A stretch of DNA of 38,489 bases, taken from NCBI GenBank assembly GCA_016866775.1, contig VGLJ01000046.1, positions 1-38,489 of the forward strand, in the 5' to 3' direction. The stretch is from Candidatus Rokuibacteriota bacterium. Its GTDB lineage: Bacteria; Methylomirabilota; Methylomirabilia; Rokubacteriales; CSP1-6. The first letter of the stretch is position 1. Each line of letters begins with the position of its first letter. The translations under genes were made by a program, and so were the position numbers. The notes below the pieces were generated by a model. That model did not search any database, had not been told where the DNA came from, and saw nothing but the letters and a program-made list of their open reading frames with translations. Shown here one piece after another: positions 1-38,489 of the stretch.

Positions 1-157
1 TGCGGGCCCGATGATCCGCGGGCAGCAGGCCCTCGAGATCCACGGGGCGCACCTCGACCTGTTCCCGGTTCGGCCGCTGCAGTCGCGGCTCGCCCTTCGC
101 TTCAAGCGGCGGACGCGGTGTCTCCGGACTCGGCAACTCGAACAGGGTGTCGTTCAT
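1..157 (-). CDS. IS1182/IS5-like transposase, N-terminal fragment (cut by window edge)
   Basis: Reading leftward from the ATG at 157-155, an open frame of 52 codons runs off the window edge. The product starts MNDTLFELPSPETPRPP and continues with RLQRPNREQVEVRPVD and LEGLLPADHRAR. This matches my memory of the start of DUF772-type transposases (IS1182 and relatives), where an R-PNR-Q-E-RP-DL-ALLP-DH-R segment precedes the DDE catalytic domain. The catalytic part would lie outside the window, so it is unknown whether the transposase is intact. It points away from the cupin gene, and about 62 nt separate its start from the cupin stop. The family call rests on recognition of this short N-terminal motif only. 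Confidence 0.72.
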   Translation of the reverse strand, partial: MNDTLFELPSPETPRPPLEAKGEPRLQRPNREQVEVRPVDLEGLLPADHRAR

Positions 158-219
158 GCGCCGACTCTACGATCCCTGTCGCGTTGTCGGCGAGCAATTT
201 CCCAAATCTTCACAGGCTC
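1..219 (-). mobile_element. End of an insertion sequence abutting the cupin stop codon
   Basis: The fragment carrying the transposase start seems to end beside the cupin gene. Read on the minus strand, the bases directly after the cupin TGA (222-220) are GAGCCTGTGAAGATTTGGG, which I take as a candidate terminal inverted repeat. The opposite end lies outside the window, so neither the inverted repeat partner nor a target duplication can be checked here. The exact boundary is inference. Confidence 0.5.
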
Positions 220-549
220 TCAGTCGACGATGAAGAGCTTCGCGCCGGTCGGCGTGTACGAGCGATGCGCGTCCGCCCCGTCGGCCACCTGGTAGCTCAC
301 GCCCGGCTTCAGCGTCATCGTGCGGCCGTCCTTCAGCTCGGTGTGCAGCTCGCCCTCGAGGCAGAGCAGGATGTGGCCCTTCTCGCACCAGTGGTCGGCG
401 AGATACCCCGCCGTGTATTCGACCATCCGCACGCGGATCCCGCCGAACTCGCGCGTGCGCCAGTAGGCGGCGCCGCGCTCGCCCTTGTGCTCGGTGCGCT
501 CGATCGACGACCAGTCGGTCGTCCCGAAGGGGATGTCCTTCATCTCCAT
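220..549 (-). CDS. DHCW-motif cupin-fold protein
   Basis: This small single-domain cupin has 109 residues. It carries the sequence YLADHWCEKGHILLCLEGEL, which includes the DHW/C-containing metal-site segment that names the DHCW cupin group, followed by the second cupin strand GVSYQVADGADAHRS and the usual C-terminus KLFIVD. It therefore appears full length even though the insertion sequence begins immediately after its stop. Members of this group have no established reaction; a small beta-barrel binding a metal or small ligand is expected in the cytoplasm, as no signal peptide is seen. It lies 3 nt downstream of the nitroreductase and is probably the last gene of that transcript. Insertion of the IS at the stop codon may have replaced its original terminator. 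Confidence 0.85.
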   Translation of the reverse strand: MEMKDIPFGTTDWSSIERTEHKGERGAAYWRTREFGGIRVRMVEYTAGYLADHWCEKGHILLCLEGELHTELKDGRTMTLKPGVSYQVADGADAHRSYTPTGAKLFIVD

Positions 550-552
550 GCG

Positions 553-1218
553 CTAGCCTCCGAGCGCGGGGCCGCCCCAGCGCTCGCGCATCGCGAACTC
601 GGCGACGGGCTTCCGCTTGAGCTTCGTCAGCCGCTTCACGGGCCGCCCCAGCGGCATCACCGCGCACACCGCGACGTGCGACGGCAGCCCGAGCAACGCC
701 TGGATCGCCGGCTCCTGCGCGGTGGCGAGCGTGGTGATCGTGCCCGCGAAGCCTTCGTGACGCGCGCCCATCAGGATGTTCCACGCGAACGGATAGATCG
801 ACGCGCCGCTGATGACCCCGATGCGCTTCAGGTCCTGGTCGATCGAGGCGACCACTTTCAGATCCACGCAGATCACCAGGACCACCGGCGCCTTCGCGAG
901 CGGCTCCATCAAGCGCGCCGGCGGCTGGGTGCGCTCGATGGCCGCCGCGTCGACTCTCGGAGGATCGATCGTGTTCCACGGGCTCTCGCCGTTCGCCGCC
1001 TGCGCCGCGTACCGCTTGGCGGCGATGCCGGAGAGCCGCGCGAGCTCGTCCTTCGTCTTCTGGTCGCGGACGACGACCACCTTCCAGCCCTGCCGGTTGC
1101 CGCCGCTCGGCGCGAACCGCGCGTGGTCGAGGAGCTTGACGAGCACCTTGTCCGGCACGGGGTCGTTCGTGAACTCCCGCGCCGAGAACGTGGTGCGCAT
1201 GACCTCGAAAAGCTCCAT
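553..1218 (-). CDS. Nitroreductase family protein
   Basis: This 221-residue protein has the nitroreductase (FMN-binding) pattern. An N-terminal MRTTFSAREFTNDPVPDKV segment supplies the usual R-S-R-F-like phosphate-binding arm. LLDHARFAPSGGNRQGWKVV is the A-PS-GN-QPW-like flavin pocket, and a GLPSHVAVCAVMPLGRP segment corresponds to the GLP-H/G-PLG region near the C-terminus. Such enzymes use FMN and NAD(P)H to reduce nitro groups, quinones or unsaturated compounds, or act in dehalogenation; the substrate cannot be told from sequence. It starts 2 nt after the stop of the FecR-domain gene and ends 3 nt before the cupin, so it is probably co-transcribed with both and with the upstream LLM flavin oxidoreductase. 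Confidence 0.88.
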   Translation of the reverse strand: MELFEVMRTTFSAREFTNDPVPDKVLVKLLDHARFAPSGGNRQGWKVVVVRDQKTKDELARLSGIAAKRYAAQAANGESPWNTIDPPRVDAAAIERTQPPARLMEPLAKAPVVLVICVDLKVVASIDQDLKRIGVISGASIYPFAWNILMGARHEGFAGTITTLATAQEPAIQALLGLPSHVAVCAVMPLGRPVKRLTKLKRKPVAEFAMRERWGGPALGG

Positions 1219-1220
1219 GG

Positions 1221-2210
1221 TTACGCCCCCGGCGACGCGATGTTGATGCGCGTGTTGGCGCCCTCGATACGGATGTGGGCGCTGTTCGTGTCCGTGAGTG
1301 TCGGCGTGCCACCGATGAACGGGGTGCTGCCGATGGCGACGTTGTTGAAGTCGCCGCCGTTGGCCTTCGAAATCGTCACGCCGCCCGCCGTCGACTGCTC
1401 GGCCGTGGTGGTCGTCGGCGTGACCGTCGGCGGCGGCGCCAGGATGCCGGCCTGCTGCGCGCCTCCGGTGATGGTGGTGAGCAGCGTGACCGCCGTCTGC
1501 ACCTGCTGCGCCTTCACCTGTTCCTTGCCGGTGTCACCGCCGTCCTTCACCCCGCTCGGCTTGAGTCCGGACTGCGCCTGAGTCGATTCGCTCGCCGTCA
1601 TGGTCGACGTCGTCGGCGTGGCGAGGCCGGCGCCCTGGTCCTTCTGATTCGCGCCGACCGACAGCGGCACTCCGAGCGGCTGGCGCGTGCCGGGATCGGG
1701 CGGCTGCGCCGTGATGCTGCCGCGCAGGACGTAGAAGTTCGTCGGCACGGCCGGCGCGGGACCGCCGACCTGCGCGCTCCGGCGGTTCACTTCGGTGATC
1801 ACGACGGTGCCGCGCACGGCGGCCACCGCGTTCGGCGTGCGGATCTGGATCATCTCGTCCGGGCGCATCTTCTCGCGCGCCACCGCGAGCGCGAACTTGC
1901 CGGAGTCGAGGTCGATCGTCGAGCGCCCGGGCACCTCGGTGATCGTGAGCACGGAGCGCTCGCGCACGGTGACGACGGCCTTGCCGCCGAGGAGCATGCG
2001 GGCGAGCGACTTGTCGCCGGTGGTGACGGTGTCCTGCAGGAGGACGTCGTCCTTGAACTTCAGTGGCACGGGGTCGGGCAGCGCGACGCGCCGGGCGCTG
2101 ACGTTGCCTTCGAGGGTGGTGACGACACCGGCCTTCGGTTGCTGCGCGATCGCGCCCGGCGGCGCGAGGATGAGGGTGGACAGCAGAACGGCGAGAGTGC
2201 GCTTGATCAC
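1221..2210 (-). CDS. Secreted FecR-domain protein (smaller paralogue)
   Basis: The start is taken as GTG at 2210-2208, which overlaps the TGA of the upstream LLM gene in GTGTGA and has an AAGGAG ribosome site just upstream. The paralogue at 3581-5935 begins with the same MIKR-like residues. The 329-residue product has a signal peptide ending near GAIAQ, then a FecR domain of about 110 residues (GVVTTLEGNVSARR, LLQDTVTTGDKSLARMLLGG, TPNAVAAVRGTVVITEV). A Ser/Thr/Gln-rich linker and a short Asn/Gly-rich tail follow (HIRIEGANTRINIASPGA). There is no transmembrane helix after the domain and no sigma factor nearby, so this is not a classical FecR sigma regulator. It is more likely a periplasmic or surface protein using FecR as a structural module. 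Confidence 0.85.
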   Translation of the reverse strand: MIKRTLAVLLSTLILAPPGAIAQQPKAGVVTTLEGNVSARRVALPDPVPLKFKDDVLLQDTVTTGDKSLARMLLGGKAVVTVRERSVLTITEVPGRSTIDLDSGKFALAVAREKMRPDEMIQIRTPNAVAAVRGTVVITEVNRRSAQVGGPAPAVPTNFYVLRGSITAQPPDPGTRQPLGVPLSVGANQKDQGAGLATPTTSTMTASESTQAQSGLKPSGVKDGGDTGKEQVKAQQVQTAVTLLTTITGGAQQAGILAPPPTVTPTTTTAEQSTAGGVTISKANGGDFNNVAIGSTPFIGGTPTLTDTNSAHIRIEGANTRINIASPGA

Positions 2211-3427
2211 ACGCGCTCCTTGGCGGCCATCTTGGCCTTCAGTTGCTCCGGCGTCAGCCGGACGATGTCCTCGTTTTGATGCGCGTACAGCGTGTACGTG
2301 TCGGCGCCCTCGTCGGAGATGGCGATGCGGCCTGCGAGGACGTCGGCCTTCCATCGCGCGTGCTCGGTCTCCCGGGCGTGGAATTCGGGCATGACTTCAC
2401 GGGCGAACAGCTCGAGGCTCCGGCAGATGTCGTCATGAGACGTGCGGCCGGCCTGGTTCAGGAGGATGACCTGATCGACGCCGGTCGCCTCGAACTCCCT
2501 CAGGCGCGCGCGGATCGTCGCGGGCGAGCCGATGAGCCCGCTGCGCAGCGTCTGCTGCGCCTTCTCGGTGTGGCGCCACGCCTGATAGGCGTCCCACATG
2601 TTGCCTTCACCGGGATTCGGGATGCCGTGGCGCCCGTAGTGCGAGAGGCAGAAGACGAAGAACGTCCATCCCGCGGCCTTCTCGAGCGCTTCCTCGTCGG
2701 TCTCGGCGCACATGAAGCCGCTCACCATGGCGATGTTGGGATTCGCCGGATAGTCGGTGAGCCGGGCCTGATGCTGCGTGAGCTCGATGTAGTAGCGGTT
2801 CACCCACGCGCGCGCGGCGTCGGGCGAGACGAACTGGAAGCCGAGCGCGCCCATGCCCCAGCGCCCGGCGTTCGCGATCGTCTGGATGTTCGAGCACGCC
2901 ACCCAGAGCGGCGGGTGCGGCTTCTGGAACGGCTTGGGCAGCACGTTCCGCGCGGGGAACTTGAAGTGAGTCCCGTCCCACTCGTGCCGCTGGCGGGTGA
3001 ACGCGGGGACGAGCGCGCGCACCGCCTCCTCCCACACCTCGCGCTTCTCGCGCACGCGCGCGCCGAACGGGTGCAGCTCCACCGGCCCCTGGCCCTCGCC
3101 GAGCCCCAGCTCGACGCGCCCGCCGGACAGGAGGTCCAGGGTCGCGACCCGTTCCGCGACGCGGATCGGGTGATTGGTCGGGAGCTGGATGATCCCGTGG
3201 CCGAGCCGGATGCGCCGGGTGCGCTGGCTGGCGGCCCCGAGGAACACTTCAGGGGCCGAACAATGCGAATACTCCTCGAGGAAGTGGTGCTCGACGCACC
3301 AGGCGTAGTCGAAGCCGAGCCGGTCGGCGAGCTCGATCTGGGTCAGGGCGTCCTGTAAGAGATTGAATTCACTGAGCTCCCCCCAGGGACGGGGAAGCTG
3401 CAGCTCGTAAAAGATGCCAAACTTCAT
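2207..3427 (-). CDS. LLM-class flavin-dependent oxidoreductase (luciferase-like)
   Basis: The start is the ATG at 3427-3425, giving MKFGIFYELQLPRPW, the usual first strand of the luciferase-like TIM barrel. An ATG 21 nt further upstream exists but adds residues the family lacks. The protein has 406 residues. WCVEHHFLEEYS is the family's EHH segment, RIRLGHGIIQLPTNHPIRVAE the second typical block, and LDLLSGGRVELGLGEGQG the third. These enzymes use reduced flavin and O2 for monooxygenation, or F420/FMN for hydride transfer. The substrate is unknown. The gene is flanked on both sides by paralogous FecR-domain genes, and it overlaps the downstream one by 4 nt. Upstream lies the double-hairpin repeat, so it may have its own promoter rather than being read from the larger FecR gene. 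Confidence 0.92.
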   Translation of the reverse strand: MKFGIFYELQLPRPWGELSEFNLLQDALTQIELADRLGFDYAWCVEHHFLEEYSHCSAPEVFLGAASQRTRRIRLGHGIIQLPTNHPIRVAERVATLDLLSGGRVELGLGEGQGPVELHPFGARVREKREVWEEAVRALVPAFTRQRHEWDGTHFKFPARNVLPKPFQKPHPPLWVACSNIQTIANAGRWGMGALGFQFVSPDAARAWVNRYYIELTQHQARLTDYPANPNIAMVSGFMCAETDEEALEKAAGWTFFVFCLSHYGRHGIPNPGEGNMWDAYQAWRHTEKAQQTLRSGLIGSPATIRARLREFEATGVDQVILLNQAGRTSHDDICRSLELFAREVMPEFHARETEHARWKADVLAGRIAISDEGADTYTLYAHQNEDIVRLTPEQLKAKMAAKERV

Positions 3428-3500
3428 GGCCGCAGCAGCATACCCCAAACGCTGCCGCGCGATGCCACGCCTTCGCCGGGGTTTTTGCGGCGGCTACGGG

Positions 3501-3574
3501 GGCGCTCGCGGAGGGCCGGGATTCACTCCCGGCCCGGAGCGTGGAGGGCTTGGGGGGCCGCTAGAGGCCCCCCA
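3501..3574. repeat. Dispersed double-hairpin repeat, copy A (intergenic)
   Basis: This 74-bp element lies between the LLM gene and the stop of the larger FecR gene. It holds two perfect inverted repeats. Hairpin 2 has arms GGGCCGGGA (3513-3521) and TCCCGGCCC (3527-3535) around a 5-nt loop. Hairpin 1 has arms GGGGGGCC (3552-3559) and GGCCCCCC (3566-3573) around a 6-nt loop. The opposite strand matches 27410-27487 along its whole length, apart from a 3-nt difference in hairpin 1, a 1-nt spacer difference and a few substitutions. It starts 7 nt after the FecR stop, so in RNA it could act as a terminator or 3' stabiliser, although no U tract follows. Confidence 0.9.
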
Positions 3575-3580
3575 TCAAGG

Positions 3581-5935
3581 TCAATTGCCGGAGACGATCA
3601 GCTTGCTCGTCGCGCCGTCGATGATGACGTGCGCCGTGTTCGCGCCGGCCGACAAGTTGATGGTGGCGTTCCCGCTGTTCTTGAATGTGTTGCTGACGCT
3701 GACGTTGGCCGAGGTGCCGCTGTTCGTGAAGAAGAACTTGACCCCGTTGATCACGGCGCACGACCCGCTGCACACGCTGTTCGTCAGATTGATGGTCGCG
3801 GTGGTGCTGTTGAAGTTCACCAGGCCGCCCGAGACCTTCACGACCGAGCCGCCGGCCACCTTCAGGAGCGCGCCGTTCGAGATGTTCAGCGTGCCCCCGA
3901 TCATGCTGATCAGGTCGCCGCTGGTGATGTTGAGGAAGCTGCCGCCGGCGACATTGATCGCCGACCCGTTGCCGATCGTGAGCGTCGAGCCGTCGATCTT
4001 CACGATCGGGCCGATCGCGGTGAGCTTGGCCTTGTTCGCGAGATTGATGCCCTCCGCCGCCGTCGTCAGCGAAGCGCCGCTTCTCAGGCTCAGCAGGGGC
4101 GCGCTCGCGCTGAGCAGCGCCGTGTCCATGTGGAGACCACCGCCATCGATGGTGATGGTCGCGCCGCTCGACGCCTCGAAAAACGGGCCCGAGCCGCTGC
4201 GCACCAGGGGCTGGCCCGTTCCGAGCGTCAGCGTGCTGCTACTGCACGGCGGGAAGCACGTCTCGATGACCTCGCTCGTCGTCGCGCCGCCCCCGCCGCC
4301 GGCGTGCAGGATCGAGAAGCTCAGGATCTTGTGCGTGCCGCCGGTGAACGACAAGAACGGGTCCGTCCCGTCGGACCCGCCGATCTTGCCGCCGGCTAAC
4401 ACGAAGTCGCGCGCGCCGGTCGTGTCGAGGCCGCTGCCGGTGACGGTCCGCAGCAGGGGTGCGGTGATCGCCGTCTCGGTGGCTTCCAACTGGGCCCGGA
4501 CCGACGATGACAAGCCACCCTGCGTGAGGCGGCGGAGGAGGTTCGCGGCCTCGCTGCGTACTGCATCATCGCGCCCGCCGAGGCTGCCGACGATGCTCGC
4601 GAGCGTGACGTCGCCGCCGAGGAGGCCGGCGAGCTGTCCGGAGACCGCCTTCAACACGTTCGTGTCGTTCGAGAGCTCCTGCGCCCTCACGATCTGGTTG
4701 TTGACCGCGAGGATCGGCGGCGCCGAGGCACCGGACGGTCCCCTGCTGTCAGCGACGACCCCCCCAAAAGTGCCGACCGCGACGATCGGCGGCGCCGAGG
4801 CACCGAACCGGAGGCCGGGCATGGACGCTGAGGAGAGCTTTGTGTCGACCCCGACGACCGGCGGCGCCGAGGCACCGAACTGGAGGCCGGGCATGGACGC
4901 TGAGGGGGGCATTGTGTCGACCCCGACGACCGGCGGCGCCGAGGCACCGAACTGGAGGCCGGGCATGGACGCTGAGGGGGGCATTGTGTCGACCGGCACC
5001 CCGCGCCCCGTGCCGTCCCCGACGACCGGCGGCGCCGAGGCACCGAACTGGAGGCCGGGCATGGACGCTGAGGGGGGCATTGTGTCGACCCCGACGACCG
5101 GCGGCGCCGAGGCACCGGGCGGCGGTGGCGACGGCGGGGCCTTCTGCGGAGGCGCCACGGCCTGCGCCGCTTGTCCCTCGGTCGGGCCGCCCGTGAGCGC
5201 GGTCACGAGCGTCGTGGCCGTCCGCACGGCCTGCGCCTTCACCTGCTCCTTGCCCGCTTCGCCGCCGCCCTTCGGTCCGCTCGGCTTGAGTCCGGACTGC
5301 GCCTGAGTCGATTCGCTCGCCGTCATGGTCGCGGTCGTCGGCGTGGCGAGGCCGGCGCCCTGGTACCTCTGCATCGCGCCGACCGACAGCGGCACTCCGA
5401 CCGGTCGGCGCGTGCCCGGATCGAGCAACTGCGCCGTGATCGTGCCGCTCAGCACGTAGAAGTTCGTGCGCACCGCCGGCGCGGCACCGCCGATCTGCGC
5501 GCTCTGCCGGGTCACTTCGGTGATCACGACGGTGCCGCGAACGCCGGCGACGGCGTTCGGCGTGCGGATCTGGATCTCCTCGCCCGGCCGCATCTTCTCC
5601 CGCGCCACCGCGAGGGCGAATTTGCCGGACTCGAGATCGATCGTGGACTTGCCCGGGACTTCGGTGATCGTGAGGATCGACCGCTCGCGGACGGTCACGA
5701 CGGCCTTGCCGCCCAGGAACATCCGGGCCAGCGACTGGTCCCCCGTGGCGACCGTGTCCTGCAGGAACACTTCATCCTTGAGTTTGAGAGGGAGAGGGCC
5801 GGGGAGGGCCACGCGCCGGGCGCTGACATTGCCCTCCAGAACGGTCACCACGCCCGCTTTCGGCTGCTGGGCCGCGGCGATAGCCGGCGCGACGAGCACC
5901 GAGGACAGCATCAGGGCAAGGCAGCGCTTGATCAT
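3581..5935 (-). CDS. Large secreted FecR-domain protein with tandem repeats and beta-solenoid-like tail
   Basis: The start is the ATG at 5935-5933 (MIKRCLALMLSSVLVAPAI), matching the start of the smaller paralogue; an ATG 15 nt upstream is an alternative. The 784-residue product has a signal peptide ending around AIAAAQ and a FecR domain (about 30-145) nearly identical to the paralogue. A shared linker containing ATMTASESTQAQSGLKPSG comes next. A Pro/Ala-rich region follows with 24-residue repeats of the form GASAPPVVGVDTMPPSASM, then an Asn/Gly/Ser-rich C-terminal third (about 540-784) with regularly spaced strands such as INVAGGSFLNITSGD. The tail resembles a right-handed beta-helix as in surface passenger proteins. 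The role is unknown; an extracytoplasmic structural or adhesive protein is inferred. A sigma70-like promoter lies just upstream. Confidence 0.85.
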   Translation of the reverse strand: MIKRCLALMLSSVLVAPAIAAAQQPKAGVVTVLEGNVSARRVALPGPLPLKLKDEVFLQDTVATGDQSLARMFLGGKAVVTVRERSILTITEVPGKSTIDLESGKFALAVAREKMRPGEEIQIRTPNAVAGVRGTVVITEVTRQSAQIGGAAPAVRTNFYVLSGTITAQLLDPGTRRPVGVPLSVGAMQRYQGAGLATPTTATMTASESTQAQSGLKPSGPKGGGEAGKEQVKAQAVRTATTLVTALTGGPTEGQAAQAVAPPQKAPPSPPPPGASAPPVVGVDTMPPSASMPGLQFGASAPPVVGDGTGRGVPVDTMPPSASMPGLQFGASAPPVVGVDTMPPSASMPGLQFGASAPPVVGVDTKLSSASMPGLRFGASAPPIVAVGTFGGVVADSRGPSGASAPPILAVNNQIVRAQELSNDTNVLKAVSGQLAGLLGGDVTLASIVGSLGGRDDAVRSEAANLLRRLTQGGLSSSVRAQLEATETAITAPLLRTVTGSGLDTTGARDFVLAGGKIGGSDGTDPFLSFTGGTHKILSFSILHAGGGGGATTSEVIETCFPPCSSSTLTLGTGQPLVRSGSGPFFEASSGATITIDGGGLHMDTALLSASAPLLSLRSGASLTTAAEGINLANKAKLTAIGPIVKIDGSTLTIGNGSAINVAGGSFLNITSGDLISMIGGTLNISNGALLKVAGGSVVKVSGGLVNFNSTTATINLTNSVCSGSCAVINGVKFFFTNSGTSANVSVSNTFKNSGNATINLSAGANTAHVIIDGATSKLIVSGN
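4779..5120 (-). repeat. 72-bp in-frame tandem repeat
   Basis: Units of 72 bp (24 codons) begin at 4779, 4851, 4923, 5019 and, partially, 5091. Those at 4851, 4923 and 5019 are identical over 72 bases by eye; the one at 4779 has several substitutions, and a further degenerate unit may lie before it. A 24-bp insert (4995-5018) separates two units, so the reading frame is kept. The near identity of the copies implies recent expansion or gene conversion. Confidence 0.92.
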
Positions 5936-5980
5936 GGTCGGACCGCCCATCCGATCAGGATGAAAAACCTTTCATACCGA

Positions 5981-6010
5981 ATTATCGGCAGCGGGCCCGG
6001 AAATTGTCAA
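5981..6010 (-). promoter_or_regulatory. Sigma70-type promoter for the large FecR gene
   Basis: On the minus strand a perfect TTGACA (6010-6005) is followed after 18 bp by GATAAT (5986-5981), one mismatch from the -10 consensus. The start codon lies about 45 nt past the -10. In this GC-rich sequence such an AT-rich pair is conspicuous. An arm pair ATGAAA/TTTCAT (5960-5975) lies in the predicted 5' untranslated region. Confidence 0.72.
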
Positions 6011-6022
6011 TTGTTCATGCGA

Positions 6023-6040
6023 GTGTCAGCGGGCTGACAC
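6023..6040. promoter_or_regulatory. Perfect 18-bp palindrome between aroC and the FecR promoter
   Basis: GTGTCAGC-GG-GCTGACAC is a perfect inverted repeat located 15 nt after the aroC stop and 12 nt upstream of the -35 box of the FecR gene. It could be an operator for a dimeric regulator or part of an aroC transcription terminator. The two-base centre would force a shortened RNA stem, and no U tract follows, so an operator is slightly favoured. Confidence 0.5.
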
Positions 6041-6055
6041 CACGCGGGGAGGGGG

Positions 6056-7147
6056 TTACTTCGGATCTTCTCCGGTGATGGCGAGGTGGCGCAGGGCGTG
6101 GTCGGCGAGGACGAGGGTCGTCATGGCCTCGACCATCGGGACGGCGCGGGGCAGGACGCACGGATCATGGCGTCCTCGGCCCTTGATGGTCGTGTCTTCG
6201 TGGGTGACGCTGACCGTGCGCTGCTCGCGCATGATCGTGGCGGTGGGCTTGAAGGCAACCCGGAAGTAGATGGTCTCGCCGTTGGTGATGCCGCCCTGGA
6301 CGCCGCCCGAGCGGTTGGTGCGGGTCCGGACGCGGCCTCCCTCCATATAGAACTCGTCGTTGTGGGCGGAGCCGCGGAGCTCCGTGCCCGCGAAGCCGGT
6401 GCCGATCTCGAATCCCTTGCTGGCCGGGAGGCTCAGCACCGCCTTGGCCAGATCCGCTTCGAGGCGATCGAAGACCGGCTCGCCCCATCCCGGCGGGCAC
6501 CCGCGCACCGCGCACGTGACTAGGCCGCCGAGCGAGTCGCCGTCCTTCCGCGCGGCTTCGACGGCCGCGATCATCCGCTCGGCCGTGGCGAGATCGGGGC
6601 AACGGATCGGTGTCAGGTCCACCTGCTCGCGCGTGACCTTCTCGATGTCGCACTCCGCCGCCAGCGTGCCGACCCTCGAGACCCACGCGACGACCGTGAC
6701 GCTCCAGCGCATCGCGAGGAGCTTGCGCGCGATGGCGCCCGCCGCCACGCGGCCCGCGGTCTCGCGCGCGCTCGTCCGGCCGCCGCCGCGCCAGTCGCGG
6801 ACGCCGTACTTCGCCTCGTAGGTGTAGTCCGCGTGGCTCGGCCGATATTTCTCCTGCACCTCGCGGTAGTCGCCGGGGCGCATGTCGAGGTTCGGCATCT
6901 CCAGGCTGATCGGCGTGCCGAGGGTCTGGCCCTCGAAGACGCCTGAAAGGATCCGCACGGTGTCCGTTTCTTTGCGTTGGGTGACGAGGTGGCTCTGCCC
7001 CGGCGCGCGCCGATCGAGATCGGGCTGGATGTCGGCTTCCGACAGCGGCAGCTGCGGTGGACAGCCGTCGACGACGGCCCCGATGGCCGCGCCGTGGGAT
7101 TCGCCCCACGTCGTCACGCGGAAGAGCTGGCCGAACGTGTTACCCAC
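6056..7147 (-). CDS. aroC: Chorismate synthase
   Basis: This cytoplasmic enzyme converts 5-enolpyruvylshikimate-3-phosphate to chorismate with reduced FMN, the last step of the shikimate pathway. The 363-residue product has the usual family length and all three signature regions: the N-terminal [18 protein letters not shown], the middle [18 protein letters not shown], and [12 protein letters not shown] near residue 295. The start is GTG at 7147-7145 and fits the family start exactly. The conserved DQRS-KDY region reads DMRPGDY here, a familiar variant. The gene stands alone rather than with other aro genes, and a divergently read MFS gene starts 38 bp away, so the two share a very short promoter region. 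Confidence 0.97.
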
Positions 7148-7185
7148 GCGTCGAGAATACCCCGTCGTGGGCTAGATTAGGGCCC

Positions 7186-8385
7186 ATGTCCCACAGCCGA
7201 TCGACCGTCCTGCTCCTGAACCTGGGCCACGCCATGGACCATCTCTTCCTGCTGATCTTCGCGACGGCGGTCGTCGCGATCGCGCGGGACTGGGGGATGG
7301 CCTGGCCGGACCTCATGCCGCACACCGCGCCCGCGTTCGCGCTCTTCGGGCTCCTGTCGGTGCCGTCGGGCCGGCTCGGCGACCTGTGGGGACGCCGGTC
7401 GATGATGGTGATCTTCTTCGCCGGGATGGGCGTGTCCGCGCTGGTCATCGCGTCCTCGACGGGGCCGTGGCACCTGTTCGCGGCTCTCACCGTTATGGGG
7501 GCGTTCGCGTCCATCTATCACCCGGTCGGCATCCCGATGCTGGTGCAGGGCGCCACGCGGCCCGGCTTCACGATCGGCGTGAATGGGCTCGCGGGGAACC
7601 TCGGGATCGCGGGCGCGGCGATCCTCACGGGCTTCCTCGTGAAGCATCTCGGGTGGCGCGCGGCCTTCGCGGTGCCCGGGCTCGTCTCGCTGGCGTGCGC
7701 CGCGCTGTTCTGGCTCACCGTGCCGCGCGAGGAGATGGCGCCGGCCAAGCGGCCGAAGAAGCAGCTCGACCTGCCGCGCTCGGTCATGATCCGCGTGGTT
7801 CTCGTGATGACGCTCGCCGGCGCGACGAGCAGCATGATCTTCAACTTCACGACGAACGGGAACGGCGCGTTCCTCACCGAGCGCCTGACCGGCATCATCG
7901 AGGACCCGGCTACCCTCGGCGTGCTCCTGGCCCTCGTCTACACGATCGCCTCGTTCGCCCAGCTCGTCGTCGGCAAGCTGATCGACAAGTATCCGCTCAA
8001 GTGGATCTACCTGCCGATCGTCGCCGCGCAGGTGCCGCTCTTCGTCCTCGCCGCGCAGACGAGCGGCTGGCCGCTCTACGCGCTGATGCTCGCCTTCATG
8101 ATCTTCGTGTTCGGCGCCATCCCGTTCGTCGACGCGATGATCGTGCAGTACGTCGACGACCGGATGCGCTCGCGCGTGGCCGGCATCCGCCTCGCGATCT
8201 CCTTCGGCGTCGCGTCGACCGCCGTGTACCTGCTCGGGCCGGTGGTCAAGGGCGCCGGCTTCACGACGCTCCTGCTGCTGATGGCGGGGATCTCGATACT
8301 CACCACGCTCTTCGTCGCGTTCCTGCCGGGGCGCGTCCCGCGCCCCGCGCCGGTGCCCGCGGCCGTCGTGGCTGGAGGCACGTAG
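7186..8385 (+). CDS. MFS transporter
   Basis: This 399-residue inner-membrane protein has about twelve hydrophobic segments. The loop between helices 2 and 3 carries the major facilitator motif A, SGRLGDLWGRRSM. The two halves are joined by a charged loop near residues 180-205 (REEMAPAKRPKKQ). The start is ATG at 7186; the open frame extends further upstream into aroC, but that part has no membrane character. A TAGATT hexamer at 7173-7178 could be a -10 element, which would leave almost no 5' leader. The gene is followed 3 nt later by a cyclase-family hydrolase, so the pair probably imports or exports that enzyme's substrate or product. The transported compound cannot be named. Confidence 0.9.
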   Translation: MSHSRSTVLLLNLGHAMDHLFLLIFATAVVAIARDWGMAWPDLMPHTAPAFALFGLLSVPSGRLGDLWGRRSMMVIFFAGMGVSALVIASSTGPWHLFAALTVMGAFASIYHPVGIPMLVQGATRPGFTIGVNGLAGNLGIAGAAILTGFLVKHLGWRAAFAVPGLVSLACAALFWLTVPREEMAPAKRPKKQLDLPRSVMIRVVLVMTLAGATSSMIFNFTTNGNGAFLTERLTGIIEDPATLGVLLALVYTIASFAQLVVGKLIDKYPLKWIYLPIVAAQVPLFVLAAQTSGWPLYALMLAFMIFVFGAIPFVDAMIVQYVDDRMRSRVAGIRLAISFGVASTAVYLLGPVVKGAGFTTLLLLMAGISILTTLFVAFLPGRVPRPAPVPAAVVAGGT

Positions 8386-8388
8386 CCC

Positions 8389-9336
8389 GTGAGCGAGGAG
8401 GCGCTCAGGAAGATCGCGCTGTCGGTCCGCAACTGGGGCAAGTGGGGGCCCGACGACGAGCTCGGAACGCTGAACTACATCACGCCCGAGCGCATCGCCG
8501 CGGCGGCCCGGCTCGCCACGACCGGCAAGGTGTTCGCGCTCGGCATCCCGCTCGACCGCAACGGGCCGCAGAGCGGCACACGCCAGCGCTTCAATCCGAT
8601 CCACACGATGTTCCGCGACGGCGGCGACGCGCCCAGGACGCCGGAGGACGTGAAGGCGGCGGAGGGCTACGGCGGCTCGGACGACTGGATCGTGATGCCG
8701 CTCCAGTGCGTCACGCAGTGGGACAGCCTCGCGCACATCTTCTACGAAGGCCGGATGTACAACGGCTACGACGCGCGCCTCGTCACGAGCAGCGGCGCCG
8801 CGAAGAACAGCATCTTCAAGACGAAGGACAAGCTCGTCGGCCGCGGCGTGCTGCTCGACGTCGCCCGACACAAGGGCGTGCGGGCGCTCGAGCCGGGCTA
8901 CGCGATCACCGTCGACGACCTCGAGGCGACTGCCGCCGCAGAGAAGGTGGAGGTGCTTCCCGGCGACCTGCTGCTCGTGCGCACGGGCCACATGTCCCGC
9001 TATCTGGACAAGGGTGACTGGAAGCACTTCGACCTCGACCCGTTTCCCGGCGTCTCCATCCACACCGCGCCGTGGATGCACGCGAAGCAGATCGCCGCGA
9101 TCGGCACCGACAACTACGCGGTGGAGGTCCGGCCGTCCGAGATCCCGGGCTTCCGCAATCCGTTCCACGTGGTGGCGATCGCCAACATGGGGCTCACGCT
9201 CGGCGAGATCTTCTTCCTCGAGGAGCTGGCGGCGGACTGCGCGGCCGACGGCCGCTGTGCGTTCCTGCTTGTGGCGCCGCCGCTCCCGGTCGCGCGCGCG
9301 GTGGGCACGCCGATCAATCCGTACGCGATCAAGTAG
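8389..9336 (+). CDS. Cyclase-family (kynurenine formamidase-like) hydrolase
   Basis: The product (315 residues, GTG start at 8389) belongs to the PF04199 cyclase family, metal-dependent hydrolases that cleave amides or lactone-like substrates. It opens with NWGKWGPDDELGTLNYITPE, typical of a large-sized subgroup. The classical HxGTHxD metal motif appears as LQCVTQWDSLAHIFYEG, a variant I recognise in this subgroup in which Gln replaces His. Later conserved segments include GVLLDVARHKGV, LPGDLLLVRTGH and GVSIHTAPWMH. No signal peptide is seen, so it should be cytoplasmic. It is translated just after the MFS gene and probably shares its transcript. The substrate is unknown. Confidence 0.87.
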   Translation: MSEEALRKIALSVRNWGKWGPDDELGTLNYITPERIAAAARLATTGKVFALGIPLDRNGPQSGTRQRFNPIHTMFRDGGDAPRTPEDVKAAEGYGGSDDWIVMPLQCVTQWDSLAHIFYEGRMYNGYDARLVTSSGAAKNSIFKTKDKLVGRGVLLDVARHKGVRALEPGYAITVDDLEATAAAEKVEVLPGDLLLVRTGHMSRYLDKGDWKHFDLDPFPGVSIHTAPWMHAKQIAAIGTDNYAVEVRPSEIPGFRNPFHVVAIANMGLTLGEIFFLEELAADCAADGRCAFLLVAPPLPVARAVGTPINPYAIK

Positions 9337-9352
9337 CGCCAGGAGGCCGTCG

Positions 9353-10483
9353 ATGACGAGGTGGCGCGTCGCCGCAGTGCCGCTCCTGGTCCTGCTGGGC
9401 GTCGGTGGCGCCTCCGCGCAGTCACGCGGCATCGAAGTCCGGGCGACTTCCAGCGGACCTGCGATCAGTGCGTATCGCGACTCGTGGGCGGTGATCATCG
9501 GCATCAACGACTACCAGCACGCGAAGATCCCGAAGCTCCGCGCGGCGATCAACGACGCCAGAGCGGTGGAGCGCACGCTCGTCGCGCAGGGCTTCCGGCG
9601 CGAGCGCATCGTCACGCTGACCGACCGCGAGGCCACGAAGGCCGCGATCGAGCGCGTGCTCGGTGACCAGCTCCGGACCCAGCTCGGGGAGGACGACCGG
9701 CTGCTCGTGTTCTTCGCAGGCCACGGGATGACCGTGCGCGTGAAGAACGAGGACGAAGGCTACCTGCTGCCCGTCGACGCGGACCCCGGCCAGCTCTACT
9801 CGACGGCGATCAGCATGGACGCGCTGGGCCGGCTCTCGCGGCGCCTGCCGGCGAAGCACGTCCTCTACGTGGTCGACGCGTGCTACTCGGGCTACGCGGT
9901 GTATCGGCCGCGCTCCGTGACGAGCGAGCTGCTCGAGGAGATGGTCCGCAAGCCGGCGATCCAGATCCTGGCGGCCGGGCGCCACGGCGACGAAGCGCAG
10001 GAGCGCCGCGGCAACGGCGTGTTCACCGAGGTGTTTCTGCGCGGCATCCAGGGCGGCGCGTTCCAGTCCGGCAAGGGCTGGCTCGCCTCCGACGAGCTCT
10101 ACACGTGGGTGCGCGAGCGCGTGTACGCCGAGTCGTCGAAGCTGCAGCTCCCGCAGTTCGGCAACCTCCACGGCGAGGGCCAGTTCGTGTTCGTCAAGCC
10201 CCCGTCGGCGGTCGCGCCGAAGGTCTTCGAGGAAGCGCGTGTCGGCGCGCTCGCGCTCGCCAGCCGAACCGCGGGCGTCGAGATCTGGGTCGGCGACAGA
10301 CAAGCTCAACGCGGCCATGAGCGTCAAGGCCACGACGCCGGTCGGGGCCTACGCGTCGGGGAGCAGCCCCTACGGCGTCCACGACATCGCCGGAAACGTG
10401 AACGAGTGGGTCCAGGACTGGTATGCAGCGGACTACTACGCGAACGCTCCCGCGAAGAATCCCACCGGGCCTTCGCACGGTGA
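9353..10483 (+). CDS. Secreted caspase-like (peptidase C14) protein, damaged at its 3' end
   Basis: The ATG at 9353 opens a signal peptide (AAVPLLVLLGVGGASAQ). A caspase fold follows from about residue 43: SWAVIIGINDYQ, the catalytic His in LLVFFAGHGM near residue 124, and the catalytic Cys in YVVDACYSGYA near residue 176. A PEGA-like strand pair starts at about residue 295 (VGALALASRTAGVEIWVGD). At roughly 10300 the sense breaks down: this frame continues into an Arg-rich string, while the next frame encodes the end of a formylglycine-enzyme-like domain. Related proteins join caspase, PEGA and FGE-sulfatase domains, so I infer a deletion plus frame change that removed most of the last two. 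The protease domain itself looks intact. Confidence 0.75.
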   Translation: MTRWRVAAVPLLVLLGVGGASAQSRGIEVRATSSGPAISAYRDSWAVIIGINDYQHAKIPKLRAAINDARAVERTLVAQGFRRERIVTLTDREATKAAIERVLGDQLRTQLGEDDRLLVFFAGHGMTVRVKNEDEGYLLPVDADPGQLYSTAISMDALGRLSRRLPAKHVLYVVDACYSGYAVYRPRSVTSELLEEMVRKPAIQILAAGRHGDEAQERRGNGVFTEVFLRGIQGGAFQSGKGWLASDELYTWVRERVYAESSKLQLPQFGNLHGEGQFVFVKPPSAVAPKVFEEARVGALALASRTAGVEIWVGDRQAQRGHERQGHDAGRGLRVGEQPLRRPRHRRKRERVGPGLVCSGLLRERSREESHRAFAR

Positions 10484-10613
10484 CCGGAGGTCGATGCGGA
10501 GCAGCGCGTGGATCACGGCGGTCTCACTCGCGCATGCGGCCAGCCGTCTGAACGATCGGCCGACCGCGCGCGCGAACACGCTCGGCTTCCGCTGCGCGAA
10601 AAGCGTCCCCTGA
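10296..10613 (+). pseudogene. Remnant of a formylglycine-generating-enzyme/SUMF1-like domain
   Basis: In the frame one base from that of the caspase gene lies DKLNAAMSVKATTPVGAY, then SPYGVHDIAGNVNEWVQDWY and ANTLGFRCAKSVP. These are the late conserved blocks of FGE-sulfatase domains (G-YDM-GNVWEW, GFR). The N-terminal half of the domain, about 150 residues, is absent, and the usual RGGSW appears as RSSAW. I read this as the 3' end of a former caspase-PEGA-FGE gene left after an internal deletion. Confidence 0.75.
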
Positions 10614-10615
10614 GG

Positions 10616-10852
10616 TCACTCGGGACTCCTGCACGGGATCGCGTGGCGGCCGTGCCGCCGATAGACGCGAAAGTCGGAGTCCGTGGTGAGGACGAGCGAA
10701 CCGTCGACGATCTCGGTCATCCGCACGAGGCACGCGTCGGCGAGGCTGGCCGGGTAACGGGTCCGCTGATCGTCCCGATAACGACGATTGATTTGCCGCA
10801 GGCGCGCCGGGCGCTCACGATGGACGGCATGAAGATGCCAGCGCTCGAGCAC
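10616..10852 (-). pseudogene. C-terminal remnant of a PIN-domain (VapC-like) protein
   Basis: The minus strand encodes PASLADACLVRMTEI followed by VLTTDSDFRVYRRHG, the third and fourth conserved blocks of PIN ribonucleases with their acidic residues. The first half of the domain, including the N-terminal Asp, is missing. The upstream portion runs into the start of the aminotransferase on the other strand. No antitoxin gene is recognisable. It begins directly after the FGE remnant, so 10296-10800 is a stretch of gene debris. Confidence 0.68.
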
Positions 10853-11992
10853 GTCATGCCGATCACGTCACGGCCCGCGGTCGTCATGGTCGAGGGCGCG
10901 GGCTCGCGCCTGCGCGACAGCGACGGCCGCGAGTATCTCGACTTCGTGCAGGGCTGGGCCGTCAACTGCCTCGGGCACGGCCATCCGGCGATCGTCGACG
11001 CGCTGACGACGCAGGCGCGGCGCCTGATCAACTGCAGCCCCTCGTATCACAACGCGCCGATGGCGCGGCTCGCCACGCTGGTCGCGAAGTCGAGCGGGCT
11101 CGACGCGGTCTTCTTCTGCAACAGCGGCGGGGAGGCGAACGAGGGCGCGATCAAGCTCGCGCGGAAGTGGGGCGCGCTCCATCGCGGCGGCGCGTACGAG
11201 ATCGTGACGACGCACGGGAGCTTTCACGGCCGCACGCTGGCGACGATGTCGGCGTCGGGCAAGCCGGCGTTCGCGCCGCTGTTCGAGCCGAAGGTGCCGG
11301 GCTTCGTGAAGGTGCCGCTCAACGATCTCGGCGCGCTCGCCGCCGCGATCACCGACCGCACCGCGGCGGTGATGCTCGAGCCCATCCAGGGCGAGGCGGG
11401 CGTGTTCCCCGCGGACGACGACTACCTCCGTGCGGTGCGCGCGCTGACGCGCGAGCGCGGCGTGCTCCTGATCCTCGACGAGATCCAGACGGGCATCGGC
11501 CGCACGGGCCGCCTCTACGCGTTCGAGCATGCGCACACGCGGCCCGACATCCTCACGCTGGGCAAGGGGCTCGGCGGCGGCGTGCCGCTCGCGGCGCTCG
11601 TGGCGAGCGCCGGCGCGAGCTGCTTCGCCCCCGGCGACCAGGGCGGCACGTTCAACGGCAACGCGTTGATGGCCGCGGTCGGCTGCGCGGTGATGGAGAC
11701 GGTCGATACGCCGGCATTCCTCGCCGAGATCCGCGAGACGAGCGCCTACTTCGTCGAGCGGCTGCGTGCGCTCTCGAGCTGGCTCGGACACGGCGAGGTC
11801 CGGGGGCGCGGCCTGCTCCTGGCGCTCGCGCTCACGCGGGGCGACGCGAGCAAGATCGCGGGTGAGGCGTTCGAGCGTGGCTTGATCGTCAACGCGCCGC
11901 GTCCGGACGCGCTGCGCTTCATGCCGGCGCTGACGGTCAGCCGCGCGGAGATCGACGAGATGCTGGCGCTGCTGGAGCTGTGCCTCGCCTAG
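10820..11992 (+). CDS. Class III aminotransferase, acetylornithine transaminase-like
   Basis: This PLP enzyme of the ArgD/ornithine aminotransferase group has about 390 residues. Seen are DFVQGWAVNCLGHGHP near the N-terminus, the phosphate-binding NSGGEANEGAIKLARKWG, GSFHGRTLATMSASG, LILDEIQTGIGRTGRLYAFE with the cofactor Asp, and the Schiff-base Lys in ILTLGKGLGGGVPLAA. In arginine synthesis ArgD transfers an amino group between N-acetyl-glutamate semialdehyde and glutamate; a catabolic omega-aminotransferase cannot be excluded. The start is uncertain: ATGs at 10820, 10829 and 10835 are all in frame without a strong ribosome site. The stop shares a CTAG with the stop of the opposing gene. 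The PIN remnant overlaps the region just upstream, so its promoter may be derived. Confidence 0.87.
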   Translation: MDGMKMPALEHVMPITSRPAVVMVEGAGSRLRDSDGREYLDFVQGWAVNCLGHGHPAIVDALTTQARRLINCSPSYHNAPMARLATLVAKSSGLDAVFFCNSGGEANEGAIKLARKWGALHRGGAYEIVTTHGSFHGRTLATMSASGKPAFAPLFEPKVPGFVKVPLNDLGALAAAITDRTAAVMLEPIQGEAGVFPADDDYLRAVRALTRERGVLLILDEIQTGIGRTGRLYAFEHAHTRPDILTLGKGLGGGVPLAALVASAGASCFAPGDQGGTFNGNALMAAVGCAVMETVDTPAFLAEIRETSAYFVERLRALSSWLGHGEVRGRGLLLALALTRGDASKIAGEAFERGLIVNAPRPDALRFMPALTVSRAEIDEMLALLELCLA

Positions 11993-14736
11993 CGCGCGCG
12001 TAAAGCGCGCCAGACACGTTCGGGCGTGAGCGGCAGCTCGCGCATCCGTACGCCGGCCAGGCGGGCGAGCGCGTTGGCGATCGCGGGGCTCACCGGGATC
12101 AGGCTGCCCTCGCCGGCGCCCTTCGCGCCGAACGGGCCGCAGCCGTCGGCGTTCTCCACGAAGCGGCACGCGAGCCCGTCCGGCACGTCCTCCGCGCGCG
12201 GCACGCGATAGACGAGCAGCGTCCCGTTGAGCAGGTGACCGTCGCCGTAAACCATCTCCTCGAGCAGCGTGTGGCCGAGGCCCTGCACCACGGCACCCTC
12301 GTCCTGGCCCTCGAGGATCCGCGGGTTGATCGCGCGGCCGACGTCGGCGACCGAGACGTAGCGCTCCACGCGGATGGCGCCCGTCTCCTCGTCCACGCTG
12401 ATCTCGGCGGCGCCGACCGCCATCTCCCAGAACGGCGTGCTCCCGCCGAGCGGCGCGGCGGTGCGGCCCGGCGCGACGATGCCGCGGCCGATCAGCTCGC
12501 CGCCGCTCATCCCGAAGCGGAGCGCGAGGACCTGGGGATAGCCGAGCCGCTGCTTGCCCGCGACGACGGCGCCGTCGTCGAGCCGCAGGTCGCGCGTGGC
12601 GACACCCGTGTGCGTGGTGGTCACGCGGAAGAGCTGCTCGCGCACGTCCTCGGCCGCTTCCATCACCGCGCGCCCGGTCATGGTCGTCGAGCGGCTGGAG
12701 CTCGTCGTCTGATCGTACGGGGTGATCGCGGTGTCGGGCGCGGCGACCGTCACGCGCGCGACCGGCACGGCGAGCACCTCCGCGGCGATCTGCGCCAGCG
12801 CGGTGCGCGCGCCCTGGCCCATCTCCACCGTGCTCGCGAGCACGGTCACGCTGCCGTCGGCGTGCAAGCGGACGATCGCCTCCGAGACGCTCGGCGCGAT
12901 CGACGCCTTGAGCATCGCCGCGACGCCGCGCCCGCGCCCGGCCGCGAGCGCCGAGGTCCACTGGATCGCCTCGCTCGCCCGGCTCAGGCTCTCTTCCAGC
13001 TTGCCGTCGATCGGCGTGTCGCCGGGCGCGAACTCCTCGCCGTGCGCGAGGAGATTCTGGCGCCGGAGGTCGACGGGATCGCGGCCAAGGCGATCGGCGG
13101 CGGCGTCCATCAGCGACTCGAGCGCCCACGCGAGCTGCGGGACGCCGAAGCCGCGGAACGCGCCGCCGGGCGTCGTGTTCGTGTAGACCGCGCGCGCGTC
13201 GAGCGCGAGGTGCGCCACGCGGTACGGACCGGTCGCGGTGTACGTCGCCTTCTGCACGACGCGCGGGCCGATGTCCGCGTAGGCGCCCACGTCGAAGTCC
13301 GCGCGGCAGTCGACGGCGACCAGCGTGCCGTCGCGCGCGAACCCGGCGCGCACGGTCACACGCGAGCTGCAGCGGCGCACGGTCTGGAACGCCTCGGTCA
13401 CCGACGCCGCCAGCCGCACCGGACGGCCGGCGGCGTGCGCGAGCGCGGCGGCGAGCGGCTCGAGCTTCGCGTAGGTCTTGCTCCCGAAGCCGCCGCCGAG
13501 GTGCGGGACCACGATGCGGATCTTCGACAGCGGCGCGTCGAACATCTTCGCGAGCTCGACGCGCACCGAGTACGGGTTCTGCGTCGACGCCCAGACCGCG
13601 AGGCCGCCGGTCTCGTCCCAGGCCGCGAGGGCGGCGTGCGGCTCCATCGCGTAGTGCTGCACGCGCGGGAACAGGAACGTGTCCTCGACGACGACCTGCG
13701 CCCCGGCGAGCGCGCGGTCGACATCTCCTCGGGCGTAGCGGAAGCGGTGGCAGACGTTCGTGCCGGGCTCGGGCTTGAGCGTCGACAGATCGGCGAAGTG
13801 GCCGGCGAGCGGCTGGCCCGTGTGGACGAGCGGCGCGCCGGGCGCAAGCGCCTCCTCGAGCGTGATCACCGCGGGCAGCCCCGCGTAGTCGACGTCGATG
13901 AGCGCGAGCGCTTCGGCCGCGGTCGCCTCGTCCACCGCGACCACCGCCGCCACCGGATCGCCCTCGTAGCGCGCGACGTCGAGCGCGAGGATCGGCCGAT
14001 CGCGGAACGCGGGGCCGAAGTACGGATCGCACCACGTGAGGTCGGCGCCCGCGAGGACGGCGAGCACGCCGGGATGCGCGCGCGCCCGCGTGGCGTCGAC
14101 ACGGCGGACGCGCGCGTGCGGGTAGGGGCACCGCAGGACTTTCGCGTGCGCCATCCCGGGCAGCACGGCGTCCGTGACGTAGCGGGCGCGCCCGGTGACC
14201 TTCTCCCCGCCGTCGACGCGCGGGATCGAGCGGCCCACGACGCGGAAGGGCGACGGAGTGTCGTCGACGGCGGGCGCCACGCGCGCGTGAGCCGCCGTGT
14301 CGATGGCGTCCAGGATCTTGCGGTAGCCGGTGCAGCGGCAGAGGCTGCCGCGCAGGTAGTGGAGGACGTCCTCGCGCCCCGCCATGGGCGAGTCGTCGAG
14401 CAGCGCCTTCGTCGTCAGCAGCATGCCCGACGTGCAGAAGCCGCACTGCACCGCGCCGCAGTCGAGGAACGCCTGCTGGATCGGGCCGAGCCCGCCGTCG
14501 CTCGCGAGCCCCTCGACGGTCTGCACGCTGCGGCCGTCCGCTTCCACCGCGAGGTACGTGCACGCGCTCACGGCGAGGCCGTCGACGAGCACCGTGCACG
14601 CGCCGCACACCTGCGCGTCGCACGAGCGCTTCGCTCCCTTGAGGTCGAGCCGGTCGCGCAGCACGTCGAGGAGGAGCGCGTGCGAGGGCACGTCGAGCTC
14701 GTGCGCGCGGCCGTTGACGACGACGCGCACCGTCAT
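11989..14736 (-). CDS. Xanthine dehydrogenase family oxidoreductase, 2Fe-2S and molybdenum domains fused
   Basis: This 915-residue protein joins two usual subunits. Residues 1-155 hold the plant-type 2Fe-2S cluster (CDAQVCGACTVLVDG) and the second cluster (QCGFCTSG, CRCTGYRKI). From about 180 comes the molybdopterin-cytosine-dinucleotide part, with GGGFGSKTYAKLEP, GGAFRGFGVPQLAW, VEMGQGARTALAQIA and the catalytic Glu in GAKGAGEGSLIP. Such enzymes hydroxylate N-heterocycles or oxidise aldehydes using water as the oxygen source. The fused layout without FAD resembles aldehyde oxidoreductases of the Mop type; here a separate FAD subunit is encoded just upstream with an ATGA overlap, suggesting a complete three-cofactor enzyme. 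The substrate is unknown; purine or N-heteroaromatic oxidation is inferred from the neighbours. Confidence 0.92.
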   Translation of the reverse strand: MTVRVVVNGRAHELDVPSHALLLDVLRDRLDLKGAKRSCDAQVCGACTVLVDGLAVSACTYLAVEADGRSVQTVEGLASDGGLGPIQQAFLDCGAVQCGFCTSGMLLTTKALLDDSPMAGREDVLHYLRGSLCRCTGYRKILDAIDTAAHARVAPAVDDTPSPFRVVGRSIPRVDGGEKVTGRARYVTDAVLPGMAHAKVLRCPYPHARVRRVDATRARAHPGVLAVLAGADLTWCDPYFGPAFRDRPILALDVARYEGDPVAAVVAVDEATAAEALALIDVDYAGLPAVITLEEALAPGAPLVHTGQPLAGHFADLSTLKPEPGTNVCHRFRYARGDVDRALAGAQVVVEDTFLFPRVQHYAMEPHAALAAWDETGGLAVWASTQNPYSVRVELAKMFDAPLSKIRIVVPHLGGGFGSKTYAKLEPLAAALAHAAGRPVRLAASVTEAFQTVRRCSSRVTVRAGFARDGTLVAVDCRADFDVGAYADIGPRVVQKATYTATGPYRVAHLALDARAVYTNTTPGGAFRGFGVPQLAWALESLMDAAADRLGRDPVDLRRQNLLAHGEEFAPGDTPIDGKLEESLSRASEAIQWTSALAAGRGRGVAAMLKASIAPSVSEAIVRLHADGSVTVLASTVEMGQGARTALAQIAAEVLAVPVARVTVAAPDTAITPYDQTTSSSRSTTMTGRAVMEAAEDVREQLFRVTTTHTGVATRDLRLDDGAVVAGKQRLGYPQVLALRFGMSGGELIGRGIVAPGRTAAPLGGSTPFWEMAVGAAEISVDEETGAIRVERYVSVADVGRAINPRILEGQDEGAVVQGLGHTLLEEMVYGDGHLLNGTLLVYRVPRAEDVPDGLACRFVENADGCGPFGAKGAGEGSLIPVSPAIANALARLAGVRMRELPLTPERVWRALRAR

Positions 14737-15680
14737 GCGATCACCGCGTGCGGATAGTGCGGCGCGAGGGCCTCGCGCTCGCCGGTGATCGCGCTCCGCG
14801 CGCGTGCCGCCGCCACCCGCAGCGCTCGGCGCGTGAACACTGCCACCATCTCGCGCTTGTAGTCGGCCGAGCCGTGCATGTCGCCGGCGGGGTCCGACGC
14901 TTCGGCCGCGCGCGCGGCCGCCTCCGCGATGACGTCTTCGAGGCCCGTCAGCGCGCATCCGCGAAGTCGCACCTCGGCGCCGGCCGCGCGCGCGGGGCGC
15001 GGGTTGACGCAGCCGATCGCGACGCGCGCGTCGCTGACACGCGCGTGTCGGTCAGGCGCGCGTGCATCCCCGTGCGCATCGAACGTCAGCACGACCGCGA
15101 TGCCGAGGGCGGGGCGCTCGTGCAGACCGAACTTCACGTACGCCGCCGCGGTCGGTCCCGGCCGCGGCGGAATCGTGACCGACGTCAGCAGCTCGTCGGG
15201 CGCGCGGGCGGTGTCCCACGGGCCGCGCACGAATTCGTCCAGCGGCAGCGTGCGCCGCCCGCGCGGCGACACGAGGTCCACCGTCGCGTCGAGCGCGACG
15301 AACAGCGTCGCCAGGTCGCTGTGGGGATCGGCGAACGCGAGGTTGCCCCCGACGGTCCCGACGTTCCGCACGCGCACGTTCGCGACGTGACGCGCGACCG
15401 AGGCGACGATCGGCGCGCGCTCGTGCACGAGGCGCGCGCGCTCGACGGCCCGATGCGTGACCGTCGCGCCGATCACGACGCGCCCGTCACCGTCGCCGAT
15501 CGTGTCGAGGCCGAGGCGCTTCACGTCCACCAGGTGGCGCGGCCGGAGCAGGCCCTCCTTCATCAGGAGCAAGAGCTCGGTGCCGCCGGCGTAGGCGGCG
15601 GCGTCCTCGCCGAGGCGCGCGAGGAGATCGCACGCTTCCTCGACCGTCCCCGGGCGATGCAGGTCGAAGGGCCGGAGCAT
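14733..15680 (-). CDS. FAD-binding subunit of a molybdenum hydroxylase (CoxM/XdhB-type)
   Basis: This 315-residue protein has the FAD-binding domain of molybdopterin dehydrogenases. The pyrophosphate loop AYAGGTELLLLMKEG, the second FAD site TVGGNLAFADPHSDLATL, and the C-terminal CO-dehydrogenase flavoprotein domain are in the expected order, at the usual length of about 300. It passes electrons from the iron-sulfur domain to the acceptor. Its ATGA overlap with the fused iron-sulfur/molybdenum gene points to a stoichiometric complex. It begins 3 nt after the LLM oxidoreductase, placing all in one transcript. It is the only FAD subunit in the window, although two molybdenum subunits exist. Confidence 0.93.
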   Translation of the reverse strand: MLRPFDLHRPGTVEEACDLLARLGEDAAAYAGGTELLLLMKEGLLRPRHLVDVKRLGLDTIGDGDGRVVIGATVTHRAVERARLVHERAPIVASVARHVANVRVRNVGTVGGNLAFADPHSDLATLFVALDATVDLVSPRGRRTLPLDEFVRGPWDTARAPDELLTSVTIPPRPGPTAAAYVKFGLHERPALGIAVVLTFDAHGDARAPDRHARVSDARVAIGCVNPRPARAAGAEVRLRGCALTGLEDVIAEAAARAAEASDPAGDMHGSADYKREMVAVFTRRALRVAAARARSAITGEREALAPHYPHAVIA

Positions 15681-15683
15681 CGC

Positions 15684-16694
15684 TCAGGCGGGGCGCGCGC
15701 CGACGGGGCGCAGGATCTCGTCGGCGATCATGCGCAGGTAGTCGATGCGTGCCTGCACACCGCGCGGGAGGCTGTAGATCGTGAGGCCGATGCCGTCGAG
15801 CCCGCGCTCGCGCGCTCGCGCGATGGTCTCCACGCACTGCGCGGGCGTGCCGTTGATCGTCCAGTCGTCGAGGTCGATATCGAACCCGAGCTGGAGCGGC
15901 ACCATCGTCGGCTCCTGCATCTCCCAGCCGCGGTACATCGCGAACGTCCGCTCGAGGTACGCCTTCGCGGCGTCGCGCGCGGCTTCCTTGCTCGGCCCGA
16001 CGATCATGCTGCGCGAGGCGATCGCGCGACCCGGCGTGCCCGGCCCTTCGGTCTTGCGCGCCTCACGATAGACACCGACGAGGCGTGAGACGTCCGCCCA
16101 CGCGACCTGCGGCCCGAAGAACACCGCGTCCACGAGGCGCGCCGCGCGGCGCGTGGCGCCGACGCTCTGCGCGCCCATCTCGAGCGGCGGATGCGGAAGC
16201 TGGCAGGGCTTGAAGCCCATGCGCACGGCGTTCAGCTTCGTGTACCCGCCGTCGTACGTCACCTCGTCGCCGCGCCAGAGGCGCTTCATGACGTCGAGCG
16301 CTTCCTCCAGCTTCGGCACGCGGTCCTTGCGCGTGAGCCCGGCCGCTTCGAGCTCCTTCTCGCGGTAGCCGATCGCCACGCCGAGATCGAGCCGGCCGTG
16401 CGTGATGTGGTCCAGGGTCGCCGCGTTCTCCGCGACGTCGACGGGGTTCAGCAGCGGCAGCAGCACCATCGACGTCTTCAGACGGAGCGAGCCGGTCTCG
16501 GGCGCGAGCCGCGCGAGCAGCGGAAACGGCTGCGGCCACACCGTCGGGTGCGAGACCCAGTGGTGGCCGATCGAGACCCACGCGAAGCCCATCGTCGAGG
16601 CGGCGCGCACCACGTCGATCGCCTCGTCGATGATCGCCGTCGGGTGCCGGTCGGTCGGGCTCCAGAACGGAGTGAGATGGAAGCCGATCTGCAC
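15684..16694 (-). CDS. LLM-class flavin-dependent oxidoreductase
   Basis: This luciferase-like TIM-barrel protein has 336 residues. It begins MQIGFHLTPFWSPTDRHP and carries FAWVSIGHHWVSHPTVWPQP, LKTSMVLLPLLNPVDVAE and LDHITHGRLDLGVAIGYREK, the three landmark blocks of the family. An LPHPPLEMGAQSVGATRRAA segment shapes the flavin phosphate site. A monooxygenase or F420/FMN-dependent dehydrogenase is expected; sequence alone does not tell which. It lies 4 nt downstream of a broken RidA gene and directly upstream of the molybdenum hydroxylase FAD subunit. Given the RutA precedent, ring opening of a hydroxylated N-heterocycle is a reasonable but unproven role. Confidence 0.9.
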   Translation of the reverse strand: MQIGFHLTPFWSPTDRHPTAIIDEAIDVVRAASTMGFAWVSIGHHWVSHPTVWPQPFPLLARLAPETGSLRLKTSMVLLPLLNPVDVAENAATLDHITHGRLDLGVAIGYREKELEAAGLTRKDRVPKLEEALDVMKRLWRGDEVTYDGGYTKLNAVRMGFKPCQLPHPPLEMGAQSVGATRRAARLVDAVFFGPQVAWADVSRLVGVYREARKTEGPGTPGRAIASRSMIVGPSKEAARDAAKAYLERTFAMYRGWEMQEPTMVPLQLGFDIDLDDWTINGTPAQCVETIARARERGLDGIGLTIYSLPRGVQARIDYLRMIADEILRPVGARPA

Positions 16695-16698
16695 GACG

Positions 16699-17021
16699 TT
16701 ACCTCTTCACCGGGGCGTAGAACGTGCCCTCGACCTCGAAGATGTCGTCCTGGCTCAGACGACACACCTCGACGATCGTTCGGGGCGGGTACGGGCTCGC
16801 GCCCCACAGCTCCTCCTGCACCTTGTTCACGACGGGCCTGAGCCGGGACATGTCGGCGACGTACACGACGATGCGGACGGCGTCGCGCAGGGTCTGTTCG
16901 TCTTCGGATCGATGCCGCGCATCCCCGCGACGAAGACGAAGTCGCCCGCGCGCGCGCCGACGTTCCAGGTGCCGGTCGGCGTGACCGCGCCGGGAGGTGT
17001 CAAGGTCTTCACGCTCGACAT
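16699..17021 (-). pseudogene. RidA-family gene with internal deletion and frameshift
   Basis: The ATG at 17021-17019 follows a strong AGGAGG (17036-17031 region) and opens MSSVKTLTPPGAVTPTGTWN, then DFVFVAGMRGIDPKTN, the normal first half of a RidA protein. At about 16895-16903 the frame fails; the second half continues in another frame as TLRDAVRIVVYVADMSRL, PYPPRTIVEVCRLSQDDIFE and EGTFYAPVKR to the TGA at 16699. Compared with relatives, about 25 residues between these parts are missing, so an internal deletion of some 70-odd bases, not a multiple of three, is inferred. RidA proteins hydrolyse reactive enamines/imines; this copy should be inactive unless the lesion is an assembly error. A second, intact RidA lies at 25889-26278. 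Confidence 0.82.
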
Positions 17022-19300
17022 GCGAGGCCTCCTGCATACAGAGGGACGCGTGTGATGTCCGGGGCGCCGGCACCGAGCGCGTCGGCGACGGCGTTCGCGA
17101 TCGCCGCGGGCCCCGGGACGGCGGAGCCTTCGCCCGTCCCCTTGAGACCGAGCGGATTGAGCGGGGACGGGGAGTCGCAGCTCGCCACGTCGATCGGCGG
17201 CACCGCGTCGGCGCGGGGCGGGCCGTACTCCATCAGCGTGCCGGTGAGGAGCTGGCCGCTCGCGTCGTAGACGATCTCCTCCGAGAGCGCGGTGCCGATG
17301 CCCTGCACGGCGCCGCCGTGCGTCTGGCCCGCCACGACGAGCGGGTTGATCTCGTGCCCGGCGTCGTGGACCGCGTGATAGGCGAGGACCTTCACCGCGC
17401 CGGTCTCGCGATCCACCTCGACGGTCGCGACGTGCACGCCGGACGCCCACGTCACGCTGGCCGGGCTCACGAAGCGCGTCGCGCTGAGCCCGGGCTCGCC
17501 GAGCTCGCGCACGACGTCCGGACGCTGCGCGAGGGCGGCGACGGCGGCGAAGTCGAGCCCGCGATCGGCGGCACCCTTGACGCTGACGCGACCGTCCGCG
17601 ACGACGACGTCGTCCGCCGCGCATTCGAGCGCACGCGCGGCCACGCGGCGTGCCTTCTCGCCGACGGCGTCCGCGGCCTGCGCGACCGCGTTGCCGACGA
17701 TCACCGCCACGCGACTCGCGAACGTGCCGGCGCCGGACGGGAAGCGCGCGGTGTCGCCGCCCGCGACCGTCACTGATTCTAGTGAGACGCCGAGCCGCGC
17801 CGCGCCGATCTGCGCGAGCGTGGTCTCGTGGCCCTGGCCCTGCGACGTGGCGCCGACGACCACGCGCACGCGTCCATCGGCCTCGATGCCGACCGCCGCG
17901 CCCTCGTGCGGGCCGATCGCGGTGGCCTCGTTGTACGCGGCGATGCCGACACCGATGAGCCGCCCGGCCCGGCGCGCGGCGCGCTGCTCGGCGCGGAACG
18001 CGTCGTAGCGCACGCGGCCGAGTGCTACGTCGAGCAACGCGGGGTAGTCGCCGGAGTCGTGGATCATCGGCATGCCGTCGCGATACGGCAGGCGGCGATC
18101 GTACGGCATCTGGTCGGCGGCGATGAGGTTCCGGCGTCGCAGCTCGACGGGATCGATGCCGAGCTCGCGCGCCGCCAGGTCCATCAGCCGCTCGGCGACG
18201 AACGTCGCCTGCGGACGCCCGGCGCCGCGATACGGCGCGCTCGGCACCTTGTGCGTGACGACGATGCGCCCGCGGCAGCGGAACGCGGGCACGCGATAGA
18301 GGCCGAGCAGGTGCGGCGCGGTGACGCCGGCGACGACGGCGCCACGCGGCAGGTAGGCGCCCGCGTCGACGAGGAAGTCGTCGGCGAGCGCGAGGATCAT
18401 GCCGTCGGCCGCGAGCGCGAGCGTCGCGGTGTGGAGCTGATCGCCCGCGTGCGTCGTGCTGGCGAAGCTCGCCTCGCGCGTGTCGCTCCAGCGCACCGGC
18501 CGCTCGAGCCGCCGCGCGAGCGCCGCGACGATGAGCTCTTCCGGATACACCGGGCCTTTCGTGCCGAAGCCGCCGCCGACGTCCGGGGCGGTGACACGCA
18601 CGGAGTCGACCGGCAGCGCGAGCGCGTCGGCGATTCGCTGTCGAACACCGTACGGCATCTGCGTGCTCGACCAGACGTGCAGGCTCTCGGTCACGCGATC
18701 CCAGCGCGCGGCGACGGCGCGCGGCTCGAGGGGCAGCGCGGTGTGGCGGCCGAAGCGCAGACGGCGGGTGAGCACGAGGTGCGCGCCGCGCAGCGCCCCG
18801 TCGACGTCGCCGGTCTCGAGCGCGACCGTGGCGGCGACGTTCGTGCCCCAGTCCGCGTGGACGAGGGGCGAGTCGGGCGCGAGTGCCTGCTCCGGATCGG
18901 TGACGGGCGTCAGCGGCTCGTAGTCCACGCCGACGGCGTCGGCGCCGTCGGCGGCACGATAGGCGTCGGTCGCGACGACGGCGGCGACGGGCTCACCGAC
19001 GAAGCGCACGAGCCCGTCGGCGAGCGCGGATTGCCGGTACGGCTTCACGGGCGAGGCCGGCACGACGGGCGGCGGCAGCGCCCCGCGCAGCTCGGGCAGC
19101 TCGGCCAACGTGAACGCGCCAACGACGCCGTCCTGCTTCAGCGCCGCCGCCGCGTCGACGCGAAGAACGCGCGCGTGCGCGTGCGTGCTCCGGACGACAG
19201 CGACGTGGAGCGCACCATCGAGAGGAATGTCGGCAACGTAGCGCCCGCGCCCCGTGAGGAAGCGCATGTCTTCCCGCCGCCGAACGGACTCACCGATCAT
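17009..19300 (-). CDS. Molybdenum hydroxylase large subunit (xanthine dehydrogenase / form II CoxL-like)
   Basis: The 763-residue product is a stand-alone molybdopterin-binding subunit. Seen are SVRRREDMRFLTGRGRYVAD at the N-terminus, the DVGGGFGTKGPVYPEE loop, the active-site AYRGAGRPQATFVAERLM, the QGQGHETTLAQIGA cofactor segment and the catalytic Glu in GLKGTGEGSAVPGPAAI. The AYRGAGR signature belongs to the form II group, not the AYRCSFR of true CO dehydrogenases, so a CO-oxidising role is unlikely. No small 2Fe-2S subunit is dedicated to it in this window; it may share the fused subunit or FAD protein encoded downstream. Its 3' end overlaps the broken RidA start by 13 nt. It starts 10 nt after UbiD. 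Confidence 0.92.
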   Translation of the reverse strand: MIGESVRRREDMRFLTGRGRYVADIPLDGALHVAVVRSTHAHARVLRVDAAAALKQDGVVGAFTLAELPELRGALPPPVVPASPVKPYRQSALADGLVRFVGEPVAAVVATDAYRAADGADAVGVDYEPLTPVTDPEQALAPDSPLVHADWGTNVAATVALETGDVDGALRGAHLVLTRRLRFGRHTALPLEPRAVAARWDRVTESLHVWSSTQMPYGVRQRIADALALPVDSVRVTAPDVGGGFGTKGPVYPEELIVAALARRLERPVRWSDTREASFASTTHAGDQLHTATLALAADGMILALADDFLVDAGAYLPRGAVVAGVTAPHLLGLYRVPAFRCRGRIVVTHKVPSAPYRGAGRPQATFVAERLMDLAARELGIDPVELRRRNLIAADQMPYDRRLPYRDGMPMIHDSGDYPALLDVALGRVRYDAFRAEQRAARRAGRLIGVGIAAYNEATAIGPHEGAAVGIEADGRVRVVVGATSQGQGHETTLAQIGAARLGVSLESVTVAGGDTARFPSGAGTFASRVAVIVGNAVAQAADAVGEKARRVAARALECAADDVVVADGRVSVKGAADRGLDFAAVAALAQRPDVVRELGEPGLSATRFVSPASVTWASGVHVATVEVDRETGAVKVLAYHAVHDAGHEINPLVVAGQTHGGAVQGIGTALSEEIVYDASGQLLTGTLMEYGPPRADAVPPIDVASCDSPSPLNPLGLKGTGEGSAVPGPAAIANAVADALGAGAPDITRVPLYAGGLACRA

Positions 19301-19310
19301 CTGCCGCCGA

Positions 19311-20783
19311 TCAGTCTTCCCAAGCCCAGAGCTTGGGAGGCGAGCCGGGGAGGCCCAGCTCCGACCAGCGGCGCACCACCGAGTCGTACGTCAGCTTGCT
19401 CACCTTCGTGCGCTTCGAGAACTGCTTGATGTACTTGTGCTCCATGCACGCGTTGATGAGCGCCTTCGAGCCGTAGGGCCGCTCCTCCGGCGGGTTCTGC
19501 GTCGGGTCGAGCCACGTCGACCACGTGTTGCGGAGGATGTCGATGTCCTCGACGGGGTTGCACCGCGTGGCCATCGCCCACAGCACCTGGTTGATGTTCG
19601 ACGGGTCGACGTCCTCGTCGACGGCGACGATCCACTTCGCGAAGTAGGCGCCGCCCGGGCACTGCGCGGTGAGCGCGAGCGCCTGCGGCGCGTGCCCTGC
19701 GTACCGCTGCTCCAGCGACACGATGGTCATGCCCCAGCCGCCCGCCGCCGCGGGATGACAGTAGACGCCCTTGATGCCCGGCACACCGAGCCGGTCGAGG
19801 TCGTTCCAGATCTTCGCGGAGCGCGCGATCGAGTAGAGGAGGCTCGTCTCGTTCGCCGGATAGTCCGCCATGAGCGCGTGCGTGAGGATCGGATCGTCGC
19901 GGTGGTGGATCGCCTTCACCTCGACGAGGAACGCGAGGTCCTCCGGCCGGCCGTAGTAGCCGGTGAACTCGCCGAACGGGCCCTCGCGCTTCTGCGCGTT
20001 CGGATGGACGATGCCTTCGATCACGATCTCCGCGCGCGCCGGGTAGGGGATGCTGCCGACCTGGCCCTTGCAGAGCTCGACGGGACGGCCCGAGATGCCG
20101 CCGATGAAGTCCAGCTCCGACACGGTCTTCGGGAACGTGAGCGAGGCGGCGATGAACATCGCGGGATCGACGCCCCACACGCACACGACCTCGCACGGCT
20201 CGCCGCGGCTCCAGTAGCGCTCGATGTGCAGCCGCGCGTCCTTGCCCGGTGAGAGATAGAGCCCGACCTCGTTGCGCGCCTGCACCATCTGGCGATAGCA
20301 GCCCACGTTGAGCCAGCCCGCGTCGGGATCGCGCGTGATGATCGCGTCCGCCGTGCCGATGTACGGCCCGCCGTCGCGCGGCCAGTGCCGGCCGCCCGGG
20401 AACATCGTGATGTCGAGGTCCGGACCATAGATGTGGTGCGCGTTCACCGGCGCGCCGTCGGCCTCCACGTAGATCGGCGGCAGCATCCGGGTGAACTTGC
20501 TCTTGCAGCGCTCGACGAGCGCCATCACCGGCAGCCCGGTCGGCTCGCCCACCGCGAGCGCGAAGCGATCGGGGCTCGAGCCGATCAGGTTCCACAGCGC
20601 GCGGAAGCCGGGCTTGCAGCCCTCGATGTCCTCGAACAGCGGCGCCGGCGCGTTGATGGTCTGGTGCGCCATGTACGTGATCGCGCCCATCTCGTCGCGG
20701 TCGACGCGTCCCCGCACGCGCACGATCTGCCCGATCGCCTCGGCACGGTCGATCCACTCGCGGAGGTCGCGCGGCGTCTCCAT
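19311..20783 (-). CDS. UbiD-family decarboxylase
   Basis: This 490-residue protein has the UbiD fold, a prenylated-FMN-dependent reversible decarboxylase of aromatic or alpha,beta-unsaturated acids. Recognisable are ITYMAHQTINAPAPLFEDIEG near the start, DLDITMFPGGRHWPRDGGPY, AIITRDPDAGWLNVGCYRQM, and the catalytic Glu-containing EGPFGEFTGYYG near residue 275. The length is normal. No UbiX flavin prenyltransferase is present in the window, so the cofactor must be made elsewhere. The gene starts 1 nt after the enoyl-CoA hydratase and is followed by a molybdenum hydroxylase, suggesting carboxyl loss from a hydroxylated ring acid. The exact acid cannot be deduced. Confidence 0.93.
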   Translation of the reverse strand: METPRDLREWIDRAEAIGQIVRVRGRVDRDEMGAITYMAHQTINAPAPLFEDIEGCKPGFRALWNLIGSSPDRFALAVGEPTGLPVMALVERCKSKFTRMLPPIYVEADGAPVNAHHIYGPDLDITMFPGGRHWPRDGGPYIGTADAIITRDPDAGWLNVGCYRQMVQARNEVGLYLSPGKDARLHIERYWSRGEPCEVVCVWGVDPAMFIAASLTFPKTVSELDFIGGISGRPVELCKGQVGSIPYPARAEIVIEGIVHPNAQKREGPFGEFTGYYGRPEDLAFLVEVKAIHHRDDPILTHALMADYPANETSLLYSIARSAKIWNDLDRLGVPGIKGVYCHPAAAGGWGMTIVSLEQRYAGHAPQALALTAQCPGGAYFAKWIVAVDEDVDPSNINQVLWAMATRCNPVEDIDILRNTWSTWLDPTQNPPEERPYGSKALINACMEHKYIKQFSKRTKVSKLTYDSVVRRWSELGLPGSPPKLWAWED

Positions 20784-20784
20784 C

Positions 20785-21672
20785 TCAGTTCCCCTTGCGC
20801 GATGATTTCGCCTCGCGCGACTTCGGGCCGAATGGCTCGGGCAGGAAGCCGCCGTCGCGCGCTTCCAGGAATGCCTTCAACCCGCCGTGCCGCATGGCGT
20901 CGAGCAGCTTGCCGCGCTCGTCGTTGTACGAGGCGTGCGCGAGCGCGGACAGCGGGATGTTCATCATCATCCCCGCGCCGATGCCCATCGCCATCAGGCC
21001 GTAGCAGGTGACCGCCTTGTTGAGCCGCACGGACGGCTCGGGGACCTTGGCGATGCGCTCGGCGAGCGCGCGCGCCTTCGCCATGAGCTCCGCCGCGGGC
21101 ACGACCTCGTTGACGATGCCGATCCGGAGCGCTTCCTTCGCGTCGAAGTGGTCGCCGGTGAGGCCGTAGCGATGCGCCGTCTTCCACCCGGCGAGCGCCG
21201 CGAACAGGAACGTGGTGTTCGAGATGTGGCGGACCTCGGGCTGCGCGAAGACGCTGTCGTCCGCGGCGATCGTCATGTCACACGCGAGCGAGTACCAGAA
21301 CCCGCCGCCCATCACCCAGCCGTGGACGGCCGCGATCACCGGCGTGTTGAGCTGCCAGAGGTGGAGCAGGCGACGCGTGGAGTTGCCGTCGCTGGTCCAC
21401 CAGTTCTTCAGGAAGTCGGAGGTCTCGAGCCCGCGGGCGTCGAGCGGTGAGCCACCGTCGGGACGCCGGCCGATGTCGTAGCCCGCGGAGAACGCGCGGC
21501 CCGCGCCGGTGAGGATGATCGCGCGGACGTCCGGGTCGGCGTCGGCGACGTCGAGCGCCTGGTGGAGCTCCACGGTCATCTGCGGGTTGATCGCGTTGAG
21601 CGCCTGCGGCCGGTTGAGCGTGATCGTCGCGACCGCGCCCGTCTTCTCGAAGAGGATCATCTCGTAGGGCAT
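20785..21672 (-). CDS. Enoyl-CoA hydratase/isomerase family protein
   Basis: This crotonase-fold protein has 295 residues. AIILTGAGRAFSAGYDIG contains the first oxyanion-hole segment, and VIAAVHGWVMGGGFWYSLACDM the second. The usual Glu in the hydratase position is replaced within FAQPEVRHISNTTF, so hydration, isomerisation or ring cleavage are all possible. A C-terminal helix (KSREAKSSRKGN) is positively charged. It starts 2 nt after the acyl-CoA synthetase and ends 1 nt before UbiD, so it belongs to the same transcript. It probably acts on a CoA ester in the same degradation route. Confidence 0.9.
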   Translation of the reverse strand: MPYEMILFEKTGAVATITLNRPQALNAINPQMTVELHQALDVADADPDVRAIILTGAGRAFSAGYDIGRRPDGGSPLDARGLETSDFLKNWWTSDGNSTRRLLHLWQLNTPVIAAVHGWVMGGGFWYSLACDMTIAADDSVFAQPEVRHISNTTFLFAALAGWKTAHRYGLTGDHFDAKEALRIGIVNEVVPAAELMAKARALAERIAKVPEPSVRLNKAVTCYGLMAMGIGAGMMMNIPLSALAHASYNDERGKLLDAMRHGGLKAFLEARDGGFLPEPFGPKSREAKSSRKGN

Positions 21673-21674
21673 CG

Positions 21675-23801
21675 TCAGGCCTCCGGGTCGAGCTCGACCA
21701 GCCAGTCCACCGCGACCACGCCGCGCCCCTCCTCGAGGACGAGGAGGGGATTGATGTCGAGGGCGAGCAATCGCTCGCGCTGCGCGTCGGCCAGCGTCGC
21801 CACGCGCACCAGCGTGTCGGCGAGCGCGCCGACGTCGGCGGGCGGCCGTCCGCGCGCGCCGCGCAGGAGCGCGCTGCCCCGCAGCTCCGCGACCATCGCC
21901 AGCGCTTCCGCGCGATCGATCGGCGGCACGCGCACCGCGACGTCGCGCATGACCTCGACGAAAACCCCGCCGATGCCGCAGACGATCGCGGGGCCGAACA
22001 CCGGGTCGCGCTTGACGCCGACGATCATCTCGACGCCGCCGCGCACCATCGGCTGTACGAGCACGCCGTCGATGCGCGCGTTCGGCGCACGCCGGCGCAC
22101 GCCGCCGAGCATCTCGTCGACCGCGCGTCGTACGGCCTCGGCGTCGGCGCAGCCGACGCGGACGCCGCCGACGTCGCTCTTGTGCAGGATGTCCGGCGAG
22201 TCGATCTTGACGACGACCGGATAGCCGACGCGGCCCGCCGCGGCGACCGCGTCGTCCGCGTTCTTCGCCGCGATCGTCTCGACGAGCGGGATGCCGAACT
22301 GCCGCAAGAGCGCCATCGCGTGCTCGTTACCGAGCACGTGCGCCGCCGCCGCTGCTGCCTCAGCGTGCGCCTCGGCCGCCGTGGCGGGGGCACGCGCGCC
22401 GTCGAGCGCGCGCCGGTAGTCACGCAGGTGGCGCAACGCCAGCATCGCGGTCTCGGTGCCCTCGAGGAACGGGATGCCGGCTTCGCCGAGCGTGCGGACG
22501 ACCTCCTGATCGAGATCCGCCCCGGCGAACGAGCTGAACGCGACGACGAGCCGGTCGTTCGGCGTCTTCAGCGCGTCGCGGAGGTTCTCGCTGAACGGGC
22601 GCGACGGCGCCCATCCACCCGGCGCGGGCACGTTCGCCCGGAAGTTCACCGCGAGCACGTCGATCGCGTCGTCACGCAGCAGCACGGCGATCATCTGCGG
22701 GAACAGCGCCGCGTTCTCGTACATCGCGCCGGTCCCGTCGAGCGGGTTGCGCGGGGTCGCGAAGTCGGGCATGAACCGCGTGATCGCGTCGGCGGACGTC
22801 TTCGAGAGCGGCGGCAGGTCGACGCCCGCGGCGTGCGCGGCGTCGGCGACGCGCCCGCACTCACCGCCGAGCCCGCTGAGCACCGCGACGCGCCAGCCGG
22901 GGCGCCGGAAGTCCTTCGCCGCCGCCATGACGGCGAGCGTGTCCATCATCTCGTTGAGCGTCGTCACCTGGACGATGCCGCTCTGGCGGAGCGCGGCCTC
23001 GATGATCTCGGGCGTGCCCGCGAGCGAGCCCGTGTGCGCGAGCATCGCCTGGCGCGCGTTCTCGGAGCGGCCCACCTTGAGCGCGACGATCGGCTTTCCG
23101 CGCTCGCGCGCCCGCGCCGCCACCGCGCGCAGCTTCGCGGGCTGCTTGAAGCCCTCGACGAAGACCCCGACGACCGCGGTCTCGTCGTCGTCCACGAGGA
23201 ACTCGACGTAGTCCTCGACCGTCACGCCCGCCTGGTTGCCGCACGAGACGACGTAGCTGAGCCCGAGCCCGCGCTGGCGCATGAGGTGCTCGGCGATCGC
23301 GTGGCTGAACCCGCCGCTCTGCGAGATCAGCCCGATCGATCCCGGCTGCGGCTGCCCGATGAAGTCCGCGCTGAACATCGCGGAGCCCGTGCGCACGTTG
23401 AAGACGCCGTAGCAGTTCGGCCCGCAGATCAGGAGCCCGCGCTCGGCGGCGAGGCGCTCGAGCTCGGCCTGGCGCGCCCGGCCGGCGGGACCGGCCTCGG
23501 CGAAGCCGCTCGCGAGGACCACGGCGCCGCGCACGCCGCGCTCGACCGCCGTCGCCAGGAGCGCCGGCACGTCCGCGCCGGGGATCGCGACCACGACGGC
23601 GTCGGGCACTTCCGGCGTGGACGCGAGGTCGGGATAGCACGGCAGACCGAGGATCTCGGGATACTTCGGGTTGATCGGAAAGATCCGGCCGGCGTAGCCG
23701 AAGCGCTGGAGGTTGACGATGACCCGCGTCGCGCGGCCGATGCGCTGCGACGCTCCGATCACTCCGATGCTCTTCGGCTTCATGAGCGGCGTCAGATCCA
23801 T
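21675..23801 (-). CDS. Acyl-CoA synthetase, NDP-forming (acetate-CoA ligase ADP-forming type)
   Basis: The start is ATG at 23801-23799, preceded by GGAGG 6 nt upstream. The 708-residue product has, in order, a CoA-binding Rossmann domain (SIGVIGASQRIGRATRVI), a succinyl-CoA-ligase-like domain (GSIGLISQSGGFSHAIAEHL, LAHTGSLAGTPEI with the family's His), and an ATP-grasp domain (GYPVVVKIDSPDILHKSDVG, ALDINPLLVLEEG). Alpha and beta parts are fused, as in the bacterial ACD group. It forms or consumes acyl-CoA with ATP/ADP. It is the first gene of the eight-gene minus-strand run. The divergent BI-1 gene begins 46 bp away. Confidence 0.93.
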   Translation of the reverse strand: MDLTPLMKPKSIGVIGASQRIGRATRVIVNLQRFGYAGRIFPINPKYPEILGLPCYPDLASTPEVPDAVVVAIPGADVPALLATAVERGVRGAVVLASGFAEAGPAGRARQAELERLAAERGLLICGPNCYGVFNVRTGSAMFSADFIGQPQPGSIGLISQSGGFSHAIAEHLMRQRGLGLSYVVSCGNQAGVTVEDYVEFLVDDDETAVVGVFVEGFKQPAKLRAVAARARERGKPIVALKVGRSENARQAMLAHTGSLAGTPEIIEAALRQSGIVQVTTLNEMMDTLAVMAAAKDFRRPGWRVAVLSGLGGECGRVADAAHAAGVDLPPLSKTSADAITRFMPDFATPRNPLDGTGAMYENAALFPQMIAVLLRDDAIDVLAVNFRANVPAPGGWAPSRPFSENLRDALKTPNDRLVVAFSSFAGADLDQEVVRTLGEAGIPFLEGTETAMLALRHLRDYRRALDGARAPATAAEAHAEAAAAAAHVLGNEHAMALLRQFGIPLVETIAAKNADDAVAAAGRVGYPVVVKIDSPDILHKSDVGGVRVGCADAEAVRRAVDEMLGGVRRRAPNARIDGVLVQPMVRGGVEMIVGVKRDPVFGPAIVCGIGGVFVEVMRDVAVRVPPIDRAEALAMVAELRGSALLRGARGRPPADVGALADTLVRVATLADAQRERLLALDINPLLVLEEGRGVVAVDWLVELDPEA

Positions 23802-23847
23802 GCGGCCTCCAGGGGCCGAAGGATACAATGAAGCGAGGAGGGCAACC

Positions 23848-24543
23848 ATGGACACGCAGACGACGATGGCGACGTCGGTAGCGGCGGCGGAGCGCGCCTC
23901 GGCCTTTCTGTGGAAGGTTTACGCGTGGATGTGCATCGGCCTCGCCCTCACGGCCGTCGTCGCGTACACGGTGTCGGGCTCCCCGACGCTGGTGCGCGCG
24001 CTCGTCGGCAATCCGATCGTCTTCGTCGTGCTGATCGTCGCGGAGCTCGGGCTGGTGTTCTTCATCTCCGCGCGGGCCACGCACCTGGCGCCGGCGACGG
24101 CCGCGGGTCTCTTCGCGCTCTACTCCGCGCTCAACGGGGTGACGCTCTCGGTGATCCTGCTCTCGTACACCGGCGAGTCGATCGCGACGACGTTCATGGT
24201 GACCGCGGGCATGTTCGGCGCGCTCGCGGTCTGGGGCGCCACCACGAAGCGCAGCCTCGCAGGCATGGGGCAGTTCCTGTTCATGGGCCTGATCGGGCTC
24301 GTGCTCGCGTCACTGGTCGGTCTCTTCTGGCAGAACGACGCGCTGCAGTTCCTGATCTCGGTGGTCGGTGTGATCGTGTTCACCGGGCTGACCGCGTACG
24401 ACTCGCAGCGCCTGAAGGAGATGGCGTACGCGCTGCCTTCGGGTGAGGTGGGCGGCTACGCGATCGTCGGCGCGCTCACCCTGTACCTCGACTTCATCAA
24501 CCTCTTCCTGATGCTGCTCCGGTTCACCGGCCGCCGCGACTAG
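23848..24543 (+). CDS. Bax inhibitor-1 (BI-1/YccA) family membrane protein
   Basis: This 231-residue integral membrane protein has seven hydrophobic segments. The start is ATG at 23848, preceded by a clear AGGAGG at 23836-23842. The C-terminal signature of the family is present: FTGLTAYDSQRLKEMAYALP, then ALTLYLDFINLFLMLLRFTG, including the conserved acidic residues of the pH-sensing Ca2+ leak channels. Bacterial members act in the inner membrane and have been linked to ion leak or protease (FtsH) interaction; the precise role here is unknown. It reads divergently from the acyl-CoA synthetase. A TACAAT hexamer at 23824-23829 may be its -10, though no good -35 is visible. Confidence 0.93.
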   Translation: MDTQTTMATSVAAAERASAFLWKVYAWMCIGLALTAVVAYTVSGSPTLVRALVGNPIVFVVLIVAELGLVFFISARATHLAPATAAGLFALYSALNGVTLSVILLSYTGESIATTFMVTAGMFGALAVWGATTKRSLAGMGQFLFMGLIGLVLASLVGLFWQNDALQFLISVVGVIVFTGLTAYDSQRLKEMAYALPSGEVGGYAIVGALTLYLDFINLFLMLLRFTGRRD

Positions 24544-24578
24544 ACTCGGCGGGGGCTCGATCCGCAGCCTGATCTGCC

Positions 24579-25873
24579 GTGCCTGAGCGCGGCACCGCCG
24601 CCGGCTTCGAGGAGCAGCGCGCGCGCGATCCTCCAGAGCGAGCGCACGCGCATGCTCATCCTCGCCGGCCTGTCCGGCGCGGTGGTGGTCATCTTTCCGC
24701 TCGCCTTCCTCGTGCTGACGCTGCGGCAGGACCCCGGCGCGCGGGTTCTCGGGACCGAATGGGCGCTGCAGGTGCTCGCCGTCTTCGTGCTGCTCACGGG
24801 CTACGAGCTGACGGTCCGCCGTGTCGTCGGGCGGCGACTCGCGCAGGGGCAGAGCCTCCCGCGGCCGCTCCGATTCGTGAACGCGTTCGTCGAGACGAGC
24901 GTCCCCAGCCTGTCGATCGTGATCGGCTCGCGCCAGGTCGATCCGATCTACCCGTTGCAGAGCGCTGCCGCGTATCTCTATCCGGTGTTCATCATCCTCT
25001 CGACGCTCCGGCTCGACTTCCGGCTGTCGCTGTTCACCGGATGCGTCGCGGCGATCGAATACGTCGTCCTGTCGGCGATGTTCGCCGGCAGCAGCCGGGT
25101 CGCCGCCGGGACGCTGTTCGTGCTCCCGCCGTGCTACGCCGCCAAGGGCGTGGCGCTCATCCTGGCCGGCGTCGCCGCGGGATTCGTCGCCGACCAGATC
25201 ACGCGCCGCGTGACCGCCGCGTTTCGCGCCCTCGACGAGCGCCAGCGTGTCGTCAGCGCCTTCGGACAGCAGGTGTCGCCCGCGATCGTGGATGCGCTCC
25301 TCGAGCGGGGCGGGGACATCCCGAGCACGCGGACGTTCGTGTGCGTACTGTTCATGGACATCCGCGACTTCTCCCGGACGGTGGAGAAGAAGACGCCCGA
25401 AGAGTTCGTCGGGCACCAGAACGCCGTGTTCGGCGCCGCGATCGGGATCGTCGACCGCCACCACGGCGTGATCAACCAGTTCCTCGGCGACGGGTTCATG
25501 GCGACGTTCGGAGCGCCCGTGTCCACGGGCCGTGATTGCGAGCACGCGCTGACCGCGGCGCGCGAGCTGCTCGCGGCCGTGCAAGCGCTCTCGGAATCCG
25601 GACGCATTCCGCCCACACGCATCGGCATCGGACTGCACGCGGGCGAGGCGGTGTCCGGCAACATCCGGTACGCAGGCACGGCAGCCGAACTCGATCAGCG
25701 GCAACGTGGTGATCCTCGCCGCGCGGATCGAGCAGCTCAACAAGGCGTATGGCTCGCAGCTCCTCGCGTCGGCGGAAGTGCTGCGCGAGGCCGGCGAGCG
25801 CGGCGGCCAGTCGCTGGGCCCGGTCCAGGTCAAGGGCCACGACGCGCCGATCGAGATCTATCGCCTGGCCTGA
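24579..25873 (+). pseudogene. Membrane adenylate/guanylate cyclase with two apparent frameshifts
   Basis: A membrane domain with about six hydrophobic helices (24652-25200) is followed by a class III cyclase domain: CVLFMDIRDFSRTVEKKTP with a metal Asp, INQFLGDGFMATFGAP with the second, and RIGIGLHAGEAVSGNI. Near 25690-25700 the frame breaks, and the rest of the domain (VVILAARIEQLNKAYGSQLL, VQVKGHDAPIEIYRLA) continues one frame over to the TGA at 25871. A second break is likely at the GC run 24617-24627: GTG at 24579 gives VPERGTAAGFEEQRAR, whose natural continuation AILQSERTRM is in the frame of the main body. ATG at 24652 would otherwise start it. It is either a pseudogene or the sequence has indel errors. 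Confidence 0.75.
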
Positions 25874-25888
25874 TGTCGTGCAGGGCCG

Positions 25889-26278
25889 TCAGTCGAGGAC
25901 CGCGATGCCCTCGATCTCGACGAGAAAGTGCGGCTCGGCGAGGCCCTGCACGACGACGAGGGTGTTCGCGGGATAGGGCGGCGCGGGAAACACCTCGTCG
26001 CGCGCCGCGGCGACGAGCGAGCGATAGCCCCAGTGCGTGATGTATGTGGTCGTCTTCAGCAGGTTCCGGAAGCCGCCGCCGTAGTGCGCGAGGATCGCGG
26101 CGAGGTTGTCGTAGCACTGCCGCGCCTGCGCGCGCGCGTCGCCGATCCCCACGACCGCGCCCGACGGATCGAACGCGAGCTGCCCGGAGATGTAGAGCGT
26201 GTTGCCGGAGCGCGCGACGTGCGAGTAATGCGCTTGTGGCGGATACACGCCCGGCGGATTCTGCAGCTCGCCGGCCAT
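25889..26278 (-). CDS. RidA family (enamine/imine deaminase-like) protein
   Basis: The start is ATG at 26278, sharing one base with the amidohydrolase stop (TGATG). The 129-residue protein fits the RidA/YjgF trimer size, with HYSHVARSGNTLYISGQLAF, the middle ARAQARQCYDNLAAILAHYG, and the C-terminal FLVEIEGIAVLD. The usual catalytic Arg region reads PANTLVVVQGLAEPHFLVE; the position normally Arg (R-x-x-V) is not obvious, so deaminase activity against 2-aminoacrylate is uncertain. It could be one of the non-archetypal Rid subgroups associated with ring-degradation operons, comparable with RutC. It is the last gene of the LLM/creatininase/ABC/amidohydrolase run and converges with the frameshifted cyclase. 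Confidence 0.9.
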   Translation of the reverse strand: MAGELQNPPGVYPPQAHYSHVARSGNTLYISGQLAFDPSGAVVGIGDARAQARQCYDNLAAILAHYGGGFRNLLKTTTYITHWGYRSLVAAARDEVFPAPPYPANTLVVVQGLAEPHFLVEIEGIAVLD

Positions 26279-27666
26279 CAGGCGTTGCCGAGGAGCTCGT
26301 CCAGCTCGCGATAGTCCGGCAGCCGGCGCTCGATCGCGGCGCCGTTCCTCAGCACGACGCGATTCGACTCCGGACGCGACAGCAGCTCGCTCCACGTCCG
26401 TCCTTCGAAGAGCACGAGATCCGCCGGCACGCCGGCTCCGATGCGGCCCGCGTCCGCGAGACCCATCAGGTCGGCCGGCGTCGTCGTCACCGCGCGCGGC
26501 CAGTCGCCGACCGGGCGGTCGAGATGGCAGACGCGCGTGGCTTCGCGGAAGACCTCGAGCGCGTCGTGATCGCCGTAGCCGTGGAAGGCATCACGGCAGT
26601 TGTCGCTCGCGACGGCGATCCGGATCCGGCGCGCGGCGAGCTCGTGCAGCAGCGTGACGCCGCGCCAGCGCGGCGTGCGGCCGGGCACGCGGTCCTGCAG
26701 GTACAGGTTGCACATCGGCAGGCTGACGATGCTGATCCCGGCCTCCGCGACGAGCTGGAGCGTCTCGTCGACGATCTCGGGCGGCTGCACGGCGAGGCTG
26801 CAGCAGTGGCCGCAGACGACCTGGTTCGGGAAGCGCCGCCGGAGCACCGCGCTCGCCAGATGCGAGAGCGAGCGCGCGCCGACGTCGCCGCTCTCGTCGC
26901 AATGGAGGTCGATCGCGAGGCCGCGCTCGGCGGCGAGATCGAGCAGGCGCTCGAACAGCGCGTCGACGTCCGACGACACGTAGCCGACGGCGCCGAGGAT
27001 CCCGTTCGCCGCCGCGACGCGGTCGGCCAGCTCTTCGCCCTCACGCGTGCCGAAACGCTGGAGCGGAACGAGCGACACCCCCTGGAGCTCGACGCGACCG
27101 GCCCACTCCTTGCGGAGTCCCTCGAACACCGGCCAGCTGATCGCCGCCTGCGGACCGAGCGAGTCGAGGTTCGTCCGCACCGCCTTCGTGCCGTGCGCGT
27201 AGCTGCACTTGAGCCCGAACTCGAAGCGCTGCCGCACGTCGTCCGCTGACCAGTGCGCGCCGCGATCGGCCATCACCGCGCGGATCGCGCCGTCGAACGT
27301 GCCGTCGGGGTTCGGCGCGCGCTCCCACGTGTGGCCCTTGTCGAGGTGCGTGTGGATATCGACGAGGCATGGCCAGACTTGTCCACGTCGAAGATCGACG
27401 TGGTTGACATGGGGGGCCGCCTCTAGCGGCCCCCCAAGCCCCCCAACGCTCCGGGCGCGGAGTGAATCCGCGCCCTCCGCGACTGCCGAGTGGCCCGCGG
27501 CCGCGACCTCCGCGATCAGCGCGTCGCGAATCGCGATGTCGACGACCGTCAGGCCGTCGTCCGAGACACGCGCGCCTTCCGGTACCGCCGTGAGGAGCGT
27601 CGCCGGAACGGTCGCGTTCCTCAGCCAGTAGTTCGTCCCGCTCGGCACCGTGACGAAGCCGCTCAC
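26278..27666 (-). CDS. Amidohydrolase, cytosine deaminase-like, carrying an in-frame repeat insertion
   Basis: The start is GTG at 27666, just past the permease stop. The 462-residue protein is of the CodA-like amidohydrolase group. The metal motif PCLVDIHTHLDKGHTWE is near residue 103, IDLHCDESGD near 260 supplies another His, VVCGHCCSLA follows, and VASDNCRDAFHGYGDHD near 355 carries the catalytic Asp. It should deaminate or hydrolyse a cyclic amidine or amide in the cytoplasm. Residues 60-86, including RSVGGLGGPLEAAPHV, do not fit the family; they are encoded by a copy of the double-hairpin repeat inserted between the N-terminal beta domain and the barrel. Neighbouring ABC importer genes presumably bring in the substrate. 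Confidence 0.9.
   Translation of the reverse strand: MSGFVTVPSGTNYWLRNATVPATLLTAVPEGARVSDDGLTVVDIAIRDALIAEVAAAGHSAVAEGADSLRARSVGGLGGPLEAAPHVNHVDLRRGQVWPCLVDIHTHLDKGHTWERAPNPDGTFDGAIRAVMADRGAHWSADDVRQRFEFGLKCSYAHGTKAVRTNLDSLGPQAAISWPVFEGLRKEWAGRVELQGVSLVPLQRFGTREGEELADRVAAANGILGAVGYVSSDVDALFERLLDLAAERGLAIDLHCDESGDVGARSLSHLASAVLRRRFPNQVVCGHCCSLAVQPPEIVDETLQLVAEAGISIVSLPMCNLYLQDRVPGRTPRWRGVTLLHELAARRIRIAVASDNCRDAFHGYGDHDALEVFREATRVCHLDRPVGDWPRAVTTTPADLMGLADAGRIGAGVPADLVLFEGRTWSELLSRPESNRVVLRNGAAIERRLPDYRELDELLGNA
27410..27487. repeat. Dispersed double-hairpin repeat, copy B (inside the amidohydrolase gene)
   Basis: This 78-bp element (26 codons) aligns with the reverse complement of 3501-3574. 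Hairpin 1 has 10-bp arms GGGGGGCCGC (27411-27420) and GCGGCCCCCC (27426-27435). Hairpin 2 has 9-bp arms GGGCGCGGA (27453-27461) and TCCGCGCCC (27467-27475) around the loop GTGAA. Compared with copy A, two adjacent pairs of hairpin 2 are swapped on both arms, so pairing is kept. The length is a multiple of three and contains no stop in the host frame. Confidence 0.9.
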
Positions 27667-27667
27667 C

Positions 27668-28537
27668 TCAACCCTCGCGCTTGACCGCGCTCTCGTGCCA
27701 CTTGCGCAGGACGAGATAGGAGAGCCCGTTGAGCAGCAGGAAGATCACGATGCCGGTGCAGGTGATCATGAACAGCGCGGCGAACATGCGCGGGATCTGC
27801 ATCGTGTAGCCGGACTCGAGCACGCGATACGCGAGCCCCGACTGCGTGCCGCCCGTGCCGGCGACGAACTCGGCCACGACCGCGCCGATCAGCGCGAGGC
27901 CGCCGCTGATGCGGAGCCCGCCGAGGAAGTACGGCATCGCGCTCGGCAGCCGCAGGTACCAGAAGACCTGGCGGCGCGAGGCGCCGTAGAGCTGGAAGAG
28001 GTTCAGCAGGTTGTGGTCGGCGCTGTTGAGGCCGAGCGTCGTGTTGGACACGATCGGGAAGAACGCGACGATCCACGCGCAGATCAAGAGCGCGATCGGG
28101 ATGTTCTTCACCCAGATGATGATCAGCGGCGCGATCGCGACCACCGGAGTGACTTGCAGGATGACCGCGTACGGGAAGAGCGAGCGCTCGACCCAGCGCG
28201 ACTGGGTGAAGAGGATCGCGATGAGCACGCCCGCCACCGTGGCGACGAAGAGCGCCGCGCCGGTGATGGCGAGCGTGACGAGCAGCGACGGGTAGAGCGT
28301 GCCCCAGTCCTTGACGAGCGTCCCGATGATGAGCAGCGGCCCGGGCAGGATGTAGTAGGGGATCTCCTTCACGCGGACGAGCAGCTCCCAGAGCACGAGC
28401 ACGATCACGCCGATCGCGACCGGCGGGAGGGCGCGGCCGGCGACCGTCCAGAGATCGACGCGACGCTGCGTGGCCGGCGGTGAGTCGGCGTCGCCGACGG
28501 CGGCGCGCTTGCCTTCGATCGTCGGAACACTCGCCAT
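27668..28537 (-). CDS. ABC transporter permease (NitT/TauT type)
   Basis: This 289-residue inner-membrane protein has about six hydrophobic helices after a charged N-terminus of some 35 residues. The ATPase-contact EAA loop reads LYGASRRQVFWYLRLPSAMP followed by YFLGGLRISGGLALIGAV, typical of permeases for nitrate, sulfonate and pyrimidine-precursor importers (SsuC/ThiX type). It works as a homodimer with the ATPase and binding protein encoded directly upstream (16 nt away). The substrate follows the binding protein, which is not defined. Confidence 0.92.
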   Translation of the reverse strand: MASVPTIEGKRAAVGDADSPPATQRRVDLWTVAGRALPPVAIGVIVLVLWELLVRVKEIPYYILPGPLLIIGTLVKDWGTLYPSLLVTLAITGAALFVATVAGVLIAILFTQSRWVERSLFPYAVILQVTPVVAIAPLIIIWVKNIPIALLICAWIVAFFPIVSNTTLGLNSADHNLLNLFQLYGASRRQVFWYLRLPSAMPYFLGGLRISGGLALIGAVVAEFVAGTGGTQSGLAYRVLESGYTMQIPRMFAALFMITCTGIVIFLLLNGLSYLVLRKWHESAVKREG

Positions 28538-28553
28538 GCGCGTTACCGCCGCC

Positions 28554-29303
28554 TCACGCGCGCGTCGCCTCGGCGAGGCGCGCGGAGACGTTCCGGCAGT
28601 ACTCGTTGTAGAGGGGCGAGGTGCGGAAGCTCTCGTCGCGCGGCGCCGGCGCGTCGATCGTGACCTCGCTCGCCGTGCGCCCCGGCCGCGCGGTCATCAC
28701 CGCGATGCGCGTCGAGAGGTACACCGACTCGTACACGCTGTGGGTCACGAACACGACGGTCCACCGCTGCTTCGCCCACAGCGTGAGCAGGTCGTTGTCG
28801 AGCTTGAACCGCGTGATCTCGTCGAGCGACGCGAACGGCTCGTCCATCAGGAGGAGCCGCGGGTGCGTGACGAGCGCGCGCGCGATCGACACGCGCATCT
28901 TCATGCCCCCCGACAGCTCGCGCGGATACGCGTGCTCGAAGCCGTCGAGGCCCACCATCTCGATCGCCTCGCGCACGCGCGCGCCCGCTTCGTCCGGGGG
29001 CACGCCGCGCAGCTTCAGCGGGAGGAGGACGTTCTTCCTGACGGTCGCCCACGGCATCAGCGTCGGCTCCTGGAAGACGAAGCCGATGTCGCCTCGGCCG
29101 CCGTCCTTGGTGCCGGACCATTCGATGCGGCCGCCCGACACCTCGCCGAGCCCGGCGACCAGGCGAAGCACCGTGCTCTTCCCGCACCCGGACGGGCCGA
29201 GCAGACTCAGGAACTCGCCTTCACCCACCGCGAGATCGAGGCCGCGCAGGGCGACGACGCCGTTGCCGTAGACCTTGTCGACGCGTGAGAGTCGCGCGAT
29301 CAC
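28554..29303 (-). CDS. ABC transporter ATP-binding protein (NitT/TauT type)
   Basis: The start is GTG at 29303, overlapping the binding-protein stop in GTGA. The 249-residue ATPase has Walker [10 protein letters not shown] near residue 40, the Q-loop in [14 protein letters not shown], the signature [15 protein letters not shown], Walker [14 protein letters not shown], and the switch His in FVTHSVYES. Gln in the usual LSGGMRQR position is Lys here, a common variant. It energises uptake by the adjacent permease. The genes binding protein, ATPase, permease are in the canonical order of such importers. Confidence 0.95.
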
Positions 29304-30325
29304 GCCTTCTTCAGGTGCATGGCGTGCTTCTTGTTCACGAACTGCAGCGTGTAGGCGCGCTTGAGATCGAGATCGGCAGGATACAGACCCGCCTCGACCA
29401 TGATCGAGTGGAAGTCCTTCCAGCGCGCGTCGGTCATCGCGCCGACGCCGAGCTTCTCCGCGTCGCCGGAGTCGACGATCCCGTACTTCTTCAAGGTCGC
29501 GATGCTGTGCGCGATCTGGTCGTCGGCCATCTCCGGGTTGTCCTTCTTGATGAGCGCGTTCGCCGGGCCCGGATCGCCGTAGAGGTAGCTGTACCAGCCC
29601 TCGATCGTCGAGTTCACGAACCGCTGCACGACGTCGGGCTTCTCCTTGACGAGCTTCCACGACGTCTCCATGGTCGTCGCGTAGGTCGAATAGCCGCCGT
29701 CCGCCAGCAGGTGGACGACGATCTTCGCGCCCGCCTTCTCGATCTTGTACGGCTCGCTCGTGAGGAAGCCCTGCTGGATCGCCGTCTTGTCGGCGAGGAA
29801 CGGCGCCATGTTGAACGTGTAGGTCCGGATCTGGTCGTCGGTGTAGCCGAACTTCACGCGCAGGAACTGCCAGTACCCGGCGCGCGCGACCGGCGAGATC
29901 ATGATCGGCTTGCCCTTCATCGCCGTGAGCGAGTCGTTGCCCTGCCCGGCGTGCGCGATGAGGACCTGCGGGTCCTTCTGGAAGACCGTGCCCACGCAGA
30001 CCATCGGGATGTTGTTCTTCACGTAGTTCAGCGCGCTGAAGCAGTTCGACCCCATGTTGAAGTCGATCGTGCCGGCGGCGAGGAGCTGCGGATGGTTGAT
30101 CTGCGGGCCGCCCATGCGGATCGTCACGTCGAGGCCGGCCTTCTTGTAGATGCCCGTCGCGACGGCCTGGTAGTAGCCGCCGTGCTCGGCCTGCGCCTTC
30201 CAGTTGGTCCCGAACGTGAGCTTCTCCACGCCCTGCGCGCGCGCCGGCGCGGCGCCCCACGGACCGACCGAACCGGCCGCGGCGAGAGCGGATGCCTTCA
30301 GGAACGAGCGGCGCGTCACGATCAT
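29300..30325 (-). CDS. ABC transporter substrate-binding protein (NMT1/THI5-like), Tat-exported
   Basis: The start is ATG at 30325, overlapping the creatininase stop in ATGA with AGGAGG a few bases upstream. The N-terminus [19 protein letters not shown] is a twin-arginine signal ending around APARAQ, so it is exported folded. The mature part (341 residues in all) begins [20 protein letters not shown], then [21 protein letters not shown], the usual NMT1/SsuA two-lobe pattern. [13 protein letters not shown] resembles pyrimidine-precursor and other heterocycle-binding members; an N-heterocycle ligand is inferred from the enzymes around it. Tat export rather than Sec is notable for this family. 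Confidence 0.92.
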
Positions 30326-31188
30326 CGGCGGTCCTCCTGGTCTTTCGGTGCCTGGCGAACCTCGCGCTTCGGGCTTCGGTAGATCGCTTCGAGGAGCTCG
30401 GCGAGCCGCGCGGCCTTCGCCTCGCACATGATCTTGCCCTTCTCGGCGGACGACGGATGCGGATTGCCGATCGCGCCCGTCCGCGAGAGGTCCGACGCGA
30501 TCCACGCCTCGATGACGTCGTTGCCCTTGAACGAGTACCCGATGTCCGGCGTGGGATCGAAGATCCATCCCTCGGCGCGGTCCATGTGCACCAGCTCGGG
30601 CGTGAGATGCCGGACCATCGACGTCTCGGTGTCGCCGGAATGCATCGCGATCGCCGCTTCCGCGGGCGCGACGAGCCCGGGCACTTGCCCGATGCCGCCG
30701 AGGAAGATCTTGAACACGCGCATGTCGGTCTCGATCCGGAGATCGCGGAAGAAGTCGTCGAGCGTGCCGACGTTCCCGCCGTGGCTGCCGAGGAGGACGA
30801 GCTTCGAGAACCCGCTGCGCGCGACCGAGGTCCCGATGTCCTTGAGCACCATGCGCAGCGTCTCGCCGGAGAACGTCAGCGTGCCGGGGAAGTCATGGTG
30901 CTCGGTGCTCTTGCCGAAGTTCGTGGGCGGCAGCGCCAGCACCATCACGTCGTCGGAGAGCCGCGCGAGCGCCCCGCCGAGCAGCTCCATGCCGACGAGC
31001 GTGTCGGTGATGAGCGGCAGGTGCGGGCCGTGCTGCTCGACGGCGCCGATGTTGATGACGGCGGTCGCGTTGGGATCGCTCTTCGCGATCGCGTCGATCT
31101 CCTGCCACGTGTAGTACGCCCAGTAGCGCCGCGGCGGGATCGATCCGTGGAGCCCGGTGCCGATGGTCGGCGGCAGATCTTTCAGCAT
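30322..31188 (-). CDS. Creatininase family amidohydrolase
   Basis: The start is ATG at 31188 with GGAGG immediately before it, inside the end of the LLM gene. The 288-residue protein has the creatininase metal motifs [18 protein letters not shown] (Glu, His, Asp ligands), [19 protein letters not shown], and [19 protein letters not shown] with the later Glu/His. Members hydrolyse cyclic amides such as creatinine, or formamides in cofactor and pigment synthesis (MftE, ArfB). Its setting between an LLM oxidoreductase and an importer for heterocycles favours catabolic ring amide hydrolysis. Confidence 0.93.
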
Positions 31189-32315
31189 GATCCCTCCAGC
31201 GCCGGACGGACGTCCGTCCAGAACCGTTCCAGCTGCTCGAGCGTCTCGGCCCGGCGCATCCCGGGCAGGTGCGGGAAGATCACGAGGGATTCGTAGCCGA
31301 CGTCGTCGTGCATCGCGAGCAGCGTGTCGCGCGCCTGCTCGGCCGTGCCGACGATCCACGACTTGCCCGCCATCCGCTCTTCGAGGGTGAACGGGCCGCG
31401 GCTCGCCAGCGCCGTGTTGCGGCGGATGATGTTCGGCCACAGGAGCTTCGTCAGTTCGTCGTGCCCGCGCCGCGCGGTCGCGATCGCCCGCTCCGGCGAA
31501 TCCGCGATGTGGAGCTGGACCTGGAGCATGCGGTCTTCGCCCGGGCGCAGCTTCACCCCGTGGGCTTCCTCGACGACCGTGGCGTACCGCTTCCACATCG
31601 GCACCAGGCGCTCCCACGGGTGGTTGGCGAGCACGCCGATATGGCGCTGGCGCGCCGCGTAGACGAGCGTCTCCTCGGTGGCGATGGGCTGGTAGATGCG
31701 GACCGGCGTGTTCATCGGCCGCGGCACCAGCGGGAACTCGTGCACCGGCTCGCCGCGGAACGTCAGCTCGTCGGGCGGGATCGTGTAGTGCTTGCCGCGA
31801 TGGGAGAACCGCTCGCTCGAGGTCGCGGCCTTGAAGATCTCGACCTGCTCCTCGAAGACCTCGCGGTTCGCGAGGTCGTCGGCGTTGTTGCCGTAGCCGA
31901 CGTTGACGCCGAAGACGTTCGACTCGCGCTCCTCCGTGCCGCGCCCGATGCCGCACAAGAGCCGGCCGCCGGACAGGACGTCCGCGAGCGCGTAGTCCTC
32001 CGCGAAGTGGATCGGATGCCACGCGGTCAGGACGTGGATGAGCGCGCCGAGCTTGATGCGCCGGGTCTGCTGCGCGAGGACCGCGTTCAACAGGACGACG
32101 TTCGGCACCACCTCGAACCCGTGGTTGTGGAAGTGGTGCTCGGCGGACCAGAAGGAGTCGTACCCGAGCGTGTCGCAGGTCTTCGCATAGGCGATCAGGT
32201 CGCCGTAGACGCGGCGGTAGTCTTCCTGGCCGTAGTTCCGCTTGTGCGCCGGCGGGCCGTCGACGCCGGCGTCGGGCATGTCCACGGTCCCATAGAAGAA
32301 CGCGCCGAAGTGCAT
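31182..32315 (-). CDS. LLM-class flavin-dependent oxidoreductase
   Basis: This 377-residue luciferase-like protein starts MHFGAFFYGTVDMPDAGVDG and has YDSFWSAEHHFHNHGFEVVP, IKLGALIHVLTAWHPIHFAE and ADVLSGGRLLCGIGRGTEER, the family blocks. The Glu-His-His of the active site is present. It is the first gene of the minus-strand run that also encodes creatininase, ABC importer, amidohydrolase and RidA. RutA, a member of this superfamily, opens the uracil ring with O2; a related ring-opening or N-dealkylating reaction is plausible. A GGGAG ribosome site lies at 6-10 nt upstream of the ATG. No convincing promoter is visible in 32316-32476. Confidence 0.92.
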   Translation of the reverse strand: MHFGAFFYGTVDMPDAGVDGPPAHKRNYGQEDYRRVYGDLIAYAKTCDTLGYDSFWSAEHHFHNHGFEVVPNVVLLNAVLAQQTRRIKLGALIHVLTAWHPIHFAEDYALADVLSGGRLLCGIGRGTEERESNVFGVNVGYGNNADDLANREVFEEQVEIFKAATSSERFSHRGKHYTIPPDELTFRGEPVHEFPLVPRPMNTPVRIYQPIATEETLVYAARQRHIGVLANHPWERLVPMWKRYATVVEEAHGVKLRPGEDRMLQVQLHIADSPERAIATARRGHDELTKLLWPNIIRRNTALASRGPFTLEERMAGKSWIVGTAEQARDTLLAMHDDVGYESLVIFPHLPGMRRAETLEQLERFWTDVRPALEGSC

Positions 32316-32476
32316 CCGGGTCTCCCGCCATCGTGTCGGAGGGCACTGCCTACGGCGTGCGCTGCCGTTGCTCGGAGATACACCAAGAGCACGGCGCGAC
32401 GCAACATCGGACGCCGGCGAGCGTCAGGCAGCCAACGGAACGGGCACCCGTCACCCGTCAATTCACGTCACGATCC
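32316..32476. other. Non-coding gap upstream of the LLM operon
   Basis: This 161-bp gap must hold the promoter for the minus-strand operon below it. A weak TTGCGT / 17 bp / GTATCT pair on the minus strand is the best candidate I see. No repeat, RNA gene or further reading frame is apparent. Confidence 0.35.
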
Positions 32477-32935
32477 CTACTTCGCGAAGATATTGGCCCG
32501 CGGCCCCATGCCACGGATCTCGACCTCGACGGGCTCGCCCTTGGTGAAGAGGAAGTGCCACGTCTTCGCGGGCTCGAAGATGTAGGTGCCCGGCGGGAGC
32601 GCGACCGCCTTCGCGGGATCCATCGTCTCGCCGTGCCCGAGGTACCACGTGCCCGAGAGCACCGTGATCTCCTCGTCCAGCGGATGGTGATGCGGCGCGT
32701 TCACGAGATTGGGCGGATACTTCGCGCGGAGAACGTACGGGCCCGGCTTGTTCGGATCGCCGCTCAGGACCGCGACCTGGACGCCGGGCGCCCGCGGACT
32801 TTCGGCTCACTTGAAGTCGGACGGCGTCAGCACGCGAACGCCAGCGGGCACACCCTGCGCGTGCGCCTCGACCACGCACGTGACACTCGCCGCGAGCACG
32901 ACGAACGCGACGGCGCCTCGGAGCCATGCATCCAT
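32477..32935 (-). pseudogene. Secreted cupin-domain protein interrupted by an in-frame TGA
   Basis: The frame opens at ATG 32935 with a signal peptide (GAVAFVVLAASVTCVVEAHA) and continues VPAGVRVLTPSDFK to a TGA at 32809-32807. In the same frame, translation would resume AESPRAPGVQVAVLSGDPNK and run through the cupin core (HHHPLDEEITVLSGTWYLG, LPPGTYIFEPAKTWHFLF) to the proper end MGPRANIFAK. Relatives usually have Trp at the position of the stop (LxxxDxKW-xxP), so a TGG-to-TGA change is likely. The full length would be 152 residues. A remnant starting at ATG 32704 would lack the first strands and the signal peptide. It is divergent from the HxlR-type regulator. Confidence 0.85.
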
Positions 32936-32981
32936 GTCCTGTCCTCCCGCTCCCTCGATATCCCGCGGCGTGGGACGGGAC

Positions 32982-33000
32982 TAGTCCAAAGACTGGACTA
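32982..33000. promoter_or_regulatory. Inverted repeat between cupin and HxlR genes (candidate operator)
   Basis: TAGTCC (32982-32987) and GGACTA (32995-33000) form a perfect 6-bp inverted repeat around AAAGACT. It is centred between two divergent start codons, 35-47 bp from each. Winged-helix dimers such as HxlR proteins bind sites of this kind, so autoregulation and control of the cupin are plausible. Confidence 0.55.
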
Positions 33001-33034
33001 CTGCGGCGCCGGGGCGCGTGCTACGGTCCGCGCC

Positions 33035-33733
33035 ATGTACCTCTACGGGCAGTACTGTCCGGTCGCGCGCGCGGCGGAGATCCTCGCCGATCGCTGGACG
33101 CTGCTGATCGTCCGCGAGCTGCTCATCGACATGAAGCACTTCAACGAGCTGGAGCGCGGGCTGCCGCGAATGTCGCGCACGCTGCTCGCCGAACGCCTGC
33201 GGCGCCTCGCGAAGACCGGCGTCCTCGAACGGCACGAGGCCCCGCGCGGCAAACGCACCGAGTACCGTCTGACTCCCGCGGGGCGCGAGCTGAAGCCGAT
33301 CGTCGACGCGTTCTGCGAATGGGGCGCGCGCTGGGCGTTCGGGCCGCCGCGCCCGAACGAGCTCGATCCGCTCGTGCTCCTGTGGTGGATGCGCCGGCGC
33401 GTCCGCTTCGACCAGATTCCGCGTCGCCGCGTGGTGATTCAATTCGATTTCCGCGGCGGGCCGCCCCGAACGTACTGGCTCCTGATCGAGCCGACCGAGG
33501 CGTCGATCTGCCTCACGCATCCCCGCTTCGACGTCGACGTGATCGTGACCGCGGACATCCGCGCGCTCTATCAGGTGTGGCTCGCACGGATCCTTCTCGA
33601 GGACGCCATCCGCCAGCGGCACGTTCGGGTGGACGGGACGCCGTCGGATGTCCAGGCGTTCCCGTTGTGGTTCGCACGGAGCGGCATGGCCGCCACCGTT
33701 CGCGCGGCGCTCGTCAGCTCCCGCGGTAGGTGA
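33035..33733 (+). CDS. HxlR-family transcriptional regulator with SCP2-like C-terminal domain
   Basis: This 232-residue protein begins MYLYGQYCPVARAAEILADR. The HxlR winged helix spans residues 1-100: CPVARAAEILADRWTLLIVR, FNELERGLPRMSRTLLAERL as recognition region, and KRTEYRLTPAGREL as the wing. The N-terminal Cys-8 lies where redox-active Cys occurs in this family. Residues 115-225 (RYWLLIE-like strands, DVDVIVTADIRALYQVWLAR, VRVDGTPSDVQAFPLWFARS) resemble an SCP2 sterol-carrier fold, which may bind a hydrophobic effector. Targets are probably its own promoter and the divergent cupin, through the inverted repeat upstream. Its 3' end overlaps the HIU hydrolase 3' end by 20 bp. Confidence 0.9.
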   Translation: MYLYGQYCPVARAAEILADRWTLLIVRELLIDMKHFNELERGLPRMSRTLLAERLRRLAKTGVLERHEAPRGKRTEYRLTPAGRELKPIVDAFCEWGARWAFGPPRPNELDPLVLLWWMRRRVRFDQIPRRRVVIQFDFRGGPPRTYWLLIEPTEASICLTHPRFDVDVIVTADIRALYQVWLARILLEDAIRQRHVRVDGTPSDVQAFPLWFARSGMAATVRAALVSSRGR

Positions 33734-34067
33734 CGTAGCCGTACGGCGAGACCAGGAGCGGCACGTGGTAGTGCCCGCCGCCCGCCGCCGTCGCGAATCG
33801 GACGGGCACGACATCGAGGAACGGGGGGTCCGCGAGCGCCCCGCCCGCGGCGCGGAAGTACGCGCCGACGTGAAAGAGGAGCTCGTAGCGCCCCGGCTTC
33901 ATCTCGCCCGGGGTGAGCAGTGGCGCGTCCGTCCGGCCGTCGGCGTTGGTCGTCGCGGTCTTGATGAGTCGCGCGCGCCCGTCGGCGTCCACCTCCGAGA
34001 GGTCGATGCGCACGCCGCCGGCCGGGCGGCCGCGCGCGGTGTCGAGCACGTGCGTCGTCAGGCTCAT
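33714..34067 (-). CDS. 5-hydroxyisourate hydrolase (transthyretin-like)
   Basis: The start is ATG at 34067, in an ATGA overlap with the OHCU decarboxylase. The 117-residue protein has the HIUase signatures: LTTHVLDTARGRPAGGVRID at the N-terminus with catalytic His, GRYELLFHVGAYF in the middle, and the diagnostic C-terminal HYHVPLLVSPYGYVTYRGS ending in YRGS. It hydrolyses 5-hydroxyisourate to OHCU. No signal peptide is present, so it is cytoplasmic. Together with the two preceding genes it completes the conversion of urate to (S)-allantoin. Confidence 0.97.
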   Translation of the reverse strand: MSLTTHVLDTARGRPAGGVRIDLSEVDADGRARLIKTATTNADGRTDAPLLTPGEMKPGRYELLFHVGAYFRAAGGALADPPFLDVVPVRFATAAGGGHYHVPLLVSPYGYVTYRGS

Positions 34068-34573
34068 CCGAGCGCGTCGAGGCGCAGGCGCGCGATCTCC
34101 GCGATCTGCGTCAGCGCCGTCGCGATCTCCTCGTCCTCGCTGTTGCGCAAGCGGGTCTCGAACGCGGCGAGGATCGCGTGCTTGTCGTGGCGGCGCACCG
34201 CGATGATGAACGGAAAGCCGAACTTCTCGCGGTACGCCGCGTTCAGGCGCTCGAACCGCGCGTACTCCTCGTCGGTGAGGCGATCCAGCCCGGCGCTCGC
34301 TTGCTCCGCCACCGACGACGCCGTCATCGTCCCCGCGCGCGCGGCCGTGCCGGCGAGGTCCGGATGCGCGCGGATCAACGCGAGCTGCTCCTCGCGCGAC
34401 GCCGTCTCCACCATCGCGACCATCACCGCGTGCAGCGCCTCGACGCTGGCGAACGGGCGGCACTCGAACGCGTGCTCCGCGACCCAGGGCGAGTCCTCGA
34501 AGACGCCGCCGAGCAGGGCGCGGAACTCGCCGCGCTCGAGCCGGTTGACCACCGCGATCGACGGCGCGGCCAC
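34064..34573 (-). CDS. 2-oxo-4-hydroxy-4-carboxy-5-ureidoimidazoline (OHCU) decarboxylase
   Basis: The start is GTG at 34573 with GGAAGGA upstream. The 169-residue helical protein has LALIRAHPDLAGTAARAG with the catalytic His, SSVAEQASAGLDRLTDEEYA with the conserved Glu/Gln, LNAAYREKFGFPFIIAVR, and a C-terminal Arg-rich helix (AAFETRLRNSEDEE). It decarboxylates OHCU stereospecifically to (S)-allantoin. It lies 14 nt after PuuD and overlaps the HIUase start, so the three are produced together. Confidence 0.96.
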   Translation of the reverse strand: MAAPSIAVVNRLERGEFRALLGGVFEDSPWVAEHAFECRPFASVEALHAVMVAMVETASREEQLALIRAHPDLAGTAARAGTMTASSVAEQASAGLDRLTDEEYARFERLNAAYREKFGFPFIIAVRRHDKHAILAAFETRLRNSEDEEIATALTQIAEIARLRLDALG

Positions 34574-34587
34574 CTGACGTCCTTCCG

Positions 34588-35799
34588 CTACGGGCGCGCC
34601 GGGGCGCCGTCGAGGGCGGCGCCCTGCGCGATCCACCGCGCGAGGAGCGCGCGCTCCAGCTCCGTGATGCCGGTTTTGTTCGCGAGCGGCATGTTCTTCA
34701 GCAGCACCACGCGCGTGCGGATCGTCTCGGCGTGCGCGCGGATGCTCTCGGGCGCGTCGAACGTCACGTTGTTCGGCGCCACCTTGAAGACGTCGTCGGT
34801 CGGCGTCCGCGAGTGGCACGAGACGCAGCGGCGCTCGATCACGCCTTTGACCGCCGCGAACGCGACGCGGTCGCCGCCCCCGGCTCCGCCGCCGAGCCAC
34901 GCGGGCGACGTCAGAAAGACGGCGACACCCAGCGCGGCCGCCGCCGGCACGAGCCACCAGTCGGTCGGCTTGCCCTTGTCGCGCGCGAGCATGACCTGGC
35001 GCACGGCGGCGCCGGCGACGATCAGCAGCACCAGCATCAGCCAGTTGAGCGGGTGCGCGTAGAGCGCCGGGTAGTGGTGCGACAGCATCATGAAGATCAC
35101 GGGGAACGTGACGTAGCTGTTGTGCGTCGAGCGCTGCTTGGCGCGCGTCGAGAGCGTGTCGTCCACCGTGCGCCCGGCTTCGGCGGACGCGATCAGATCC
35201 TTCTGCGCGGGGATGATCCGCATCCAGACGTTCGCCACCATGATCGTGCCGAGCATCGCGCCGACGTGGATGAACGCCGCGCGCCCGCTCAGCACCCGCG
35301 TCAGGCCGTAGACGACCGCGAAGAGCAGGATCCACGACACGACGACGGCAGGGCGTCCGGACCCGCGCGCGAGCGGCGACGTCCAGATCTGGTCGTACAC
35401 CGCCCACGAGACGATCAAGAGTCCGACGCCGACGACGGCCGCCCACCCCGGCGTGATCGACGACACCGCGGGATCGACGAGGTAGAGGCCGCCCGTCATG
35501 TAGTAGACGAGCACCAGCAGCGGGAACCCGGTGAGGAACGTCATGCCCGCTTCCCACTTGAACCAGTGAATCGGTGACGGCAGCTGCCCGGGCGGCAGCT
35601 TGCGCCGCTCGACGAGGTAGAACCCGCCGCTGTGCAGCAGCCACGTGTAGCCTTCGAGGTCCGGACGCGAGAGATTCGTGCGGATCAGCGCGGCGTCGAG
35701 CCACATGAAGTAGAGCGACGTGCCGATCCAGCCGATGCCCGCGATGAGGTGCGCCCAGCGGAGCCCGAGGTTGAGCCAGTCGAGAATCACCGCGTCCAC
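34588..35799 (-). CDS. puuD: Membrane urate hydroxylase with C-terminal cytochrome c domain
   Basis: This 403-residue inner-membrane protein has about eight or nine helices, beginning LNLGLRWAHLIAGIGWIGTS and including HSGGFYLVERRKLPPG, THNSYVTFPVIFMMLSHHYP, characteristic of PuuD. The C-terminal 80 residues form a cytochrome c domain with heme motif CVSCH (RRCVSCHSRTPTDDVF) and the Met ligand probably in LLKNMPLANKTGI. PuuD oxidises urate to 5-hydroxyisourate and passes electrons to the respiratory chain instead of releasing H2O2 as uricase does. It starts 3 nt after the ABC permease, tying purine import and oxidation into one transcript. Confidence 0.95.
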   Translation of the reverse strand: MDAVILDWLNLGLRWAHLIAGIGWIGTSLYFMWLDAALIRTNLSRPDLEGYTWLLHSGGFYLVERRKLPPGQLPSPIHWFKWEAGMTFLTGFPLLVLVYYMTGGLYLVDPAVSSITPGWAAVVGVGLLIVSWAVYDQIWTSPLARGSGRPAVVVSWILLFAVVYGLTRVLSGRAAFIHVGAMLGTIMVANVWMRIIPAQKDLIASAEAGRTVDDTLSTRAKQRSTHNSYVTFPVIFMMLSHHYPALYAHPLNWLMLVLLIVAGAAVRQVMLARDKGKPTDWWLVPAAAALGVAVFLTSPAWLGGGAGGGDRVAFAAVKGVIERRCVSCHSRTPTDDVFKVAPNNVTFDAPESIRAHAETIRTRVVLLKNMPLANKTGITELERALLARWIAQGAALDGAPARP

Positions 35800-35802
35800 G
35801 CG

Positions 35803-36555
35803 CTACTCCGCGTAGGCCCAGCCGGTCATCCGGCGCTCGATCACCGCGAAGATCCCGTAGAGCACGACGCCCATCGCGGCGAGGACGAAGAGTCCGCCGA
35901 ACGCGAGCGCCGTGTTGAAGTCCGACGCGGCCACCGCCATCAGATAGCCGATGCCGGCGTTCGACGCAACCGTCTCCGAGATGACCGAGCCCACGAACGC
36001 GGACGAGACCGCGACCTTCAGCGAGGCGAAGAAGAGCGGCATCGTGCGCGGCACGCCGACCTTGCGGAAGATCTGCCATCGCGAGGCGCCGAGCACCCGC
36101 AGCACGTCGCGCAGCTCCGACTCCAGCGTCGCGAGGCCGACCGCGACGTTCACGGCGACGGGGAAGAACGCGAGGAGGAACGCCGTGAGCACGGCCGGCA
36201 CCGTGCCGATGCCGAACCACATGACGAGCAGCGGAACGACCGCGGCCTTGGGGATGCTGTTGAAGCCGACGAGCAGGGGGTAGAGCGCGTCGTGCACGGC
36301 GGCCGACGCGCCGATCGCGAAGCCGAGCAGGAGGCCGAGGCCGACGGCGGCGCCGAAGCCGATCATCGTGGTGACGAGCGTGTACCGCGCGTGGAACGCG
36401 ATCGGTCCGGCGGTGCTCGCCATCGTCTGCGCGATGCCGCTCGGCGGCGGCAACACGATCGGCTGGATCCGGAAGAGCGGCACGGCCACTTCCCAGAGGA
36501 GCACGAGCGCCGCGAACACGGCGAGCGGCAGGACGACCTTGCGCGCGCGCTTCAC
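35803..36555 (-). CDS. ABC transporter permease (NitT/TauT type)
   Basis: This 250-residue inner-membrane protein begins at GTG 36555, in GTGA overlap with the ATPase. Six helices and the EAA loop VLGASRWQIFRKVGVPRTMP followed by LFFASLKVAVSSAFVGSVI fit importers with NMT1-like binding proteins. Placed immediately ahead of puuD, it most likely imports urate or another purine, although the family also carries sulfonates, nitrate and pyrimidine precursors. The first helix VVLPLAVFAALVLLWEVAV lies after a basic start, in the usual orientation. Confidence 0.92.
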   Translation of the reverse strand: MKRARKVVLPLAVFAALVLLWEVAVPLFRIQPIVLPPPSGIAQTMASTAGPIAFHARYTLVTTMIGFGAAVGLGLLLGFAIGASAAVHDALYPLLVGFNSIPKAAVVPLLVMWFGIGTVPAVLTAFLLAFFPVAVNVAVGLATLESELRDVLRVLGASRWQIFRKVGVPRTMPLFFASLKVAVSSAFVGSVISETVASNAGIGYLMAVAASDFNTALAFGGLFVLAAMGVVLYGIFAVIERRMTGWAYAE

Positions 36556-37289
36556 GCGACGGCTCCGCGCGGCGGCCGGATCTCGTCGCGCATCTGGCGG
36601 ATCAGCTCGGTCCCGTCATGGCTGTAGAGGTCGGCCATGCTCCGCGGCGCGGCGAATGTCACCGGATGCACGTACGCGAGGCGCCCGGGATGCGTGCGCA
36701 TCACGTAGATCGTGTCCGCGAGGAACACGGCCTCGCGCAGATCGTGGGTCACCAGCACGCCCGTGAACTCGCGCTCGAGGCGGAGCGCCTGGTGCAGCTC
36801 CCACATCTCCTCCCGCGTGAACGCGTCGAGCGCGGCGAAGGGCTCGTCGAGCAGGAGCAGCGCGGGCTCGTGGATCAGCGCGCGGCAGAGGCTCACGCGC
36901 TGGCGCATGCCGCCGGAGAGCTCGCGCGGCTGCCGATGCTCCGAGCCTTCGAGCCCGACCGTGTGGAGGAGACGCAGCGCCCGCTCCCGCCACGCGGCGC
37001 GCTCCGGCGCGCGCGGGTCGCCGTTCTCGCGGAGGATCTCCAGCGGAAGGAGCAGGTTGTCGAGCACCGTGCGCCACGGCAGCAGCACGGGGTTCTGGAA
37101 CGCCATGCCGACGTTCTTCAGCGGCCGCGTGACCGCCTGTCCGTCGACGAGGACGCTGCCGTGCGAGGTGGTGAGCAGTCCGGCGATCAGCTTGAGCAGC
37201 GTCGACTTGCCGCAGCCGCTCGGCCCGACGAACGCGACGGTCGCGCCGCGCGGCACGTCGAGCGACACCCCTTCGACGGCGCGGATCAC
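36552..37289 (-). CDS. ABC transporter ATP-binding protein (NitT/TauT type), start probably further upstream
   Basis: Walker [11 protein letters not shown]-loop MAFQNPVLLPWRTV, signature LSGGMRQRVSLCRAL, Walker B LLLLDEPFAALDA and switch VTHDLREAVFLADTI are all present. Starting at GTG 37289 would omit the first strand of the fold. The same frame reads upstream NAVSLRDVGLDYRTSDGR, the expected beginning, back to an ATT at 37346-37344 that shares bases with the binding-protein stop (GATTAA). No ATG, GTG or TTG lies between the two in frame, so either a rare ATT start preceded by GGAAG is used or the protein is shortened. With the ATT start it would have 264 residues, close to the usual length. 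Confidence 0.92.
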   Translation of the reverse strand: MIRAVEGVSLDVPRGATVAFVGPSGCGKSTLLKLIAGLLTTSHGSVLVDGQAVTRPLKNVGMAFQNPVLLPWRTVLDNLLLPLEILRENGDPRAPERAAWRERALRLLHTVGLEGSEHRQPRELSGGMRQRVSLCRALIHEPALLLLDEPFAALDAFTREEMWELHQALRLEREFTGVLVTHDLREAVFLADTIYVMRTHPGRLAYVHPVTFAAPRSMADLYSHDGTELIRQMRDEIRPPRGAVA

Positions 37290-37341
37290 GCGCCCGTCGC
37301 TCGTCCGGTAGTCGAGGCCGACGTCGCGGAGCGAGACCGCG

Positions 37342-38358
37342 TTAATCGAGCTTCCGCTCCGCGGCCGGCGGCAGGTAGGCGCCGGTGAACACCTGCGCGA
37401 CGGTGGGCTTCGACGGCAGCTCGAACGAGACGGCGACCTGATCGATCGCGCGCTGCATCCGCGCCGGGTCGACGGCGAGGAGCCCGTTGCGGCGGACCTC
37501 GTCGTTGACCATGTTCGCGGCGATCGCGAGCTGCAGGCGCTTCAGTTCGGTCGCCTCGTTCGACAGCGGCTCGGCGGCCTTGATGTGCGTGATGGCCGTC
37601 TTCGGATCTTTGAGCGCCGCCTTGAACCCGGTGTTCAGCGCGGCGAGGAAGCGCCGCACGGTCTCCTCGTTCGCCTTGAGCCAGTCGACGCGCACGACGA
37701 CGGCGTTGCCGTAGAGGTCGATGCCGTAGTCGCTGTACTTGAACGCGACGACCTCGCTCTCCGGGACCTTGAGGTTCTCGGTGAGGTTGAGGAAGCCGGT
37801 GAAGTAGAAGCCGGAGATCGCCTTCACGTCGCCCTTCACGAGCGCGGGCTCGCGCAGCGGCGGCGCCATGTTCGTCCACGTCACGCTGTCCGCCGGCAGC
37901 CCGACGTTCTTCGCGAAGATGGGCCAGAGCCGCCGCGGCGCATCGCCCGCCGGCGCGCCGATCGTGGCGCCCTTCAGATCCTTCGGCTCCTTGATCCCGT
38001 TCTTCTTCAGCGAGAGCAGCGAGAACGGCGGCGAGTTCAAGACGATGCCCACGGCGATCAACGGCGTCTGCGGGTTCTTCACGTTGTACTCGATCATCGA
38101 GTTGATGTCGCCGTAGCCCATGTCGTAGGTGCCGGTCGCCACCTGCTCGATGGTCTTCTGCGAGCCCGTCCCGCGATCGATCGTGACGTCGAGGCCCCTG
38201 GCCTGGAACGCGCCGGTCGCCTTCGCCGTGATGAACGGCGCCTGCGGCCCCTGGATCTGCCAGTCGAGCGCGAACTTCACCTTGGTCTGCGCGCCGGCGG
38301 CGGGGGCGAGGGCGAGGACGGCGAGGACCGCGATCGCGAGCATCCGCGTGATCGTCAT
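37342..38358 (-). CDS. ABC transporter substrate-binding protein (NMT1/SsuA-like)
   Basis: The start is ATG at 38358 with GGAG 8 nt upstream. The 338-residue protein has a Sec-type signal ending at APAAGAQ and then VKFALDWQIQGPQAPFITAK, DVTIDRGTGSQKTIEQVATG and MGYGDINSMIEY, the standard lobe-1 blocks of NMT1-like binding proteins. It is the first gene of the urate operon and so its ligand is inferred to be a purine or purine breakdown product. It shares only the fold with the Tat-exported binding protein at 29300-30325, which suggests different ligands. Confidence 0.92.
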   Translation of the reverse strand: MTITRMLAIAVLAVLALAPAAGAQTKVKFALDWQIQGPQAPFITAKATGAFQARGLDVTIDRGTGSQKTIEQVATGTYDMGYGDINSMIEYNVKNPQTPLIAVGIVLNSPPFSLLSLKKNGIKEPKDLKGATIGAPAGDAPRRLWPIFAKNVGLPADSVTWTNMAPPLREPALVKGDVKAISGFYFTGFLNLTENLKVPESEVVAFKYSDYGIDLYGNAVVVRVDWLKANEETVRRFLAALNTGFKAALKDPKTAITHIKAAEPLSNEATELKRLQLAIAANMVNDEVRRNGLLAVDPARMQRAIDQVAVSFELPSKPTVAQVFTGAYLPPAAERKLD

Positions 38359-38489
38359 GGGCGTCTCCGTGCGCCGGTCACGCCGGCGCGGTGCAGTGAA
38401 TGAAAGTTTCATCCGGCGAAGGCATGGCGAGCCACGCCGGCCCCGAGTCATGCGCGGGCGCCCGCGAGGGCGCACGTGAAGCGTTGACA
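38359..38489 (-). promoter_or_regulatory. Upstream region of the urate operon
   Basis: This 131-bp non-coding end of the window should carry the operon promoter. A palindrome ATGAAA-G-TTTCAT occupies 38400-38412, about 42 bp upstream of the start codon, and a small inverted repeat CGCCGG/CCGGCG lies near 38373-38388. No clear -35/-10 pair is visible. The palindrome is a candidate site for a purine-responsive regulator encoded elsewhere. Confidence 0.4.

What the first reader, a model, noticed from the sequence alone, without database searches (positions are those of the whole stretch)
27400..27490. The repeat sits in frame inside the amidohydrolase and adds about 26 residues to the protein
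Copy B is 78 bp, a multiple of three, with no stop codon in the host frame. It encodes a Gly/Pro/Arg-rich peptide including RSVGGLGGPLEAAPHV just before the strand that leads to the metal motif HTHLDKGH. The enzyme family normally has only a short connection there, and all catalytic motifs remain. This looks like a protein-coding palindromic insertion tolerated in a surface loop between the beta-sandwich and the barrel, as described for Rickettsia palindromic elements, but in an apparently unrelated, GC-rich organism.
Basis: partly seen in the sequence, partly recalled or inferred. Interest (0 to 1): 0.85.

Follow-up and report, generated by a model that had tools for sequence, protein, structure and literature searches.

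The report
Hairpin repeat translated inside bacterial proteins
A bacterium of the uncultured phylum Rokubacteria carries about 150 copies of an 82-base double-hairpin repeat, and at least nine copies, including this one, sit in frame inside protein genes (Hsp90 among them) and are predicted to add 15-28 extra amino acids in loops, as known for Rickettsia and REP repeats but here in a new family with no recognisable transposase.

Summary
Copy B (27407-27490, minus strand) lies in frame inside a single-copy cytosine-deaminase-type amidohydrolase. Nine Rokubacteria alleles lack it, leaving the window protein 18-24 residues longer. AlphaFold2 models residues 62-85 as a disordered loop in an otherwise confident fold. 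The copy belongs to a family of at least 148 copies in this 5.1-Mb genome, with matches in 14 relatives of the same taxonomic family. The element is about 82 bp: two GC-rich hairpins separated by GGGGGGCTT. Both stems vary but stay paired (97% and 83%, against 80% and 50% after shuffling). Copies lie almost only at gene 3' ends (2 of 119 in divergent gaps), often supplying a stop codon or C-terminal tail. Seventeen of 138 fall inside predicted genes. Uninserted relatives support net in-frame gains in nine proteins: this deaminase, HtpG, LarC, LpxB, a YgfZ/GcvT-like protein, LigD, a ceramidase-like protein, a HAMP kinase and an FAD oxidoreductase. In two more, the element replaces native sequence without lengthening the protein. 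It works like Rickettsia palindromic elements and intragenic REPs, both already published, but lacks the GTAG/CGTC tag, a RAYT transposase and detectable target duplications: a new variant of a known kind.

The parts
26278..27666 (-). host gene: cytosine-deaminase-type amidohydrolase, 462 aa, GTG start
   Evidence: ORF; Pfam PF07969/PF01979; NCBIfam NF005759 cytosine deaminase, 641.8 bits against cut-off 403; only match in own genome at E<=1e-30
27407..27490 (-). palindromic element copy B, in frame, encodes residues 59-87
   Evidence: best hit of model R1 in the genome, 103.5 bits; absent from relatives
27453..27475 (-). hairpin H1: GGGCGCGGA-TTCAC-TCCGCGCCC (9-bp stem), flanked by CGC-GGA/GGA-GCG
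   Evidence: folding; stem covaries over 109 copies, 97.3% paired against 80.1% shuffled
27439..27444 (-). conserved unpaired G6 run of the GGGGGGCTTGGGGGG spacer
   Evidence: alignment; conserved in other genera as GGGGGGTTTGGGGGG or similar
27411..27435 (-). hairpin H2: GGGGGGCCGC-TAGAG-GCGGCCCCCC
   Evidence: folding; inner stem covaries over 87 copies, 83% paired against 50% shuffled
3498..3580 (+). copy A of the same element, intergenic, directly next to the stop codon of the gene 3581-5950 (-)
   Evidence: model hit 77.3 bits; gene calls

Best explanation
Copy B is one insertion of a non-autonomous, hairpin-forming repeat family (about 82 bp, at least 148 copies in this genome) that has spread through a family of Rokubacteria. 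Most copies survive at gene 3' ends, where insertion does little harm. A minority landed inside genes in frame and is read as 25-28 codons of an extra Gly/Pro/Arg-rich, disordered loop or C-terminal tail; out-of-frame or harmful insertions are presumed purged. Shown: the family, both conserved hairpins, the 3'-end bias, and net in-frame gains over uninserted relatives in nine proteins. Inferred: that the element moves as a hairpin (DNA or RNA) recognised by an unidentified enzyme, that insertion often removes some target sequence, and that the proteins are made and work with the extra loop.
For: At least 148 copies and matches in 14 of 59 relatives, all of the same family. Compensatory change in both stems. 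Uninserted alleles of the host gene; pN below pS on both sides of the insert; disordered loop in the model. Uninserted relatives for LarC, LpxB, YgfZ/GcvT-like, LigD and HtpG (E. coli HtpG), and for the ceramidase-like protein, HAMP kinase, FAD oxidoreductase and a permease C-terminal tail. For the six host genes searched the inserted copy is the clearly best match in the own genome. Gene-end bias: 2 of 119 in divergent gaps against 51 of 247 gaps of at least 30 bp, P about 1e-7; 0 of 38 in relatives.
Against: No transposase was identified: no Y1/RAYT match in the genome and only one among eight element-bearing relatives tested. No target-site duplication detected. No closely related strain with an empty site was available; the nearest genomes are other genera. 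In the acyl-CoA synthetase and the PBP-PASTA linker there is no net lengthening, so simple insertion does not cover every case. Genes were called by a home-made codon-bias script. Expression of the extended proteins was not shown.
Confidence: 0.85

Rival explanations
1. REP family formerly mobilised by a RAYT transposase that was later lost; the intragenic copies are ordinary intragenic REPs.
For: Same distribution as published for REPs: between tandem and convergent genes, close to stop codons, some in genes encoding 20-30 aa (PMC3733652). Two hairpins per unit resemble REP dimers.
Against: No GTAG or CGTC tag in the consensus. No PF01797 match in this 97.5%-complete genome, and only G009 of eight element-bearing relatives tested has one.
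Confidence: 0.3
2. The element is mainly a functional RNA at gene 3' ends (terminator, mRNA stabiliser or processing signal); in-gene copies are by-products.
For: Strong 3'-end bias and stem covariation; architecture conserved between genera.
Against: Matches in only 14 of 59 relatives searched, with very uneven numbers; no U-tract after the stems; orientation between tandem genes is mixed (32 along, 54 against); no Rfam family matches it. The same bias is expected from selection against insertion in promoters. This rival does not exclude the best explanation.
Confidence: 0.25
3. The in-gene segments are not translated: starts downstream, pseudogenes, or chimeric assembly.
For: MAG assembly in 159 contigs; no expression data.
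Against: Both sides of each insert belong to the same conserved protein and stay in frame in at least nine genes; pN is below pS on both sides here; the N-terminal part folds with the enzyme.
Confidence: 0.05

Closest known systems
Rickettsia palindromic elements (RPE)
   Same: Palindromic repeat inserted in frame inside unrelated protein genes, adding a short segment; described in papers read here (PMC10969869, PMC3733652).
   Different: RPEs are given as about 150 bp in Rickettsia; this is about 82 bp, two G/C-rich hairpins, in Rokubacteria. No sequence comparison with RPE families was made.
GTAG/CGTC-tagged REPs with intragenic copies (Opitutus, Thauera, Rickettsia and others)
   Same: Stem-loop repeats in high copy, between tandem and convergent genes, near or supplying stop codons, some inside genes encoding 20-30 aa (PMC3733652).
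   Different: No GTAG or CGTC tag; no RAYT found in the genome; unit is an asymmetric two-hairpin element with a GGGGGGCTT spacer.
Intragenic MITEs (ERIC, Coxiella QMITEs and similar)
   Same: Short non-autonomous repeats that can fuse in frame with genes (PMC10969869).
   Different: Two separate hairpins rather than one element-wide inverted repeat, and no target duplication detected here.

Membership tests
REP (GTAG/CGTC superfamilies) | stem-loop tagged at one end by GTAG or CGTC | tested here: not met
   consensus CGGCACTCGCGGAGGGC...CCCCCCATGTC carries no such tag
REP (GTAG/CGTC superfamilies) | associated RAYT (Y1, PF01797) transposase | tested here: not met
   no match in own genome; 1 of 8 element-bearing relatives tested
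REP (GTAG/CGTC superfamilies) | high copy number, between tandem or convergent genes | tested here: met
   at least 148 copies; 2 of 119 in divergent gaps
Rickettsia palindromic elements | palindromic repeat inserted in frame inside unrelated genes | tested here: met
   nine proteins against uninserted relatives
Rickettsia palindromic elements | sequence homology to an RPE family | not tested
   RPE sequences not at hand; no Rfam match to the window's copies
MITE | target-site duplication | tested here: not met
   longest shared flank k-mers 4.06 against 3.96 for shuffled pairs, n=104
Cytosine deaminase (NF005759) | model score over cut-off and metal-site motifs kept | tested here: met
   641.8 bits against 403; HTHLDK, H255, H287, D355 invariant in A2

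The most novel reading that the evidence does not exclude
The element belongs to a new class of mobile double-hairpin repeats, spread by an enzyme unrelated to RAYT, that inserts with loss of target sequence and thereby regularly supplies new protein loops and C-terminal tails to housekeeping enzymes of Rokubacteria.
Probability: 0.2. Interest if true: 0.8.

Novelty: new variant of a known kind. Interest (0 to 1): 0.58.

Why it matters
In-frame palindromic insertions are one of the few observed routes by which new peptide segments enter conserved bacterial proteins. This adds an uncultured phylum, a repeat family without the usual tag or transposase, and at least nine host proteins with uninserted relatives, including an Hsp90 with the insert just before the glycine-rich GQFGVGF motif. 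Such pairs make it directly testable which loops tolerate such segments and whether they change function.

Tried and rejected
Rfam scan of the window found no family for the element. RAYT search in own genome and relatives gave no association. Target-site duplications and flank inverted repeats were not above shuffled pairs. Genes lying between neighbouring copies were read for a resident transposase: only an IS1380-type gene on C31 between copies 3.7 kb apart, judged coincidental. A same-strand preference of the internal copies (10 of 12) was not significant once frame openness is allowed for, P=0.08. The first H1 pairing script used a wrong pattern and was repeated correctly.

Full report
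What is there. The window is contig C46 of a 5.13-Mb, 159-contig genome, 97.5% complete. The closest named homologues are metagenome-assembled Candidatus Rokuibacteriota. ORF 26278-27666 on the minus strand encodes a 462-residue amidohydrolase that NCBIfam calls cytosine deaminase (NF005759, 641.8 bits, cut-off 403). Residues 59-87 are encoded by a palindromic repeat at 27407-27490.

The insertion. Nine Rokubacteria alleles at 70-75% identity, and cyanobacterial and proteobacterial homologues, lack the segment. From the match lengths the window protein is 22-24 residues longer than eight of the nine Rokubacteria alleles and 18 longer than L062. Both sides stay under purifying selection: against four relatives pN is 0.21-0.32 and pS 0.41-0.47 upstream, and pN 0.10-0.13 and pS 0.36-0.43 downstream. 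Conserved positions of the metal site are invariant across 37 sequences. AlphaFold2 gives mean pLDDT 87; residues 62-85 form the only segment under 50, between strands 50-56 and 88-91. The fold matches cytosine deaminase and AtzC. A start downstream of the insert would remove conserved beta strands and is not supported.

The family. Consensus: CGGCACTCGCGGAGGGCGCGGATTCACTCCGCGCCCGGAGCGT-GGGGGGCTTGGGGGGCCGCTAGAGGCGGCCCCCCATGTC. Hairpin H1 has a 9-bp stem with 25 distinct fully paired arm combinations and 97.3% paired positions, against 80.1% (maximum 83.5%) after shuffling arms between copies. The inner stem of H2 is 82.8% paired against 50.0% (maximum 58%). Flank conservation stops within about 10 bases on either side. 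Of 60 genomes searched with stricter filters (own plus 59 relatives), 15 have matches: the own genome and 14 relatives of the same family, several of these with only one to three weak matches; none of 24 genomes of other families has any. In other genera the architecture is kept but the sequence differs, typically ...GAGCGTTGGGGGGTTTGGGGGGCCATTTCGGGGCCCCCCAT.

Where copies lie. Of 119 non-internal copies with two called neighbours only 2 lie in divergent gaps, against 51 of 247 background gaps of at least 30 bp (P about 1e-7). In relatives it is 0 of 38. Stop codons often lie within a few bases of the element edge or inside it. By reading, element sequence forms the C-terminal tails of LipA, RecQ, a DNA-3-methyladenine glycosylase and others; tails were compared with relatives only for the C98 and C11 membrane proteins.

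Other in-frame copies. Comparison with uninserted relatives shows net gains, read from the printed alignments, of about 25 residues in LarC, 23 in the YgfZ/GcvT-like protein, 21 in LpxB, 19 in HtpG (against one partial relative; E. coli HtpG also lacks it) and 17 in LigD, and of 15 in a ceramidase-like protein, 28 in a HAMP sensor kinase and about 27 in an FAD oxidoreductase. With the deaminase that is nine. In the acyl-CoA synthetase and in the PBP-PASTA linker the relatives have native sequence of similar or greater length there, so the element replaced rather than lengthened. Gains shorter than the element's 27-28 codons suggest that some target sequence was lost; this is inference. In relative G030 a copy lies inside a predicted 690-codon gene.

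How it probably works. Conserved pairing despite sequence change says that the folded strand matters, either for spread or as RNA. The distribution fits a mobile or formerly mobile repeat filtered by selection: tolerated at gene ends, purged from promoters, and kept inside genes only in frame and in loops. The GC-rich element is stop-poor (each same-strand frame is open in 86-91% of copies), as its composition would lead one to expect. Which enzyme moves it is unknown. RAYT is not supported: none in this genome, one in eight element-bearing relatives tested.

Compared with what is known. In-frame palindromic repeats were described for Rickettsia; intragenic GTAG and CGTC REPs encoding 20-30 residues, stop codons supplied by REPs and the 3'-end bias were described for several bacteria (PMC3733652; PMC10969869). 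The behaviour is therefore known. What is new here is the family, the phylum, the missing tag and transposase, and the set of host proteins with uninserted relatives. Paper searches for Rokubacteria repeats found nothing relevant, within an open-access library only.

Limits. Genes were called by script; protein names outside rest on reading. There are no expression data and no same-species empty site.

Noticed in passing
38403-38489 (+): Start of a group II intron (Rfam RF02005, 72.8 bits) cut off by the contig end.
   Followed up: no
1221-2210 and 3581-5950 (-): Two related genes sharing a 300-nt stretch at 85% identity; the larger holds 72/96-nt tandem repeats at 4770-5090.
   Followed up: no
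26278-31188 (-): The deaminase gene lies in an apparent operon with ABC-transporter permease, ATPase and substrate-binding genes and a creatininase-like gene, by reading.
   Followed up: no
L143, L171, L124, L136, L173: Predicted C-terminal tails encoded by the element in LipA, RecQ, Ddl, a DNA-3-methyladenine glycosylase and an LpxI-like gene.
   Followed up: partly
L274 (G011) against C11:20006: A membrane protein in another genus ends in a similar GGSGRPPSPP tail, suggesting an element at the same gene end, inherited or independent.
   Followed up: no
L009, L021, L022: The H2 loop occurs in both orientations (CTAGAGG-type and CCTCTGG-type), as if the hairpin tip had been inverted.
   Followed up: no
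L118 (C31:17929-19296): IS1380-family transposase gene between two element copies 3.7 kb apart.
   Followed up: partly
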